NCBI RefSeq assembly: GCF_002377945.1 | Contig: NZ_DFQV01000027.1 | Coordinates: forward strand, 1-64,000 | DNA from: Psychrobacter sp. UBA3480 | Lineage (GTDB): Bacteria; Pseudomonadota; Gammaproteobacteria; Pseudomonadales; Moraxellaceae | Direction: 5' to 3' | Length of the DNA stretch: 64,000 bases | Part shown: piece after piece, positions 1 through 64,000 of the stretch | How the letters are laid out: every line of letters starts with the position of its first letter | Numbering within the stretch: position 1 is the stretch's first letter | Notes under the pieces: model-generated | What the model was told of the DNA's origin: nothing | The model's database searches: none | The model's input: the letters and a program-made list of their open reading frames with translations, nothing else | Made by a program: the position numbers and the translations under genes

Positions 1-29
1 TATATTTAAAAAAATAGAAAAAAAATAAA

Positions 30-410
30 ATGAGTATTTTTTTTAAAAGAATATTTATAAATAAAATTTTTTATAAAATATTTTTTAATTTAATTATTTT
101 ATATCAAAAAATAGTTAGTCCTATAATACCTGCTCGTTGTCGCTATTATCCAACATGCTCAAATTATGGCAAACAAGCTTTAACATGGCATGGTGCCCGT
201 AAGGGTGGTTGGTTGTTGTTAAAACGTCTTAGTAGGTGTCACCCTTTAGGTGGGCATGGTATAGACTTTGTACCCTTACCCTTAGCTTCTTATATATATC
301 AATACATATCTTTGACTGATATACCAAATACTGACAATCAGGGTTTGGGTGTCTATCGAGACATTACTAGCTATGCTTCACAGCTTAATTATTTGATGAA
401 ATCAACATAA
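30..410 (+). CDS. yidD: Membrane protein insertion efficiency factor YidD
   Basis: YidD is a small membrane-associated protein that assists YidC-dependent insertion of inner membrane proteins. The family core is clear: a hydrophobic, basic N-terminus, then LYQKIVSP (24-31), ARCRYYPTCSNY with Cys37 and Cys43, HGARKG, and the RCHPLGG block with Cys70. At 126 residues it is longer than the usual 70-90, the extra being a polar tail after VPLPL with no family similarity that I can see. The first 40 codons are extremely AT-rich. In related bacteria rpmH and rnpA lie just upstream and yidC downstream; yidC follows here on the same strand. The family is certain, the exact start less so. Confidence 0.93.
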   Translation: MSIFFKRIFINKIFYKIFFNLIILYQKIVSPIIPARCRYYPTCSNYGKQALTWHGARKGGWLLLKRLSRCHPLGGHGIDFVPLPLASYIYQYISLTDIPNTDNQGLGVYRDITSYASQLNYLMKST

Positions 411-448
411 AGTCGACATCTTTAGTCTCAGATAGATACTCTATTGAG

Positions 449-468
449 TTACCCACAAGTTATCCACA
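449..468 (+). promoter_or_regulatory. Pair of DnaA-box-like 9-mers upstream of yidC
   Basis: TTACCCACA (449-457) and the consensus DnaA box TTATCCACA (460-468) lie in the same orientation, 11 bp apart start to start, in the yidD-yidC gap. Similar boxes recur at 2386-2414 and about 5744-5985. Binding of DnaA is inferred from sequence only. Confidence 0.55.
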
Positions 469-625
469 CTCTTGGTATCATTTGAGACAGATTTTTAGTA
501 AAATGATGCACATTTTATGTAAATGACTACTGATGCAGTTGCAATGTGACAGGACAGCTGTGTAGTACAGTCATGACACATGCCCTAATTTTTCATTCCC
601 TAATTTTTTAATCTAGGAAAGGTTT

Positions 626-2308
626 ATGCAAAAGATATTTCGGGTGATGATCATCATTGCGATGCTAATTACCGCTTATCTGCTGATTTTGGCATGGCGA
701 GATGATTATGCCGATGCTCCAGCTGTAGATGCGGTGCCAGAAACTACGAGTTCGGTAGGTGCTGACATTCCTTCTACTACTGGTGCAGCAGGTGATATCC
801 CGGTACAGACATTACCTGTGGATAACAGTGCCGTGACAGCGACTCCTGCGAAAAACGCTGGTCTAATCACGGTAACAACTGATCGCTATGATATAAAAAT
901 CAATCCAGAAGGTGGTGATATTGTTTATGCTGCGCTCAAGCAGTATGACGCAACGCTCGATAGCGATAAGCCTTTCGTATTGTTAGAAAACAATAGTAAC
1001 CGTGTGTATGTGGCTCAATCTGGACTTATTGGTCAGAACGGTATTGATACAGCAGAAGGTAGAGCGACTTATAGCCATACTGCTAACAATTATGTGATGG
1101 AAGATGGACAGCAAACGTTGTCAGTGCCGCTTACTTACAAAAAAGACGGCGTGACGATCACCAAGACTTTCACTTTCACTGAAAATAAATATCCAATCGA
1201 TATTAGCTATCAGATCCAAAACGCGTCTACCAATGCTTGGCAAGGTCAGATGTTTGCGCAATTAAAGCGTGATGATAGTAAAGATCCTGGTATGTCTGAT
1301 AAAGGCGCGCTGAGCATGGCGACTTATCTAGGCGGTGCTTGGGGTACACCAGATGATCCTTATAATAAGCTGAAATTTGGTGACTTTAGTGATGGTGAAT
1401 TGACGACAACTAGCGATAAAGGCTGGGTTGGTATCGTACAGCATTACTTTGTATCTGCTTGGACGCCTGAAAACTTCACTGGCAAATTCTTCACACGTGA
1501 AACAGGTAGTGATTACTTTATCGGCTTCAATAGCCAACCAGTGAACGTAGCACCAAACAAGCAAGTTACTTTAAATGCAACACTGTATGCAGGTCCAAAA
1601 GTTCAGTCTGAGCTAAAAGACGTTGCGGTAGGCCTTAACAAAACAGTTGATTATGGTCTGCTGTGGCCAATATCAAAGGTCTTGTTTGCTATCTTGGAAG
1701 GTGTGCATAAGGTTGTTGGTAACTGGGGTTGGTCAATTATTTTACTGACTATCTTAGTAAAAATTGCCTTAATGTGGTTCTCTAATAAGAGCTACTACTC
1801 GATGGCTAAAATGCGTGCCATTGCGCCAAGACTCAAAGTGCTTAAAGAAGAGCATGGCGATGATCGTATGAAAATGTCGCAAGAGATGATGGCGATATAC
1901 AAAGAAGAAAAAGTCAATCCGATGGCGGGTTGTCTACCGATTTTGATGCAGATGCCGATTTTCTTAGCCTTATATTGGGTATTAGTAGAAAGTGTTGAGC
2001 TGCGTCATGCACCATGGATTTTGTGGATTCAAGATCTATCAGCGATGGATCCATGGTTTATCTTGCCGTTGTTAATGGGGGCATCAATGTTTGTGCAGCA
2101 GCAGTTGAACCCGCAGCCAGCAGATCCGATGCAAGCAAAAGTCATGAAGTTCTTGCCGATTATCTTTACGGCATTCATGCTATTCTTCCCAGCAGGTTTG
2201 GTTTTATATTGGACAGTCAACAACTTGTTTAGTATGACTCAGCAATATATTGTCAATAAGAAAGTTGATGAAGAGCAAAAGCGTCGTACGGTAAAAGTGG
2301 TCGATTAA
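626..2308 (+). CDS. yidC: Membrane protein insertase YidC
   Basis: YidC/OxaI-family insertase that folds and inserts inner membrane proteins, alone or with SecYEG. At 560 residues it matches the Gram-negative long form: one N-terminal membrane anchor (about 5-25), an Ala/Thr/Pro-rich linker, a large periplasmic beta-domain (about 80-330), then the conserved C-terminal membrane core. The core starts near the LLWPISK segment and includes the cytoplasmic hairpin with EEHGDDRMKMSQEMMAIYKEEKVNP and the NPMAGCLPILMQMPIF block. A good ribosome site (AGGAAAGG) precedes the ATG. It follows yidD and is closed by a strong terminator at 2333-2360. Confidence 0.98.
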   Translation: MQKIFRVMIIIAMLITAYLLILAWRDDYADAPAVDAVPETTSSVGADIPSTTGAAGDIPVQTLPVDNSAVTATPAKNAGLITVTTDRYDIKINPEGGDIVYAALKQYDATLDSDKPFVLLENNSNRVYVAQSGLIGQNGIDTAEGRATYSHTANNYVMEDGQQTLSVPLTYKKDGVTITKTFTFTENKYPIDISYQIQNASTNAWQGQMFAQLKRDDSKDPGMSDKGALSMATYLGGAWGTPDDPYNKLKFGDFSDGELTTTSDKGWVGIVQHYFVSAWTPENFTGKFFTRETGSDYFIGFNSQPVNVAPNKQVTLNATLYAGPKVQSELKDVAVGLNKTVDYGLLWPISKVLFAILEGVHKVVGNWGWSIILLTILVKIALMWFSNKSYYSMAKMRAIAPRLKVLKEEHGDDRMKMSQEMMAIYKEEKVNPMAGCLPILMQMPIFLALYWVLVESVELRHAPWILWIQDLSAMDPWFILPLLMGASMFVQQQLNPQPADPMQAKVMKFLPIIFTAFMLFFPAGLVLYWTVNNLFSMTQQYIVNKKVDEEQKRRTVKVVD

Positions 2309-2332
2309 TTAGTTCTTTGTCAGAAACACCAA

Positions 2333-2360
2333 AAACCATCGCGCAAGCGGTGGTTTTTTT
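2333..2360 (+). terminator. Rho-independent terminator after yidC
   Basis: A 10-bp stem (AAACCATCGC / GCGGTGGTTT, one G-T pair) with a GCAA tetraloop is followed by a T run. It lies 25 bp after the yidC stop. Confidence 0.9.
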
Positions 2361-2385
2361 ATAGGTGGTAGACAAGTGGTAAATG

Positions 2386-2414
2386 TTATCCACAGCTTAT
2401 CAACATTATCCACA
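2386..2414 (+). promoter_or_regulatory. Cluster of three DnaA boxes between yidC and mnmE
   Basis: TTATCCACA (2386-2394), TTATCAACA (2397-2405) and TTATCCACA (2406-2414) are in the same orientation and almost contiguous. Two are exact consensus DnaA boxes. The position, immediately after the yidC terminator in an AT-rich stretch, suggests an origin-associated or titration/regulatory DnaA site. Function is inferred. Confidence 0.6.
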
Positions 2415-2513
2415 GTTTATAAATATTGAAACTAAAATATATCTGATGCGACTACCTTTCAAAGTTTGCTTTGTCAGTATGAGTCCAGACGTCTATAATG
2501 GAGCTTTTAAACA

Positions 2514-3977
2514 TTGAGAGTCATTGTGGATTCCTTAGAGAAAGCATTAGCCGTACCTAATTCTTCTGAAAAGTCTAATACATCTGGATTGGCCACAATT
2601 GCTGCGATTGCAACGCCGCTCGGGCGAGGGGGTGTGGGTGTCATACGTCTATCAGGCAGCCGTGCTTACGATATGGCATGTGCTCTAACAGGTAAGTCTG
2701 CTTTTACGCCGCGAATGGCCAGCTTTTGTCGTTTTTATCAGGCTGATGGCACTGTCATTGATGAGGGATTGGTCTTGTTTTTCAAAGGTCCGCATTCATT
2801 CACAGGTGAGGATGTGATTGAGCTGCAAGGACATGGCGGCGTTATTTTACAAAATCAATTGCTCGCGCGCGTATCTGAGCTAGGTGCCAAGCAAGCGAGT
2901 GCAGGAGAGTTCTCTTACCGTGCCTTTGATAATGATAAGTTGGACTTGGTGCAGGCAGAAGCGATCGCTGATGCGATTGATGCGACTAGTGCCGCCGCGG
3001 CCAGTAGTGCGATTCGCTCTCTGAGCGGTGAGTTTTCACAAAAGATTAACCAGTTATTAGAACAACTCATTCATCTTCGTTTACATGTTGAAGCAGCGAT
3101 TGATTTCCCCGACGAAGAAGACGTTGATTTTTTGTCTGATGGCGTCATACAAAGTAAGCTTGAGCAGACGCAAGATAAGATACAGCAAGTTTTAGCAACG
3201 GCAAAGCAAGGTCAGCTTTTGCGCGATGGTATCCATGTCGTGCTAGCAGGTAGGCCAAATGCAGGTAAATCTAGCTTGCTCAATCGTCTTGCAGGGCAAG
3301 AACGTGCTATCGTGACTGATGTCGCGGGTACCACACGTGATACGCTGCAAGAGACAGTTGTGCTCAATGGTTTGACGCTACATCTGACCGACACGGCAGG
3401 CCTACGCGAGACAGAAGACACTGTGGAACGTATTGGAATTGAGCGTGCCCGTACTGCCATCACGCAGGCTAATATGCTACTGATGGTCTATGATGTGACT
3501 CGCGATGTTGAAGAAGAGAGCACACCTTTACAGCTTGCTGAACAGTTATTTGGTGAATTGCCAGAAGCCAAACGCTTACTAATCATTGCTAATAAGAGCG
3601 ATTTATTGAGCGATAATGATAGGGAAGAAAGTGCTGCTATGACCCAAGCTGAGATCAAGAACAGAGGTTATCAGCAAGTCAATGTTTCATGTGAAACAGG
3701 TATTGGTATTGATGATTTAGTTGAAGCACTATGTGAGAAAGTAGGCTTTCATCCACCAGAAAACAGTTTAATTGCTCGTACCAGACATCTCGACGCGCTT
3801 AGACGAACTGCTAATTTCTTGGCAGAAGCTCATGAACAATTAACCGTATTTGAAGCAGGTGAGTTAGTTGCTGATAGCTTACGTCAGGCACAGCAGAGTT
3901 TGGGTGAAATTACGGGTGAGTTCAGCGCTGATGACTTATTGGGTAAGATATTCGGCAGCTTTTGTATTGGTAAATAA
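2514..3977 (+). CDS. mnmE: tRNA modification GTPase MnmE
   Basis: MnmE (TrmE) works with MnmG to place the 5-carboxymethylaminomethyl group on wobble uridine 34 of certain tRNAs. Visible are the N-terminal tetrahydrofolate-binding domain (TIAAIATPLGRGGVGVIRLSG), the G domain with P-loop GRPNAGKSS, switch TTRDT, DTAGLRET and NKSDL, and the diagnostic C-terminal FCIGK. No ATG is available near the conserved start. TTG at 2514 (about 9 bp after a GGAG) or GTG at 2526 (after GAGAG) is the likely initiator. A perfect parS-like palindrome lies inside the frame at 3683-3698, over the codons for VSCET. Confidence 0.97.
   Translation: MRVIVDSLEKALAVPNSSEKSNTSGLATIAAIATPLGRGGVGVIRLSGSRAYDMACALTGKSAFTPRMASFCRFYQADGTVIDEGLVLFFKGPHSFTGEDVIELQGHGGVILQNQLLARVSELGAKQASAGEFSYRAFDNDKLDLVQAEAIADAIDATSAAAASSAIRSLSGEFSQKINQLLEQLIHLRLHVEAAIDFPDEEDVDFLSDGVIQSKLEQTQDKIQQVLATAKQGQLLRDGIHVVLAGRPNAGKSSLLNRLAGQERAIVTDVAGTTRDTLQETVVLNGLTLHLTDTAGLRETEDTVERIGIERARTAITQANMLLMVYDVTRDVEEESTPLQLAEQLFGELPEAKRLLIIANKSDLLSDNDREESAAMTQAEIKNRGYQQVNVSCETGIGIDDLVEALCEKVGFHPPENSLIARTRHLDALRRTANFLAEAHEQLTVFEAGELVADSLRQAQQSLGEITGEFSADDLLGKIFGSFCIGK
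3683..3698 (+). promoter_or_regulatory. parS: parS-like ParB-binding site inside mnmE
   Basis: TGTTTCATGTGAAACA differs from the canonical bacterial parS TGTTTCACGTGAAACA at one central position. It lies in the mnmE coding sequence. It has the same sequence, on opposite strands, as the site at 5798-5813, and is identical to the one at 19464-19479. ParB binding is inferred from the motif and the origin-proximal context. Confidence 0.8.
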
Positions 3978-4064
3978 CTGATAAACGGTATTCTTTATTT
4001 TTTAATAAAATTAGCTATTTTGGAAATACTGCTCTTATTCTCAATCGTAAAATAAGGAAATGCT

Positions 4065-4523
4065 ATGCACTGTCCGTACTGTAATGCGTCAGAGACCAAG
4101 GTTATTGACTCACGTCTTGCTGCGGAAGGTGCACAAGTGCGTCGACGCCGTTCGTGTAACAGCTGCCAAGAACGTTTTACGACTTTTGAGATGGTAGAAG
4201 TTGTCATGCCAAGGATTATCAAATCAAGCAACAAGATTGAACCTTATGACAATGAAAAGCTGCGCCGTTCTATTTTACTACCTTTACAAAAGCGTCCTAT
4301 CACTATCGATGAACAAGAGGCGATGATTAGTCGTATTGAAAAGCGTGTTAGGCAGATGGGTGAGCGAGAAATCAGTAGTAAAGTCTTGGGTGAAATCATC
4401 ATGAGTGAACTCAAAACTTTGGATGATGTCGCCTATGTACGCTTTGCTAGCGTGTATCGAGACTTTCAAGATATCGATGCATTCCATCAAGAGATTGCCA
4501 ATATTCGTCCAAATGAAAAATAA
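4065..4523 (+). CDS. nrdR: Transcriptional repressor NrdR
   Basis: NrdR is the zinc-ribbon/ATP-cone repressor of ribonucleotide reductase genes. It senses ATP/dATP and binds NrdR boxes. The N-terminal zinc ribbon has CPYC (3-6) and CNSC (31-34) pairs followed by ERFTTFE, and the ATP-cone domain fills residues 46-136. The 152-residue length is typical. An AAGGAAATGCT ribosome site supports the ATG. It sits directly before ribD, as in many proteobacteria where nrdR heads the riboflavin cluster. The target nrd genes are not in this window. Confidence 0.97.
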   Translation: MHCPYCNASETKVIDSRLAAEGAQVRRRRSCNSCQERFTTFEMVEVVMPRIIKSSNKIEPYDNEKLRRSILLPLQKRPITIDEQEAMISRIEKRVRQMGEREISSKVLGEIIMSELKTLDDVAYVRFASVYRDFQDIDAFHQEIANIRPNEK

Positions 4524-4636
4524 GCGAAGTAAGCTTTTAAATAAGCCCTAGTTGATAAGTAATTCCTAATTGTTAATCAGCTTTCGAACCTTATTTTCTT
4601 ATATAGAACCCTTAATCATTTATTAAGACCAGCCTT

Positions 4637-5692
4637 ATGTCTATTCAAAGCCATGCTCAAGATGCACAAGACCGCTACTTTATGATGCTTGCTATCGAAC
4701 AAGCGAAGCGCGGTTTGTATACTACTAGACCCAATCCTGCAGTGGGCTGCGTTATTGTTCAGGCAGAGCAGATTATTGGTCAAGGTTTTCACCCTAAAGC
4801 TGGTGAGCCACATGCAGAAGTGTTTGCGCTGAAAGAGGCTGTTACACAGGCAGCAGGGGCAACTGCTTACGTTACATTAGAGCCATGTAGTCATACGGGA
4901 CGTACGCCGCCATGTGCGTTGGCGCTGGTTGCTGCTAAGGTAAATCGCGTTGTGATTGCAGGTCTAGATCCTAATCCGCAGGTTGCAGGTCGCGGTGTAA
5001 AACTATTGGAGCAAGCTGGCATAGAAGTGACGGTCGGTGTTCTGACAGGGCAGGCAGAAGCAGTAAACCGTGGGTTTCTAAAAGCTATGCGCACTAAAAT
5101 GCCCTATGTACGATTGAAAATAGCGACTAGTTTAGACGGTCGTACAGCAATGGCGTCTGGAGAATCAAAGTGGATTACCTCAACTGCTGCTCGCGAGGAT
5201 GTACAAAAATTACGAGCACAAAGTGGTGCGATTATTACAGGTAGTGAAACTGTAATAACTGATAACCCGCAGCTCAATGTGCGCTCAGAACAATTGGACG
5301 TGCCAACTGAGAATATACCTAACCCTAAAATAGTCATACTTGATAGGCGTCAGCGTTTAAAGCACAGTCTACAGTCTGAGTATCAGCTGTGTCAGCATCC
5401 AGATACTATATATTGGCATGAAGGCGATTTGTCTGTGTTGTTGGCTAAGTTAGTCAGTGAGCACCAGTGCTATGATGTGTTGGTGGAGGCAGGTGCTAGC
5501 GTTGCAGGTAGCTTTTTGAGTCAACAGTTGGTAGATGAGTTAATCGTGTATCAAGCACCTTGCTTACTTGGTGAGCAAGCTCGTCCAATGGTTGATTTCA
5601 ATCCTATGTCCCTTGCTCAGCAGTTACGGTTTGATATAAAAAGCCATCAGCAGCTTGGTCCAGATCTCAAATTAACTTTATTACCTTTATAA
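4637..5692 (+). CDS. ribD: Bifunctional riboflavin deaminase/reductase RibD
   Basis: RibD deaminates the pyrimidine from GTP cyclohydrolase II and then reduces its ribose side chain, the second and third steps of riboflavin synthesis. The deaminase zinc site is visible as PHAEVFAL and PCSHTGRTPPC in the first 100 residues. The reductase domain begins with PYVRLKIATSLDGRTAM and ends near residue 350. The 351-residue length is normal. The ribosome site is weak. ribE follows after a 430-bp gap, so the two may not be tightly co-transcribed. Confidence 0.96.
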   Translation: MSIQSHAQDAQDRYFMMLAIEQAKRGLYTTRPNPAVGCVIVQAEQIIGQGFHPKAGEPHAEVFALKEAVTQAAGATAYVTLEPCSHTGRTPPCALALVAAKVNRVVIAGLDPNPQVAGRGVKLLEQAGIEVTVGVLTGQAEAVNRGFLKAMRTKMPYVRLKIATSLDGRTAMASGESKWITSTAAREDVQKLRAQSGAIITGSETVITDNPQLNVRSEQLDVPTENIPNPKIVILDRRQRLKHSLQSEYQLCQHPDTIYWHEGDLSVLLAKLVSEHQCYDVLVEAGASVAGSFLSQQLVDELIVYQAPCLLGEQARPMVDFNPMSLAQQLRFDIKSHQQLGPDLKLTLLPL

Positions 5693-5770
5693 ATATTTTT
5701 CAAATAAGTATGTTGTACATGAGTTCTGATAATAAGCCCAAAATGTGGGTAAATTAGCTATTGGTTTACG

Positions 5771-5786
5771 TGTTTCACATGGAACT
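5771..5786 (+). promoter_or_regulatory. parS: Degenerate parS-like site
   Basis: TGTTTCACATGGAACT matches the parS consensus at all but three positions. It lies 27 bp upstream (start to start) of the better site at 5798-5813, which makes chance occurrence less likely. Confidence 0.5.
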
Positions 5787-5797
5787 GTGCATAACTT

Positions 5798-5813
5798 TGT
5801 TTCACATGAAACA
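5798..5813 (+). promoter_or_regulatory. parS: parS-like ParB-binding site, ribD-ribE gap
   Basis: TGTTTCACATGAAACA has one central mismatch to canonical parS. It is the reverse complement of the sites at 3683-3698 and 19464-19479. It is intergenic. Confidence 0.8.
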
Positions 5814-6123
5814 GAGAAGAGGTGCCTATCTTAATCATTTTAATGAATATTATTTTAAATCAATAACTTATGATCTGTTTTCTAGATAAGTACGTACTAT
5901 GAGAAATTTACATTTGTTGTGGGTAACTATGTATTTATAGATGCTTTCAGTTATATCTCTATTGATTTATCCCTACTTATCCACAATCTATCCTATTAAA
6001 GGTCAAGTCTAACGATGTTTCACTGTCAGTTATTTGAACAAGTTGTGATAAAGAATTGATAGATGATTTGATAAACTAAAATATTCGCCTATGAAGGCAA
6101 TACAGTAATGAGACGAGGGTAAT

Positions 6124-6798
6124 ATGTTTACTGGAATTATAGAAAGCGTTGGAAAAGTTAAATCTATGCAGGCGACAGGCGGTGACATACGTTTAACAGT
6201 AGAGTCTGATGACTTAGATTTCAGTGATGTGAAGCTAGGCGATTCTATTGCATCAAATGGTATTTGTTTAACTGTGGTGGAGCTCGGAAGTAACTACTAT
6301 TCTGTTGATGTCTCACGTGAAACTATTGCTAGAACAGCATTAGAAGGTTTAAAAGCAGGTCATACGGTCAATCTAGAAAAGGCCATGCTACCAACGACTC
6401 GTTTTGGTGGTCATATCGTCGCCGGTCATGTAGATGGAGTAGGGGTCGTTAGTAAATTACAACAAGATGCTCGTTCTATCTATATTGAGATTGAGATACC
6501 GCAAGAGCTAGCGCACTATACAGCGACCAAAGGCTCTATTACCGTAGATGGTATTAGTCTGACGACCAATTTAGTGCGTGACAATATTGTCTCTCTAAAT
6601 ATCATTCCGCATACTGCTCAAGTGACGAATATCGCTAAGCATTGGTTAGTAGGCAACAAAGTGAATATTGAAGTAGATATCGTTGCCCGTTATCTAGAGC
6701 GTCTACTAAATAAATCTCAATCTGGCGGTATGAACGCGTCAAGCCCGCAAAGCCAAATCACAGAAGCATTTTTGGCCGATAATGGGTTTATGAAATAA
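6124..6798 (+). CDS. ribE: Riboflavin synthase alpha subunit
   Basis: Riboflavin synthase dismutates two 6,7-dimethyl-8-ribityllumazine molecules to riboflavin. The protein has the two tandem lumazine-binding barrels of the family. The first starts at MFTGIIESVGKV with SNGICLTV; the second starts at GHIVAGHVDGVG with VDGISLT. The 224 residues include a C-terminal extension of about 20. An ACGAGGGTAAT sequence precedes the ATG. A 14/16 parS-like sequence lies inside the gene at 6309-6324. The gene is closed by a strong terminator shared with the convergent sensor gene. Confidence 0.96.
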   Translation: MFTGIIESVGKVKSMQATGGDIRLTVESDDLDFSDVKLGDSIASNGICLTVVELGSNYYSVDVSRETIARTALEGLKAGHTVNLEKAMLPTTRFGGHIVAGHVDGVGVVSKLQQDARSIYIEIEIPQELAHYTATKGSITVDGISLTTNLVRDNIVSLNIIPHTAQVTNIAKHWLVGNKVNIEVDIVARYLERLLNKSQSGGMNASSPQSQITEAFLADNGFMK

Positions 6799-6840
6799 CA
6801 ATTAAGCTTACCGAAATATCATCCTCGCACCAATTTTTTG

Positions 6841-6892
6841 ACCCTATCGATATTATTTTGATTAAGTGATATCGATAGGGTATTTTTTATTT
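6841..6892. terminator. Bidirectional terminator between ribE and the hybrid sensor gene
   Basis: A perfect 12-bp stem (ACCCTATCGATA at 6841-6852, TATCGATAGGGT at 6870-6881) is followed by a T-rich run. It lies between convergent genes. Confidence 0.88.
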
Positions 6893-6903
6893 GCACTAGA
6901 GAT

Positions 6904-9657
6904 TTATTGTATGAAACTCTGCAAAACGGATTCTAAGTCTTTCTTGCTAATGGGTTTGGATAAAAACTCGTCCATACCAACTTGCATACAGGCCTCGCGA
7001 TCTTCTTCTGTATTATTCGCAGTTAGTGCCACAATTGGTATTTTATCACCTTGCGAGCGAATCACTTGTGTGGCTTGTAAGCCATCCATAACGGGCATTC
7101 GGCAGTCCATCAAAATCAAAGAAATTTCTTCACGTTGGCTTTTGAGTTTCTCGAGTGCTTGCTGTCCATCTTCTGCGACAATACTACGATAACCAAGCTT
7201 ACTTAACATCTTACAGGCTATCTTTTGGTTAGTAGGACTGTCTTCTACGACCAAAATCAGTGGAGACAAGGTTTCTTTCTTAGGTGTATCTTCTACAAAA
7301 GATAGACTGCTGTCATATTGATGTTTGACCAATATGTCTAGTGTTTTCCTTGCAAACAAGGTTAAGCGTAGCAGTTCAGACAGTAATAAACTTGCGTCCA
7401 AGGGTTTGGTCAAAAACCCATCATATTGGCCTAGTAAAGTAGAAGGTATATGCCTTTCAAGTTTCATGCTAAGTAATATCTTTGGTAGTGAAGGCGTAGT
7501 GACTAGGTCGTTTAACACTTCTAATTGCTCGCTATACTTGTTGCTCGCATGAGCTGATAAGGTGATGGATTCGCTGTATTCATAATCTAATAACAAGACA
7601 GGAATGACAGTTTGCTCATCTTGTTTTAATTTATTTTTTAGCTGCTGTACAGTGGCTCTATCTAAAGTGCTGTAGATAGTCACGGATATCGTTAAGTACT
7701 CGCACAAACGTTGTAAATGTTCAGCAACTAGAGGCTGATTGATGACAGCGATAAGGTGAATGTGTGGCAGCTGCGAACAACGATGATATACCGATTGATA
7801 AGTGGTATGAGGATAAGGAAGGTAGAGGCTAAATATCGTCTCTTTATCCACCGTATTACTTAGTTCGATAAAACCGCCGAGTAACTGAGCAAAGCTATTG
7901 GCATCACTCAAGCCAATATTACTGTCTTCAACTAAGTTATGATTGCTTTGATTCAAGATATTGACTAATTGATTTTTTCTCTCAGGAGTAATAGTTACTC
8001 CAGTGTCTTTTACGCTAAATCGAATCCAATAAGATGTCTGCGCAGGTATTGTCGTGTCATTGTTAGGAGTTAAAGGCTGATTACTTATTCGCGTTACTTT
8101 ATCTTCAGGTACACGATCAACAGTGAGCGCGACATAGCCTGATGTTGTAAAATCAATAGCGTTTTTCAACAGATTTAATAGGATATGGTGCAGACGAATG
8201 TAATCAGTTTCGATGTAACGAGGACAGTCCGGCGCAAAGAAATAAATCAATTCTAACCCTTGTTGTCTTATTTCTTGTGTGACTAAATTGCTAACTTCTT
8301 TGCTTACCTTATAAATATCAACCGTTTCGATACTTAGACGTGTTTTTCGGACTTCAACTTCCTCTGTTGCTAGCGTCTCATTGAGCACAGTCAACATGCT
8401 TTGACTGGTTGTAATTAATGTATTTAGAGTCTTTTTGCCTTGAGCCGTCAATGTTGAAGGGTCGATGGGTTCCAACGAATCAATTATTTTCTCTAGTGGT
8501 ATCCTTAACTTGCGACCTATAAATGCTTGGGCTTCGTTTGATTCATCAATTTGTAATTGCAGTTGTTGGTTGTGCAGCTGTAGTTGTTCAGATTGATGGA
8601 AAATCTCATCGACATTATTAAAAATCACAGTAAAACCGTGAACTTGCCCATGTTCGCCAAACCATGGTGTTACGTGTAGTTGGTAGGCTTGTTTGTTCTC
8701 CAAGCCATAAACTATCAGTGTGCGAGTAACGCGCAAACTTGAAATAGTTTTTAACAGTATTTGAGTGGCCTCATCTTTCCCTTCAACAAAATCAGTCAGC
8801 TCATAGCTTTGCTCTCTCTGTGTAGGAGGAGTAAACACTTGCTCAAAACGCTGATTATAGAAACTAATTTGACCATGTCGTATACTCATCAACATCGGTA
8901 AGGGTGCTTGATTAACCAAGCGTTCTAAACGATGAGTCAATGTTTTGATACGCCGATAGTCATTATGTAGCTGGTAGCTGACGCGACTTAGCGCATGACC
9001 TAATAACATGAACTCGGTAGTAGATTTCTTTTGTAAAAACGGTGGCGGCGTATAAGATTCTTTGGCGCGGCTACTCAAATTATCGGTATAAACCAGTAAT
9101 TGCTCCCAGTTAGTACGACGATTGAGCATATAGAGCAATGCCATGAAGAATAGTATGATGGCGACCATCAAAGGGAGCCAATAACGGTAAGATATCCAGT
9201 CAACAACAAAAGGCTCATGACGTAATACGATATAAATCTGATGTCCGCTTTTTAGATTAATGATCCCTGTTAGTTCATTACTATTGACAGTATAAGAGCT
9301 ATGGTCGCTGCTGCTAGAAGCTGATGTACCGATGGTAGGGAAAGCAACGGTAGAAAAAGCAGATTCATTAGGACGAGTATTATGATGAATATAGGTTTGC
9401 CCAGAAGGCATCATCAAAATCAGCTGATAACTCAGTTGATCAAAAGTAGGTTGTTCTAAGATTTTTTTTATTTCACTATCTACAGGTGCTGCATGCTCAA
9501 TAATACTGTGCTGTAGGGAATAAAAAGTATCTATGCTATGTTGCTCACTATGTTTTTTTATCCCATCAAACAGTGTGACATAGTACAGCAGTAACATAAC
9601 CGTGAGAGACAAGGTATAGAAAATCAATAAGCGCTGTAAGGACTGAAACTGTTGCAT
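6904..9657 (-). CDS. GacS/BarA-like hybrid sensor protein lacking the kinase histidine
   Basis: This 917-residue inner membrane signalling protein has a membrane segment near 10-30, an external sensing region, a second membrane segment near 163-185 and a PAS-like segment about 250-360. A histidine-kinase core (about 370-620), a degenerate receiver-like region and a canonical C-terminal receiver (about 783-913) follow. The receiver keeps the phosphoacceptor Asp851 in LMDCRMP. In the H-box the usual SHELRTPL reads GRKLRIPL, so the phosphorylated His is Arg382. The ATPase N box (NLLKNAIDFT) is good, but DTGVTI and NIGLS are degenerate G boxes. There is no HPt domain. It may act as a pseudokinase or a receiver fed by another kinase. 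It resembles BarA/GacS, but I give no symbol because the key residue is missing. Confidence 0.85.
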   Translation of the reverse strand: MQQFQSLQRLLIFYTLSLTVMLLLYYVTLFDGIKKHSEQHSIDTFYSLQHSIIEHAAPVDSEIKKILEQPTFDQLSYQLILMMPSGQTYIHHNTRPNESAFSTVAFPTIGTSASSSSDHSSYTVNSNELTGIINLKSGHQIYIVLRHEPFVVDWISYRYWLPLMVAIILFFMALLYMLNRRTNWEQLLVYTDNLSSRAKESYTPPPFLQKKSTTEFMLLGHALSRVSYQLHNDYRRIKTLTHRLERLVNQAPLPMLMSIRHGQISFYNQRFEQVFTPPTQREQSYELTDFVEGKDEATQILLKTISSLRVTRTLIVYGLENKQAYQLHVTPWFGEHGQVHGFTVIFNNVDEIFHQSEQLQLHNQQLQLQIDESNEAQAFIGRKLRIPLEKIIDSLEPIDPSTLTAQGKKTLNTLITTSQSMLTVLNETLATEEVEVRKTRLSIETVDIYKVSKEVSNLVTQEIRQQGLELIYFFAPDCPRYIETDYIRLHHILLNLLKNAIDFTTSGYVALTVDRVPEDKVTRISNQPLTPNNDTTIPAQTSYWIRFSVKDTGVTITPERKNQLVNILNQSNHNLVEDSNIGLSDANSFAQLLGGFIELSNTVDKETIFSLYLPYPHTTYQSVYHRCSQLPHIHLIAVINQPLVAEHLQRLCEYLTISVTIYSTLDRATVQQLKNKLKQDEQTVIPVLLLDYEYSESITLSAHASNKYSEQLEVLNDLVTTPSLPKILLSMKLERHIPSTLLGQYDGFLTKPLDASLLLSELLRLTLFARKTLDILVKHQYDSSLSFVEDTPKKETLSPLILVVEDSPTNQKIACKMLSKLGYRSIVAEDGQQALEKLKSQREEISLILMDCRMPVMDGLQATQVIRSQGDKIPIVALTANNTEEDREACMQVGMDEFLSKPISKKDLESVLQSFIQ

Positions 9658-9978
9658 GAAAGCGTGGCCCTATCTCGACACGAAAGAATATAGTGAAATA
9701 AAAATGAAGTTTCTACATATAGTAGGTGAATTATACGACAGTTGAATTGTCTAAAATTTTTAGTGTTACCTTCTATTTATAGCAGAATAACGGCTTACTG
9801 TTTACAGAGAGTGGTTATTAACACCAAATTGTTTTGTAAAAGATATAAATAGAACGTTCGATGTTCTTGATATTATAAAGGCAAATAATGTCATTGGTTA
9901 TCATGAAGTGGGGTCATTACAATCATGGCACTGCGCCGTAAACTCACCTATAATGAACAAATAAACCTTATATAATGC
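9658..9978. other. Intergenic region between divergent sensor gene and fmt
   Basis: About 320 bp of AT-rich DNA between divergent genes must carry both promoters. I see no RNA gene, repeat or clear operator in it. Confidence 0.5.
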
Positions 9979-11055
9979 ATGATTATGACTACAACTGCTC
10001 CTACCTTTGATACATCTAACTCGCTTACTGACCATGATAACCCAACTACTAACCGATTAAGGGTAGTATTTGCGGGGACGCCTGAATTCGCTGCTATTAG
10101 CCTTGAATCGTTAATTAATCAGCAAGAACCGCTGAATATAGAGATAGTCGCTGTTTACACCCAGCCTGATCGTAAGGCAGGTCGTGGTCAAAAACTGTCA
10201 GCTTCTGCGGTAAAAGAAGTTGCATTGGCAAATGATATCGCTGTAGAGCAGCCAGTCACTTTTAAAAAGTCTAGTGCAGAAGGGCTAGCTGCTAGGCAAA
10301 CTCTGCGCACCTACCAACCAGATGTGATGATTGTCGCCGCTTACGGATTGATTTTACCTATCGGTGTATTAGAGACGCCTACTCATGGTTGCTTAAATAT
10401 CCATGCCTCACTATTACCGCGTTGGCGCGGTGCTGCACCTATCCATCGTGCACTCTTGGCCGGAGATGATGAGACCGGCATTACCATTATGCAGATGGAC
10501 AAAGGTCTTGATACAGGTGACATGCTGTATAAAGTTAGCGAAAGTATTGCCTCTGATGATACCGCTGCTAGCCTACATGATAAGATGGCTGCATTTGGTG
10601 CGACAGCCATTAGTACGGTGCTAAAAGATTTAGCTACTTATCAAGCTCAAGCTATTGCTCAAGACGATAGTCAAGCCAACTACGCTGAAAAACTAGTCAA
10701 AACCGAAGGCGAAATTGATTGGGCGCAGCCTGCTGCCGCTATTGAACGCCAAATTCGTGGGCTGACACCATGGCCAGGTGCTTATGCTTTCCTAGCAGGG
10801 CAGCGCGTTAAAATACTGGCTAGCTTACCTGTAAATACATCGCAGCAAACCAATGAGCCTGCTGGAACGGTTATCAGTGTTGGACGAAAAGCGATTTTAG
10901 TCGCTTGTGGTAAAGAGAGTGACGCTGAATCATCAGCCACCACTTTAGCCATTACTCATTTGCAGTTTGCGGGTGGTAAGCCAATGACAGCTGAACAAGT
11001 TTGCCACGGCAACCAATTAAATGATGGCGATCAATTTACGTCAGAAACAAAATAA
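9979..11055 (+). CDS. fmt: Methionyl-tRNA formyltransferase
   Basis: Fmt formylates initiator Met-tRNA with 10-formyltetrahydrofolate. The N-terminal Rossmann domain starts at LRVVFAGTPEFA after a leader of about 27 residues. The catalytic and folate-binding region shows LNIHASLLPRWRGAAPI and TGITIMQMDKGLDTGDM. The C-terminal tRNA-binding barrel contains WAQPAAAIERQIRG and PWPGAYAFL. The 358-residue length fits given the extended N-terminus. No convincing ribosome site distinguishes the ATG at 9979 from the one at 9985. rsmB follows, as in many gammaproteobacteria. Confidence 0.97.
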   Translation: MIMTTTAPTFDTSNSLTDHDNPTTNRLRVVFAGTPEFAAISLESLINQQEPLNIEIVAVYTQPDRKAGRGQKLSASAVKEVALANDIAVEQPVTFKKSSAEGLAARQTLRTYQPDVMIVAAYGLILPIGVLETPTHGCLNIHASLLPRWRGAAPIHRALLAGDDETGITIMQMDKGLDTGDMLYKVSESIASDDTAASLHDKMAAFGATAISTVLKDLATYQAQAIAQDDSQANYAEKLVKTEGEIDWAQPAAAIERQIRGLTPWPGAYAFLAGQRVKILASLPVNTSQQTNEPAGTVISVGRKAILVACGKESDAESSATTLAITHLQFAGGKPMTAEQVCHGNQLNDGDQFTSETK

Positions 11056-11120
11056 CGTTACTTATATTTAACCTACTTGCACAAGACGCTATCGATGATA
11101 CGTCAAGGAAATGAAATTTA

Positions 11121-12701
11121 ATGAGACAAAACAGTACTGCGCCTAGAAACAATAAGCTCAAACCATCAAGCAATCTTATTATGAATGGCAGCGTACGCGT
11201 GCGTGTGATTCGTACTTTACTGGCTATTCAAAACGGTCAGTCGCTCTCAAGCGTCCTTGATCCATTATTGAATAGTCTACATGATGGTGACAAAGGTTTT
11301 GCCCATGCGCTACTACTTACGACGTTGCGCCAGTGGCATGCGCTGGCACGTTTGCTCGATAGCTTAGCAGACAACCCTATCGACGAAGTTGAAGTGCGTA
11401 CCACCATTCAAGTCGGCTTGGTACAGTTGCTTTACTTAGAAGTGGCTGACCATGCTGCAATTCATGAAACCGTTGAAGCTGCCAAAGAGATTGAGTTCGC
11501 TCACTCGACTGGTTTGGTAAATGCTATTTTGCGTAAAGTCGCTAAGAATCCAAGCAAATTCCGTAAGAAATGCGATAAAAAGCATAGTCTACCGAATTGG
11601 CTTGCTTACCAGCTTAAGCAAGACTGGAGCGAGCAGTATGATGAGCTGACACAAGGCTTGCGCCAACCAGCACCAATGTTTTTACGAGTGAATTCGGCGG
11701 TTACTTCAGTAAAAGACTATCAGCATGCATTAGATGGCGCAGAAATTGATGCAGATATCGTTGAGCTAACGACTGGTTTTAAGGTAGCAAACTCATCAGG
11801 GTCTGCCACTTCCACCACGCTATCAACCAAAGGTCTTAGACTACATCAAAGCACTGCCGTTAACGCTTTGCCTGATTTTGCTTTAGGAACAGCTAGCGTT
11901 CAAGATATGCATGCTCAGTTAGCTGCACCGATTATCAATAAAGCATTAATGGCTAAGCTTAGTGCTGAAAAATCTGATACGGAAAATACGAATAATGAGA
12001 TACATATTCTAGATGCTTGTGCGGCACCTGGTGGCAAGCTTGCTCATTGGTTAGAGCTCATGAGCGCTAGTGACGAGTCATCGTTGTTTCACGTGAAACA
12101 AGACAATAATGAGATATCATCTGAAACGTCACCTGCGATTACTGATATCAAGGTAACGGCTATTGATAATGAAGCGCCGCGTATTGAACGTATTCGTGAG
12201 AATTTACAGCGCTTGAATCTAAGTCAGCACGATTTGCAGCAAGCAGATAACAGCATCGCATTGAATGTTGTCTGTGCAGATGCGACCAGATGGCAGCATG
12301 GAAAAAATAAAAAAGCGGCGACAAATGAGCCGGTATTTGATGCAATATTATTGGACTCTCCTTGTACCGCGACGGGTGTGATTCGTCGTCATCCTGATAT
12401 CAGTATCCTGCGTACCGAAGAAGACATCGAGCAAACGGCACTGTTGCAAGCAGATATCTTGCATAACTTATGGCCACAACTCAAAGCTGGTGGTTATCTG
12501 CTGTACGTGACATGTTCCATCTTAAAGCAAGAAAACGTCGAGCAAATGCAGGACTTTATCACTCATCATAATGATGCGGTAGTGATTGAATTCACCGACG
12601 ATTGCAACTGGGGTATCGAACAAGCAATCGGTCGTCAGTGCTTGCCAATTGATAGCGCAAGCGGCGATGGTTTTTATTATGCGCTGTTGATGAAGAGTTA
12701 A
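11121..12701 (+). CDS. rsmB: 16S rRNA m5C967 methyltransferase RsmB
   Basis: RsmB (Sun/Fmu) methylates cytosine 967 of 16S rRNA using SAM. The N-terminal NusB-like RNA-binding domain (about 25-160) is followed by a Rossmann methyltransferase with DACAAPGGK, the motif IV catalytic segment DSPCTATG and the motif VI Cys in VTCSI. At 526 residues it is longer than the roughly 430 of E. coli. Extra sequence is visible between the motif I helix (HWLELM) and VTAIDNE, and in other loops. That insert contains a perfect parS palindrome (12085-12100), read as residues SLFHVKQ (321-327). Confidence 0.96.
   Translation: MRQNSTAPRNNKLKPSSNLIMNGSVRVRVIRTLLAIQNGQSLSSVLDPLLNSLHDGDKGFAHALLLTTLRQWHALARLLDSLADNPIDEVEVRTTIQVGLVQLLYLEVADHAAIHETVEAAKEIEFAHSTGLVNAILRKVAKNPSKFRKKCDKKHSLPNWLAYQLKQDWSEQYDELTQGLRQPAPMFLRVNSAVTSVKDYQHALDGAEIDADIVELTTGFKVANSSGSATSTTLSTKGLRLHQSTAVNALPDFALGTASVQDMHAQLAAPIINKALMAKLSAEKSDTENTNNEIHILDACAAPGGKLAHWLELMSASDESSLFHVKQDNNEISSETSPAITDIKVTAIDNEAPRIERIRENLQRLNLSQHDLQQADNSIALNVVCADATRWQHGKNKKAATNEPVFDAILLDSPCTATGVIRRHPDISILRTEEDIEQTALLQADILHNLWPQLKAGGYLLYVTCSILKQENVEQMQDFITHHNDAVVIEFTDDCNWGIEQAIGRQCLPIDSASGDGFYYALLMKS
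12085..12100 (+). promoter_or_regulatory. parS: Canonical parS site inside rsmB
   Basis: TGTTTCACGTGAAACA is a perfect 16-bp palindrome identical to the canonical chromosomal parS consensus. It is in frame within rsmB, in a loop insertion relative to E. coli RsmB. ParB binding is inferred but the motif match is exact. Confidence 0.88.
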
Positions 12702-12705
12702 AGTA

Positions 12706-13191
12706 ATGACTACTCAAGCTAAAAAAGTATTGGGTGATTTGCGGCAGTCATACTTAATGTTAGAAAATGAAACGAATTATGAGAGTTTTAGAGTACTATG
12801 GGTTGCTGCTATTACTCTAGCGAGAGCAATTGGACATATATTAGATAAAGTTGACTCTCTACAATCTGAACTAATGAAAATAACTGTCAGTAATAAATGG
12901 AAAAGTCTTAAAGAAAACAAAGAAGCAGCAGCTAATAAAATATTCTTTGAGTTCATTGAAGATGAAAGGAATAAAATTCTAAAAGAATATGAGTTTGGAC
13001 TACTGTCTTCCCCTATTGATTTATTTGTTGTAGATACTGACTCTATTCCTAGTAAATTTACGTTGGGTGATGGGATTTATATACCTTTACAAAATGGATT
13101 TTATGTTGGGACTGATTGTAGAGACGTTCTAGCTGAAGCTATTCAGTGGTGGGAAGAGTACATAAACGAGATAGATGTAGAAATAAAATAA
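12706..13191 (+). CDS. Hypothetical protein between rsmB and thrC
   Basis: I do not recognise this 161-residue, mainly alpha-helical soluble protein. There is no signal peptide or membrane segment. Features are an aromatic/hydrophobic helix near 25-45 (ESFRVLWVAAITLARAIGHI), charged helices with FEFIEDERNKILKEYEF (near 85-100), and a C-terminal segment with DGIYIPLQNGFYVG. It starts 4 bp after the rsmB stop, so it is probably translated from the same mRNA. Its codon use is more AT-rich than rsmB and thrC, which suggests later insertion into the locus. The helical pattern is reminiscent of HEPN-like proteins, but no HEPN catalytic motif is evident. Confidence 0.75.
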   Translation: MTTQAKKVLGDLRQSYLMLENETNYESFRVLWVAAITLARAIGHILDKVDSLQSELMKITVSNKWKSLKENKEAAANKIFFEFIEDERNKILKEYEFGLLSSPIDLFVVDTDSIPSKFTLGDGIYIPLQNGFYVGTDCRDVLAEAIQWWEEYINEIDVEIK

Positions 13192-13232
13192 ATTTACTAT
13201 TCAGTAGCTAGAAAAATTGACAGGACAATCTA

Positions 13233-14654
13233 ATGAAATATATCAGTACCCGTGGTCAGACAGCGCCGATGGATTTTAGTGATGTGCTTTTGATGGGTCT
13301 TGCCCCAGACGGTGGTTTGATGTTGCCTGAGCATTATCCAAATATCGATAGTGCAACCCTTGATGAATGGCGTACGCTCAGCTATCCGCAGCTTGCGATG
13401 GCGATTATGCAGTGTTTTGCCACTGATATTCCTACGGCTGATTTGCAAGATCTTATCGAGCGCACTTATACCGCTGAGGTGTTTGGTTCTGAAGAGATTG
13501 TTCCTGTCCGCAAGCTCGAAGACAATTTGTATATTCTAGGATTATCAAACGGTCCGACATTGGCATTTAAAGACGTTGCCATGCAGTTTTTGGGCAATGC
13601 CTTTGAGTATGTGCTTAAGAAAAAAGACGCGCGTATTACGATCATTGGTGCAACCAGTGGTGACACGGGTAGTGCAGCAGAGTATGCATTGCGCGGCAAA
13701 GAAAATATCGAAGTCTTTATGCTGTCACCTCATGGCAAAATGAGTGAATTCCAGCGTGCGCAGATGTATAGCTTGACCGATGATAATATTCATAATATTG
13801 CTATCGATGGTATGTTTGATGATTGCCAAGACATCGTTAAAGCGCTACAGCAAGATGCTGAGTTTAAAGCCGCTTATAATCTAGGCACGGTAAACTCTAT
13901 CAACTGGGGTCGTATCCTAGCGCAGATTGTTTATTACTTTAAAGCTTACTTTGCGGTCACGACGAGCAACGATGAAAAAGTCAGCTTTAGCGTACCATCA
14001 GGTAATTTCGGTAATATTTGTGCCGGTCATATCGCTCGTGAAATGGGACTGCCAATTGACCGTCTGATTGTTGCAACCAATGAAAACGACGTTTTAAATG
14101 ACTTCTTCAATCAAGGCGCTTATCAGCCGCGTCCGACTGAAAAAACCTATGTAACCTCTAGTCCGTCGATGGATATTTCAAAAGCCTCTAACTTTGAGCG
14201 TTTTGTTTATTTGCTATTAGAAAAAGACAGCGCACGCGTTCATGAGTTATTTAACGGCGTAAAATCAGGTCGAGGCTTTAACTTATCTAACTTGATGGAA
14301 GCGGTTAATACGCGTTATGGCTTTGCTGCTGGTAAATCTACTCATAACGACCGCTTGCAGACTATCAAAGCGCTTTATGAGCAGCATGGTGAATTGGTTG
14401 ACCCACATACCGCAGACGGAATTAAAGTCGCCAAAGAGCTACAGCTAGATGGCGAAATCATCGTTTGTGCAGAGACAGCATTACCCGTTAAGTTTGCGGA
14501 CACTATTGTTGAGGCTATTGGTCAGATAGATATCGCTCGCCCAGCACATACTGAAGGGTTAGAAGATTTATCACAGCACGTAGTGGTACTGGAAAACAAG
14601 GCTGAACTGGTTGCTGAACAAATTCGCCAACATGTCGCACCGAATTCTGCTTAA
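13233..14654 (+). CDS. thrC: Threonine synthase
   Basis: ThrC converts O-phosphohomoserine to threonine using PLP. The PLP-lysine motif appears as GPTLAFKDVAMQFLGN, with GATSGDTGSAAEYAL for phosphate binding and SVPSGNFGNICAG further on. The N-terminal MKYISTRGQTAPMDFSDVLLMGLAPDGGL is typical of the proteobacterial long form (473 residues). A GACAGGACAAT ribosome site fits the ATG. Homoserine dehydrogenase is not adjacent in this window. Confidence 0.97.
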   Translation: MKYISTRGQTAPMDFSDVLLMGLAPDGGLMLPEHYPNIDSATLDEWRTLSYPQLAMAIMQCFATDIPTADLQDLIERTYTAEVFGSEEIVPVRKLEDNLYILGLSNGPTLAFKDVAMQFLGNAFEYVLKKKDARITIIGATSGDTGSAAEYALRGKENIEVFMLSPHGKMSEFQRAQMYSLTDDNIHNIAIDGMFDDCQDIVKALQQDAEFKAAYNLGTVNSINWGRILAQIVYYFKAYFAVTTSNDEKVSFSVPSGNFGNICAGHIAREMGLPIDRLIVATNENDVLNDFFNQGAYQPRPTEKTYVTSSPSMDISKASNFERFVYLLLEKDSARVHELFNGVKSGRGFNLSNLMEAVNTRYGFAAGKSTHNDRLQTIKALYEQHGELVDPHTADGIKVAKELQLDGEIIVCAETALPVKFADTIVEAIGQIDIARPAHTEGLEDLSQHVVVLENKAELVAEQIRQHVAPNSA

Positions 14655-14979
14655 GTAACTACGGTCTTTAGGCTTCTTATCAACAAGGAAAAGTATCCGT
14701 GTAAAAGTTACACCATTGTAATAAAGTGTTTATGATTGTGTTATGGTAGATATAATTGTAATATTAGAAACGGCGTCAGCAAGTCATCATCGTGCTAGGC
14801 GCTTTTTTAGGAATTATTCTAGCCAATTACACTGAACAGTTACCCTGTAATTTTCATAAGAATTTTATTAATAAGTTACTGATATAGTTAAATTTTTATT
14901 AATTTAAAGTGTTTTTACAGTGATAAGTTAAGTACGGTTCTTTATGATAAGCACAGTGGTACATATTGTGGATATAACG
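14655..14979. other. Intergenic region thrC to LysM gene
   Basis: About 325 bp of very AT-rich sequence. A weak, imperfect hairpin at about 14772-14808 (GCG..AGCA / TGCT..CGC, then a T run) may be the thrC terminator. The rest presumably holds the promoter of the LysM gene. I see nothing else. Confidence 0.4.
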
Positions 14980-16077
14980 ATGAAGATGAGCTTAAAAAAG
15001 ATAGCAAAAGCACTGTTAATTACGACGTTTAGTAGTGCCATGTTGATGACCACAGCCCACGCAAACAATCCACCACCTACTATCAAGGCAGATGCACCCA
15101 ATCGTTATATCGTGAAAAAAGGCGATACATTATGGGATATCTCAGGTCGTTATCTAGATAGCCCTTGGCGTTGGAAAGAAATTTGGGCCACTAATAAACA
15201 AATTAAAAATCCAAACCTTATTTACCCTAATGATGTTCTCATCCTTTGTGTGATTCAAGGTAAAACGCTAATTGGTGTTGATACAGGTGAAGGTTGTGCT
15301 GGCGTTGAAAAGCAGCTTACTGGGAATGTAAGTACAAGTACTGTGGCTCTTACCTCGACGGCTAACAGTGTTCCTCCTATTCCATTATCTGCTATTCAGC
15401 ATTGGCTTGATAAAACACTTATCGTTAATCCTCAAGACTTTAATACCACGCCTTATATTTTGGCTTCTAAAAACCGTAACTTGATTACTGCGAGCGGTGA
15501 TAAAGTCTATGCTAAAGGCGTACCGCTTATCGTGGGTCAGCGTTACGGAGTCTACCGTGAGGGTGAGCTATATGTAGACCCCAAAACGCAAGAAGTGATG
15601 GGTTTAGAAGTTACTCAGGTAGCGACTGGTCTTGTTACTTCTACAGAAAGTAATGGTGTGACTAGCTTGCAGCTTATTGATAGTTATGGCAAAGAAGTAC
15701 GTGAAGGGGATCGCGTATTCGTAGAGTTAGATAACGCTATTCCTCCTGTCTTTTATCCAACGCCTGCAAGTGTTAGTCGCGGCGGTATGATCGTACGTGT
15801 GATGGACTCTATCAGCTCGGCTGCGAAGGGGAGTGTGGTCGCCATCAATTTGGGTAGCTTACAAGGTGCTAAGCCTGGTGATGTGCTGACGGTTTATCAA
15901 AAAGGGCCTTTGGTACGTGATACTAAAGATAATGACACACCAGTCCGTCTACCAAACGAGCCTAGCGGTATGGTAATGGTTTTTAATACCTTTGACCACA
16001 TCAGTTATGCTTATGTACTAGACTCTGAGCTACCACTTAATATTGGCGATCAGTTATTACCACCTCCTTATTTATAA
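14980..16077 (+). CDS. LysM-domain peptidoglycan-binding exported protein
   Basis: Exported protein with a Sec signal peptide (MKMSLKKIAKALLITT..., cleavage after AHA) and one LysM domain just after it (RYIVKKGDTLWDISGRYLDS to LIYPNDVLIL). A long C-terminal region of about 250 residues follows, with no catalytic motif that I recognise. LysM binds the glycan backbone of peptidoglycan, so it likely acts in the periplasm or envelope. I chose the ATG at 14980, which starts the signal peptide, over the one at 14944. The LysM gene, dprA, tsaC order matches the conserved origin-flank order of pseudomonads. Confidence 0.88.
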   Translation: MKMSLKKIAKALLITTFSSAMLMTTAHANNPPPTIKADAPNRYIVKKGDTLWDISGRYLDSPWRWKEIWATNKQIKNPNLIYPNDVLILCVIQGKTLIGVDTGEGCAGVEKQLTGNVSTSTVALTSTANSVPPIPLSAIQHWLDKTLIVNPQDFNTTPYILASKNRNLITASGDKVYAKGVPLIVGQRYGVYREGELYVDPKTQEVMGLEVTQVATGLVTSTESNGVTSLQLIDSYGKEVREGDRVFVELDNAIPPVFYPTPASVSRGGMIVRVMDSISSAAKGSVVAINLGSLQGAKPGDVLTVYQKGPLVRDTKDNDTPVRLPNEPSGMVMVFNTFDHISYAYVLDSELPLNIGDQLLPPPYL

Positions 16078-16146
16078 ATAGCTATAAGGCTGTATTAAGC
16101 AATATATTGAAATAAATACTAATCTAAGCTTGCCTATACGAGACAG

Positions 16147-17403
16147 ATGACAATGACGGCAGTCACCTCTTCTTTATCCGACGATCAGCGCGCTATCTTA
16201 GCGCTGTGGTACGAGGTGAATGCGTCGTTATCTGCTTATCACAAACTGATCACTTCTTTCGGTTATCCGCAGCTTGCTTGGCAAGCCAAAGTAGAGGCAT
16301 GGAAGCAGCTCGGTATTCACCATACCCATCTCAAACGTCATGAACAGCCAGAGCAAACACTCGCCAATATCGATAAGATTCAGCTAGCATTGATAGATGG
16401 GCGCTATGGCTTGCTATTCGCTGATGACGCCGATTATCCTGCCCAACTTTCACAAATCTACGACCCACCGCCTTTATTGTTTTATCGTGGGAATAGCGCG
16501 CGCCTACATCAAGCACAAATCGCTATAGTAGGTAGCCGAAAACCCACCGCGCATGCGCAAAAAATCACGTTTGATATGGCGCAGTATTTAGCGCAAGCAG
16601 GGTATATCGTTACTAGCGGTCTAGCTATGGGTGTAGATAAACGCGCACATTTAGGTGCATTAGCACAGGCAGACCCTGACTATCATGGACGGACGGTTGG
16701 TGTAATGGGTACGGGGATCGATGTGAACTATCCCAATCATCGAGATCAGTTATTTATTCAAATTGTTGAGCAAGGTGGCTGCATTATTAGTGAGCTACTA
16801 CCACACACTCAGCCGCATAAACATACTTTTCCGCGTCGCAATCGTTTGGTAGCTGGGCTGAGTCTCGCGACCATCGTAACGGAAGCGACAATCAAAAGCG
16901 GCTCGCTTATCACAGCACGTCTCACGTCTGAACAAGGTAAACAGGTCTTTGCCATTCCCAGTCATATTGACAATAGCAATGCAGAAGGTTGCCATCATTT
17001 AATACGTGAAGGTGCGACCTTGGTTTATCATCCTCAGCAAGTACTAGAAGACGTCAACGGTCAGCTTGACTATGATAAAGGCGCTTATAGAACAGCGAAC
17101 GCTACCAATTCTATTAGTAATCACTCTAATATTAATCAGACTTCCGATGCGTTTGATATAGAGAAAAAATCAATCAAATCTACTAGCCAGCAACCATCCT
17201 CTGATATAAAGCCTGCGCGCAGCACAGTCATTGTGCCTGAGAATTTAGCTGCAATTTATGAGCAGCTTGACTGGCATGGGCAAGATTTAGATGCGCTTAT
17301 TAGTGCAACCAAGCTTGCACCGCCGCAGTTGATTGGTCAGCTAATGGAGCTTGAGTTAATGGGTCTTATCAGCGAACAAGGTGGACGATATTTACGCATT
17401 TAA
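16147..17403 (+). CDS. dprA: DNA processing protein DprA
   Basis: DprA (Smf) loads RecA on incoming single-stranded DNA during natural transformation. The Rossmann-type core is clear: IVGSRKPTAHAQ, VTSGLAMGVDKRAHLGAL, GVMGTGIDVNYP, FPRRNRLVAGLS and ATIKSGSLITARL. A Ser/Asn-rich linker (about 310-355) precedes a C-terminal winged-helix domain (YEQLDWHGQDLDALI to the end). The 418-residue length is normal with that linker. comM, another transformation gene, is also in this window, which is consistent with natural competence in this family. Confidence 0.96.
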   Translation: MTMTAVTSSLSDDQRAILALWYEVNASLSAYHKLITSFGYPQLAWQAKVEAWKQLGIHHTHLKRHEQPEQTLANIDKIQLALIDGRYGLLFADDADYPAQLSQIYDPPPLLFYRGNSARLHQAQIAIVGSRKPTAHAQKITFDMAQYLAQAGYIVTSGLAMGVDKRAHLGALAQADPDYHGRTVGVMGTGIDVNYPNHRDQLFIQIVEQGGCIISELLPHTQPHKHTFPRRNRLVAGLSLATIVTEATIKSGSLITARLTSEQGKQVFAIPSHIDNSNAEGCHHLIREGATLVYHPQQVLEDVNGQLDYDKGAYRTANATNSISNHSNINQTSDAFDIEKKSIKSTSQQPSSDIKPARSTVIVPENLAAIYEQLDWHGQDLDALISATKLAPPQLIGQLMELELMGLISEQGGRYLRI

Positions 17404-17520
17404 AATATTGCAAATATTCCTTATTGGACACTGGCATAGATAGCCCTTAGTTATAGACTCTCCTAGACAATATCTTTCTTGTGGTATTATTAGAATTTAC
17501 TTCTACGAACCATTTAAGTC

Positions 17521-18150
17521 ATGAGCCAACCTACACCTCTTATTACTAATTCTGCCATCCAAGCTGCTAAGTGGCTAAAAGAAGGACAACTGCTCGCGTA
17601 CCCCACAGAAAGCGTTTGGGGTATTGGTTGCGACCCTTATGACCAAGCAGCTGTTCAGCGTATTTTGGATATCAAACAACGTCCACAAGCCAAAGGCATG
17701 ATAGTCGTCACTGATAGTGTGTCTCGCTTAGCCCCTTTACTAGCATCCTTAGATGATGTTCAGCGCCAGCAGGTTATTGATAGTTGGCAGACAGACGATA
17801 GCGGAGACGAACAGCACAATCGCCAAGCACATACTTGGTTATTACCGATTCCTCAGCCGCTTGCGAGCACTGTGCCTACTTGGATTACCGGTCAGCATCA
17901 GACTATTGCTGTTCGAGTTATCTCGCATCCTACAGTTCGCCAGCTTTGCCAACAGATGGTCAGTGAAGAGAACCCATTTGGTCTATTGGTTTCTACAAGC
18001 TGCAACCCATCAGGGCAAACGCCTGCTAGCACTTTTGAAGCCGCCTATGCTTATTTTAATGAGCAAATTGGTTATTTGCAGGGCGATACTTTAGGTTATA
18101 CCTTGCCTAGCCAGATTCGCGATGCAACGACAGGTTTCGTCGTTCGATAG
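17521..18150 (+). CDS. tsaC: Threonylcarbamoyl-AMP synthase TsaC/YrdC type
   Basis: TsaC makes threonylcarbamoyl-AMP from threonine, bicarbonate and ATP for the t6A37 modification of ANN-decoding tRNAs. The Sua5/YciO/YrdC fold motifs are LLAYPTESVWGIGCDP, KQRPQAKGMIVV, HTWLLP, VRVISHP and STSCNPSGQTPA. The 209 residues match the short TsaC form without the Sua5 C-terminal domain. It follows dprA on the same strand at a spacing of 117 bp. Confidence 0.95.
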   Translation: MSQPTPLITNSAIQAAKWLKEGQLLAYPTESVWGIGCDPYDQAAVQRILDIKQRPQAKGMIVVTDSVSRLAPLLASLDDVQRQQVIDSWQTDDSGDEQHNRQAHTWLLPIPQPLASTVPTWITGQHQTIAVRVISHPTVRQLCQQMVSEENPFGLLVSTSCNPSGQTPASTFEAAYAYFNEQIGYLQGDTLGYTLPSQIRDATTGFVVR

Positions 18151-18152
18151 CA

Positions 18153-18371
18153 TTGTCTATTAAAACTCTTAAACTTCTCAGAAGCGATTGCTTGCAATGC
18201 AAAGTGATAAGTGTCGCTGCTCCTTATTTACGTGAGCGTTTACAGATTGACCATTTGCTAGCTTGCCTATTTGCTCACCTTCCTTTACCAAAAGTATGTA
18301 AAAGTTGTTTTGATAAAAACTGCAAAAAAGCAGACGATGGTTATAACGGTCTGGTTTTTATTAAACGATAA
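18153..18371 (+). CDS. Possible small cysteine-rich ORF after tsaC
   Basis: A TTG-started 72-codon frame begins 2 bp after the tsaC stop. Its translation has six cysteines, including a CLQC pair and a CKSCFDKNC cluster, which could bind a metal. Against it, there is no ribosome site or ATG, and a terminator-like hairpin with a T run (18331-18360) lies inside its 3' end. I do not recognise it. It may simply be the tsaC trailer. Confidence 0.25.
   Translation: MSIKTLKLLRSDCLQCKVISVAAPYLRERLQIDHLLACLFAHLPLPKVCKSCFDKNCKKADDGYNGLVFIKR
18331..18360 (+). terminator. Probable terminator after tsaC
   Basis: CAGAC (18331-18335) and GTCTG (18349-18353) form a stem around a GTTATAAC palindrome. GTTTTTATT follows. 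The stem is short, so confidence is moderate. Confidence 0.5.
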
Positions 18372-18440
18372 GTACTTCAGCAATAAGTAACTCAAAGATA
18401 AGTCATAGTGGTGATATTTGAGGCATATAGGGAGTAGGGT

Positions 18441-19451
18441 ATGAATGTTTTGATCAGTGGTGGTTCAGGGTTTTTGGGAAGTGCGTTTAGTCGAGAGCTA
18501 CTAGCACGGTCTCGCGCGCAAAATAAAGATGTGACGATTACTTGGCTAACTCGTGATAGCGGTCAATCACATCCCGATGATATCAATATGATGACTTATG
18601 ACGAGCTTGCAACGTCTGATATGAGCTTTGATGTCATATTAAATTTAGCAGGCGCTGGGATTGCTGACTCTCGTTGGAGCGATGAGCGCAAAGAACAGTT
18701 AATGGCGAGCCGTATCAAACCTACTCAGTCGATACTGGGTTTTATCGCACGTGCTAGCACAAAGCCTAGGTTACTGGTGAGCGGATCAGCAATCGGTTGG
18801 TATGGTACGCAAGGCGATAAGCCACTGACTGAAAACAGCGATTATGAGACAGATTTTGCTCATACACTATGTGATGAATGGGAGCAATTAGCGCTTAAAG
18901 CGACCGAACACGATGTTCCTGTGGCTATCGTCAGAACAGGTGTGGTTATTCATCCTGAGGGCGGAATGGTGGCTAAACTGTTGCTACCATTCAAATTTGG
19001 TGTCGGTGGACAGTTGGGTGATGGACAACAAATCATGAGCTGGATTAGCCGTGAAGATTGGGTTAGTGCGGTCATCTTTATTATCGAGCAGCAACTTAAA
19101 CTTATTAGCGACTCAGATGTCAATCACCCCAATAGCTTAGCTCAAGATAGTACACCTATTAATGACAGCACTATCAAATCTGCAAGCGGTACCGCAAATG
19201 ATACAAATGCAGTCGTATATAACCTTACTGCTCCGAATCCTGTGACCAATCATACTTTTACCAAAGCACTTGGCTCATGGCTACATCGCCCCACCTTTTT
19301 TACTTTACCAGAGTTTTTGCTTAAGCTGATGTTTGGCGAAATGTCGACCTTACTTATCGATGGTCAAAAAGTGCTGCCACAAGCGCTATTAGACGCAGGT
19401 TATTCGTTTAAACACTCGACACTGCAGCAAGCATTAGAAAACCAAAAATAG
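18441..19451 (+). CDS. TIGR01777-type SDR epimerase (YfcH-like)
   Basis: NAD(P)-binding extended short-chain dehydrogenase of the YfcH/TIGR01777 family. The function of the family is poorly known. The Rossmann motif GGSGFLGSAF is at the N-terminus. NLAGAGIADSRWSDERK, the substrate-side SGSAIGWYGTQGD and SWISREDWVSAV are all characteristic of the family. The C-terminal domain carries PTFFTLPEFLLKLMFGEMS and LIDGQKVLPQAL. An Asn/Ser/Thr-rich insert near residues 215-250 makes it longer (336) than the usual 300. GGGAGTAGGGT precedes the ATG. A parS-like site lies just downstream. Confidence 0.9.
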   Translation: MNVLISGGSGFLGSAFSRELLARSRAQNKDVTITWLTRDSGQSHPDDINMMTYDELATSDMSFDVILNLAGAGIADSRWSDERKEQLMASRIKPTQSILGFIARASTKPRLLVSGSAIGWYGTQGDKPLTENSDYETDFAHTLCDEWEQLALKATEHDVPVAIVRTGVVIHPEGGMVAKLLLPFKFGVGGQLGDGQQIMSWISREDWVSAVIFIIEQQLKLISDSDVNHPNSLAQDSTPINDSTIKSASGTANDTNAVVYNLTAPNPVTNHTFTKALGSWLHRPTFFTLPEFLLKLMFGEMSTLLIDGQKVLPQALLDAGYSFKHSTLQQALENQK

Positions 19452-19463
19452 TTATATGGGTGT

Positions 19464-19479
19464 TGTTTCATGTGAAACA
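19464..19479 (+). promoter_or_regulatory. parS: parS-like ParB-binding site after the epimerase gene
   Basis: TGTTTCATGTGAAACA is identical to the site in mnmE (3683-3698) and has one mismatch to canonical parS. It is intergenic, between the SDR epimerase and metallophosphoesterase genes. Confidence 0.8.
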
Positions 19480-19537
19480 TTAGAGCTTATTTTCTGATAA
19501 TCACTTACTGAACTGTATTTATATCTAAGGGCAGTCC

Positions 19538-20671
19538 ATGCGTTACGCATTTTTCTTTACCATCTTTCTACTATTACAATTGTTTAGCTTAGGTACAGTA
19601 TTGAGCATACAGTGGTGGCTTCAGCCTTGGATAACGCCAACATTACAAACAGTGATATGGGTCAGTGTATTTATTATTACTAATGGTCTATTAGTATTGA
19701 GCGTAAAGAGAGCATTTGCTAACAGTTATCGCTGGGTTAGTGGGTGGATGCTGATCATGCATTTTATGATACTGACAGCGTTGGCAGTGAGTCTACTCTA
19801 CGGAGGGTATTTACTAATAATTTCTTTATCAGGCACTACGTTGCACCAATCGAATGAGATGACTATAGGGCTAAGAGTACTAGCGCTATTCCTATTTATA
19901 GGATTATTTATTTATTCGCTATATAATGCCTATGCTCCTGTTATACGCAAGCTGTCTATTAAGATAGATAAACCTTTAACCAAGCCGCTACACATTGCAG
20001 TTGCTAGTGACTTGCATATAGGGCGATTATTTGGTGTGAGAGCCATAGATAGATTGCAGCAACTTATGATTCGCTCTGGTGTAGATATGCTGCTGATGCC
20101 AGGGGATATTATGGATGATAATACAGATGCCTTTAATGAATATCATATGGAGCGAAACTTAGCAGAACTGTGCCGTAGTCTGCCACGTGGTGTCTATGCG
20201 ACATTGGGTAATCATGATTTGTATGGTCATGAGCGACCTATTAGCGAAGCGCTGCAAAATGCAGGTATACAATTGTTAAACGATGAGGTGCTCTGTATCG
20301 AGCATGAGGGTCAACCAGTATGGTTAGTTGGACGTTTTGATAATCATAAACGTCAACGTGTAGCAACTACCAATCTACTTGCGCAAGTAGATACGTCGCA
20401 GCCAGTGATATTGTTAGACCATAGACCGAGTGATATAGCTAATCACAGTCAATTACCTATAGATTTACAAGTCTCGGGACATACCCACAACGGTCAAGTA
20501 TTTCCCGCTAATTTTATCGTAAATGCTATTAATCGATTAGGCTATGGCTATGAGCAGATTGGTAAAGGACACTTCGTCGTGTCCTCTGGTTATGGTTTTT
20601 GGGGAATTCCCTTTCGATTGGGATCGCGCTCAGAGATTTGGTTAATTACACTATCTGGTAATACAAATTAG
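19538..20671 (+). CDS. Membrane-anchored metallophosphoesterase (YkuE-like)
   Basis: Four predicted membrane segments fill residues 1-135. A calcineurin-like phosphoesterase domain follows with the dinuclear metal ligands ASDLHIGR, LMPGDIMDD, LGNHDLYGH, LLDHRP and VSGHTHNGQ. The family includes YkuE-type enzymes that act on phospho-esters such as UDP-diacylglucosamine or lipid substrates. The substrate here cannot be told from sequence. The gene is a single unit convergent with the hydrolase on the other strand. Confidence 0.9.
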   Translation: MRYAFFFTIFLLLQLFSLGTVLSIQWWLQPWITPTLQTVIWVSVFIITNGLLVLSVKRAFANSYRWVSGWMLIMHFMILTALAVSLLYGGYLLIISLSGTTLHQSNEMTIGLRVLALFLFIGLFIYSLYNAYAPVIRKLSIKIDKPLTKPLHIAVASDLHIGRLFGVRAIDRLQQLMIRSGVDMLLMPGDIMDDNTDAFNEYHMERNLAELCRSLPRGVYATLGNHDLYGHERPISEALQNAGIQLLNDEVLCIEHEGQPVWLVGRFDNHKRQRVATTNLLAQVDTSQPVILLDHRPSDIANHSQLPIDLQVSGHTHNGQVFPANFIVNAINRLGYGYEQIGKGHFVVSSGYGFWGIPFRLGSRSEIWLITLSGNTN

Positions 20672-20703
20672 TTATAGAAACCGATAATTAGCTAGCAAGC
20701 GGT

Positions 20704-22116
20704 CTATGCAGCTAACCGCGATTGTGTACTGATGATCTCACGTACAAAGCTGCTAAACCCATGAATGATATTGTTTGTCTCTTGTCCAAGACCTTGGTGA
20801 ACACTCATAAAGTGAATAAAGCCATGCGGTGCACCAAGCACAGTATACGTCTCTACAGCAACGCCGTAACCTTTCAGCTGCTTTGCATAAGCAAATGCCT
20901 CGTCACGCAATACATCGAGCTCAGAAGCCACAATGTAAGTTGGGCAAACTTTACTATTATCACCGAGCATAGGTGAGTTCAGTATATGCAATCGGGGCAG
21001 CGGACTATTTTCCAAGCAAGCAGCATCAAATACTGCTACATCAGCATGATCTAATAGTAGACCCTCACCATATAGCTCCCAACTAGGATAATCTGTTTCA
21101 ATATCAGTAACTGGATACAAAGGCATCTGCGCTAGAGGTTCGGGTAGTTTTTCTAATAGATTAAACGTTTTCTGACCATCTATCCCTAGGTCTGCCCATG
21201 CGCTTTTGCTCGGTGCGGTCAGCTGCTGCGCGATTAAAGTTGATAAACCACCACCTGCGCTATCACCTGCTAAAACGATACGAGAAGGTAATGCGCCCAA
21301 TATGTGACAGTGCTCAACCAACCAATCATACGCAGTGATACAGTCTTTTAATGCTGCTGGAGCAGGGCATTCAGGCGCTAAGCGATAATCGACACTAACC
21401 ACAGACCAGCCAGTCTGCTCACATACCGCATGACAGAACTCATGATGTGTATCGACATCACCAATGCAGAACCCACCACCATGAAAAAACAGCATGACTG
21501 TTTCATCAGGATTATGGATACGTTTTCTTCTAAAACCAGATTTTTTGCCGCCTGTTTTATAGCAACGAACAGTCATGTCGCCATTATCCGCATTGGCAAT
21601 CGTTTCATCTTTCCAGCTAACAGGTGAATCACTTTTTTTAGTGAAGGGCTTTATATTGCTTAGCATAGTCGTATTGGCTTGTTGCCATACTCTAGGTGAT
21701 TGCATGGCTACCGCATCAGCAGTAAATCTCTCACGCAATTCGGGCATTGGGGTTAATTCTAACGGCGTTTTGAGGTAGCTATTTACTGCAAGGATGAGAC
21801 GCAGGTGAGCGTTTGCATGTAGGTATTGTTTTGAATTAGGGCCTTTAAGGTAACCAATTACACCTTCCAAAATAGGGTCTGGTAAGTAGCCCAGACTTTT
21901 CATTGCATAATGCAATGTATGCGGCTGGTAGTTTGCTACAGGGTTATAAGCGAGTATTTTCTCTTTAACGCTCAGACGTTTTTCTAATGAGTCATATGCT
22001 TGTGCATCTTGATTCGATGACTCTTGTGACGCTGGATGTTCTTTTGACGCTAAGTGCAATGTCATTAATGCTTTATTAAGCAAAGTATTGATAGATAAAT
22101 TTTTTGAATTAGACAT
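20704..22116 (-). CDS. Alpha/beta hydrolase, hormone-sensitive-lipase type
   Basis: Esterase/lipase of the HSL (bacterial family IV) group. The oxyanion HGGGFCIGD motif and the nucleophile elbow GDSAGGG are plain. The catalytic Asp and His are likely in ASELDVLRDEA and APHGFIHF near the C-terminus. The N-terminal region of about 170 residues is longer than in most family IV esterases, and the protein lacks a signal peptide. The start at 22116 (MSNSKN) has GAGAGCTGTT before it and is preferred to the ATG at 22128. The natural substrate is unknown. Cold-adapted bacteria often carry several such lipases. Confidence 0.88.
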   Translation of the reverse strand: MSNSKNLSINTLLNKALMTLHLASKEHPASQESSNQDAQAYDSLEKRLSVKEKILAYNPVANYQPHTLHYAMKSLGYLPDPILEGVIGYLKGPNSKQYLHANAHLRLILAVNSYLKTPLELTPMPELRERFTADAVAMQSPRVWQQANTTMLSNIKPFTKKSDSPVSWKDETIANADNGDMTVRCYKTGGKKSGFRRKRIHNPDETVMLFFHGGGFCIGDVDTHHEFCHAVCEQTGWSVVSVDYRLAPECPAPAALKDCITAYDWLVEHCHILGALPSRIVLAGDSAGGGLSTLIAQQLTAPSKSAWADLGIDGQKTFNLLEKLPEPLAQMPLYPVTDIETDYPSWELYGEGLLLDHADVAVFDAACLENSPLPRLHILNSPMLGDNSKVCPTYIVASELDVLRDEAFAYAKQLKGYGVAVETYTVLGAPHGFIHFMSVHQGLGQETNNIIHGFSSFVREIISTQSRLAA

Positions 22117-22549
22117 AACAGCTCTCATAAATGATTTTTAGCGTGCATTTGAGTGTAGGCGATAGTATTTATAGCAATGATAAAATAGCTAGCAGAATAA
22201 TAGGGTATCGTTTGGTAATAGCTTGATTAACAAGCGTAAAGCAATTGGAATAAATAGCGGTTTTTTGTTCTTTTTGTGAGCGAATATTGAGATTTATTGA
22301 CATGGAACAAAAACGTTTGACGTATCTCTTTAATCAGACTCCACAAATATTTGTCATAAATGGTAAAAATTCCTTTGTTCTAGGCTTGAAATTTGTACTT
22401 ATCACCTTTATCAAGCAGCTATTGAAGCGTATTAAAAAAACAATGAGTTAGAAACATCGAGCATTTAATAATGGCATAGTAGGACCAGTAATTATTCGGT
22501 CTACTGTGCCGTCTCTTAATCTTCATTATTGAAATTCCAAGGAGCTATC
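22117..22549. other. Intergenic region upstream of grpE
   Basis: About 430 bp between divergent genes. CTTGAAA at 22385-22391, with a weak CACCTTTAT about 12 bp on, could be a poor sigma-32-type promoter for grpE. No other structure is evident. Confidence 0.35.
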
Positions 22550-23149
22550 ATGAGCGAGCAAAACCCGAACCACGAAAATCTTGACCAGAATGTGGCACAT
22601 GAGAATATTGATCACAATGACAGTATCTTAGAAGAAACCATGAAAGAGTTTGATCCACAGAATAATTCAGGTGAAGAAACGACTATCGAAAACGAAATCA
22701 ACCTTGATACTTTCAAAGCGCGTATTGCTGAGCTAGAAGGCGAAGTAAAGCAAGCCAAAGAAGGTACTGCACGTGCTAATGCTGAAGCTTACAATGCGCA
22801 AAAACGCATGGAGCAAGAAGCGGATAAGAGCAAAAAGTTTGCACTACAGAAATTTGCTAAAGAATTGTTAGACATCGTTGACAATTTAGAGCGTGCTATC
22901 GAAAATGCCGATGCCAATGATCCAGTCGCTGAAGGTGTTCAATTAACGCACAAAGCGTTGGTTGCAGTATTGACCAAAAACGGCGTAGAAGTGGTCGATC
23001 CACAAGGCGAAAAATTCAACGCTGACTTTCATGAAGCAGTAGGTATTGACCCAGAAGCAGCGGCAGATACAGTTGGTACAGTCTTACAAAAAGGCTATAG
23101 CTTAAACGGTCGTCTATTGCGTCCAGCCATGGTTCGTGTTGGTCAGTAA
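22550..23149 (+). CDS. grpE: Nucleotide exchange factor GrpE
   Basis: GrpE releases ADP from DnaK in the heat-shock chaperone cycle. It has an acidic, Asn/Glu-rich N-terminal tail, a long coiled-coil helix (about 55-105, with LEGEVKQAKEGTARANAEA) and the beta-wing domain with HKALVAVLTKNGVEVVDP and RPAMVRVGQ at the end. AAGGAGCTATC places the start at the ATG at 22550, giving 199 residues. dnaK follows after 183 bp with its own promoter candidate. dnaJ is not adjacent. Confidence 0.96.
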   Translation: MSEQNPNHENLDQNVAHENIDHNDSILEETMKEFDPQNNSGEETTIENEINLDTFKARIAELEGEVKQAKEGTARANAEAYNAQKRMEQEADKSKKFALQKFAKELLDIVDNLERAIENADANDPVAEGVQLTHKALVAVLTKNGVEVVDPQGEKFNADFHEAVGIDPEAAADTVGTVLQKGYSLNGRLLRPAMVRVGQ

Positions 23150-23229
23150 TATTTTTAGGGCTAAACCCTACTAATATGAAGGTTTTTCACAAAAAATGAC
23201 ATGAAACACAGTTTTTGCGTGATTATCGC

Positions 23230-23258
23230 CTTGAAAAATACGACGGGTAAACCGATAT
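23230..23258 (+). promoter_or_regulatory. Sigma-32-like heat-shock promoter of dnaK
   Basis: CTTGAAA (23230-23236), a 15-bp spacer and CCGATAT (23252-23258) resemble the RpoH promoter (CTTGAAA / CCCCATNT). It is about 75 bp before the dnaK start. This is inferred from the motif only. Confidence 0.55.
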
Positions 23259-23332
23259 ATAGCAACAAGTGACCGACTACGGTCTGGATAAATAAGTATT
23301 TATAGTTAAAAACAAATTAGGAGCAATTGATT

Positions 23333-25273
23333 ATGGGTAAAGTAATTGGTATTGATTTAGGTACTACTAACTCGTGTGTAGCAGTAATGGAAGGTGACAA
23401 AGTTAAAGTCATCGAAAATGCTGAAGGTACTCGTACAACACCATCAATCGTCGCTTATAAAGATGACGAAACGCTTGTTGGTCAGTCAGCTAAGCGTCAA
23501 GCAGTAACTAATCCAAGCAACACTTTGTTTGCGATTAAGCGTTTGATCGGTCGTCGTTTTGATGACAAAGTCGTGCAAAAAGATATCGGCATGGTTCCTT
23601 ACAAAATCGCTAAAGCAGACAACGGCGATGCATGGGTAGAAATCAACGGTAAAAAACTTGCGCCACCACAGGTTTCTGCTGAAATCTTGAAAAAAATGAA
23701 AAAAACAGCAGAAGATTATCTTGGTGAGAGCGTGACTGAAGCAGTTGTAACTGTACCTGCTTACTTCAATGACTCACAGCGTCAAGCAACTAAAGATGCG
23801 GGTAAAATCGCTGGTCTTGATGTAAAACGTATCATCAATGAGCCAACTGCTGCTGCACTTGCTTATGGTATGGACAAGAAGCAAGGCGATAGCACTGTTG
23901 CTGTATATGACTTAGGTGGTGGTACTTTCGATATCTCAATCATCGAAATCGCAGACGTAGACGGCGAGCAGCAGTTTGAAGTACTAGCGACTAACGGCGA
24001 TACTTTCCTAGGTGGTGAAGATTTTGACTCAGCATTGATTGATTTCTTAGTAGCCGAATTCAAAAAAGAGCAAGACGTGAACCTAAAAGGTGACTCTCTT
24101 GCGATGCAGCGTCTAAAAGAAGCGGCAGAAAAAGCGAAGATTGAGCTATCAAGTGCACAAAGCACTGAAGTAAACTTGCCATATATCACTGCTGATAGCA
24201 GTGGTCCTAAGCATTTGGTTGTTACTATCAGCCGCTCGAAACTAGAGAGCCTAACTGAAGAATTAGTACAACGTACAATGGGTCCTTGTAAGACTGCACT
24301 TGAAGATGCTGGCCTAAAAATTGGCGACATCAACGATGTAATCTTGGTTGGTGGTCAGACTCGTATGCCACTAGTACAGCAAAAGGTACAAGACTTCTTT
24401 GGTCAAGAGCCACGTAAAGACGTGAACCCTGACGAAGCAGTTGCAGCTGGTGCAGCGATTCAAGGTGCCGTATTGTCTGGTGACAAAACTGACGTATTGC
24501 TACTTGATGTAACGCCATTGACCCTAGGTATCGAAACGATGGGCGGTGTCATGACGCCAGTTATCGAGAAAAACACTATGATTCCTACTAAGAAATCACA
24601 GGTATTTTCAACGGCTGAAGACAACCAGCCAGCAGTAACGATTCAGGTATATCAAGGTGAGCGTAAAATCGCTAACCAAAACAAAATGCTTGGCCGTTTT
24701 GACTTGACGGATATTCCACCAGCACCACGTGGCCTACCGCAAATCGAAGTGTCTTTTGACATCAATGCTGATGGTATCATGAACATCTCTGCAACGGATA
24801 AAGGTACTGGTAAAGCCCAAAGTATCCAAATCAAAGCAGATTCTGGTTTGTCGGACGAAGAAGTCGAACAAATGGTTCGCGATGCAGAAGCCAATGCTGC
24901 TGAAGATGAGAAGTTCGCTAACCTAGCGCAAGTTCGTAACGAAGCAGATGGTCGTATTCATGCCGTACAAAAAGCGCTAAAAGAAGCAGAAGATAAAGTC
25001 ACTGCTGAAGAAAAATCAACAGTAGAATCTGCTATCACTGAGCTTGAAGCTGCAGCGAAAGAAGACGATCATGACGAAATCAAAGCTAAGCTTGAAGCAT
25101 TAGATAATGCATTCTTGCCAATCAGCCAAAAAATCTACGCTGATAGTGGCGCTGGCGCAGAAGGTATGGATCCAAGCCAGTTCCAACAAGGTGCTGATGA
25201 TGCTGGTAGCAACAAAGCTGATGACGACGTCGTTGATGCTGAGTTCACTGAAGTAAACGAAGACAAGAAGTAA
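23333..25273 (+). CDS. dnaK: Molecular chaperone DnaK (Hsp70)
   Basis: ATP-dependent Hsp70 chaperone that binds exposed hydrophobic segments with DnaJ and GrpE. The N-terminal ATPase starts at [45 protein letters not shown] and VGGQTRMP are all family signatures. The substrate-binding domain has [18 protein letters not shown]. The acidic C-terminal tail ends near [17 protein letters not shown] supports the ATG at 23333 rather than the upstream TTG. It is closed by a strong terminator at 25411-25437, with a palindromic repeat between the gene and the hairpin. Confidence 0.99.
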
Positions 25274-25376
25274 TACCAAATCCAAAAACGCGATTAGCTG
25301 CGTCAAACTCGCTTAGTCTACTTAATGTAGTACTTACGCTTGTTTTCCTTGCTACTCAAGTTTTTGAAAATGGTAT
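25273..25376. repeat. Palindromic intergenic element, copy A (MITE-like)
   Basis: A 104-bp imperfect palindrome directly after the dnaK stop. The termini ATACCAAATCCAAAAAC (25273-25289) and, inverted, GTTTTTGAAAATGGTAT (25360-25376) match at 14 of 17 positions. The core (about 25302-25352: CGTCAAACTCGCTTAGTC..., TACT, GTAGTACTTACGCTTG, TTTTCCTT) is clearly related to the elements at 37338-37419 and 49012-49172. Confidence 0.7.
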
Positions 25377-25410
25377 AGTCGATATAAATCGATAACTAGT
25401 TAAATTAAAA

Positions 25411-25437
25411 AACGCATCCTTCGGGGTGCGTTTTTTT
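25411..25437 (+). terminator. Terminator after dnaK
   Basis: A 9-bp stem AACGCATCC / GGGTGCGTT closed by a TTCG tetraloop and followed by a T run. It may serve both strands, since bioC ends nearby on the minus strand. Confidence 0.92.
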
Positions 25438-25500
25438 ATGGCTGTTTTTCTATCAGCTACTATTCCTGCTAGCTATTATTTTTCTTCATAAGATGCGTGC

Positions 25501-26310
25501 TTATGGTTTAAACGCGCTCACTATGAGAACTTCATAGGTTAAATTAACCACGAGCTGTCCTGTTTCATCCTTTGCTGAAAAATGTTGCCAATAGTCTGAC
25601 TCAAATTGCTGTAGACGCGATTTTGTCCATACAAAGGTTTGAATATTATCTGACGTAACCTGAGTTTGATTGGTCGATACGCCGGTGAGTTTCATATGCT
25701 TTAGGATAGCGTAGGGGGTAGGAAATGGTAAATCAAAACGCTGAATTGATAGTTCGATATTCTCAAAGCCAGCACTATCTAATGCCAATTGCCATTCATT
25801 AATATCTGGGTAGTGAAGTCCTTGGCCAGTTAGAGTCTTAATTTGCAAAAAGTTATTTGGCGTAAAAGTACTAAAGACCAGTTGTCCTCTAGATTGTAGA
25901 CGCTGCGCTGATTTCGTGACAAAACTCAACGGACTATCAAACCATTGCACGGCATTAGCACTGATTATCAAGCTATGATTTTCTGCCAAATCTATCGTTT
26001 CAGCATCACCAATCATTACGTCAGCAGTTGGCATTATTGATTGCAATGTAGCCGTCTGCTCATTACATAACTCATTGATGAGCCAGTGCTCGCTCTGTAT
26101 ATGCTCAGCGAGTAGGCGTGTCATTTGACCTGTGCCTGCACCCACTTCTAGCACACTGCTTTGTTTGGTATGAGCAATACTGTCTAATAAATACTGACAA
26201 ACGATCTGCTGAATACTGGCATGCTGGTCATAGTTACTTGCATTAGCAAAGTGGCGAGCGATGGTTTGTTTTCTAACACTGAGGTCATCAGCTGTGTCGA
26301 ATGTTGTCAT
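25501..26310 (-). CDS. bioC: Malonyl-ACP O-methyltransferase BioC
   Basis: BioC methylates malonyl-ACP to disguise it as a fatty acid primer at the start of pimeloyl (biotin) synthesis. The class I SAM-methyltransferase motif is VLEVGAGTGQMTRLLAEH. IGDAETIDL (motif II area) and LIISANAVQWFDSPLSF are typical of BioC, as is the N-terminal IARHFANASNYDQHA. The ATG at 26310 is preferred; a TTG at 26328 lies in frame upstream. It lies 71 bp downstream of bioF, which supports the biotin assignment over a generic methyltransferase. Confidence 0.9.
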   Translation of the reverse strand: MTTFDTADDLSVRKQTIARHFANASNYDQHASIQQIVCQYLLDSIAHTKQSSVLEVGAGTGQMTRLLAEHIQSEHWLINELCNEQTATLQSIMPTADVMIGDAETIDLAENHSLIISANAVQWFDSPLSFVTKSAQRLQSRGQLVFSTFTPNNFLQIKTLTGQGLHYPDINEWQLALDSAGFENIELSIQRFDLPFPTPYAILKHMKLTGVSTNQTQVTSDNIQTFVWTKSRLQQFESDYWQHFSAKDETGQLVVNLTYEVLIVSAFKP

Positions 26311-26381
26311 AGGCTTTATTATGTCCAAGTGCGCCAGTTATCTATCAATAGTAGGAGTAAAGTTTGTGTCAAACGATAAGG

Positions 26382-27614
26382 TTACAACTGCTGTATCAGT
26401 CGCTCGCAGTCTTCATTAGTCAGTTTGGCATTCATAACTAAACGAATGCGAGCAGTGTTTGCAGGCACAGTAGGTGGCCTGATAGGCAGCGCGTAAAATC
26501 CAGCGGTTTGCAACTGTTGCGCTTTGGCAAGCGTACTCGCATTATCGCTTAATATATAAGGAACGATAGGGGATTCATAGTGTATATCTTCCAAGGCTAG
26601 CGATACACGATGCCGTGGGTCAATGGCTTGGCTAAGCGTGGTAGATAGCTGTGCTAGATGCGCACGTTGGTTAGTTAAGGTCGGCATCTTTGCTAAAATA
26701 AATCGTGTCCATGCGTGATTGATAGGAGGGAGTGCAGTGCTAAAAATCAGTGGACGCATGGCATTGATCAGCCATTGTTTGACGATTTCATCACACATTA
26801 TATAAGCACCCACTGAAGCAAATGCTTTACCAAAGGTACCCACCAAGTAGTCAATATCCGCCAAGGTATGTGTTTCTTCCGCCAACCCTAGACCTGTATG
26901 GCCAAGCACTCCAACAGCATGTGCTTCATCGACATAAAGCTCAATACGATCATCTTTGGATTTCAATTGTACTAGTTCAGGCAAGTCAGCACGGTCACCA
27001 TCCATACTAAATATACTCTCGGTGACAATAATGATGCGTTCAACCGTCTCGTCTGCTTGTTCAATAAACTTGGCCAAATGTTCATAATCGTTGTGACGGT
27101 AACGACGATAGGTGACAAGTTTACTTTGGCTCAGGCGCAGCCCGTCGATGATGCTGGCGTGTACTAGTTTGTCAGCCAAAATGAGCGTCTTGACTGGCAA
27201 AGTTGTTAATGCTGGCAAGATACCCAGATTGGCATGATAGCCACTGTTTAAGACCAGCACTGACTTCGAATCGGTTAAACTCTGTTTTTCTATGGCGATT
27301 TGATACCAGCTTTGTAGTTCTTCTTCTAGAGCTTCTAACTGTATATCGTTGCCTGTTAATAGGCGTGAGGAAGTGGCACTCATTTTAGGAGTGTGTGTAA
27401 CAGATAGCTGTCCCACTTGAGCTAGAAATTGAGCTTGCAGCTCAGTATCGCCGCCTAAGCCAAGATAATCATTACTCGCAATATTAAGTAAAGCCTTACC
27501 ATCGCTAATCACATGTCGCCCGTCATGCTTTAGGTTTGGTAATTGACGATACTGCTGCTTTGCTTTTAAGTCTACAAGTGCGCTTTGCAAGCGCTTAGTG
27601 ATAGAATTTTGCAT
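26382..27614 (-). CDS. bioF: 8-amino-7-oxononanoate synthase BioF
   Basis: PLP enzyme condensing pimeloyl-ACP/CoA with alanine to make 8-amino-7-oxononanoate, the biotin ring precursor. Visible features are LLNIASNDYLGLGGD at the N-terminus, ESIFSMDGDRADL, YVDEAHAVGVLG (the Asp-Ala-His PLP contact) and the PLP-lysine in VGTFGKAFASVGAY. The C-terminal RPPTVPANTARIRLVMNA is the substrate-binding arm. The 410-residue length is slightly longer than E. coli (384). It is the first gene of a bioF-bioC unit; bioA, bioB and bioD are elsewhere. Confidence 0.96.
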   Translation of the reverse strand: MQNSITKRLQSALVDLKAKQQYRQLPNLKHDGRHVISDGKALLNIASNDYLGLGGDTELQAQFLAQVGQLSVTHTPKMSATSSRLLTGNDIQLEALEEELQSWYQIAIEKQSLTDSKSVLVLNSGYHANLGILPALTTLPVKTLILADKLVHASIIDGLRLSQSKLVTYRRYRHNDYEHLAKFIEQADETVERIIIVTESIFSMDGDRADLPELVQLKSKDDRIELYVDEAHAVGVLGHTGLGLAEETHTLADIDYLVGTFGKAFASVGAYIMCDEIVKQWLINAMRPLIFSTALPPINHAWTRFILAKMPTLTNQRAHLAQLSTTLSQAIDPRHRVSLALEDIHYESPIVPYILSDNASTLAKAQQLQTAGFYALPIRPPTVPANTARIRLVMNAKLTNEDCERLIQQL

Positions 27615-27918
27615 TTTCTCTCTCTAATTATTGTTATATCAGCCATGGTTAGCTGACTTGTCTAGCAAGAAAACTGTGAAATGAGTACGGATTATTGCAT
27701 AAACTGAGTGGATGTAACAAAAGGTTTCATATCTAAGCCTTTGTAACCCACGCACTGATAAACACTTTCAAATCTTAACTTTCATACCATTAAACACTGA
27801 CAGAGTGGCTGAAATAGTTTGTTACTATGTATTCATCGTTAGCAGACAAGGCGATAGGGCCACAAGGCCAATATAAATAAATAACTTGTTTGTCCAAATT
27901 TCTTTCAAGGAGCTAATA

Positions 27919-28458
27919 ATGAAAATTCTACAAAAAACAATACTTGCACTAGCAACTGGTTCTTTACTTTCTGTAGGTGCACAAGCTGCTGTTAACTATG
28001 GCAACGGCTACACAGGTCAGCCATATGTTGCTGCTAAAGTTGGTCAGTTTGATCTAGATGTTGATGGCGCTGATGACCCAACTGCATACGGTGTAACTGC
28101 TGGTTATAACTTTGATCCTAACTTCGGTATGGAAGCAGAATACGTAGGTTCAGATGATGCTGACTATAGAGGCGGTGACATCGATGCTAAGACATACGGC
28201 GCTTATGGTACTTACCGTTATGCATTTCCAAATAGCGGCTTATACGCAAAAGGTAAGCTAGGTGTTGCAAAAACTGAAGTAGAAGCTAACAACACTAACT
28301 TTGCTGGTGCTTCTGACTTCTCAGACGACGATACTAATATCGCTGGTGGTGTAGGTCTTGGTTACGCAGTAAACTCTGACTTCAGTGTTGAAGCTGAATA
28401 CGACATGCTAGGTAGCGACGCTGATCTTATGACTGTTGGTGCACAGCTAAAATTCTAA
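27919..28458 (+). CDS. Small outer-membrane beta-barrel protein
   Basis: The 179-residue exported protein has a signal peptide (MKILQKTILALATGSLLSV, cleavage after AQA) and alternating amphipathic strands. These include GQPYVAAKVGQFDLDV, AYGVTAGYNFDPNFGMEAEYVG, YGAYGTYRYAFPNSGLYAKGKLG, GGVGLGYAVNSDFSVEAEYDM and a final aromatic strand ending in F. This fits the OmpA/OmpW-like 8-stranded porin family (outer-membrane beta-barrel domain). Asp-rich loops suggest cation binding or cold/salt-adapted surface charge. AAGGAGCT before the ATG at 27919 fixes the start. It is a single unit with its own terminator. Confidence 0.88.
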   Translation: MKILQKTILALATGSLLSVGAQAAVNYGNGYTGQPYVAAKVGQFDLDVDGADDPTAYGVTAGYNFDPNFGMEAEYVGSDDADYRGGDIDAKTYGAYGTYRYAFPNSGLYAKGKLGVAKTEVEANNTNFAGASDFSDDDTNIAGGVGLGYAVNSDFSVEAEYDMLGSDADLMTVGAQLKF

Positions 28459-28500
28459 TTACTTAGAAAATAAGCTTTTAGCTAAACAGCTATAATAAAG

Positions 28501-28530
28501 AAACGATCACTTTAAGTGGTCGTTTTTTTT
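28501..28530 (+). terminator. Terminator after the beta-barrel gene
   Basis: A 9-bp stem AACGATCAC / GTGGTCGTT with a TTTAA loop, followed by a run of eight T. Confidence 0.9.
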
Positions 28531-28672
28531 GCTTAAAATTTATGCAGAAGCTTTTAGGACGGTAATTTATAAGTAGCTAATAGGCAATATATCATTATCG
28601 TTAAAGCGTTGTTATCCTTAAAAATGTGCTACATTAAAAACTGGAATGATAAAGACAGGAATGGTGGCAAGG

Positions 28673-29167
28673 ATGGAGATACTTTGGATGATTGAACCTT
28701 GGCATTGGTTAGTATTAGGCTTCTTATTATTAATCGTTGAGATGTTTGTACCGACGTTTGCCAGTCTGTGGTTTGGTGCCGCTGCCGTCATCGTTGCAGC
28801 GCTATCATGGCTGTTGCCTATTTCTGTTTCTGTTCAGATTATCGTCTGGTTAGTGCTCTCTGCTGTGTTCTTACTGGCTTGGTTCAAGTTTATCAAACCG
28901 TTGTCAGTAGATCGTACCAAAGCTGGGCTAGGCGGTAGTGTCATAGTTGGTGAAGTGGGGATGATTATCGTGTCACCGCAGCTAGATAAAGCTGGAACGG
29001 TCAGATTTAGTGTTCCTATCGTTGGTGCGGCTGAATGGATGTGCCGTACGAGAGGGGAGCAGGTGGCAATCGGCGATAGAGTGGTAGTGACGGATATCGT
29101 TGGCAACGAGCTGATTGTGAGCAGTACAAAAGCGCAGGCAGCGATGCATAAAAGTATGCAGGTATAA
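28673..29167 (+). CDS. NfeD-family membrane protein
   Basis: Short NfeD (NfeD1b-type) protein. It has two to three membrane segments (WHWLVLGFLLLIVEMFVPTF, then a hydrophobic block about 35-75) and a C-terminal soluble OB-fold domain (LGGSVIVGEVGMIIVSP to GDRVVVTDIVGNELIV). NfeD proteins partner SPFH proteins in membrane microdomain and quality control systems. The next gene, 16 bp away, is exactly such a protein. I favour the ATG at 28673; an in-frame ATG lies upstream at 28646. Confidence 0.9.
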   Translation: MEILWMIEPWHWLVLGFLLLIVEMFVPTFASLWFGAAAVIVAALSWLLPISVSVQIIVWLVLSAVFLLAWFKFIKPLSVDRTKAGLGGSVIVGEVGMIIVSPQLDKAGTVRFSVPIVGAAEWMCRTRGEQVAIGDRVVVTDIVGNELIVSSTKAQAAMHKSMQV

Positions 29168-29183
29168 TAATAAGGGATGAGTT

Positions 29184-30044
29184 ATGGAAAGCTTTAGTAT
29201 TGTCATGGTGGTATTGATTGCACTGGTGGTATTCACTGTTTTTAAAGGCGTACGCATTGTACCGCAAGGTTATAAATGGGTAGTTCAGAGACTGGGTAAG
29301 TATAGCCAAACGCTAGAGCCTGGACTCAACCTCATCATCCCTTATGTAGATGATGTGGCTTATAAAGTAACGACCAAGGACATCGTACTCGATATCCCGT
29401 CACAAGAAGTCATTACTCGTGACAACGTCGTTATTATTGCAAACGCTGTTGCTTATATTAATATCGTGCGTCCTGACAAGGCGGTCTATGGTATCGAAGA
29501 TTATGAGTACGGTATCCGTAATCTAGTACAAACGTCATTGCGCTCAATCATTGGTGAGATGGATCTTGATAGTGCATTGTCCAGTCGCGACGAGATCAAA
29601 ACCAAGCTAAAACATGCGATTTCAGAAGACATCGCAGATTGGGGTATTACTCTTAAGACAGTAGAGATTCAAGATATTAATCCTTCGCAAACCATGCAAG
29701 CGTCTATGGAAGAGCAAGCAGCGGCAGAGCGTTTACGCCGTGCAACCGTGACCCGTGCTGATGGTCAAAAGCAAGCTGCTATCTTAGAAGCGGATGGTCG
29801 CTTGGAAGCGTCACGCCGTGATGCTGAAGCGCAGGTGGTACTAGCCAGAGGTTCTGAAGAGTCGATTCGTTTGATTACTAGTGCGATGGGCGAGGAAGAG
29901 ATGCCGATCGTATACTTGCTGGGTGAGCAGTATATCAAAGCGATACGAGAGCTGGCTGAATCTGATAACTCCAAAATGGTGGTACTACCAGCAGATATCT
30001 TAAGTACCGTAAAAGGTATGGTGGGTGATAAATTAAAAGTGTAA
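29184..30044 (+). CDS. SPFH/stomatin-like membrane protein (QmcA type)
   Basis: Single-pass inner membrane protein with an N-terminal membrane anchor (about 3-23). The SPFH domain has VVQRLGKYSQTLEPGLNLIIPYVD, SQEVITRDNVVI and YGIRNLVQTSLRSIIGEMDLD. A coiled-coil region with EEQAAAERLRRA follows, to residue 286. It forms a two-gene unit with NfeD, like E. coli qmcA-ybbK. Its likely role is in membrane protein quality control or microdomain scaffolding. Confidence 0.93.
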   Translation: MESFSIVMVVLIALVVFTVFKGVRIVPQGYKWVVQRLGKYSQTLEPGLNLIIPYVDDVAYKVTTKDIVLDIPSQEVITRDNVVIIANAVAYINIVRPDKAVYGIEDYEYGIRNLVQTSLRSIIGEMDLDSALSSRDEIKTKLKHAISEDIADWGITLKTVEIQDINPSQTMQASMEEQAAAERLRRATVTRADGQKQAAILEADGRLEASRRDAEAQVVLARGSEESIRLITSAMGEEEMPIVYLLGEQYIKAIRELAESDNSKMVVLPADILSTVKGMVGDKLKV

Positions 30045-30064
30045 AAGTCATAGCAACATTAAAA

Positions 30065-30092
30065 AAAGACCTCGTTTGAGGTCTTTTCTATG
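30065..30092. terminator. Bidirectional terminator between SPFH gene and hemN
   Basis: A 9-bp stem AAAGACCTC / GAGGTCTTT with a GTTT loop. A and T runs on both sides allow function for both convergent genes. Confidence 0.9.
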
Positions 30093-30121
30093 TTTAATAA
30101 CTGGACTAAAGTTTCGCTAAC

Positions 30122-31678
30122 TTAGATAACTTTCGAAAAGCGGTTTTGGTGTTTCTTTTCTAAGTATTCATCAAATACTATGGCGACGTTACGGCCAAGC
30201 AAGCGACCTCTGGGTAAGACGCGAATACCTGCTGCATCCATATCAATCAGTCTGTCGTCTTGCATAGTGCCCAACTGCTGAATCTCATTAATAAAATAGG
30301 TGATGGCATCGATACCAAACTTTTGATTCACATCTTTAAAATCGAGATAGTCATGACATAGTAGGTTCATGATGACATATTCACGCAAGCGGTCTTTAAT
30401 AGAAGTTTTTATATACTTGACCGCGGGCATGACAGTTGGATTGATTTTCGCCATATCAATCTTGGCTTGATAGCTCTGTAGATCAGTATCGTTTTGCAAA
30501 ATATAGCGCGTATTGGCATTAGAAATCTGACTGATTGATGAGACACCAAAGCCTAATAAGTCACAATCACCCATGATGGTGTAACCCTGAAAGTTACGAT
30601 GTAATTTGCCTTCACGCTGGGCGATAGCCAATTCATCATCAGGTTTGGCAAAATGATCGATACCGATATATTGATAGCCAGCTTCGGTCAACGTGTTAAC
30701 AGTACTGCCGAGCATCGTCAGTTTGGCAGCTGGGCTAGGCAAGTCTTCATCTTTTATCTGACGTTGGGCTTTAAATCGCTCAGGCAAATGCGCATAGTTA
30801 AAGACTGACAGGCGGTCTGGTGACATCTCGATGATACGATTTACGGTTTTGTCCAACGTATCAGGCGTTTGATGCGGCAAACCATAAATCAAATCAATAT
30901 TGATAGAGCGAAAACCAAGCTCACGTGCTTCTGTTAGCACGCTTTCAATAAGCTCTGCTGAATGCACACGATTAACGGCGATTTGCACCGTTTCATCTAA
31001 ATCTTGCACACCTAAGCTGATACGGTTGAAACCGAGATTACGTAATATCTGTAGGGTGTTTTCACTCAGCTCGCGAGGATCAATTTCGATAGAATAGTCA
31101 CCTTCAGCTTCTGGCAAAAACTCAAACTGAGTCTGTAAAAACTCCCATAATTGCACCATCTCTTCGTCGCGCAAAAATGTTGGTGTACCACCACCCAAAT
31201 GTAGTTGTTTGACCAATGGTTTGTCGCTGCCTTCTGGCGTAGATAACAAGCGGCGTTTATGAGTAATTTCAGCGATTAAATACTGCAAGTAATCGCCAGA
31301 GTCGCTATTTTTTTTGGTAATAATCTTATTACAAGCACAGTAGTAGCAAAGGTGGCGACAGAACGGAATATGAAAATATAGCGATAAAGGAGCGCGCGCT
31401 TCACGATTTTGCAAGATTTTCGTCTCAAGACCGATATTCTCGAAGCTATCTGGTATGGGCGCGAACTCTAGAGCAGTTGGATAAGAGGTATAACGTGGCC
31501 CTGAGCGATTGTACTTATTGATGATTGCCTCATCAAATGCTGGTAGCTGCTTGCTAGTAATGCTGCCGCGTGTACTGGCATAAGGGTTGTCAGATTGCAT
31601 AACAGGGCGCACAATCGTGGGCGGCTCGTCCGCACGGTTGTAGGGCTGCTGAGTGTTCTGCTCTGAATAGTCTGTCAT
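30122..31678 (-). CDS. hemN: Oxygen-independent coproporphyrinogen III oxidase HemN
   Basis: Radical-SAM enzyme that decarboxylates coproporphyrinogen III to protoporphyrinogen IX without oxygen, in heme synthesis. The cluster motif is HIPFCRHLCYYCACN (three radical-SAM Cys plus the HemN-specific fourth). LHLGGGTPTFL and YGLPHQTPDTLDKT are also typical, and the C-terminal HemN domain is present. An N-terminal extension of about 40 residues precedes YNRSGPRYTSYPTA. AGGAATATCGC precedes the ATG. I looked for an FNR/Anr box upstream and found none convincing. Confidence 0.96.
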   Translation of the reverse strand: MTDYSEQNTQQPYNRADEPPTIVRPVMQSDNPYASTRGSITSKQLPAFDEAIINKYNRSGPRYTSYPTALEFAPIPDSFENIGLETKILQNREARAPLSLYFHIPFCRHLCYYCACNKIITKKNSDSGDYLQYLIAEITHKRRLLSTPEGSDKPLVKQLHLGGGTPTFLRDEEMVQLWEFLQTQFEFLPEAEGDYSIEIDPRELSENTLQILRNLGFNRISLGVQDLDETVQIAVNRVHSAELIESVLTEARELGFRSINIDLIYGLPHQTPDTLDKTVNRIIEMSPDRLSVFNYAHLPERFKAQRQIKDEDLPSPAAKLTMLGSTVNTLTEAGYQYIGIDHFAKPDDELAIAQREGKLHRNFQGYTIMGDCDLLGFGVSSISQISNANTRYILQNDTDLQSYQAKIDMAKINPTVMPAVKYIKTSIKDRLREYVIMNLLCHDYLDFKDVNQKFGIDAITYFINEIQQLGTMQDDRLIDMDAAGIRVLPRGRLLGRNVAIVFDEYLEKKHQNRFSKVI

Positions 31679-32030
31679 GCGATATTCCTCGTTTTTACTC
31701 TAGATACTGTTGGTTTCTGGATTAAAAATGATTTTGGATTTAGTGTTTATTTTTTACTCTTAAGGTTGATTAATAACATGGCTTGAATAGTTCATCGGCA
31801 GTAGTATGTATCGCTAAATGTATAATAGATAGTATAACAAATCCTTGTTAGCAGTGGGGTGGTCGGTGAGTATTCTTAAATATTAGAATAGAGCGTTATT
31901 TATACATAAAAAACCTTAGAACGACGCTGAGGTTTTGGTGATTCTCTCTACACCAGCAATAAAACACGACGTTTGCGCGTTGATAAATAATACTTTATTA
32001 TCAATGACACTCTGTATTAGGAAGATGCTG

Positions 32031-33611
32031 ATGTCGTTTGCCCAAGTCTATACCCGTTCGGTGGTTGGTCTGCATGCTCCCAAGATCATCATTGAAGTGC
32101 ATCTATCGCAAGGACTGCCTGCATTGACCATCGTTGGGCTACCTGAGGCCGCCGTGCGTGAGAGTAAGGACAGGGTACGCTCCGCCATTCTCAATTCAGG
32201 TTTCCAGTTTCCTAACCGCCGCCTCACGATCAATTTAGCTCCTGCTGATTTGCCTAAAGATGGCGCGCGTTTAGACTTACCAATTGCTATCGGCATACTG
32301 GCAGCAAGCGGACAGCTTGAGCCAGAGGTATTATCAGGATTTGAGTTTATTGGCGAGTTAGCGCTCAATGGTCAATTGCGACAAGTAACTGGCAGTTTGG
32401 CAGTCGCACGGGCGATTAAAGCTGAGAGATTGGCAATAGCGTTGTCTCAGGTAGCAGCGAATGAGCAAGGACAAAATAATTCAGATACCTCACCGCCGAT
32501 AACACCGCAACTGATCGTACCGATTGATAATGGTCATGAGGCCAGCCGCGTTGATGGTGTAACGATACTAGCTGCACCAAGCCTAAAAGCAGTTTGTGAC
32601 CATCTACAGTCGCTCGTTGACCCAACTGCAAGCTATGAGAGTTTGTCAGTGGTGCAGCCAGGTCCTGCACAGCAGCATGTCGGCTATCAAGTAGATTTAG
32701 CTGATGTCAAAGGACAGCACCATGCTCGGCGCGCGTTAGAGATTGCCGCCGCTGGTGGTCATTCATTGTTATTTACAGGGCCACCAGGTTCTGGCAAGAC
32801 GCTCATGGCATCACGATTGCCAACGATATTGCCAGACTTGAGTGATGAGGATGCGCTAGAAGTGGCTAGTACGTATTCGGTGGCAGACAGCGACTACGAC
32901 TATGGGACGCGACCATTTAGACAAGTGCATCATACGATATCAGCTGTGGCGTTGGTCGGTGGTGGCTCACGGCCGAAACCAGGTGAAATTACGCTAGCCA
33001 ATAAAGGTGTGTTATTTCTAGATGAATTACCAGAATTTGATCGGAGCGTGCTGGAAGTATTGCGTCAGCCGCTAGAAGCCAAACAAATCACTATTAGCCG
33101 CGCTAACTCTCAAATTACCTTTCCGGCGAATTTTCAACTGGTTGCCGCGATGAATCCTTGCCCATGTGGCTATGATGGCGATACATCAGGACGTTGTCGC
33201 TGTCGACCTGAGCAGATCAAACGCTATCAAGATAAGTTATCTGGGCCTCTCTTAGATCGTATTGATTTGCATATCACCGTACCTGCGTTACCGATTGCCG
33301 ATCTGCAAAATAGTCAGGTAGGTGAAACCTCTAAGCAAGTACGGGCTCGCGTAGTGGTCGCGCATCAGCATCAAATGCAGCGCCAGCAAAAGGTTAATAA
33401 TGAGCTTAGCCCTAGCGAAATCGATGAATATATCCAGCTAGGCGACAATGAAAAGCAGTTATTACAACTTGCTCAGCAGCGTCTAAATTTGTCCGCGCGT
33501 GGCTACCACCGAGTATTACGGGTGGCTCGTACAATCGCGGATTTGGCTAACAGTACCGATATCAACAGCACCCACGTATCTGAGGCGCTGAGCTATCGTA
33601 GTAAAGCGTAA
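32031..33611 (+). CDS. comM: ComM/YifB-family AAA+ ATPase
   Basis: ComM is a bidirectional helicase that extends branch migration during recombination of transforming DNA. The protein shows the N-terminal lon-like fold (VYTRSVVGLHAPKIIIEVHL, GLPEAAVRESKDRVRSA), Walker A GPPGSGKT, Walker B VLFLDELPEF, the zinc Cys cluster CPCGYDGDTSGRCRC, and C-terminal RGYHRVLRVARTIADL. AGGAAG six bases before the ATG at 32031 fixes this start over upstream in-frame codons. It pairs conceptually with dprA at 16 kb in natural transformation. Confidence 0.94.
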   Translation: MSFAQVYTRSVVGLHAPKIIIEVHLSQGLPALTIVGLPEAAVRESKDRVRSAILNSGFQFPNRRLTINLAPADLPKDGARLDLPIAIGILAASGQLEPEVLSGFEFIGELALNGQLRQVTGSLAVARAIKAERLAIALSQVAANEQGQNNSDTSPPITPQLIVPIDNGHEASRVDGVTILAAPSLKAVCDHLQSLVDPTASYESLSVVQPGPAQQHVGYQVDLADVKGQHHARRALEIAAAGGHSLLFTGPPGSGKTLMASRLPTILPDLSDEDALEVASTYSVADSDYDYGTRPFRQVHHTISAVALVGGGSRPKPGEITLANKGVLFLDELPEFDRSVLEVLRQPLEAKQITISRANSQITFPANFQLVAAMNPCPCGYDGDTSGRCRCRPEQIKRYQDKLSGPLLDRIDLHITVPALPIADLQNSQVGETSKQVRARVVVAHQHQMQRQQKVNNELSPSEIDEYIQLGDNEKQLLQLAQQRLNLSARGYHRVLRVARTIADLANSTDINSTHVSEALSYRSKA

Positions 33612-33660
33612 TCTCTGTTTGCAAAAGTTACACCGTGATAATTGATAGATTCCATATAGA

Positions 33661-34344
33661 CTAGACTTTATCTTTCATAATCCAAGCAACCAAGTCAGCA
33701 AAGTGGTCAAATGCTTCGGTCGGATTTAATTCGCGAATGTCTTGCCCGTAGTTATAACCATAAGACAGACCGAGCGTGTCCATATTGGCGTTCTGTCCAG
33801 CCAACATATCGTTTCTAGAGTCTCCAATCATTACTGCCCGATCAACACTGACATTGAGAGTCTCACAGACGTGTAATAGGGGCGCTGGGTCTGGTTTTTT
33901 AACAGGTAAACTGTCGCCGCCCATCACTTCACTAAACAAATCTTGCCAGCCAAACGACTGCAATATTTTCGGTACAAATCGAATGGGCTTGTTTGTGACC
34001 AAAGCAAGCGTATAGCCAGCTGCGTGCAACTTTTTGAGTCCGTCATCGACATCTGGATAGGCAACGGTTTTGCTACCACTAAGACTCTTATAAGCCTCAA
34101 AAAATATTTGCTCTGCATGATCAGCTTCTTCGACCGTTAGCTCACCTTCTGCTACTTCCACTTTACCAACCAAAGCGCGCTCTACGAGCAGGCGTGAACC
34201 ATTTCCTATCCAGTTACGTATCGTCTCGATAAGGTAGGTGTCTTTACCCAATGTGGTTAGCATGGCGTTGGTGGCGTCGGCCAAATCGGGTACGCTATCA
34301 ATGAGCGTTCCATCAAAATCAAAAATTAAAAGCTGCTTATTCAT
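33661..34344 (-). CDS. gph: Phosphoglycolate phosphatase
   Basis: HAD-superfamily phosphatase that removes 2-phosphoglycolate formed during DNA repair. Motif I is FDFDGTLIDSVPDLADA, characteristic of Gph. Motif II (LVTNKP) and motif III/IV (VKKPDPAPL and MIGDSRNDMLAGQNA) are all intact. The 227-residue length is typical. Related HAD enzymes have overlapping specificity, but the motif I extension supports Gph. Confidence 0.9.
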   Translation of the reverse strand: MNKQLLIFDFDGTLIDSVPDLADATNAMLTTLGKDTYLIETIRNWIGNGSRLLVERALVGKVEVAEGELTVEEADHAEQIFFEAYKSLSGSKTVAYPDVDDGLKKLHAAGYTLALVTNKPIRFVPKILQSFGWQDLFSEVMGGDSLPVKKPDPAPLLHVCETLNVSVDRAVMIGDSRNDMLAGQNANMDTLGLSYGYNYGQDIRELNPTEAFDHFADLVAWIMKDKV

Positions 34345-34461
34345 TGTTCCTCACTATTGGAAATCGTTATATTTATTATGTTGAGCATACCTTAGCACAT
34401 TAGCATTTTGAGGCCAGTCAATTTAGTTACCTGTTGTGCTGAATGTCTTGAGTCTTAGCAA

Positions 34462-34962
34462 CTATTCGACATCTTTATAGCGTTCACGATGCTCTTTCTT
34501 CATCCTTAAATAATCTTCGTTCTCACGGCATTCATCCCATTTAACTTTAAAGATCCGTGCAGATTCTGCTTTGACTGGGTCTTCCTCTTGTCGTGGCAAT
34601 TCTTCGCGGCCATGGGCGCCGCTTTGACCTTTTTTATCATCAGGTACCGCGCCTTTATATTTTTTGCCACCTTTGTGATTGGCATAACGACGAGCACGGG
34701 TATAGCCCATTTGGATAAACTTGCGCGCCATATCTGCGCCGACGAAGTCATCGTCAGCCAAGTAATCTAAAAACATCTGATAGATAGCTTCACTACTCTC
34801 GCGAGCGATGTCGGGAGTCGCAAAGCGCCAATGAGGTAAAATCTCAGACTTATAAGGTTCTACCAGTAATACGCCTTGCTCACCGCGACCGACACGGTAC
34901 AACTCAGGCTGAGCGCGCAAATCCAAACTCTTATAATCTAAGTCGTAATCAAACTCTCTCAT
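34462..34962 (-). CDS. DUF4385-family protein
   Basis: The 166-residue cytosolic, highly charged protein resembles the DUF4385 family of unknown function. Recognisable blocks are FDYDLDYKSLDLR at the N-terminus, YRVGRGEQGVLLVEPYKSEILPHWRFATP, and MARKFIQMGYTRARRYANHKGGKKY in the middle. The C-terminus is rich in Lys, Glu and Arg. No signal peptide or catalytic motif is evident. It stands alone between gph and an exported small protein. Confidence 0.82.
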   Translation of the reverse strand: MREFDYDLDYKSLDLRAQPELYRVGRGEQGVLLVEPYKSEILPHWRFATPDIARESSEAIYQMFLDYLADDDFVGADMARKFIQMGYTRARRYANHKGGKKYKGAVPDDKKGQSGAHGREELPRQEEDPVKAESARIFKVKWDECRENEDYLRMKKEHRERYKDVE

Positions 34963-35146
34963 ATCTATGACCTATTATTTTTATCTATTCGTATATGGTT
35001 ATTGAGTATACTTAGCCAAGCTGTTTAGAAAAAAGCACAAAAATGTTATGCAACCGTGACAGTAGGTATTTAGCATCAGAAGCGATGAGTGAAAATGGTT
35101 ATGGTAAAGTCAGTTGTGAGACGAATACAATGCTACGAGAGATGTT

Positions 35147-35503
35147 ATGTTGAGAAATAAAATAAGTGTAAATGAGCCGAGCCGTTTGCGATTGCCCAAA
35201 AACATACTGGTAGCGTGGCTATTGCTAACGACAAGCATACTAGCTACTACGGCTGCCCACAGCGCGTGGTTTGAACGTTTGATTCCGCAAGGTGAGACGT
35301 ATACGGTACGCGAGATAGATCGCGATTTAGCATTTGTGATAGATGGCTTTATCTACGATGCGCGCACGTCTTGTTTTTTGGCAGTGGGCGACCGAGTGAT
35401 ATTTTTTGAGGGGCGTCACGGTATTGATTACCGCGCAACTATATACGACTTGGATTCGCGTGAGCGCTGCAATTTACTACTGCGTGGTCGGTTGTACGAA
35501 TAG
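35147..35503 (+). CDS. Small exported hypothetical protein
   Basis: A 118-residue protein with a signal peptide or N-terminal membrane anchor (about 18-42, LVAWLLLTTSILATTAAHSA). A compact domain of about 75 residues follows with two cysteines (in TSCFLAVGD and RERCNLLL) that could form a disulfide. I do not recognise it. GAGAGATGTT precedes the ATG. The stop lies within a short tandem duplication (35482-35520). Confidence 0.7.
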   Translation: MLRNKISVNEPSRLRLPKNILVAWLLLTTSILATTAAHSAWFERLIPQGETYTVREIDRDLAFVIDGFIYDARTSCFLAVGDRVIFFEGRHGIDYRATIYDLDSRERCNLLLRGRLYE

Positions 35504-35571
35504 TGGTCGGCTCTACGAATAAAAGCAACGCATGAATAAAAGCGACGCATGAATAAAATGAACGCTAAAGA
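35482..35571 (+). repeat. Short tandem duplications at the gene end
   Basis: A 19-bp unit ending in TACGAATA occurs twice in a row (about 35482-35520; the copies differ at GGTTGTAC versus GGCTCTAC). It is followed by GAATAAAAGC(A/G)ACGCAT repeated about 2.5 times. These look like replication-slippage products. The first copy includes the stop codon of the preceding gene. Confidence 0.6.
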
Positions 35572-35593
35572 GTACGGTAAAATTTAAACATAA

Positions 35594-35627
35594 AAAAAGC
35601 CCCGAACATTGCTGTTCAGGGCTTTTT
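35594..35627. terminator. Bidirectional terminator next to tRNA-Phe
   Basis: AGCCCCGAACA / TGTTCAGGGCT forms an 11-bp stem with one mismatch and a TTGC loop. It is flanked by A and T runs on either side and can end the tRNA transcript (minus) and the exported-protein gene (plus). Confidence 0.9.
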
Positions 35628-35644
35628 AGAATTCTATTAACGAA

Positions 35645-35720
35645 TGGTGGCTCGAGGCAGGATCGAACTGCCGACACACGGATTTTCAATCCGTTGCTCT
35701 ACCTACTGAGCTATCGAGCC
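35645..35720 (-). tRNA. tRNA-Phe (GAA)
   Basis: The minus strand gives a complete cloverleaf: acceptor GGCTCGA paired with TCGAGCC, D arm GCTCAGTAGGTAGAGC, anticodon stem-loop CGGATTGAAAATCCG with anticodon GAA, T arm GGCAGTTCGATCCTGCC, discriminator A and an encoded CCA (76 nt). It is a lone tRNA gene. No integrated element is visible at its 3' end, only a terminator. Confidence 0.98.
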
Positions 35721-35842
35721 GTCTTCGTTGAGGCGCTATTAAACTAAATATAGGCTCAGCTGTCAAGCAATTTTTGCATTATATCTGATAAAAGACGATA
35801 AATAATCAGATATTAGTAAAATTAACCGTTTTAGCGCTTAGT

Positions 35843-36265
35843 TTAGTCTTTTACACGCAACAGTTCGTACTCGCTCATGATGCGGTGAATATCAGCGTCA
35901 GCAGGGACAAATTCACGTACGCCTTTTCTAACTTCGCAATCATAGACCAGTTTAATAAACTTGGCATCGATAGCACGTTTACGGTTTTCTGGATGCACAG
36001 TGAGATATTGCAGGCGTTTAGCATTGGTCTGACCATCATCAAAGCAGGCGACAGCTGCGATAGGCTTATCATTGAACATCCCGACATAGAGATACTGTCC
36101 ACGTTTAAACCCTTGCTCAACGATATTTAATACCTCGAGACCGTCAGGCTGTGCATCATCACTATCGTACAATGCCTGCAAGCGCTCTGCTAGCTCATTG
36201 TCGCGAGCAGGTTTTTTGATAAGTGGCGCATCCAAACTATTAATGGCGATCGCTTCTAAAGGCAT
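35843..36265 (-). CDS. PanZ/GNAT-like acetyltransferase-fold protein
   Basis: A 140-residue protein with a GNAT-like fold: a strand block QYLYVGMFNDKPIAAVACFDD and then LQYLTVHPENRKRAIDAKFIKLV, which resembles the acetyl-CoA-binding beta4-alpha3 segment. The pattern is like PanZ (PanM), the acetyl-CoA sensor that matures aspartate decarboxylase PanD, but I cannot confirm this. AGGAACTGCT before the ATG at 36265 sets the start; the longer frame would need a TTG at 36361. Confidence 0.65.
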   Translation of the reverse strand: MPLEAIAINSLDAPLIKKPARDNELAERLQALYDSDDAQPDGLEVLNIVEQGFKRGQYLYVGMFNDKPIAAVACFDDGQTNAKRLQYLTVHPENRKRAIDAKFIKLVYDCEVRKGVREFVPADADIHRIMSEYELLRVKD

Positions 36266-36651
36266 AGCAGTTCCTATAAATAGAGGGTTTCTATAGTATA
36301 AATAAGCAGTATGAGACAGCACGATGTCATAGCGTGCAGTGCCGTAAATAAAGGTCTTCAAAGTCGGCGCGAGTCATGATTGATAATACTGAACACACTA
36401 TTTTAGCAGAATGAGGTGATTTTGTGCGTGGTTTACCGCTTGGTCGTGGCAGTAAATGTTAGGGTTTGCTATGATGAGGCTATATAATATTTAGTATGTA
36501 TAAACCCTAATATGTTGATATCTTTTGTATATATCATTTTCTAATATAGTTTTTGCTAAGGTCTGACCCAGACACTAGTAAAATATTTTGGGCAGGTTTT
36601 TGCCTTATTTATTGACCGCTTTTCACTGATAAAAACTGATAGAGAGTAGCC

Positions 36652-37317
36652 ATGACAGCCAATGCAACGACGACTGCTGCCACACCTGAGCAAACTGAGT
36701 CAAAAAACGTAAATCTATATGGTCGCCCTGAACGTATCGCGACCGTTGAACGTATCACTGCCGAAACGCAAATCACCTGTACCGTTAATTTAGATGGTAC
36801 GGGTAAAGGCACGGTAGACACTGGCGTACCATTTTTGGATCATATGATTGATCAAATTAAGCGTCACGGTTTGTTTGACTTAGATATAAAATGTACGGGT
36901 GATACGTTTATTGATGACCATCATAGCGTCGAAGACACTGGTATTACCCTTGGTCAAGCTTTTAACAAAGCATTGGGTGACAAAAAAGGCATTCGTCGTT
37001 ATGGGCACTTCTATGCGCCGCTAGATGAGTCATTAACCCGTGCTGTCGTCGATCTGTCAGGGCGTCCTGGTTTGCATATGGATATCCCATTTACGCGCTC
37101 GCACGTCGGCCGTTTCGATGTTGACCTATTTAGTGAGTTCTTTTACGGGTTCGTCAATCACTCATGGATGACTGTGCATTTGGACAATCTAAAAGGCAAA
37201 AATAGCCATCATCAAATTGAATCAACCTTTAAAGCCTTTGCTCGTGCGTTACGTATGGCCTGTGAGTACGATGAGCGTGCATTGAATACCCTGCCATCGA
37301 CCAAAGAAGCTTTCTAA
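36652..37317 (+). CDS. hisB: Imidazoleglycerol-phosphate dehydratase HisB
   Basis: HisB dehydrates imidazole glycerol phosphate to imidazole acetol phosphate in histidine synthesis. The metal-binding signatures are [32 protein letters not shown] and the C-terminal [18 protein letters not shown]. It is the monofunctional dehydratase form, with about 20 extra N-terminal residues (221 in total). GAGAGTAGCC precedes the ATG. It lies 200 bp before hisH, with a palindromic repeat between; hisA is 23 kb away. Confidence 0.97.
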
Positions 37318-37337
37318 GGCGTATTTAAGGCTGTTCT

Positions 37338-37419
37338 ATAAGGTTACTCAAAAGGGCCAGTCAAGCTTGGCGTACTAGTTGTACAGCCTGCGCTTGACTT
37401 CCTTGTAGCAAAACCTTAT
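37338..37419. repeat. Palindromic intergenic element, copy B
   Basis: An 82-bp imperfect palindrome between hisB and hisH. Terminal ATAAGGTT (37338-37345) is inverted as AACCTTAT (37412-37419), and inner arms AGTCAAGC and GCTTGACT are perfect. The central and right-hand part aligns with copy A (GCTT.G.CTACT-like core, then GCGCTTGACTTCCTTG). Confidence 0.62.
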
Positions 37420-37518
37420 CTACACCCGCGATAATAGAAAAGGCCATAGCCAACAATATAAATGGTCAATAATATAAATAGTACAGTAGTCAAAATATTT
37501 AAAAATGAGAACCAATCG

Positions 37519-38154
37519 ATGACTAAAGTAGCACTACTAGATTATGGTATGGGCAACCTGCACTCTGCTTGCAAGGCCCTATCGGTAGTCGGGGCAGAAG
37601 TCTCTATCACCAATGATCCAAAAATCGTCGCGGCGGCTGATAAGATCGTTTTCCCTGGTGTGGGTGCGATGCGCGACTGTATCGCTGGCATGCATAAAGC
37701 AGGCATTGATGACGTCATACGCCATGCAGTATTTAACAAGCCCGTTATGGCCATCTGTGTGGGCATGCAGGCATTGTTTGAGCAGTCAGCTGAAAATGGT
37801 GGCACGGACTGTTTGGGCATCTTAAGCGGCAGTGTAGAAGCGTTTGACCCTACGTGGAAAGACAAACAGGGTGCAACGATAAAAGTACCGCATATGGGCT
37901 GGAATACCATTAGCGGTATGGATTTTGACCATCCGCTCTGGCACGGTATTGAAGACAACGCGCATTTTTATTTCGTGCATAGTTATTACTGTGAACCTGC
38001 TGATAGCTCACAAGTGGCGGCGGTATGTGACTATGGTCAACCGTTCTGTGCCAGTGTGATCCAAGACAATCTATTTGCCACCCAGTTCCATCCAGAAAAG
38101 AGCCATACCGCTGGCTTGCAACTGCTCAAGAACTTTGTAGAGTGGAATGTGTAA
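37519..38154 (+). CDS. hisH: Imidazole glycerol phosphate synthase glutaminase subunit HisH
   Basis: HisH hydrolyses glutamine and passes ammonia to HisF for imidazole glycerol phosphate formation. It is a class I glutamine amidotransferase with [18 protein letters not shown] at the N-terminus, the oxyanion loop PGVGAMRDC, the nucleophile Cys in [11 protein letters not shown] and the His/Glu pair in TQFHPEKSH. The start at 37519 ([10 protein letters not shown]) matches the family. The frame is open further upstream, but those 19 residues are unlike HisH. hisF is not in this window. Confidence 0.95.
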
Positions 38155-38192
38155 GTAGTTGATAAACGTGAAGTGAATATTTAATTTAGTAG

Positions 38193-38226
38193 AAGGTAGA
38201 TTATCAATTGTATAATCTGCCTTTTT
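38193..38226 (+). terminator. Terminator after hisH
   Basis: AAGGTAGATTAT / ATAATCTGCCTT forms a 12-bp stem with one T-G pair and a CAATTGT loop, followed by a T run. Confidence 0.88.
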
Positions 38227-38337
38227 TATGCTCAGCAATCACTTTGTAGCTGCCATTCTTTAGCTACTATAGTTTAGCCATCATGGTTTAGTGATACGCT
38301 CAGTTATTTTCTACTTGCTTATACTTGGAATATCTCA

Positions 38338-38727
38338 GTGGATTTTACTGCCTTTAAAATGAATGTTGTGGAAACAACTGGCCTTGCCAAAGATGCCTTA
38401 CATATCTATGTCGGTGTCGGTGTTTATCTGCTGTGTCTGATTGCGCTGCGTCCTATTATAAAAAGCCAAGGTATTCGGTCATTTATCGCTTTGATCGTCG
38501 TGACTTGCATTGCGCTGTTGGGTGAGTATTTAGACAATCGAGATACGATTGAATCGCTTGGCTTGGCAAGCTTGAGCCGTGATCAAATACTCGCGAGTAT
38601 CCGTGATTTGATTAATACCTGTATGCTGCCGTATGTGCTCTTTGCGCTGAATAAGTGGACGACTATATTTCGACCAACCAATAAATCGACTTCACTGACC
38701 AAACGCCATAAAAAAACGGACTATTAA
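38338..38727 (+). CDS. Small inner-membrane hypothetical protein
   Basis: A 129-residue protein with two clear membrane segments (about 23-40 and 48-63) and a possible third near 95-110 (CMLPYVLFALNKW). A basic, Lys-rich C-terminus follows. It is likely an integral membrane protein of unknown role. The start is GTG at 38338 or ATG at 38359; neither has a strong ribosome site. Its stop codon lies inside the terminator hairpin at 38717-38735. Confidence 0.68.
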   Translation: MDFTAFKMNVVETTGLAKDALHIYVGVGVYLLCLIALRPIIKSQGIRSFIALIVVTCIALLGEYLDNRDTIESLGLASLSRDQILASIRDLINTCMLPYVLFALNKWTTIFRPTNKSTSLTKRHKKTDY

Positions 38728-38740
38728 TTAGTCCGTTTTC
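38714..38740. terminator. Bidirectional terminator between convergent membrane-protein genes
   Basis: A perfect 7-bp stem CGGACTA / TAGTCCG with a TTAAT loop, flanked by an A run and a T run. Confidence 0.88.
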
Positions 38741-38749
38741 TGTTGTACC

Positions 38750-39217
38750 TCAAAAAATATTTAGTTTATTGCTTGAGGAGAGGAACAAAGCTAATATCAC
38801 AGCAATTATCGGCAATACCAAAAATTTACTCCATCCAAACGGCAAAGCATAAGCCAGCTTCGGGTAAAAAGGGCAGACATAGACAGCTATTCTGTCTTCT
38901 GAAGTTATCGAATTCGCTACTGCCTTTCTAACTCCTTTTTCACCAAAACTACGCACCCCTCCAAAAGCATTTAGTAATGTGCTGGTATAGATGACACCTT
39001 CGAACTCATATTGATACTTAATAAAAAGCTCATGCACATCATCCAGATAAGAGAATTTGGCAGAAGTAATCACTATTCTTTTGCTTAAAACCTTTGAATC
39101 TACTTTTGGAAAACATAAAAAGATAAAGTCAGTTATGATCGCTATTAAGATCCACACCAAAAAAATAGCTGAAAATATAAATATGCCATAGAGTAAAAAT
39201 ATTGGGTACATAGCCAT
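38750..39217 (-). CDS. DUF3592-like membrane protein
   Basis: The 155-residue protein has membrane helices at both ends (about 5-35 and 130-150). A central extracytoplasmic domain contains SYLDDVHELFIKYQYEFEGV followed by IYTSTLLNAFGG, the Tyr-x-Tyr-x3-Gly-x2-Tyr pattern seen in DUF3592 proteins. The function of that family is unknown. The gene is more AT-rich than hisH and avtA on its two sides, so it may be a recent arrival. It is convergent with the small membrane protein gene upstream. Confidence 0.72.
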   Translation of the reverse strand: MAMYPIFLLYGIFIFSAIFLVWILIAIITDFIFLCFPKVDSKVLSKRIVITSAKFSYLDDVHELFIKYQYEFEGVIYTSTLLNAFGGVRSFGEKGVRKAVANSITSEDRIAVYVCPFYPKLAYALPFGWSKFLVLPIIAVILALFLSSSNKLNIF

Positions 39218-39248
39218 CAGACTCTAGGTTATATGTTAGCTATATTTA

Positions 39249-40571
39249 TTAGCTATTAGCCTCGTCATACAGCTCACGTACGACTTCACCAATCGCTTTG
39301 ATACCATCAGTCAGTGTCTGCTCATCAGCGGCAATACTCATACGGATACATTCGTGCGCATGCTGATAATCGCTAACATCGACGCCAGGGAAGAAGTACT
39401 CACTTGGCACAATAAGCGTGCCTTTTTCTTTTAGGCGCTCGTATAGATCCAGCGTGCTAATCGGCAAGTCTTTAAACCATAACCATAAGAATATTGCGCC
39501 TTCAGGTTTATGAATGACCAAAGGATAGTCGCCCAAGGCTTCTTTTAATAGCTTCACCGCGAGTGTCGCCTGCTTTTGATAAAACGGCTTGATGTCGTTA
39601 TCAGATAATTGCTTGATACGATCGTTTTCTACCAGTGGCGTAGCAATCGCTGCACCAAAGCGTGTCGGCGCTAGATTAACCACGGCATTCATCGCACTAA
39701 CCGCTTCAATGACTTTGGCGTCGGCCACAATAATACCCGTACGCATACCAGGCAAACCAATCTTCGACAGGCTGAAGCAAAGAATCGTATTGTTATCCCA
39801 ATTCAGATGCGCGTCAGAATAGATGATATTGGGGAAAGGCATACCATAGGCATTATCAATGATGAGAGGTATGTCATAGCGTTTGGCAATCTCGGCCAAA
39901 TGCGCCATTTCATCATCGGTTAGCACATTGCCAGTCGGATTGGTCGGGCGTGAGCAACAAATAGCCCCGATACGACCTTCCTTTAGCGCTGGCAAGTTCT
40001 CTAATGCGTCAAAATCCACACGGTATTTAAAGAAGCCTTCCTCACCATCATGCGTCACTTCATCGATATGCGGTAATACGGCGGTGAAATGCTGACCTTC
40101 CACATGCACATCGCTATAGCCAATATATTCAGGGGTCAATGGCAGTAGAATGGACTTGTCGATAGACTCGCTATTCTCATCAGCGAACGCACCGCCAAAT
40201 AGGTTAAACAAATAGAAGAACGCATTCTGTGAGCCATTGGTCAGAGCGATATTTTCTGAGGTGAGATTCCAATCGTAATGACGGTTAAAGAAGCCAACCA
40301 ACGCATCGATAAAGGCGGCATCACCTTGCGGATTAGAGTAGTTCGCCATGCTAATAATCGCGCTACTATTGGGCACGCCTGCATCGTTATCAACACCTAG
40401 TGCCTTATACGTCTCCAAAAACAACTCATTGACGGCATCAATTTTGGCAGGGTTACCACCGCCCAGCATGTTGACTGGCTGATCGCTTTTTAGCGCGTCG
40501 CCCAGATCATCCATCAATTGTGAGATGCCAGTGGGCTGGGTAAATTTTTGACCGAACTTTGAGAATTTCAT
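39249..40571 (-). CDS. avtA: Valine-pyruvate aminotransferase AvtA
   Basis: PLP class I/II aminotransferase that makes alanine from pyruvate and valine (also linking to 2-oxoisovalerate). The N-terminus KFSKFGQKFTQPTGISQLMDDL and MLGGGNPAKI are specific to AvtA. SRPTNPTGNVLTDDE and the PLP lysine in FSLSKIGLPGMRTGII are clear. The C-terminal small domain contains PEGAIFLWLWFKDLP. The 440-residue length is near the family norm (about 417). Confidence 0.94.
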   Translation of the reverse strand: MKFSKFGQKFTQPTGISQLMDDLGDALKSDQPVNMLGGGNPAKIDAVNELFLETYKALGVDNDAGVPNSSAIISMANYSNPQGDAAFIDALVGFFNRHYDWNLTSENIALTNGSQNAFFYLFNLFGGAFADENSESIDKSILLPLTPEYIGYSDVHVEGQHFTAVLPHIDEVTHDGEEGFFKYRVDFDALENLPALKEGRIGAICCSRPTNPTGNVLTDDEMAHLAEIAKRYDIPLIIDNAYGMPFPNIIYSDAHLNWDNNTILCFSLSKIGLPGMRTGIIVADAKVIEAVSAMNAVVNLAPTRFGAAIATPLVENDRIKQLSDNDIKPFYQKQATLAVKLLKEALGDYPLVIHKPEGAIFLWLWFKDLPISTLDLYERLKEKGTLIVPSEYFFPGVDVSDYQHAHECIRMSIAADEQTLTDGIKAIGEVVRELYDEANS

Positions 40572-40706
40572 AAGGCTACCATGCTGTTTGGGAGGGTGTT
40601 ATAAGTTGGTATTTAACCGATAAAGTTGGGCTAGTATAGCAAATGAGGACTATAAAATAAGCAAAGTGCATGGTTGATATTGGTTTATATGCTTATACGT
40701 CTAATG

Positions 40707-40743
40707 AAGCAAAAAACGCCTGCTATATGAATAGAAGGCGTTT
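40707..40743 (-). terminator. Terminator of the NTPase-nuclease gene
   Basis: AAACGCCT (40714-40721) and AGGCGTTT (40736-40743) form an 8-bp stem. On the minus strand it is followed by a T run. It separates the accessory gene from avtA. Confidence 0.85.
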
Positions 40744-40804
40744 GGGTTTGAGGAGCTTAGTAAGGCTTTAGATGGATAAAAGAAGTACAACGTATTGCAA
40801 TTGT

Positions 40805-43800
40805 CTAATAATCAAAACCCTCGTCTTTTTTTCCTTTTTCAGCTTCTTTTAACTCTTGAGTGTTGATAGCTTCTAACCATTCAGTGCGTTTAGTTTCTAA
40901 ATACGGAACATAATTTTCTAAGCTATTCTTAATTAAATATTCTTTGAGTGAGTCGAGTACATCAAGTCGCTCTCGCATACCATTAGAGTAACTACCTGTA
41001 TAACTGTATATTTCATAGACATTATGGACTAACACTGCGTCTATAACAGATTTAGGGTTATTAGTATTATTAATAAAATAAACTATTAGATTGCTCCAAT
41101 GAAATTTCCTAACTCCTATTTGGTCTTCAATCCTTAATAAGTTCGCGTATTTAATCCAAAAATCTATCCTTACTTGCTCATCTTCATTTATCCAGTTAAT
41201 TACTGTGCTTTCTTCAGCATAAAAAAGCAAATCTGATCTATCCCACGATATAACATTAAATATTAGATATCCATTCTCTACAAACCTTTTGATAAACTGC
41301 TTAGTATCAGTTTTTAATAGAGCTTTTAAAGCTACAAAGGTTTGGGTTTCGTGATTTAATGATAAATATTTTTCTGAGTTAAATAGCTCAATAAATACGT
41401 CAAAAGCTTTTTCGATACTCTTATTGTTAGAGAGTAAAAGCTTAAGCATACCCTCTAGATCAAAGGTTTTATGACTACTATAAATTGAAGGCACACGTTT
41501 TAAAAAGGGTGAAATATATTTATCTGGTAGGCTTTTTATGTAGGTTGATTCAAGTTGAAAGGTTTGATCAATAGCAATTTCATAACCATTCTGGATCAAA
41601 GAATCAAAAACTTTTTCGAATTGCTCTGATGATATTTCTCTACGTCCTTTTTTCACAGAAATCCAAGCATAGTCGTAAAAATCAATATCTAATTTTAAGT
41701 CTAACAATTCACACAGAAAGTCAAAGTCTTCATCTGTTTGACTTAACTCAAAAGTTAACCAAGGTACGACTTGCTTAAATTCATCTGATTTCACTAGCTC
41801 TAAGATAGTTGATTTATAGTCACTAAAGGAGTTGTTTTTCAATTCCTTTAACAAGCCTAGTAATAAGTAAGGACACCTATTTATTGATAAGTCCGCAAGT
41901 CCCTGTAAAACATTAATTAAATTGCTATGTTCTATCAATTTTGGATAGATTACTGTGCCGGTGTATTCAAGACTTGGGTTGTCGCTACTCAGTAATAGTG
42001 CAAGATAAGAGTGCAAGTCATTGTTGTTCACTAATTCGTTAGAAATATATTGAATAAAATTATTATAATTATTAAAGTTGGGAACTTTAAGGCTCAAGCG
42101 TTTATCAGCTTGTCTTTGATATCTTGCTAAATCAAAACCACCTATCAGTATATAATGGTGAATTAACTGTTTTAATTCACCTAACTTAGGTTGAAGCGTA
42201 ATAATTAAACTTTGCAAGTCTTGAAGAGTTTGAGGGTGTTTCTTTTGTAATTCTTCATAATCATATGCAATAAGCTCATTCAAGGCAATTGAGGCTTTAA
42301 TAAACGGTTTCCTACTATGGAAATCTAGTATATATCTATCCATAAACCCACCTTGATAACAACTTCGAATGAGTGGTTTTAGCTGACTGGCGAAAATCTC
42401 TCTAGCATCTGTATAATCTAGACTATCAAGTTGATTTAAAAGATTTAATAAGAAATCGGTCCAATTCCAAATTTCACCATTAGTCTTGGGGCGATAGCCA
42501 TATCCATCTCTTTTTTCACCATTATCTAAGTTTGAATATAAAACACCACCTGAATTAAAATCTATTGCTGATTTTAATATGTTTAAGAGTATCTCAAAGT
42601 CTTTATTATCGAATAGCTGTTGTAGTAGTGGTTTTTTCAAATCTAATGTAGCTAAGCTTTCAGATGTATAAAGACTAAACATTGAGGTTAGAGTGCTTTG
42701 AGTAGATGAGTCTTTTGGCTTATTTTTTGCTATAGCCAATAGTAAATTAAAAGACTGACTGAAGCTCTCATATTTATAAGATAGAAGTTTAATAAGATAT
42801 TCGATTTTAGAGATGTGAGGGTTTTTAGAAGTTAAAAAGAGATTATCTCGAGTATGACGTTCTTCTATTAACTCTAAGATAGCTCTAGGTTCAATATGGG
42901 ATAGTAGGCGCAAGTAATTAATTTCTTCTTCAGAGATAGATCCATCGAGAAGTTTTTTACCTATAACTCCTTCCTTAGTTAATATTTTTTGAGCAAATTT
43001 ACGTACTTCTTCATTATCATGTAAGTAACTTAAACGTTTAATCATCGAGCGTTGTAATCGATTTGGCATTTTAACAAATATGTCGTGTAGTTCATCATCA
43101 TCAATCCACTGTAAGGCTTGTTTAGAGAGATGGTTTGCTAAGACATGAGGTAGTATGGCTCTAAAATTACCACGTTGTTGAACAACATCTTTAGCCTTTA
43201 ATTGCTCAATGACTTGTTTTGCAGTTCTAGGTGATATTTCAGCGATATCAGACAATATTTGGAGTTCTGAGTTTGGCTCTGATAAATCCTTAATATTAAA
43301 TGAAAAAACCAATGAGAAAACTTGAGCAATCTTGTAGTTCTCTTCATTGATCTGGCCATTTTGATAAAACAAACGCTCAAATAATTGTTTATCATTTAAT
43401 ATAGCAATATTATCTACATTATTCACAGTCGACGCGATAGCAAGAGCTAGTCGATAATTGCCACCTGTTAACTGCGCAATATCATGTGGGATAGGGTTGT
43501 TGATTTCAGGGTAATGGCGTTCTATTACCTTTTGAACAAGAGTAGGACTATTTGGCTCAAGTTTAAAAACTGACGTTTTTTCGGGTAAGTCATCAGAAAT
43601 ATCGTATTCGATAGTCAGTAGAGAAATCTGACTATCGTCATTAGTGACAGATTTAGTTAATATTTCATGTTGGTCACGCCCACAGTTATCAACGATAACG
43701 AGAAATTTCTTATTTTTCTGTTTAAGATCTTCTATAAAGTGTAGTGGAAGAGGGGATGGTGATTCACCATAATCACAATACCAAACCTCTCTAACGTCTA

Positions 43801-44539
43801 GTGGATTCTTACCTATACGGTCGTCAAATAGTGCTTGAGCTAATCTAGTTTTACCGGCACCAGATAAGCCTACAAGCCGAACAGAGTTTTTAGGCTGATT
43901 CAACTCTTTGCGTATAGCGTTTATGCCGTTGATTACGCGACTTGCATCGTCTCTTTTCTGATTAGGTAGTATTACCTTAATATCGTTATCAGTAAAATAT
44001 AGAGAGTCTACATTGGCTTGGGTGCTAGACCAATCCTTAAATCTATCCCAACCTTGATAATCATCATTCGTAAAAAAGTGTCTGGCTAAGTCGTTATTTT
44101 CTATACAAACAAATTCTGATTCGAAGAATGAATGCTCATTCCAAATAATTTCAATATTCAATTCAGATGCGCGCTCTTCAATAGCTATAAGAGCTGTAGA
44201 TTTACCATCTTTAGCATTACCTTGTCCCCATAATTGATTCGTATAAATTATTAAGTGAGTTAAATTTGGATAATTTTCTTTAGAAGTATTTAAAGTTTTA
44301 ATCAATTCATCTTTTTTAGATGATAAAGGTACGTCGTAAAATTTGGACTGAAAGCCTATAACTTTGTTACCCAGTACAAGTGGTTGTTTTTCTATTCCTG
44401 ACTGATTTTTATAACCAAACCATCCTTCTTTAAGGTCATACTTTCGACAAAATAATAAATAACTAAACCATTCGAAAGTATCATGAGGATTAGCACTGAA
44501 TTTTGCTTTGAATACATTCCAATCTGGTTGAATTATCAT
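40805..44539 (-). CDS. PD-(D/E)xK nuclease-STAND NTPase, candidate anti-phage sensor
   Basis: The 1244-residue soluble protein has three parts. Residues 1-150 look like a PD-(D/E)xK/Mrr-type nuclease: Glu23 in FEWF, Glu50 in GIEKQP, and the QSK triad (64-66) in IGFQSKFYD, then a strand LTHLIIYTN. Residues about 195-480 form a P-loop NTPase of STAND/NACHT style with Walker A GLSGAGKT (224-231), Walker B KFLVIVDNCGRD (278-289) and a winged-helix-like region ending near LPHVLANHL. Residues about 500-1240 are helical repeats, a probable ligand-sensing arm. The gene is AT-rich compared with its neighbours and stands alone between terminators. AAGGTATAAA precedes the ATG. The layout resembles Avs-like defence proteins, but I cannot assign a named family. 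Confidence 0.85.
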   Translation of the reverse strand: MIIQPDWNVFKAKFSANPHDTFEWFSYLLFCRKYDLKEGWFGYKNQSGIEKQPLVLGNKVIGFQSKFYDVPLSSKKDELIKTLNTSKENYPNLTHLIIYTNQLWGQGNAKDGKSTALIAIEERASELNIEIIWNEHSFFESEFVCIENNDLARHFFTNDDYQGWDRFKDWSSTQANVDSLYFTDNDIKVILPNQKRDDASRVINGINAIRKELNQPKNSVRLVGLSGAGKTRLAQALFDDRIGKNPLDVREVWYCDYGESPSPLPLHFIEDLKQKNKKFLVIVDNCGRDQHEILTKSVTNDDSQISLLTIEYDISDDLPEKTSVFKLEPNSPTLVQKVIERHYPEINNPIPHDIAQLTGGNYRLALAIASTVNNVDNIAILNDKQLFERLFYQNGQINEENYKIAQVFSLVFSFNIKDLSEPNSELQILSDIAEISPRTAKQVIEQLKAKDVVQQRGNFRAILPHVLANHLSKQALQWIDDDELHDIFVKMPNRLQRSMIKRLSYLHDNEEVRKFAQKILTKEGVIGKKLLDGSISEEEINYLRLLSHIEPRAILELIEERHTRDNLFLTSKNPHISKIEYLIKLLSYKYESFSQSFNLLLAIAKNKPKDSSTQSTLTSMFSLYTSESLATLDLKKPLLQQLFDNKDFEILLNILKSAIDFNSGGVLYSNLDNGEKRDGYGYRPKTNGEIWNWTDFLLNLLNQLDSLDYTDAREIFASQLKPLIRSCYQGGFMDRYILDFHSRKPFIKASIALNELIAYDYEELQKKHPQTLQDLQSLIITLQPKLGELKQLIHHYILIGGFDLARYQRQADKRLSLKVPNFNNYNNFIQYISNELVNNNDLHSYLALLLSSDNPSLEYTGTVIYPKLIEHSNLINVLQGLADLSINRCPYLLLGLLKELKNNSFSDYKSTILELVKSDEFKQVVPWLTFELSQTDEDFDFLCELLDLKLDIDFYDYAWISVKKGRREISSEQFEKVFDSLIQNGYEIAIDQTFQLESTYIKSLPDKYISPFLKRVPSIYSSHKTFDLEGMLKLLLSNNKSIEKAFDVFIELFNSEKYLSLNHETQTFVALKALLKTDTKQFIKRFVENGYLIFNVISWDRSDLLFYAEESTVINWINEDEQVRIDFWIKYANLLRIEDQIGVRKFHWSNLIVYFINNTNNPKSVIDAVLVHNVYEIYSYTGSYSNGMRERLDVLDSLKEYLIKNSLENYVPYLETKRTEWLEAINTQELKEAEKGKKDEGFDY

Positions 44540-44596
44540 TTTATACCTTCAAGAAATTGAGTAATGGAATGTTAATAGATATTAGCAAGTACCTGA

Positions 44597-44632
44597 CGTT
44601 ACTGCTAGTTCTGATGGCAGTAGTTATTTTGA
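44597..44632. promoter_or_regulatory. Hairpin in the upstream region of the NTPase-nuclease gene
   Basis: TTACTGC and GGCAGTA (about 44599-44623) form a short inverted repeat in the 100-bp leader between the ABC permease terminator and the accessory gene. It could be an operator or an RNA hairpin. The evidence is weak. Confidence 0.3.
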
Positions 44633-44674
44633 TGAGCTCAGCCTACATTAGCAGATAATAGCGTATGAAAAAAA

Positions 44675-44696
44675 ACCCCTATTAAGGGGTTTTTTT
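44675..44696. terminator. Terminator after the ABC permease gene
   Basis: A perfect 6-bp ACCCCT / AGGGGT stem with an ATTA loop, flanked by A and T runs. It works for either strand. Confidence 0.88.
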
Positions 44697-44720
44697 GTAT
44701 AAAGCCAAAATCCAATACGC

Positions 44721-47363
44721 TTAAACCATCGCCCTTACCCGTGCCATAATCCCGCGCCCAATCACCAATCTCACATAAATAATGGCAATAGCAAACAGCA
44801 ATACGATTAATGCCGCACCGCCAATCGCCAAGCTTGTCCACGGCACACTAAATTGTAAATTAAACCACTGAGTGATAGCAGCCCATGCACCCACGCTGGC
44901 GATAACAACAGCAAATGTTGCCGCGCTAATACCAAGCACACCCAGCTCTAAAATATTGAGCATATACAAGTCACGCTTTTGCATACCGAGCAGTCTAAAT
45001 GACGCACTGTCCTTCATACGATCTTGCGAAGTAGACAGTAGCGAGCTGATCAGCACCATGACTCCAGTGAGTAGGGCAAGCAAGGTGAACACATAGACTA
45101 GGCGGCTCATTTGTACCACCAACTCTTGAATTTGCTTCGCAATAGCAGTGCCATCGATTGTAGTGACAGCAGGGAACTCGCGTACCAGTTTGCCTTGTAG
45201 TTCTGGAATGGCATCTTCTGACACGTGCGCAGTGGCAAATTGAATCTGTGGGGCAGCGGACAGCACCGACGGCTCAAATAAGAAGTAAAAATACGGACTT
45301 GGGCCACGCTCATAGCGCGTGCGAATACTGGTAATCTGCCCGACGATCTCGATACCTTGAATGTTAAAACGCACCTGATCGCCCATACCGACATTGAGCA
45401 TACTGGCGGCAGTGTCCAAGATAGATAAGGGTTTGACTTGCTCATTTGTCGCATCGATAGGGGTGTATAGCGCGTCGTCTGTGAGCGATTCAGTGATGTA
45501 TTCGGTGTCCATGACCGTGTCTGTATAGCTCAAATTAAAGACACGCGTGGGATCATCAAACCCATCAGCAGGCTCGATATCTTTTGCCGCCACATCATTG
45601 GCCGTCTCCACACGCGCACGAATGACGGGATAATAAGTGACAGGCGCCTCAATGATCGCATCAATATCGTCATGTTGATCGCTCTGCACGTCGAGCAAAA
45701 ACAAATTGGGCGCGTCTTCAGGATAGGCACTGATAAACTGCGCATTGATACTGTGATTGAGTGTGGTAATGAGCGTCAGCACCGCTACTGATAGTGATAA
45801 TGTGATAAAGAACAACGCTGATTGGTTGCCTTTACGCGCAAGGTTATGGATGGCGATACGCTGCATCCAACTGACCTTGGTATTGCTTGCTAACTTGTTA
45901 AGCAGCCAGAGCCACCCACGCGCCAATAACCAAAATATCGCCACAAAGCCAATCAAGCCGCCCAATAGCTGTGCGCCTAATGACAGTGAGCCAACTTCAT
46001 AAGCAAAGAAAGCATACAGTCCTGCCAGCACCAAGCCATACCATAGTAGCGGCACGCGCCGATACCAAGGCAAGCTTTGCGTCTGCGTACTCGCCCCTTG
46101 ATTGAGTAGGGTAGCGGGTTTGGTTGTGTTAAGCGCGCTTAGACCACGCTGTGCAATCAGTAACGTCAGCGCTAAAGCAATTACAATGGTCTTGATCGCA
46201 CTGATTGGATTGATGGCGAGACCAACGTCGGCAGGCAAAATAGCGACCAGATACGGCTGACCGATTTTAAGCAAACCCAGACTAAGGACAATTGCGGCGA
46301 CACAAGCAATGATAGTCGTGACAATAAGCAATTGATAGTAGCTGCGTTTGAGTGAGCCAAGCGGCTCGCCTAACGCCAAGCGAATGGCGTTATTGGACTG
46401 CTGCTTACTGACAAACGCACTAATGACGCCGTACATAGTGACCGCAGATAGTAGCAACACCGCGATGACTAGCAGTTTTAAAAACATCAGCACATTATCA
46501 GAGATGCGCGAGACAGAAGTGTCTGCGGACTCAGCGTCAGATAGCTCAATATCAGGATAATTGGTCAGGATATCTGTGAGCTTGTCACGCTGCGTGGTTA
46601 TCAGTTCTGGGTCGCCTGCCATCTCAATACGATAGTTTATTCGGCTGCGTTGTCCCAATAGATTGGTTGACTGTAGTGCATCTTGTTTCATCAACACACG
46701 CCCACCAAAACCAAAGGTAGTCAGCGGGCGATCAGGCTCTTTGGTCAGTACATCATTGATCGTGAACTGCGCATCGCCAATGGTGATACGGTCGCCGACA
46801 TCGGCCTGTAGACTACTGAGCACTTCTGGCGCGACGATCACACTGTCAGATGTTAGCTGATCCCACAGCGGCTGTCCTGAGGCAAGCTCCGCTGTGCCGT
46901 ATAAGGGATACGACGGCGAGACGGCTTTGACGCTGGCAAGCAAGGTTTGCTCATCATTGACCAGCATGGCGCTAAATTGATAGTCATACACGGTCTGTGT
47001 ATTAGGGATAGTTTCTACCTGTGACAATACTTCGCTTGGCCAGTCTTGCTTACTGTTTAGGATTAGATCCCCACCAACGAGCGCGCGCTGATTGTCATTG
47101 ATGTAGCTATCGACAGACTGCTGCACAGAGTCCAGAGTCAGGTAAGTTGCAAGCGACAAGGTCAATGTCAGCAAGAATAGCAGTGGATACACCCAGCGTT
47201 GCCACCAACTACGGCTGAGTGCTTGTGAGCCTAGTGTTTGAAAACCTAGGGTACGAGTAAATAGTTGACTAAGGATGCCGCTAGGATAACTGGACTCTTG
47301 ATGCATACTGGTAGCAGTCTTTTTTGTATCAGGCGATTTGTTGTCTGTGGGCTTACTATTCAT
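44721..47363 (-). CDS. FtsX-type ABC transporter permease (YbbP-like)
   Basis: The 880-residue inner membrane protein has about ten membrane segments and two FtsX-like permease units. The N-terminal helix is near 50-70. A periplasmic MacB-type domain (about 75-280) is followed by helices near 290-420, a second half with another periplasmic domain (about 540-720) and a last membrane group. It is the permease of the YbbA-YbbP type, thought to export or release lipophilic molecules. It is the third gene of a tesA-ybbA-ybbP unit, 19 bp after the ATPase gene. Confidence 0.9.
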   Translation of the reverse strand: MNSKPTDNKSPDTKKTATSMHQESSYPSGILSQLFTRTLGFQTLGSQALSRSWWQRWVYPLLFLLTLTLSLATYLTLDSVQQSVDSYINDNQRALVGGDLILNSKQDWPSEVLSQVETIPNTQTVYDYQFSAMLVNDEQTLLASVKAVSPSYPLYGTAELASGQPLWDQLTSDSVIVAPEVLSSLQADVGDRITIGDAQFTINDVLTKEPDRPLTTFGFGGRVLMKQDALQSTNLLGQRSRINYRIEMAGDPELITTQRDKLTDILTNYPDIELSDAESADTSVSRISDNVLMFLKLLVIAVLLLSAVTMYGVISAFVSKQQSNNAIRLALGEPLGSLKRSYYQLLIVTTIIACVAAIVLSLGLLKIGQPYLVAILPADVGLAINPISAIKTIVIALALTLLIAQRGLSALNTTKPATLLNQGASTQTQSLPWYRRVPLLWYGLVLAGLYAFFAYEVGSLSLGAQLLGGLIGFVAIFWLLARGWLWLLNKLASNTKVSWMQRIAIHNLARKGNQSALFFITLSLSVAVLTLITTLNHSINAQFISAYPEDAPNLFLLDVQSDQHDDIDAIIEAPVTYYPVIRARVETANDVAAKDIEPADGFDDPTRVFNLSYTDTVMDTEYITESLTDDALYTPIDATNEQVKPLSILDTAASMLNVGMGDQVRFNIQGIEIVGQITSIRTRYERGPSPYFYFLFEPSVLSAAPQIQFATAHVSEDAIPELQGKLVREFPAVTTIDGTAIAKQIQELVVQMSRLVYVFTLLALLTGVMVLISSLLSTSQDRMKDSASFRLLGMQKRDLYMLNILELGVLGISAATFAVVIASVGAWAAITQWFNLQFSVPWTSLAIGGAALIVLLFAIAIIYVRLVIGRGIMARVRAMV

Positions 47364-47382
47364 TAAGATACAATCCAGTTAT

Positions 47383-48102
47383 TCATGTAGGTACAATGCG
47401 GCCGTCATGCATGGTGATGACGCGATCTGCCATCTCGGCAAGTGCAGGGTCATGAGTCACGACCACCAGTGCCGAGCCAACCTGTTGGCGTAAATCCAAT
47501 AGCAGCTGCATGACTTGGTCTGCATTTTGCTCATCTAAGTTGCCCGTTGGCTCATCCGCAAAGACAATCTTTGGGTGCGATACCAGTGCTCGTGCTACTG
47601 CTGTACGCTGCTGTTCACCACCTGACAACTGATTGGGTAAGCTGTTACGTCTATGACCTAAGTCAACCGCGTCAATCAGCTCGTCTACCCGTGCGGGGTT
47701 TGGACGTCTGGCAATATCAAGTGGAAAGGCAATATTTTCAGCGACGGTTAGTGTGGGCAGTAGATGAAACGACTGAAAGACAAAGCCCATATCCTGTTGA
47801 CGTATCACCGCCAGAGCATCCTCGTCCAGACTACTGAGCATTTGACCTGCCAGCGATACCGTACCGCTATCGGGATAGTCTAATGCTGCGAGTAAACCTA
47901 ACAAAGTAGATTTACCTGAGCCTGATTTACCCATGATGACCACAAACTCGCCAGCGTTGACATAAATATCTACGTCTTTGATGATGGACAGCTTTTGCTC
48001 ACCGACTTGCACGGTTTTATTTAACTGTGAGGCGGTCAGTAGAGCTTGTGTCTTAGCATCTGCTTGTGGCGTTGCTGTGGCAGTCGAAGATAATGATGTC
48101 AT
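47383..48102 (-). CDS. ABC transporter ATP-binding protein (YbbA-like)
   Basis: LolD/MacB-type ATPase of 239 residues with Walker A MGKSGSGKST, Q-loop FVFQSFHLLPTLTVAENIAFPLD, signature LSGGEQQRTAVARAL, Walker B IVFADEPTGNLDE and H-loop VVVTHD. A leader of about 25 residues precedes the first strand. It energises the adjacent permease. The esterase gene lies 12 bp upstream and the permease 19 bp downstream, so the three are probably one operon. Confidence 0.94.
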   Translation of the reverse strand: MTSLSSTATATPQADAKTQALLTASQLNKTVQVGEQKLSIIKDVDIYVNAGEFVVIMGKSGSGKSTLLGLLAALDYPDSGTVSLAGQMLSSLDEDALAVIRQQDMGFVFQSFHLLPTLTVAENIAFPLDIARRPNPARVDELIDAVDLGHRRNSLPNQLSGGEQQRTAVARALVSHPKIVFADEPTGNLDEQNADQVMQLLLDLRQQVGSALVVVTHDPALAEMADRVITMHDGRIVPT

Positions 48103-48114
48103 TACAGTGTCTCG

Positions 48115-48978
48115 TTAAGTAGTCTCGTTTGTCTTATTTTTTGTCGTATTGTCTTGAGCCGTTGCAGCTGTTTTATCTGTACCGGTTGTTTTTAGCTCTT
48201 CTAGTTCATTTAGCTCTTTTAACTTAGGCTCTAGAATAGGCAAGATATTGTCATTAACGATAATCTCATAGCCTTCTTTGGTTGGATGAATCGCATCCGC
48301 TTGGTTTAGCTCTCGGTCACCGCCGACACCCTCTAAGAAAAACGGAATAAGCGTCAGATTCATGTCTTTCGCAATGCGAGGATAAATGGCTGAAAACGAG
48401 GCGACGTAATCACTGCCTAGATTGTCATAGATCGACATACCCCCTAAGATGACGACACTGCCATTGTCTTGCAGATGCTTAACCGCAGTACGGATGTTAG
48501 CTTCAATGGTCGCCACATCGATACCGCGTATCGCATCGTTAGCACCGATGGTCAATATGGTGATGTCGGGTTCGGTTTGCGACACCCAGTCCAATCGATT
48601 GACCAATCCCGTACTGGTTTCACCGCTTAGACCTGAGTTGATAACTTTGGCGTTAGCGTAGCCCATCTCTTGTAGACGATCTTCTAACTGAGCAGGGTAG
48701 TTGTCATCTTTATCCACTCCCAAACCTTCTGTCAGTGAGTCACCAAGCGCTAAAATAGTCAGTGATGAGGATTTGACCTGTTGATCAGTTGAGGCTGCGG
48801 TTTCAGTGGCTACTGGAGCAGTGCTGGCTTGACTGTTAGTCGCTTCAGTACTGGTACTCTGCGTACCATCAGCAGGTGTCGTTTCAGCTTCTTTTTGACA
48901 GCCACTGATAGCCATTACAGCCGCGAGCATAGCGATAGCAGGTAAGCGCTGAGCAAAACGCAAGGGAAATTTCATCAT
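48115..48978 (-). CDS. Lipoprotein SGNH esterase/lysophospholipase, TesA-like
   Basis: GDSL/SGNH hydrolase related to TesA/arylesterase. Block I is LALGDSLTEGLGV, block II is SGLSGETS, block III is TIGANDAIRG and block V holds the catalytic Asp/His in DAIHPTKEGY. Unlike soluble TesA it has a lipoprotein signal ending AISGC (lipobox Cys about residue 27) and a Thr/Ser/Ala-rich linker of about 45 residues before the domain. It also has a Thr-rich tail. In E. coli, tesA is divergent from ybbA-ybbP. Here it leads them in one unit. Confidence 0.9.
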   Translation of the reverse strand: MMKFPLRFAQRLPAIAMLAAVMAISGCQKEAETTPADGTQSTSTEATNSQASTAPVATETAASTDQQVKSSSLTILALGDSLTEGLGVDKDDNYPAQLEDRLQEMGYANAKVINSGLSGETSTGLVNRLDWVSQTEPDITILTIGANDAIRGIDVATIEANIRTAVKHLQDNGSVVILGGMSIYDNLGSDYVASFSAIYPRIAKDMNLTLIPFFLEGVGGDRELNQADAIHPTKEGYEIIVNDNILPILEPKLKELNELEELKTTGTDKTAATAQDNTTKNKTNETT

Positions 48979-49011
48979 GGGTGTTATGTCCTATATGCAA
49001 TCAAACCAGTG

Positions 49012-49172
49012 TATAGTCAAATCCTATCTAAACCAGATACAGTATTAGTCGGATGAATCGTCAGGCTCGCTCAGTCTACTATTGATAGTACTGTCACTCA
49101 CCTTCCTTTTATTCAGATTATATTGAGTATCCAGCTTATATTAAGTATCTAAGTTATATTGAACTGACTATA
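49012..49172. repeat. Palindromic intergenic element, copy C, with 18-bp tandem repeats
   Basis: The 161-bp segment is bounded by TATAGTCA (49012-49019) and its inverse TGACTATA (49165-49172). The core (about 49060-49108: CGTCAGGCTCGCTCAGTC..., TACTATTGATAGTACT, CTTCCTTTT) aligns with copy A at 25273-25376. The right part is three 18-bp tandem units starting AGATTATATTGAGTATCC at 49115, 49133 and 49151, the last more divergent. Confidence 0.65.
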
Positions 49173-49289
49173 GCAAAATAAGACAGTGACCTATATTGCC
49201 CTAAGGTTAATTTAAGGCCGCTTTATTGCGCGTTAGCAATTATAGCCTTGTAGACCACAAAAACTGATAGAAATGAAAGCTGATAGCAA

Positions 49290-50522
49290 TCAGATATATT
49301 TGCCATCGACCATCACTGGACGACTAACAAGCCAAGCAATCACGACGTTGACAATCATCAGTATCAGCATAATAAAAAGTGGCATACTCCAACTACCAGT
49401 CATTTCATGCAGCCAGCCTGTACCCAATGGCCCAAAAAACGCAATGACATAACCCACTGCTTGAGCCATACCAGACAGCTCACTTGCCTGATTGGTCGTA
49501 TAGGTGCGCATAGAGAACAGCATCATGCTCAAGGTAAAAATCGCTGAACAGCCCATGCCCATCATGCCTGACCATAGCCATGCCAAATCAGTCGATAGAT
49601 AACTGACACCCAATATGCCAACGACGTTTAGCACAGCGGCGAACACTGCTAGCGCTTGAATGGGGCGGCCACGATTGACCAACCAAGTTAGGCTTAAGAT
49701 AGAAACCGGTGCCATAAACTGGAATACAGAGCCCATTTGTCCAGCGCTGACGGCAGATAGTCCCTTACTAACCCAAATTGACGGTAAAAAACTGGCAACG
49801 GTGTAAAACAATAATGACTGCAATCCCATAAAAATAGCAATCTGCCACGCAAAGGTGGTTCGCCACATGGAAATATCAGAAGAGCCTAAAGCCGCAGGGA
49901 TAACCGCTTGATGGTTAGATGAACCCAAACGTACACGTAAGAATAGCCAGATAACAAAGGCAAATACACCTAGTATCGTCCAACCGCCTAATGCCCACTG
50001 CCAACCAACTTGCTCCGATAACGGTAATACGACGCCTGCGACGATACCTGCTGCTGTGGTCATCGTCAGACTAAACAGACCAGTAATCAGCGGAATATGT
50101 TGCGGGGTACGCTGCTTAATAACAGGCGCTGCTAAAGTATTAGCGAAGCCGATGGCAAGGGTAAGCAATAAAGTACCAATTAAAAACCCACTCCACGTCG
50201 GGATAGCGGTACGAATAATCATCCCTACCGTTAACAGTCCAATCATGGCAATCAGTGTATTTTCTAGCCCGAATCGCTTACCAATGGTTGGAGAAATCAG
50301 CGCACCAACGGCAAAGCTCAGCATAGGCACTGCTCCTAGCCAGCCTATCTGAAACTCAGAGATATCAAGCGCATCTTTTACCACTGGGGCGATAGAACCT
50401 AGCGCGACGATAGGTGCACGCATATTGGTGGCTAGCAGAATCATGGCACACAGAACCAACCAAAAGGTAAAGCGTGAGGAGGGCAGACTAGATGAAACAG
50501 ATAGATTGGACGAGGTAGACAT
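49290..50522 (-). CDS. MFS transporter, CynX/NimT type
   Basis: The 410-residue inner membrane protein has twelve predicted helices and belongs to the major facilitator superfamily. The N-terminal helix has NMRAPIVALGSIAPVVKDAL and the first loop EFQIGWLGAVPMLSFAVGALISP, which is characteristic of the CynX/NimT (cyanate and 2-nitroimidazole) branch. The substrate here cannot be told from sequence. It stands as a single gene. Confidence 0.9.
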   Translation of the reverse strand: MSTSSNLSVSSSLPSSRFTFWLVLCAMILLATNMRAPIVALGSIAPVVKDALDISEFQIGWLGAVPMLSFAVGALISPTIGKRFGLENTLIAMIGLLTVGMIIRTAIPTWSGFLIGTLLLTLAIGFANTLAAPVIKQRTPQHIPLITGLFSLTMTTAAGIVAGVVLPLSEQVGWQWALGGWTILGVFAFVIWLFLRVRLGSSNHQAVIPAALGSSDISMWRTTFAWQIAIFMGLQSLLFYTVASFLPSIWVSKGLSAVSAGQMGSVFQFMAPVSILSLTWLVNRGRPIQALAVFAAVLNVVGILGVSYLSTDLAWLWSGMMGMGCSAIFTLSMMLFSMRTYTTNQASELSGMAQAVGYVIAFFGPLGTGWLHEMTGSWSMPLFIMLILMIVNVVIAWLVSRPVMVDGKYI

Positions 50523-50918
50523 AACAGCACAACGATGACAGCGAAAAAGAACACGTTATTAAACAGCGCCAAGAAATTGCCGCTTATAAAATAACACCAG
50601 AGAGCATTTACCCAGATACGTACCTAAACGGTAATCGATATCGTAAGTTAGACCGAAAAATATATGTAGCGCGTAAGACATACAATTTGCTTAACTGACT
50701 TTACTAAATTGGCAGGCAGGTTAGTCAAAATGTATGTGTGGTTACTTCGAGTTACGGCTTTAGAACAGTGATAATAAGAGATGGCGATAATAATAAATCT
50801 TAAATAAGCAGTCTTATCGCACAATAAAAATAGCGCCAAGTCACTTCTGAATGACTTGACGCTATTATAAGAACATATGTCAGGTAAATGCTACCAACGT
50901 ATGGTAACTAATAGGCTA
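50523..50918. other. Intergenic region between MFS gene and nqrM
   Basis: About 400 bp. It contains the strong terminator at 50829-50866. I see no other supported gene; a 63-codon minus-strand frame at 50648-50839 has no ribosome site or recognisable protein. Confidence 0.5.
50829..50866 (-). terminator. Terminator after nqrM
   Basis: AATAGCGCCAAGTCA / TGACTTGACGCTATT forms a 15-bp stem with one mismatch, followed on the minus strand by a T-rich run. Confidence 0.88.
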
Positions 50919-51164
50919 TTAAACCGATTTACCCAATTGAGCAGCTCTTAATGCATTCTCTTGCTGTTCAGCGATTAGTGAATCGCACTTATTGGGATCA
51001 TTACCACAAAAAGAGCAATTTTCATCGCCCATCAATTTGGCAACACCGCCACAAGATCCTCTAAGCGGCTTTTTTTTGACCATATAACCGACGCCCATAA
51101 AAATAAAGAATAGGACAAATACGGTGAAAGTAATGGCAAGCATAGGAAGCAGTTGGCTAAGCAT
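50919..51164 (-). CDS. nqrM: Na+-NQR maturation protein NqrM
   Basis: NqrM (DUF539) is a small membrane protein needed to mature Na+-translocating NADH:quinone reductase, thought to deliver iron for the NqrD/NqrE Fe-S centre. The 81 residues have one N-terminal membrane helix (about 5-28) and a cysteine cluster in GSCGG, ENCSFCGND and KCDSL. It is the last gene of the NQR locus, after apbE. It lies 200 bp from apbE, so it may have its own promoter. Confidence 0.9.
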   Translation of the reverse strand: MLSQLLPMLAITFTVFVLFFIFMGVGYMVKKKPLRGSCGGVAKLMGDENCSFCGNDPNKCDSLIAEQQENALRAAQLGKSV

Positions 51165-51364
51165 AGAGGAAACCTCATTTTAAAAAATAGGGCAGTTATT
51201 AGTAGTGTTGTCTAAGTTCATGACAGCTAAGCACCGTTAATAACAACTGTATAATAGTATAGCAAATTTTAGTGCGGCTCGTTGTGCGTTAACGTATTCT
51301 CTTGTTTCACATCTATCACTTACCAGTGGCTTTTAGAGTGTGCTGTCTAGAGCTTGGAGAACGA

Positions 51365-52519
51365 TTAGAGCTTTTTATCAGCACGTAACGCTTTCATCGC
51401 TGGTGTCTGTACCACTTGCCAGTCGTCAATATTGTCGTCAGCAGCTTCGTTGGACATATCGTCAGAACCTTTTGCCTTTACATCGTCAGCTAGTACCACA
51501 AACATGGCTGCTAGATTTTGTGTTTTAGCGAGGTCTAGTGCTTTGTGATAAGGCATCGCGGTAAGAGCAGTTGCCCACGCATCCGCCAATGCAACCGAAT
51601 CAGCTGCGACAGTAACTGAAGGTGCACCGCCTGCAATAGGGTTGCCCGTTGTCGGATCGATAGTATGGCTATAGCGTTTGCCATCGAATATGACGGAGTT
51701 GCGATAGTTGCCAGAGGTCGCCAGATGCATTTGGCTAGCCGTGTTTTTGGGTTGACGAATAGCAGATATGGTTTGGCGTTCGCTGACGGTGCTGCCTTCG
51801 ATAGGAGCATCAATCGCAATTTGCCATGGCTGCTGCTGGTTGTTCACGCCAGAGGTGGCAATTTCACCGCCGATCTCAACCATATAGTTACGAATTTGAT
51901 AATCATCTCTCAACACGTCAGCGATGACATCGACGCCATAACCTTTGGCAACAGCAGAAAAATCTAAGCCAACGCCGTCTTTGGTTTTATAGATAGTGTC
52001 GTCTTTCTTTATGATGCTCTCAAAATCGACCAATGCTTTTGCTTGCGCAATCTCAACGGCAGTTGGCGGACTTTGTAGACGCTCGACCGTCATGGTACTT
52101 CCAAAGCCCCACGTATTTACGAGTGGCATAACAGTAGGATCAAAAGCGCCGCCAGATTGCTGATAGACAATTTTTGACACATCGAGCACACGACTAAAAT
52201 CAGCATCGATAGTGATAGGTTTGTCTTTGGCCAAACGATTGAACGTAGATATCGTTGAGTCGTTTTGATAAGTAGACATACTATCGTTAATTTGTTTCAG
52301 GCGCTCGTCTACCGCAGCTTGTATGGCAGCTTCGTCCGCATCATCAGGCAATTGATAGCTAATATGGTAGCTCGTTCCCATCGTCTCACCGATCAGATAG
52401 TTATAGTCTGGGGTTTGCTGGCAAGCGCTGAGACCTAAAGTACTAGCAAGGCTGACGACGCTTACTAAGGTAAGGTGCAGAGGTTTTTTGGAAGATAAGC
52501 TGGATATAGTGTTTTTCAT
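51365..52519 (-). CDS. apbE: FAD:protein FMN transferase ApbE
   Basis: ApbE attaches FMN covalently to threonine in the SGAT motif of NqrB and NqrC, working in the periplasm. The lipobox is in LGLSACQQ. The family motifs are GETMGTSYHISYQ, FDPTVMPLVNTWGFG, GLDFSAVAKGYGVDVIAD, GGEIATSG and the C-terminal YSHTIDPTTGNPIAGG. I chose the start at 52519 (MKNTISSL), which gives the lipoprotein signal. The upstream frame to 52624 has no such signal. It follows an SDR gene rather than nqrF, which is unusual. Confidence 0.94.
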   Translation of the reverse strand: MKNTISSLSSKKPLHLTLVSVVSLASTLGLSACQQTPDYNYLIGETMGTSYHISYQLPDDADEAAIQAAVDERLKQINDSMSTYQNDSTISTFNRLAKDKPITIDADFSRVLDVSKIVYQQSGGAFDPTVMPLVNTWGFGSTMTVERLQSPPTAVEIAQAKALVDFESIIKKDDTIYKTKDGVGLDFSAVAKGYGVDVIADVLRDDYQIRNYMVEIGGEIATSGVNNQQQPWQIAIDAPIEGSTVSERQTISAIRQPKNTASQMHLATSGNYRNSVIFDGKRYSHTIDPTTGNPIAGGAPSVTVAADSVALADAWATALTAMPYHKALDLAKTQNLAAMFVVLADDVKAKGSDDMSNEAADDNIDDWQVVQTPAMKALRADKKL

Positions 52520-52642
52520 AATATTTTCGGTATGGCGTAGAAATGAGTAGGGTGTAAAACAAGCCACGCTTATTTTACACCCCTTGAACCTAAAAATACT
52601 AATGAAGGCACCATTCAGCGACAATTCGTTCGGTTAAGTAGC

Positions 52643-53443
52643 TCATTTCACTTGTGACTCACGTATGAGTTTATAGAGTTTTGGCGGAGAGACGCGGTTG
52701 ACCCGTGTGGCCAGTTTTTCTTTACGACCAGCGACGATGATATATTCCTCTCCCTTGGTGAGCGCCTTCACGACTTGTTTGGCAAACTCAGTCGTAGTCA
52801 GACCGTTATTGGTGGCTTCATCCATCGTACCCTGTGCACTACCGTCGCCAGTCAACGCATTGATAGAGATATTAGTCTGAATAAACCCGGGGAATATCGT
52901 GGCTACTTCGATTCCTTGGTCGTGTAGCTCTGCACGCAAACTATTTGCCCACATATGCAGCGCTGCCTTGGCTGCCCCATAAGCACCTCGATATTGTGTA
53001 CCCAATAGGCCGGCCACACTCGAGACCATCACGACTTTGCCGCCGCCTTGTGCAATCATGTCAGGCAACGCAAGTCTGGTAAGACGCGTCTGAGCAAAGT
53101 AATCTATTTCCATGATTTGGCGTTCAACTTCTTCAGCCGTGTCCATGATGAGCGAACGCTGACTGATACCAGCATTATTGATGAGCCAGTCGATTTTTCT
53201 TGCCTGAGCTTTAGCAGTAGCATAAGCGTCTTTGGTTTGGTTGGCATCACTGATATCAAAAGGAACGACAATATGTTTGTTAGCACGTTTGCAGCTGTTC
53301 TTGACCACTTCTAACTTATCACTGTCACGTCCACTTAGAATGATTCTAGCTCCGCGTTTGGCGAAGGCAACGGCTAATGCTTGCCCGATACCACTAGAAG
53401 CACCGGTAATCCAAATGGTCAAATCTTTGTATTTCGTTTTCAT
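52643..53443 (-). CDS. SDR-family oxidoreductase (YqjQ/DltE-like)
   Basis: A classical short-chain dehydrogenase of 266 residues. The NAD(P) motif is TGASSGIGQALAVAFAKRG, the NNAG motif is LINNAGISQRS, the catalytic Ser is in VMVSSVAGLL, and Tyr-x3-Lys is in YGAAKAAL. The C-terminus is rich in Arg and Lys. The substrate is unknown. It is similar to the YqjQ/DHRS7-type reductases. It lies between the nqrABCDEF terminator and apbE on the same strand, so it may be the leading gene of an SDR-apbE-nqrM unit. Confidence 0.88.
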   Translation of the reverse strand: MKTKYKDLTIWITGASSGIGQALAVAFAKRGARIILSGRDSDKLEVVKNSCKRANKHIVVPFDISDANQTKDAYATAKAQARKIDWLINNAGISQRSLIMDTAEEVERQIMEIDYFAQTRLTRLALPDMIAQGGGKVVMVSSVAGLLGTQYRGAYGAAKAALHMWANSLRAELHDQGIEVATIFPGFIQTNISINALTGDGSAQGTMDEATNNGLTTTEFAKQVVKALTKGEEYIIVAGRKEKLATRVNRVSPPKLYKLIRESQVK

Positions 53444-53550
53444 AAGAGTCCTTTCTTAGTGTTTAGATAGTCCATAATATAGGATAATAAAGCGACTCTA
53501 CTAGCTAGATTTGTAGCCTACCAAGCCACGACTATATGCAAAAATTGCAC

Positions 53551-53582
53551 AAAAAAAGAGCCTCAGTTGAGACTCTTTTTTT
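53551..53582. terminator. Terminator after nqrF
   Basis: AAGAGCCTCA / TGAGACTCTT forms a stem with one mismatch and is flanked by A and T runs on both sides. It ends the nqrA-F unit and insulates it from the SDR gene. Confidence 0.85.
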
Positions 53583-53618
53583 ATTCTTACATTTCTGCTG
53601 TTAGATTAATTATCTAAC

Positions 53619-54854
53619 TTAACCACCGAAATCATCAAGCATGATGTTTTCGTCTTCCACGCCCATGCTGTGTAGCATGTCGATTACGGCAGCGTTCATC
53701 ATCGGTGGCCCACACATGTAGTATTCACAGTCTTCTGGGTTTGGATGATCTTTCAGATAGTTTTCGAGCAATACGTTATGGATAAAGCCTGTTGGACCTT
53801 CCCAGTTATCTTCTGGTAATGGGTCAGACAGTGCAACATGCCACTCAAAGTTATCGAACTCTTTTTCTAGCTGATCATAGTCTTCAACGTAGAACATCTC
53901 ACGAATAGAACGAGCACCATACCAGAAGCTAATCTTACGATCAGTGTTCAAGCGTTTGAGCTGATCAAAGATGTGCGAGCGCATTGGGGCCATACCAGCA
54001 CCACCACCAACAAAGATCATTTCAGCTTCGGTCTTCTTGGCAAAGAATTCACCATAAGGACCTGAAACCGTCACTTTATCACCAGGTACTAAGCTAAATA
54101 CCCATGAAGACATTTTGCCTGGTGGAATACCGTCAGGACCACGTGGCGGTGGACTTGCGATACGGATGTTAAATTTGATGAGGCCTTTCTCTTCAGGATA
54201 GTTGGCCATTGAGTAAGCACGGATAACTGGCTCATCAACTTTTGAGACATAGTTGAAGATACCGAATTTTTCCCAGTCTTCTCTATATTCTTCATCAACC
54301 ACAAAGTCTTTGTAATGCACTTCGTGCGGTGGCGCTTCCAACTGTACATAACCACCAGCGCGGAAGTTTACTTCTTCGCCTTCTGGAATTTTTAGTACCA
54401 GCTCTTTAATGAAAGTGGCAACGTTATCGTTAGAGATAACTTCACATTCCCATTTCTGTACATCAAAGAACTCAGGATCAATCTCAATTTTCATGTCTTG
54501 CTTAACAGCTACCTGACAAGCTAAGCGCATGTGATTGCGGATTTCACCTTGGGTAAAATAGCCTTCTTCGGTGGGCAAAATAGAACCACCACCTTCAATA
54601 ACGCGGCAACGACACTGCGCACAAGTACCACCACCACCGCAAGCTGAAGATAAAAATATACCTTCGCCCGCTAGCGTTTGTAGTAGTTTGCCGCCAGCTG
54701 GTGTCACCACATCATTATCGGGATTATCATTAATATGGATAGTGACATCGCCTGAACTGACCAGTCTTGAGCGCGCCGCCAAAATAATAGCGACGAGGCC
54801 CATGATGATCAAGGTAAACATAGCAACGCCACCAATCGCCGTAGCGTAATCCAT
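53619..54854 (-). CDS. nqrF: Na+-NQR subunit F (NADH dehydrogenase)
   Basis: NqrF accepts electrons from NADH in the sodium-pumping NADH:quinone reductase. Order: one N-terminal membrane helix (about 5-27), a 2Fe-2S ferredoxin domain with [15 protein letters not shown] and a distant Cys in RLACQVAV, then an FAD/NADH reductase domain. That domain shows [39 protein letters not shown] (NADH) and the terminal [14 protein letters not shown]. The 411-residue length is typical. It is the last of nqrABCDEF. Confidence 0.97.
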
Positions 54855-54976
54855 GGTAGGTATCCTTAATCTATGGGGTAGGGGTGAGGGGGCATAATCT
54901 ATGCTGTACCCAAACCTCTACCGAATAAATGAATTAAATAAGTCAAATAGCTAATGAAAGCTTTGAGCTTAGCGGT

Positions 54977-55585
54977 TTAGATGGACATACCACCGAACGA
55001 CATAAAGCCGAGCGACATAAGACCAACCGTGATAAAAGTAATACCAAGACCACGCAGCGGTGCTGGAATGTCTGAGTATTTTAGCTTTTCACGGATACCC
55101 GCCAATGCTGTAATAGCAAGTGCCCAACCGAAGCCTGCACCCACACCATAGACAACAGATTCACCAAAGTTATAGTCACGCTCAACCATAAATAGTACAC
55201 CACCTAAGATGGCACAGTTTACGGTGATTAGTGGTAAGAATACCCCAAGTGCGTTATATAGACTCGGTACAAACTTGTCCAAGAACATCTCTAGGATCTG
55301 TACGGTGGCTGCAATCAAACCGATATAACTTAGCAATCCTAAGAAGCTCAAGTCGATATCAGGGAAACCTGCCCATGCCAGCGCACCATCTTTTAGGATG
55401 AACTGGAATAGTAAATTGTTTAGTGGAACGGTAATTGCCATTACGACAACGACCGCAACACCTAGACCAATCGCTGTAGAGACTTTTTTGGATACGGCCA
55501 AAAAAGTACACATGCCTAAGAAGTAGGCAAGCGCCATGTTCTCAATAAAGACTGAGGTTATAAATAAACTAACATAATGTCCCAT
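54977..55585 (-). CDS. nqrE: Na+-NQR subunit E
   Basis: NqrE is an integral membrane subunit with six helices that, with NqrD, holds an intramembrane Fe-S centre. The 202 residues include [42 protein letters not shown] and the C-terminal [20 protein letters not shown]. Its start overlaps the nqrD stop by one base (translational coupling). The conserved Cys residues at CTF and NCAI match the Fe-S ligands of the family. Confidence 0.97.
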
Positions 55586-56256
55586 TAGTGACCGCCTCCA
55601 TGTGCCATGCCTTTAGACTGCGGCTTCATTACAAACTCAGCTTCTTCAACTTGTTCTGGTTTCCAGATACGGACAACAGCGATGAACAAACCAATGATAA
55701 AGAACGCCGATGGTGGTAACAGTAATAGACCGTTTGGTATGTACCAACCGCCATCAGTAACTGGCTGTAGAATCGTAATACCGAACCAAGTACCAGCACC
55801 CAATAGCTCACGAATAGTTGCAACGAATAGTAGTACTGCTGAGTAACCAAGACCGTTACCAATACCATCTAAAAAGCTTGGGATTGGTGGGTTGCTCATA
55901 GCAAATGCTTCAGCACGGCCCATAACGATACAGTTCGTGATGATCAAACCAACAAAGACAGATAGACCCTTACTGACGTCATAAGCAACTGCTTTTAGTA
56001 CCTGATCAACCAAGATAACCAATGAAGCAATAATCGTCATCTGTACGATGATACGAATGCTTGATGGAATTTGTTTACGAATAATCGAGATAAAGAAGCT
56101 TGAAAATGCCGTTACCAAAGTCAATGCTACACACATGACCATAGCGTTAGCCATGCTGGTGGTGACGGCCAATGCCGAACAGATACCAAGGATCTGTAGG
56201 GCAATAGGGTTATTATCAAAGATAGGCGTGGTTAAAATGCTTTTAGTGTCAGCCAT
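55585..56256 (-). CDS. nqrD: Na+-NQR subunit D
   Basis: NqrD is an integral membrane subunit with six helices, homologous to NqrE in inverted topology. The 223 residues contain [41 protein letters not shown] (conserved Cys) and [14 protein letters not shown]. It starts 1 bp after the nqrC stop and overlaps nqrE by one base. Confidence 0.97.
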
Positions 56257-56257
56257 G

Positions 56258-57160
56258 TTATGCCTCCTTGCCGTTTGCTACTGGTAGCTTGGCTGCCAAT
56301 TCGGTTTTAGGTTGAGCTGCCAGCTTTGATTGATTTGCTTGCGTGTCTGCACCTTCAACCGTTTGGCCGCTCTTTTCGCGTAGCGTATCTAGATAAGGTT
56401 TATAACCTTGCTCGCCTAACCAAAACTGAATCATGTTGCTGACGCCGCGGCTAGTCAATGTCGCACCGCTGATGCCATCAACCCAGTTCTCTTTTGGGTT
56501 ACCAGCTTTGGTTACACCAGTGGCAACGTTACCATTCTCGTCATAAGACTCGATACCGCTCCACTTTGCACGCCACTCTGGCTCTTCGATACGAGCGCCA
56601 AGGCCTGGGGTTTCTTTATGCTCGTAGAAACTGATACCTTTGATGGTATTCATATCACTTTCGAGCGTTAAGAAACCATAGATAGTGCCCCATAGACCGT
56701 AGCCTTGAATTGGCAATACAACCGTTTCTGGCTGACCTGCGTCATCATTTTTGACATAGACTTTGGCATATTTTGGCTTACGACCAATACCAGCAGGATC
56801 GTTGTCACCCAAGTCTTCACTTAAAGCTTGGTTTTTTGTCGCTTGACTGGCGTCATAAGCATTACGATCAGGGATGCCAGCAGTTTTTAGCGCATCGTCA
56901 TCGAGATAAGTACCTTCGTTTAGATCAATGATTTTCACTTCAAAGTCTTTAAAACGTTCGGCGACATCATCTGCTGTATCAGACTCAGCGTCATACATAT
57001 CAGCCGCAACTAAGATGTTTTTGTTGCGGTCTAAACGAGCGTTTTCAACTTGCGCAGGCTTTAGACCAACAGCCACTGCTGAGACCAACACTGAACACAC
57101 CAAGCATAGCGTCAAAGCCACACTGATGGTTTTCGCGTTATTACTTTTGGGCTTGGACAT
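56258..57160 (-). CDS. nqrC: Na+-NQR subunit C (covalent flavoprotein)
   Basis: NqrC carries an FMN bound through a phosphoester to Thr. The site is visible as [17 protein letters not shown] near residues 230-245 (SGAT, the ApbE recognition motif). One N-terminal membrane helix (about 10-32) anchors the periplasmic domain, with the redox fold [17 protein letters not shown]. The C-terminus is Ala/Lys-rich. The 5' end overlaps nqrB by 20 bp. At 300 residues it is slightly longer than Vibrio NqrC. Confidence 0.97.
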
Positions 57161-58376
57161 AGCGAACCCTCCGAGCGGTTTGGCGTTTGATATTTGCTTG
57201 AGTCACAAAGTAATCAAACAATGGAGCAAATAAGTTGGCGAATAGAATGGCCAGCATGATGCCTTCTGGGAAAGCAGGGTTGATGACGCGAATCAATACG
57301 GTCATAAAACCAATCAAGATACCGTAAGCCCAGCGGCCTTTGTTTGTATGCGCAGCTGATACTGGATCGGTTGCCATAAATACAGCACCGAAAGCAAAGC
57401 CACCGATAACTAAGTGCCAGTAGAACGGCAAGCTCATCATCATGTTGTCTTCAGAACCAATCATGTTGAATACAAGAGACGTCACAATCAGACCGACCAC
57501 ACAACCTGCCATAATGCGCCAAGAAGCGATACGCGTCCATAGCAACACTGCAGCGCCCATTAGGATAGCTAGCGTCGATACTTCACCGATACTACCTTGC
57601 ATATTACCTAAGAATGCATCACTCCACGTGATGGCATTACCATAGACATCGACGAAGTCCTGAGGAACCACACCAAGGGCTGCAAGGCCAAGAGGCGTCG
57701 CACCTGAGAAACCATCTACTGCTGTCCATACTGAGTCACCAGACATATAGGCTGGATAAGCAAAGTATAAGAATGCACGACCCGATAGGGCAGGGTTAAG
57801 GAAGTTTTTACCAGTACCACCGAACACTTCTTTTGCGACAACCACACCGAAGATAATACCTAGGGCAACTTGCCATAAAGGAATATCAGGTGGTAGACAT
57901 AATGCAAATAGAACTGAAGTCACAAAGAAACCTTCGTTAACTTCGTGTCCACGGACGACAGCAAAGATAATCTCACAGAGAATACCTACCGCAAACGTCA
58001 CAATATAAATAGGTAAAAACTGCATCGCACCATAGACAAAGCTGGCCCAGATACTGTCTGGGTTATAGCCTGCCATGCTAGTGATCACAGTACGCCAGCC
58101 TTCAGGCTGTAAGCCAAGCTGAGCGATAGCGGTTAGTGCTTGATGACCAATGTTGTACATACCCCAAAACATTGCTGGGAAGGTACATAGCCATACGGTA
58201 ATCATAATACGCTTTAGGTCAATCCCGTCACGTACATGCGATGACGCATAAGTGGTTGAGCTTGGTTGACGTAAGAACGTATCAAACATCTCAAAAATAG
58301 CGTAGTACTTTTCGTGTTTGCCGCCTTTGGTGAAAGATGGCTCCATACGATCGAACATATTGTGTAAAAATTTCAT
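57141..58376 (-). CDS. nqrB: Na+-NQR subunit B (covalent flavoprotein)
   Basis: NqrB is the main membrane subunit for sodium translocation. It has about ten helices, a covalent FMN at the Thr in GFSGATPLG (near residue 222-230) and the quinone/riboflavin region. Conserved N-terminal [40 protein letters not shown] and [13 protein letters not shown] identify it. The 411 residues match. It begins 5 bp after the nqrA stop and overlaps nqrC by 20 bp. Confidence 0.97.
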
Positions 58377-58381
58377 CGTGG

Positions 58382-59734
58382 TTAGCCCTCCAGCTCAATG
58401 CGCGTTAAGTTATCACGCAAAATATCACCGAATTCATATTTGCCAGGAGATACAAAGGTGCATAGTGCCAAATCTTCTTCGTCCAGTTCAAGCACGCCCA
58501 AATCTACAGCGCTAATGATGTCTTCGACAATCAATGCACGTAGTAATTGAGTTGGTAGGTAATCTTGTGGCATGACTTCTTCATAGACACCGATTGGTAC
58601 CATCGCTCGTGGTGAGCCGTTACTTGTCGTAGTAAAGTCGTATTTTTTGCCACCAAAAAACTGCGAAATATAGATAGGCAGTTTTGAGAAGCGGTTTTTA
58701 CCTGGAGTAAAGAAATGGAACGCAGGACGCTCACGGCCTTCAGTCAATACACTGATCTGATTGTGAAAACGACCCAGATAGGCGATGTTTTCAAACACTT
58801 TGCGACCAGACAATACTGAACCTGAAATGATACGGTTCTCGCCAGCAGCCAGTTTACCTTTGGTTAATGCAGTAATATCAGCACCACGTTCAGTCATAAC
58901 TAACTGCGGGTTAGTGACAGCAGGTCCTGCTAAGCTCACCATGCGGCGCGTATATAGACGACCTGTCGTGAACAATTTACCGATTGCAATCACGTCTTGA
59001 TAACCAATCGTCCATACGGTCACACCGCGGCTGATAGGATGCAAGAAATGAATGTGCGTACCAGCAAGACCAGCTGGATGCTTACCAGCAAAACCATGAT
59101 ACTCAGTGACGTTATTCGCTGCAGTTTTTGCAACTGGCGTCAGTTGGGTATCGCCGTGATGGCAGACAAAGGTCTTTGGACTAAGCGTAGATAATACAGC
59201 AAGTCCATCATTGAACGCTTGTAGCTGCTCATTGATCACAAGCATCGGGTCAAAGGCAAGTGGATTGGTATCCATTGCTGTGACAAAGATAGCATGTGGA
59301 CGAGCACCGATTTCGGGTGCGCGGCTATAAGGACGCGTACGGAACGCGGTCCATTCGCCAGAGGCAATCAGTTGGGTTTCAACGACTTCAGAGTCTAGGT
59401 CAGCAAGCTGCTGTGAGTCATAGCGCTCAAAGTCTACTTCTTCACCATTTGGGTCGACCGCAATCACAAGACTCTCAAACACTCGACGTTCGCCACGTTT
59501 AACAGCGACGACCTTACCGGCAGCAGGGGCAGTGTAGATCACGCCAACACGTTTTTTGTCTTCAAAAACGGGCTGACCTTTGGCTACAATGTCACCTTCT
59601 TTGACATTCATAGTGGGCTTCATACCCACATAATCATAGCCAACAAGTGCTACATGTGTCGGTTGGTGCTCAGATATCTCGCGGGAGGGTTCACCAGTGA
59701 TGGGCAAATCCAAACCTTTTTTGATGGTAATCAT
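58382..59734 (-). CDS. nqrA: Na+-NQR subunit A
   Basis: NqrA is the soluble cytosolic-side subunit that contacts the quinone site. Family features are [15 protein letters not shown] at the start, [22 protein letters not shown] and [21 protein letters not shown] in the biotinyl-like domain. [23 protein letters not shown], the Rnf-like domain with THIHFLHPI and C-terminal [19 protein letters not shown] follow. The 450 residues match. It is the first gene of the operon, whose promoter must lie in the 1.1-kb gap upstream. Confidence 0.97.
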
Positions 59735-60830
59735 AAGCGAAAACTTAGTCCATAGTCTAAAACGATACCAGACGTCCTGTTTGGTATATCGGTAGCATGA
59801 ACATTTGTATCACTCAATAAAGCCTTCAATCGTCTATTTCCTTTATAGTGAAATAGGGATGAAAGCTCTGTGAAGACAATACATGATCATAACTACTAGT
59901 AAGAGTATTAACGCTGACCTTAGACTCCTTAACAACACGTTAATGTCTTATTCGAATTACCAAAGTGGCGACTGGCTACCAAGGTGTATGCTAAAACCGC
60001 TTCATCGAAATCAATCGCTATAGCACATGGCTAAAAGAGACTGGTTTAAATATAAATGGCTTTATCACACGTTTCATTGAAATTTAAAACTTGTAACACC
60101 AGTATGTTTGACCATCTCTCGTTTACGAATACCGTTTACAGATATTCGATAGAATAAGAGTGTGGCCAAATAACGATCTATTAAGGTAGATGATATACTG
60201 GTTAAAAGACAAACTAGCTAAGCAACTAGTAAGCAAACCTCGCTTATTATAAGCTGCTATAGTTTTAATCGTAACGGTTTTAATATAGTTAGCTAGTGAT
60301 AGGGACTTGCAAGACATCTAATTAAGGTTAAATACCGCAGAATCGATGGTTTAGAGACTATTGGTTGAGATTTTTTCAGATAGTCCTTTTTAGCAATTTC
60401 TTGGCCAATATTTTATTGGCGTATTGAGCGATTGCTCGATCCATCCTGATCACCATGCTGTATTAGTGAGTTGTAACAACTCAACAAAAAGCGTAACACA
60501 TGGTTACTATCACATAGAAACAAATAAAAATTTACCTAGGATTATACGCTAAATTGACCTAAAATTGCCAGTCAGTAATAGAATTTAACGATTGTTGGTA
60601 GTGATTCTACGTACTAAAACTTATGGTTATGATTGTCTAGTTTCTGTCTTTCTTATTTATATTCAAACAGATTGCTAACTTAGCGAGGTCTTGGTTTTCG
60701 CTCTGTCCATAATTTATGCTACTTTTAAGCAGCGTTTTCTCTCGTTATTTGACGCTTCGATAACGTTTCATTCTCAAAATTTTAATTTACTAAATTTATT
60801 GCCAATCTTGTGCTTTATAAGGAATGCTAT
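59735..60830. other. Long AT-rich intergenic region between nqrA and hisA
   Basis: About 1.1 kb between divergent genes with no supported gene. A 15-bp hyphenated palindrome GAGTTGTAACAACTC lies at 60468-60482 and could be an operator. The region must hold the nqrA and hisA promoters. A 64-codon minus-strand frame at 60123-60317 lacks a ribosome site or recognisable product. I see no known ncRNA signature. The length is unusual for this compact genome. Confidence 0.5.
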
Positions 60831-61568
60831 ATGTGTGCTGTGCCTGTCATTATCCCGGCTATTGATTTAAAAGATGGTAAGTGTGTACGTTTAAAACAAG
60901 GCCGTATGGAAGATGATACGGTGTTCTCAGATGACCCAGTTGCCATGGCAGCACGTTGGGTAGATGAAGGCGCGCGTCGCTTACATTTGGTTGATTTGAA
61001 TGGTGCTTTTGATGGCGTGCCAGTACATAGACAAGTGGTCAATGATATCACCAAAGCCTATCCGAACCTGCCTATTCAATTGGGTGGCGGTGTACGCAAC
61101 ATGAACACTATCGAGCAGTATATTACCGCAGGTTTAACGTATATCATTATCGGTACAAAAGCTGTTGAAGATCCTGATTTTGTCGCTGAAGCTTGTCGCG
61201 AATTTGCAGGGCACATCATCGTCGGTATCGACGCCAAAGACGGTATGGTAGCCACTCATGGCTGGGCAAACGTGACAGACACCAAGGCGACCGAGCTTGC
61301 TAAGCGCTTTGCAGATGTAGGCGTATCATCAATCGTTTATACTGACATCGCCCGCGATGGCATGATGCAAGGCGTCAACGTCGAACAAACTGTTAATTTG
61401 GCGCGTGAAGGCGGACTACCTGTGATTGCATCAGGTGGCGTTACTGACATGAAAGATATCGAGCTGTTAAAGCCGTATGGTGATTGTATTGAAGGTATCA
61501 TCACTGGTCGTGCTATCTATGAAGGCACGCTGAACTTGAGCGAAGCACAGCTTTATTTAGATAGCTAA
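60831..61568 (+). CDS. hisA: HisA isomerase (ProFAR isomerase)
   Basis: HisA isomerises ProFAR to PRFAR in histidine synthesis, using a TIM barrel with two phosphate-binding halves. It shows [76 protein letters not shown] and ASGGVTDM. Asp8-type catalytic Asp is in PAIDL and the second in TDIARDG. ATAAGGAATGCTAT supports the ATG at 60831. The GTG at 60810 adds only seven codons. hisF is probably elsewhere. Confidence 0.97.
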
Positions 61569-61651
61569 ATAAAGCTAGGCAGATAAAATCAGACAGCTAA
61601 TTATCAGCAACAAGCTAAGCGAGAAAAATCCGTAAAAAGTAAAGGATGCTT

Positions 61652-63325
61652 ATGGCCACTTACATTGACCGTCCGATAGTACGCAGTTTTATAAAAGCGT
61701 GGGGTCAAATGGTGTTGCTACTAAGCATCCTTTTTGCGTTCTCAGCACATGCTGCCAGTGAAGAAATTTCTGGTGTCGCAGCAGCGTTAGGTATAGAGAC
61801 GACTGAAAGTGTAGATACGACAGAGGCAAGCGTATCTAACAATGATTCTGCTATATCAGAAAATGAGACATCAACAGGTAATACCACAGAACCTGCTAGC
61901 TCATTGCCAACGCCTGCTCCGCCGCCAGTCATCAGTGGCGAAAGCACTAATAATGCTCAAATCGAGACCACACCTACTCCGCAAAAAGACAACGATATTC
62001 GTCAACGTATCAGCGGTATTTTCTCTGAAATCGAAGGCTTACAAGCCGTCAACGTTAGTGTCACCCAAGGGGTCGTTACCCTAACGGGAGAAACAGCCAA
62101 CGAAAAAAAAGCACAGCAAGCGATTAACTTAACCAACCGACTAACAGATGTCGTCACTGTAGAAGATAGAATTAACCGCACGCTAGATGTTCAAGAGAAT
62201 GTCTCAACGGTCTATCAAGGTCTAAAAGCGCAGGTGACCAATCTTGTGAAGGCTCTGCCGCTACTATTGGTCGGCATCGTTATATTTGCCTTGGTAGCAT
62301 GGTTTGGCAGTTGGTTATCTAATCGCAAAAAAATGTGGCAACGTCTGACGCCCAATCCATTTGTCGCTGAGCTGCTGTCACAAACGGTCAAAGTCATCTT
62401 TATTATCTTTGGTCTGATTCTAGGACTAAGTCTAATAGGTGCAGAGACTATTTTAGGCACATTGCTTGGTGGGGCAGGTGTCATTGGTATTGCGGTAGGT
62501 TTCGCAGTCAAAGATACCATTGAAAATTATATCGCTTCACTAATGCTGAGCATTCGCCAACCTTTTCGGGCCCGTGACCATATCGTGATTAATGGACAAG
62601 AGGGCATCGTGGTTCGCTTGACCTCACGTGCGACAATACTGATGACATTAGATGGTAATCAGCTACGTATTCCTAATGCTGAAGTCTTTAAAGGTACCAT
62701 TCTAAATTACACCAAAAATCCTGAGCGTCGATTTACTTTTGAATTAGGCGTCGACGCCAATGATGATCCATTAGCAGCAATCAAAGTCGGATTGGATGCG
62801 ATACATACGCTGGCGTTTGTCTTGAATGAACCAAAGGCAATTGCGGTTATTACCAATGTGGGCGATTCTAATATTGTTTTGGAATTTCAGGTTTGGGTAG
62901 ACCAATCAGAGACTGACTTTGCCAAAGCACGCAGTATCGCCATTCGTGAGACCAAGCATGCACTAGAAGATAAAGGCTTTAGCTTACCTGAGCCTATCTA
63001 TCGTCTGCGCTTTAACAACAAGTTAGAAAAAGCCTTTGAGCACATGCAAAGCAGTGTCAGCAATGCTAATAATATTCAATCTGATATGACGATTACTCCG
63101 ACTATCCCTAAGCCTGCTGAAACAAATCAGGTCAACGAAAGTCATATAGATGACCAAGATAAAAAGCAAGCCAAGGCTCGAGCCAAGACCATTTTACAAG
63201 GTCGCAGTGCTAATGAGGTTCTCGATGCCCGTCCTGACGATAAGCTGATGGAAAAGGTCGAGCAAGAGATTGCTCAAAGCTCAGATGAGACTGATTTATT
63301 GAATAATAATAGCCCGCAAGAATAG
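61652..63325 (+). CDS. BON domain-MscS mechanosensitive channel
   Basis: Inner membrane channel that opens under membrane tension during hypo-osmotic shock. Order: signal peptide or first helix (to about 33, ending AHA), a Ser/Thr/Asn-rich low-complexity linker (about 45-115) and a BON domain (about 118-180, VNVSVTQGVVTLTGETANEKKA). Three membrane helices (about 200-290) with the TM3 pore segment LLGGAGVIGIAVGFAVKDTIEN follow. The MscS beta and alpha/beta domain has VNG-type VINGQEGIVVRLTSRATIL and IPNAEVFKGTILNYT. The C-terminal tail is charged. BON domains bind phospholipid. The gene follows hisA on the plus strand. Confidence 0.9.
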   Translation: MATYIDRPIVRSFIKAWGQMVLLLSILFAFSAHAASEEISGVAAALGIETTESVDTTEASVSNNDSAISENETSTGNTTEPASSLPTPAPPPVISGESTNNAQIETTPTPQKDNDIRQRISGIFSEIEGLQAVNVSVTQGVVTLTGETANEKKAQQAINLTNRLTDVVTVEDRINRTLDVQENVSTVYQGLKAQVTNLVKALPLLLVGIVIFALVAWFGSWLSNRKKMWQRLTPNPFVAELLSQTVKVIFIIFGLILGLSLIGAETILGTLLGGAGVIGIAVGFAVKDTIENYIASLMLSIRQPFRARDHIVINGQEGIVVRLTSRATILMTLDGNQLRIPNAEVFKGTILNYTKNPERRFTFELGVDANDDPLAAIKVGLDAIHTLAFVLNEPKAIAVITNVGDSNIVLEFQVWVDQSETDFAKARSIAIRETKHALEDKGFSLPEPIYRLRFNNKLEKAFEHMQSSVSNANNIQSDMTITPTIPKPAETNQVNESHIDDQDKKQAKARAKTILQGRSANEVLDARPDDKLMEKVEQEIAQSSDETDLLNNNSPQE

Positions 63326-63406
63326 GTACTAGACGTTAAGTAAGGTTTAGGCATAAAAAGTGCAACAGAATCTATATTTGGTGGTTATTCAAATACGGGG
63401 CTTTTT

Positions 63407-63688
63407 ATGGAAATGAAACACGTCATTATTTTTTCAGTAATTGGTATTGTGGCATTGCTTGGCTTTAACATTATCAATGGTAATAGTCGCGAACAAAATA
63501 GAGAGATTGCAACCAGTAGTGTAGCGGCTGAACAGCCTGATTCTACAGTAGCTACCTCCGATACAGATATTACTAGCCAGCCACTTAGTCAACAGCCGAA
63601 AGCTATCGTAGATAGTGCGACCAGCAAAATTGACCAAGCACAGCAAGCCGAGCAAGACCGTGTAGAGCAATTGGACGATGTGCAATAG
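63407..63688 (+). CDS. Small membrane-anchored hypothetical protein
   Basis: A 93-residue protein with one N-terminal membrane helix (about 5-23, HVIIFSVIGIVALLGFNII) followed by a Ser/Thr/Gln/Asp-rich tail, probably extracytoplasmic, and a final Gln/Glu-rich helix. I do not recognise it. It follows the MscS gene by 80 bp and ends before the shared terminator. Confidence 0.6.
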   Translation: MEMKHVIIFSVIGIVALLGFNIINGNSREQNREIATSSVAAEQPDSTVATSDTDITSQPLSQQPKAIVDSATSKIDQAQQAEQDRVEQLDDVQ

Positions 63689-63734
63689 GCACAATAAATA
63701 GCTATATCATCTATAACTCAAAAGTACACAGCAT

Positions 63735-63766
63735 AAAAAAGGCTAACGATCACGTTAGCCTTTTTT
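63735..63766. terminator. Bidirectional terminator between small gene and rnr
   Basis: A perfect 8-bp stem GGCTAACG (63741-63748) / CGTTAGCC (63753-63760) with an ATCA loop. A and T runs flank it on either side. Confidence 0.9.
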
Positions 63767-63805
63767 ATAGTATTACAAGATTAATATCTCGGTATCAGTT
63801 TAAGC

Positions 63806-64000
63806 TTAGCTTTTTTTGGCAGCGCCTCTGCGGTTACTGCTTCTTTTCGCTGGGGTTTTCTTAGGCTGCTCTTTCTTCGGTTGACCTTTTTTGCTTTGGT
63901 TCATTGCACTAGATTGCAATTTAGCCTTCAAATCAAAATCAATCTGTAGCAGGTCCATGTTGACACCCGCAACCTTCACTTTAACTGAATCGCCCAGTCC
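63806..64000 (-). CDS. rnr: Ribonuclease R, C-terminal end (partial)
   Basis: The minus strand reads the last 64 codons and the stop of a gene that continues beyond the window. It has the end of an S1 RNA-binding domain (LGDSVKVKVAGVNMDLLQIDFDL) and then a very basic, Lys/Gln/Arg-rich tail ending AAKKS. This pattern is the RNase R C-terminus. RNase R is a 3'-5' exoribonuclease that degrades structured RNA, important in cold growth. The assignment rests on a short segment. Confidence 0.85.
   Translation of the reverse strand, partial: GLGDSVKVKVAGVNMDLLQIDFDLKAKLQSSAMNQSKKGQPKKEQPKKTPAKRSSNRRGAAKKS

What the first reader, a model, noticed from the sequence alone, without database searches (positions are those of the whole stretch)
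40805..44539. Single-gene STAND NTPase with an N-terminal PD-(D/E)xK nuclease: candidate anti-phage defence system
The sequence shows a Mrr/PD-(D/E)xK-like motif set (Glu23, Glu50, Gln64-x-Lys66), a STAND/NACHT-type P-loop (224-231, Walker B 278-289), and a helical C-terminal half with no known family. The gene is AT-rich, isolated by terminators on both sides and inserted between housekeeping genes. Nuclease plus STAND NTPase plus long repeat sensor is the plan of known Avs proteins, but I cannot place it in a named Avs clade. It may therefore be a novel sensor or an uncharacterised clade. Function as an abortive DNase triggered by a phage protein is inference.
Basis: partly seen in the sequence, partly recalled or inferred. 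Interest (0 to 1): 0.85.

Follow-up and report, generated by a model that had tools for sequence, protein, structure and literature searches.

The report
Chimeric bacterial immune receptor in defence hotspot
This Psychrobacter gene looks like a one-protein anti-virus alarm that joins the DNA-cutting end of one known bacterial immune receptor (Avs4) to the switch and sensor of another (PD-lambda-4), and it sits in a chromosome spot where related strains carry many different small gene cassettes, a good part of them defence genes.

Summary
In detail: one intact 1244-aa ORF (40805-44539, minus strand), AT-rich, with the stated nuclease and P-loop residues and a terminator hairpin on each side. 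Residues 1-160 are an Avs4-type nuclease (46% identity). Residues 160-1244 are the STAND NTPase and helical sensor of PD-lambda-4_A (PADLOC 5e-114; C-terminal profile match 100% over 729 columns, against 0.2% with Avs4's sensor). It is neither a true Avs4 (204 bits, cutoff 1500) nor a canonical PD-lambda-4: its nuclease differs and the partner PD-Lambda-4_B was not found in the genome. Relatives carry this body with other N-termini (canonical nuclease, alpha/beta-hydrolase), so PD-lambda-4 looks like a modular NLR/Avs-like receptor family. The site is a Psychrobacter hotspot: of 82 readable genomes 16 are empty and 66 hold 1.2-5.8 kb inserts, many with known defence genes; this gene is in 2. 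Against strain G144 the nuclease/NTPase half is nearly identical at silent sites but the sensor half is diverged, implying intragenic recombination. Phage defence and the trigger are untested.

The parts
40805..44539 (-). 1244-aa STAND-nuclease gene
   Evidence: ORF; PADLOC PD-Lambda-4_A 5.2e-114 (residues 160-974) and Avs4 3.2e-68 (residues 3-246)
44060..44539 (-). residues 1-160: Avs4-type PD-(D/E)xK nuclease (E23, E50, Q64-x-K66)
   Evidence: PDB 8dgf (Avs4) 5.1e-42; 46% identity to plasmid avs4 genes over residues 2-157; hhalign 100% to Avs4 nuclease; conservation
43100..44059 (-). residues 161-480: STAND NTPase with winged-helix end (P-loop 224-231, D284, R456, H465)
   Evidence: conservation; AlphaFold model mean pLDDT 85; fold matches Avs4, NRC1 NB-ARC, Apaf-1, NLRC4, STAND protein 6mfv
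40808..43099 (-). residues 481-1244: nearly all-helical solenoid sensor, PD-lambda-4_A type
   Evidence: model mean pLDDT 87 (residues 440-1244); generic HEAT/ARM-like matches only; hhalign 100% to canonical PD-lambda-4_A C-term, 729 columns
40714..40743 (-). terminator hairpin downstream of the gene (U-rich stretch to about 40708)
   Evidence: strand folding of 40700-40760 (-)
44669..44696 (-). terminator hairpin between the permease gene and this gene
40572..44720 (.). hotspot interval between permease and aminotransferase genes (4149 nt here; 107-225 nt in empty relatives)
44721..47363 (-). flanking conserved ABC-type permease (hotspot border)
39249..40571 (-). flanking conserved aminotransferase (hotspot border), found in 105 of 105 Psychrobacter genomes

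Best explanation
A single-protein, NLR/Avs-like anti-phage receptor of the PD-lambda-4_A STAND family that carries an Avs4-type nuclease as its effector. Proposed mechanism: in the resting cell the STAND NTPase (P-loop K230, Walker B D284, winged-helix H465) is held inactive by the alpha-solenoid C-terminus. A phage protein binds the solenoid, ATP-driven oligomerisation follows, the nuclease domains are brought together, and E50/Q64/K66 cut DNA without discrimination, stopping the phage together with the infected cell. Shown here: architecture, homology of both halves, conserved catalytic residues, different effectors on the same body in relatives, patchy distribution, and residence in a hotspot rich in defence genes. 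Inferred: defence activity, oligomerisation, DNA cleavage, and that the trigger is a phage protein (its identity is unknown; it need not be the portal protein, since the sensor is not Avs4's by sequence).
Against: No phage or biochemical data. The NTPase gives no Pfam match above its cutoff and only 7.4% hhalign probability to the Avs4 NTPase, so the STAND assignment rests on motifs, on the predicted fold and on PD-lambda-4 kinship. The best-matching E. coli locus has a second gene (B) that was not found in this genome, so PD-lambda-4's activity may not carry over. 7 of 17 sampled hotspot inserts gave no PADLOC match in their largest ORF, two of the 10 positives are protein kinases whose match may be generic, and one hotspot protein matches a D-lactate dehydrogenase.
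Confidence: 0.8

Rival explanations
1. A true Avs4 ortholog (portal-sensing) that has merely diverged in its C-terminal half.
For: Avs4 homology over residues 3-246 and the best structural match is Avs4 8dgf.
Against: NCBIfam Avs4 equivalog score 204.5 against a cutoff of 1500; C-term hhalign probability 0.2% to Avs4 but 100% over 729 columns to PD-lambda-4_A; 1244 aa against 1550-1610 aa for the 30 Avs4-length proteins used. Four other Psychrobacter genomes have open frames of 1574-1584 aa that match only residues 4-241 at 30-31% identity, as expected of genuine Avs4.
Confidence: 0.05
2. An incomplete PD-lambda-4 system that needs a PD-Lambda-4_B partner and is inactive or acts differently alone.
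For: The E. coli locus with the best match has A followed by B. B has no match in this genome; in the family search 2 of 299 genomes gave marginal hits (E 5e-4 and 9e-4), each with a stop inside.
Against: B was detected by phmmer at only 1 of 94 loci of the body family (flanks of up to 6 kb, some cut short, and a diverged B could be missed), and three neighbours of the canonical gene in G017 gave no PADLOC match, so many relatives also seem to lack it. The gene is intact, under purifying selection and terminator-bounded as a single cassette.
Confidence: 0.12
3. A Type IV restriction-like enzyme (Mrr/McrBC logic): the nuclease acts on modified or foreign DNA and the NTPase drives it, with no protein trigger.
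For: The nuclease is of the PD-(D/E)xK kind, and invading DNA could be the cue.
Against: The NTPase matches NLR/STAND folds with a winged-helix end; the C-terminus is a helical solenoid; the same body occurs with an alpha/beta-hydrolase in place of a nuclease, which makes DNA reading an unlikely common function.
Confidence: 0.08
4. A housekeeping or regulatory STAND protein unrelated to phage.
For: Some STAND proteins are regulators (MalT, recalled).
Against: Full-length copies in 4 of 105 Psychrobacter genomes, in 2 of 82 readable sites, AT-rich cassette in a hotspot rich in defence genes, catalytic residues of a nuclease conserved.
Confidence: 0.04

Closest known systems
PD-lambda-4 (PD-Lambda-4_A of E. 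coli; Vassallo et al. 2022, PMC9519451)
   Same: STAND NTPase and the whole C-terminal sensor: PADLOC 380 bits, hhalign 100% over 729 C-terminal columns.
   Different: N-terminal nuclease is of another lineage (hhalign 3.3% to the canonical one); no PD-Lambda-4_B found; body about 29-46% identical to canonical-type members, by stretch.
Avs4 (AVAST type 4; PDB 8dgf)
   Same: Nuclease domain, residues 1-160, about 46% identical with E23/E50/Q64/K66 kept; same effector-STAND-sensor plan.
   Different: Different NTPase at sequence level and unrelated sensor profile (7.4% and 0.2%); shorter; far below the Avs4 equivalog cutoff.
bNACHT25/32 nuclease-STAND proteins (PMC12169576)
   Same: Single-protein PD-(D/E)xK nuclease + STAND module + helical C-terminus, working by DNA degradation (passages).
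   Different: Their NACHT module and NCH1 C-terminus are named families; here Pfam NACHT gives no match at E 1 or better.
Avs1-3 and Avs5
   Same: Tripartite effector-STAND-sensor receptors.
   Different: Avs2 C-term hhalign 0.2%; Avs5 carries a Sir2 NADase (PMC12931631, passages). Avs1, Avs3 and Avs5 sensors were not compared.

Membership tests
Avs4 | Avs4-type N-terminal nuclease domain | tested here: met
   PADLOC Avs4 3.2e-68 residues 3-246; hhalign 100%; catalytic residues
Avs4 | Whole-protein Avs4 equivalog score (NF041815 cutoff 1500 bits) | tested here: not met
   204.5 bits
Avs4 | Avs4 C-terminal sensor | tested here: not met
   Sequence-profile test only: hhalign 0.2% against 30 Avs4-length proteins. 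A remote fold relation is not excluded.
PD-lambda-4 | PD-Lambda-4_A STAND and sensor body | tested here: met
   PADLOC PDLC03991 5.2e-114, residues 160-974; hhalign C-term 100%, 729 columns
PD-lambda-4 | Canonical PD-Lambda-4_A N-terminal domain | tested here: not met
   hhalign 3.3%; PADLOC best stretch starts at residue 160, profile position 178
PD-lambda-4 | Partner gene PD-Lambda-4_B (PDLC03992) | tested here: not met
   No match at E 0.001 in G000, 99.9% complete in 33 contigs. Detected at 1 of 94 loci of the body family.
STAND NTPases / NLR-like receptors | P-loop NTPase of NB-ARC/NACHT type followed by winged helix | tested here: met
STAND NTPases / NLR-like receptors | ATP-dependent oligomerisation upon ligand | not testable with these tools
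   Needs protein work
PD-(D/E)xK nucleases | Acidic residues plus (E/Q)-x-K on the core strand | tested here: met
   E50 and Q64-x-K66 (Q in 161, E in 1, of 162); strand 59-66 carries Q64-K66. The model is poor around residues 41-50 (mean pLDDT 52).
Anti-phage defence system | Reduces phage plating | not testable with these tools
   Needs a phage assay

The most novel reading that the evidence does not exclude
PD-lambda-4 is not one two-gene E. coli system but a large, multi-phylum family of Avs/NLR-like pattern-recognition receptors, mostly single-gene. Its shared STAND and solenoid sensor reads a phage feature different from the known Avs triggers, and it is plugged into at least four exchangeable effectors (canonical PD-(D/E)xK nuclease, Avs4-type nuclease, alpha/beta-hydrolase, putative membrane domain). 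Effector and sensor halves recombine independently within species.
Probability: 0.5. Interest if true: 0.65.

Novelty: new variant of a known kind. Interest (0 to 1): 0.5.

Why it matters
It turns an 'unplaceable' gene into a testable statement: the Avs4 killing module works on a receptor body for which I found no described trigger. If one sensor body serves nuclease, hydrolase and membrane effectors, finding its trigger once would explain a family spread over several phyla, and swapping the N-termini would test modularity directly. The Psychrobacter hotspot (permease/aminotransferase) is also a place to mine for further small defence systems: 47 distinct families of the largest ORF in 66 occupied sites.

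Tried and rejected

Limits. Hotspot: 23 of 105 genomes could not be scored (contig ends or other gene order). A recurrent 315-317-aa ORF beginning MKAVLLDE, ORFs under 130 aa and near-copies were left out when insert proteins were chosen (94 of 127 candidates went, the window's own gene being among those removed), but that ORF's length stays in the insert sizes. Searches show only the first 25 of 293 and 79 families. Two of the 10 PADLOC-positive inserts are protein kinases of one family; without them 8 of 17; the three-genome 579-aa family was drawn twice among the negatives. The 10 control ORFs were picked by hand along the window. Protein searches list the best 120 of 163, 125 and 1314 hits. 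The hydrolase label of L185, L191, L194 and L211 rests on one cluster and my reading of two sequences, that of L061 on Pfam above cutoff, of L060 on Pfam just below cutoff, and of the Lelliottia protein on its annotation.

Full report
WHAT IS THERE. The gene is real: a 1244-aa ORF on the minus strand at 40805-44539 with an ATG start, GC about 0.32 between two genes of 0.46-0.52, and a strong hairpin with a U-rich tail or arm on either side. In 162 proteins with this N-terminus (the window's included, a few loci duplicating database proteins), E23, E50 and K66 never vary and Q64 varies once. In the 147 aligned bodies counted, the P-loop G224, G227, G229, K230 and T231 never vary.

TWO KNOWN HALVES. 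PADLOC gives PD-Lambda-4_A at 5e-114 (best stretch residues 160-974) and Avs4 at 3e-68 on residues 3-246. NCBIfam gives Avs4 at 204 bits, far under its cutoff of 1500, on residues 6-246 only. The Avs4 structure 8dgf matches residues 3-173. On plasmids (40 of 65 records listed), tblastn hits to avs4-type genes cover residues 1 or 2 to 157 (one runs to 241), while hits H2-H27, mostly hypothetical proteins, start at residues 153-167, and one Moraxella gene matches throughout: the joint is the domain border. Profile-profile comparison makes it sharp: nuclease against Avs4 nuclease 100%, against canonical PD-lambda-4_A nuclease 3.3%; NTPase against Avs4 7.4%; sensor against canonical PD-lambda-4_A sensor 100% over 729 columns, against Avs4 or Avs2 sensors 0.2%.

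FAMILY. The full-length form (36-92% identity) occurs in Psychrobacter, Acinetobacter and a Moraxella plasmid. PD-Lambda-4_A matches turn up in 11 of 299 genomes of the bacterial family. Of 194 proteins classified by HMM, 117 have Avs4-type N-terminus plus this body, 27 canonical N-terminus plus body, 45 Avs4-type N-terminus without this body, 4 the body with neither N-terminus, and 1 neither (these came from searches seeded with this protein, so the proportions are biased). Other bodies with the Avs4-type nuclease include NACHT proteins of 806-1187 aa and an Avs2-type body. Two Psychrobacter proteins (L060, L061), four further bacteria (L185, L191, L194, L211) and a Lelliottia plasmid carry an alpha/beta-hydrolase-like domain in front of the body. 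One Campylobacteraceae protein (L183) has a 131-aa N-terminus that looks membrane-spanning by eye. Across 94 loci: 81 canonical, 4 Avs4-type (by the match ranges these are L168-L171, all Moraxellaceae), 4 hydrolase-like, 1 membrane-like, 4 short or truncated. Titles include Proteobacteria, Paenibacillus and other Firmicutes, Bacteroidetes, Chloroflexi, Acidobacteria, Planctomycetes and a cyanobacterium (several are metagenome bins). The E. coli gene with the best PADLOC match (2518 bits) is followed by PD-Lambda-4_B (653 bits), with an integrase gene about 4 kb away; DNA 60-80% identical to part of an Enterobacter relative is in 175 of 5426 complete E. coli genomes. B was not found in this genome and was detected at 1 of 94 body loci. 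A published table already lists PD-lambda-4 as holding a P-loop NTPase (PMC10952713, passages).

HOTSPOT. In 105 Psychrobacter genomes the aminotransferase is universal. The permease-aminotransferase interval could be read in 82: 16 empty (107-225 nt) and 66 occupied by 1.2-5.8 kb, mean GC 0.33, among them the window and G144 with this gene. The neighbouring ATPase-permease junction, as control, is within 500 nt in 68 of 73. The largest ORFs of the 66 inserts fall into 47 families. Of 94 non-redundant insert proteins, Pfam finds GmrSD_N in 5, reverse transcriptase in 5, CBASS-like Sa_NUDIX in 2, DNA methylase in 2, HEPN in 2, NACHT in 2, and one each of ThsA_Macro, ScaI, RloB and others, but also one D-lactate dehydrogenase. 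PADLOC finds DRT, AbiLi and others. In a random 17 of 64 inserts without this gene, the largest ORF matched PADLOC at 1e-5 or better in 10; 10 ordinary window ORFs gave 0. This is a defence hotspot, though not every occupant is shown to be a defence gene. In G130 the gene also lies 85 nt behind the permease homolog, with other genes beyond; in G226 it is elsewhere.

EVOLUTION. Full-length copies are in 4 of 105 Psychrobacter genomes; a fifth genome has the gene in two pieces. Amino-acid identity falls along the protein: 98.8, 95.3, 91.5 and 85.6% against G144, and 85, 80, 65 and 59% against G130, for residues 1-160, 161-480, 481-820 and 821-1244. Against G144, silent divergence is 0-0.09 per 80-residue block over residues 1-640 (19 changes in 400 sites) but 0.12-0.51 beyond (79.5 changes in 355 sites), while the flanking genes show 0.30 and 0.35. 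So the effector/NTPase half was probably shared recently and the sensor half is older: intragenic recombination. dN/dS is 0.06-0.26 except in the NTPase segment against G144 (0.58), where silent changes are too few to read.

HOW IT PROBABLY WORKS. By Avs and bNACHT precedent (PMC12931631, PMC12169576, PMC12724215: passages only) the C-terminus senses a phage product, the NTPase oligomerises on ATP, and the N-terminal nuclease degrades DNA, killing or arresting the infected cell. Architecture and homology are shown; sensing, oligomerisation, cleavage and protection are inferred. The trigger cannot be carried over from Avs4, because the sensor is not Avs4's by sequence.

VERDICT. A real and intact gene, best called a chimeric PD-lambda-4-type STAND receptor with an Avs4-type nuclease: a new variant of a known kind. 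The wider point, that PD-lambda-4_A is a modular Avs/NLR-like receptor family, I did not find in print within the searches named under Tried and rejected, which are limited.

Noticed in passing
G080 (L057 about 6962-9196 and L058 about 8623-10263): A copy of this gene is in two pieces on one contig about 80 kb apart (residues 1-659 and 680-1244), with ordinary-looking genes beside each piece; possibly a rearrangement through the gene.
   Followed up: partly
window 40805-44539 versus G144 (L054 6875-10609): Abrupt change in silent divergence near residue 640: N-terminal half nearly identical, sensor half diverged, flanking genes diverged; a mosaic gene.
   Followed up: yes
L060 8100-11999 (-), L061 7193-11089 (+): Two Psychrobacter genomes carry the PD-lambda-4-like body with an alpha/beta-hydrolase (PGAP1-like) N-terminus at another chromosomal place (PADLOC on L060 only).
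   Followed up: partly
P0150, P0149, P0152, P0157: 1422-1426-aa proteins with an Avs4-type nuclease; P0150, the one scanned, carries an Avs2 body: another effector exchange.
   Followed up: no
P0142: 806-aa protein with Avs4-type nuclease, NACHT part and an M78 (IrrE-like) peptidase end.
   Followed up: no
L183: Campylobacteraceae protein with the PD-lambda-4-like body and a 131-aa N-terminus that looks membrane-spanning.
   Followed up: no
L162 3888-14560 (Moraxella osloensis plasmid pSKB0120-2): A 37%-identical homolog lies in a run of same-strand large unannotated genes (709, 1248 and 1586 aa) that might form a plasmid defence operon.
   Followed up: no
L067, L068, L109 (hotspot inserts): A 579-aa protein (MKQPTSYLPLKK...) followed by a 65-aa ORF recurs in three genomes at the hotspot; the two 579-aa copies shown singly against PADLOC gave no match: candidate undescribed system.
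   Followed up: no
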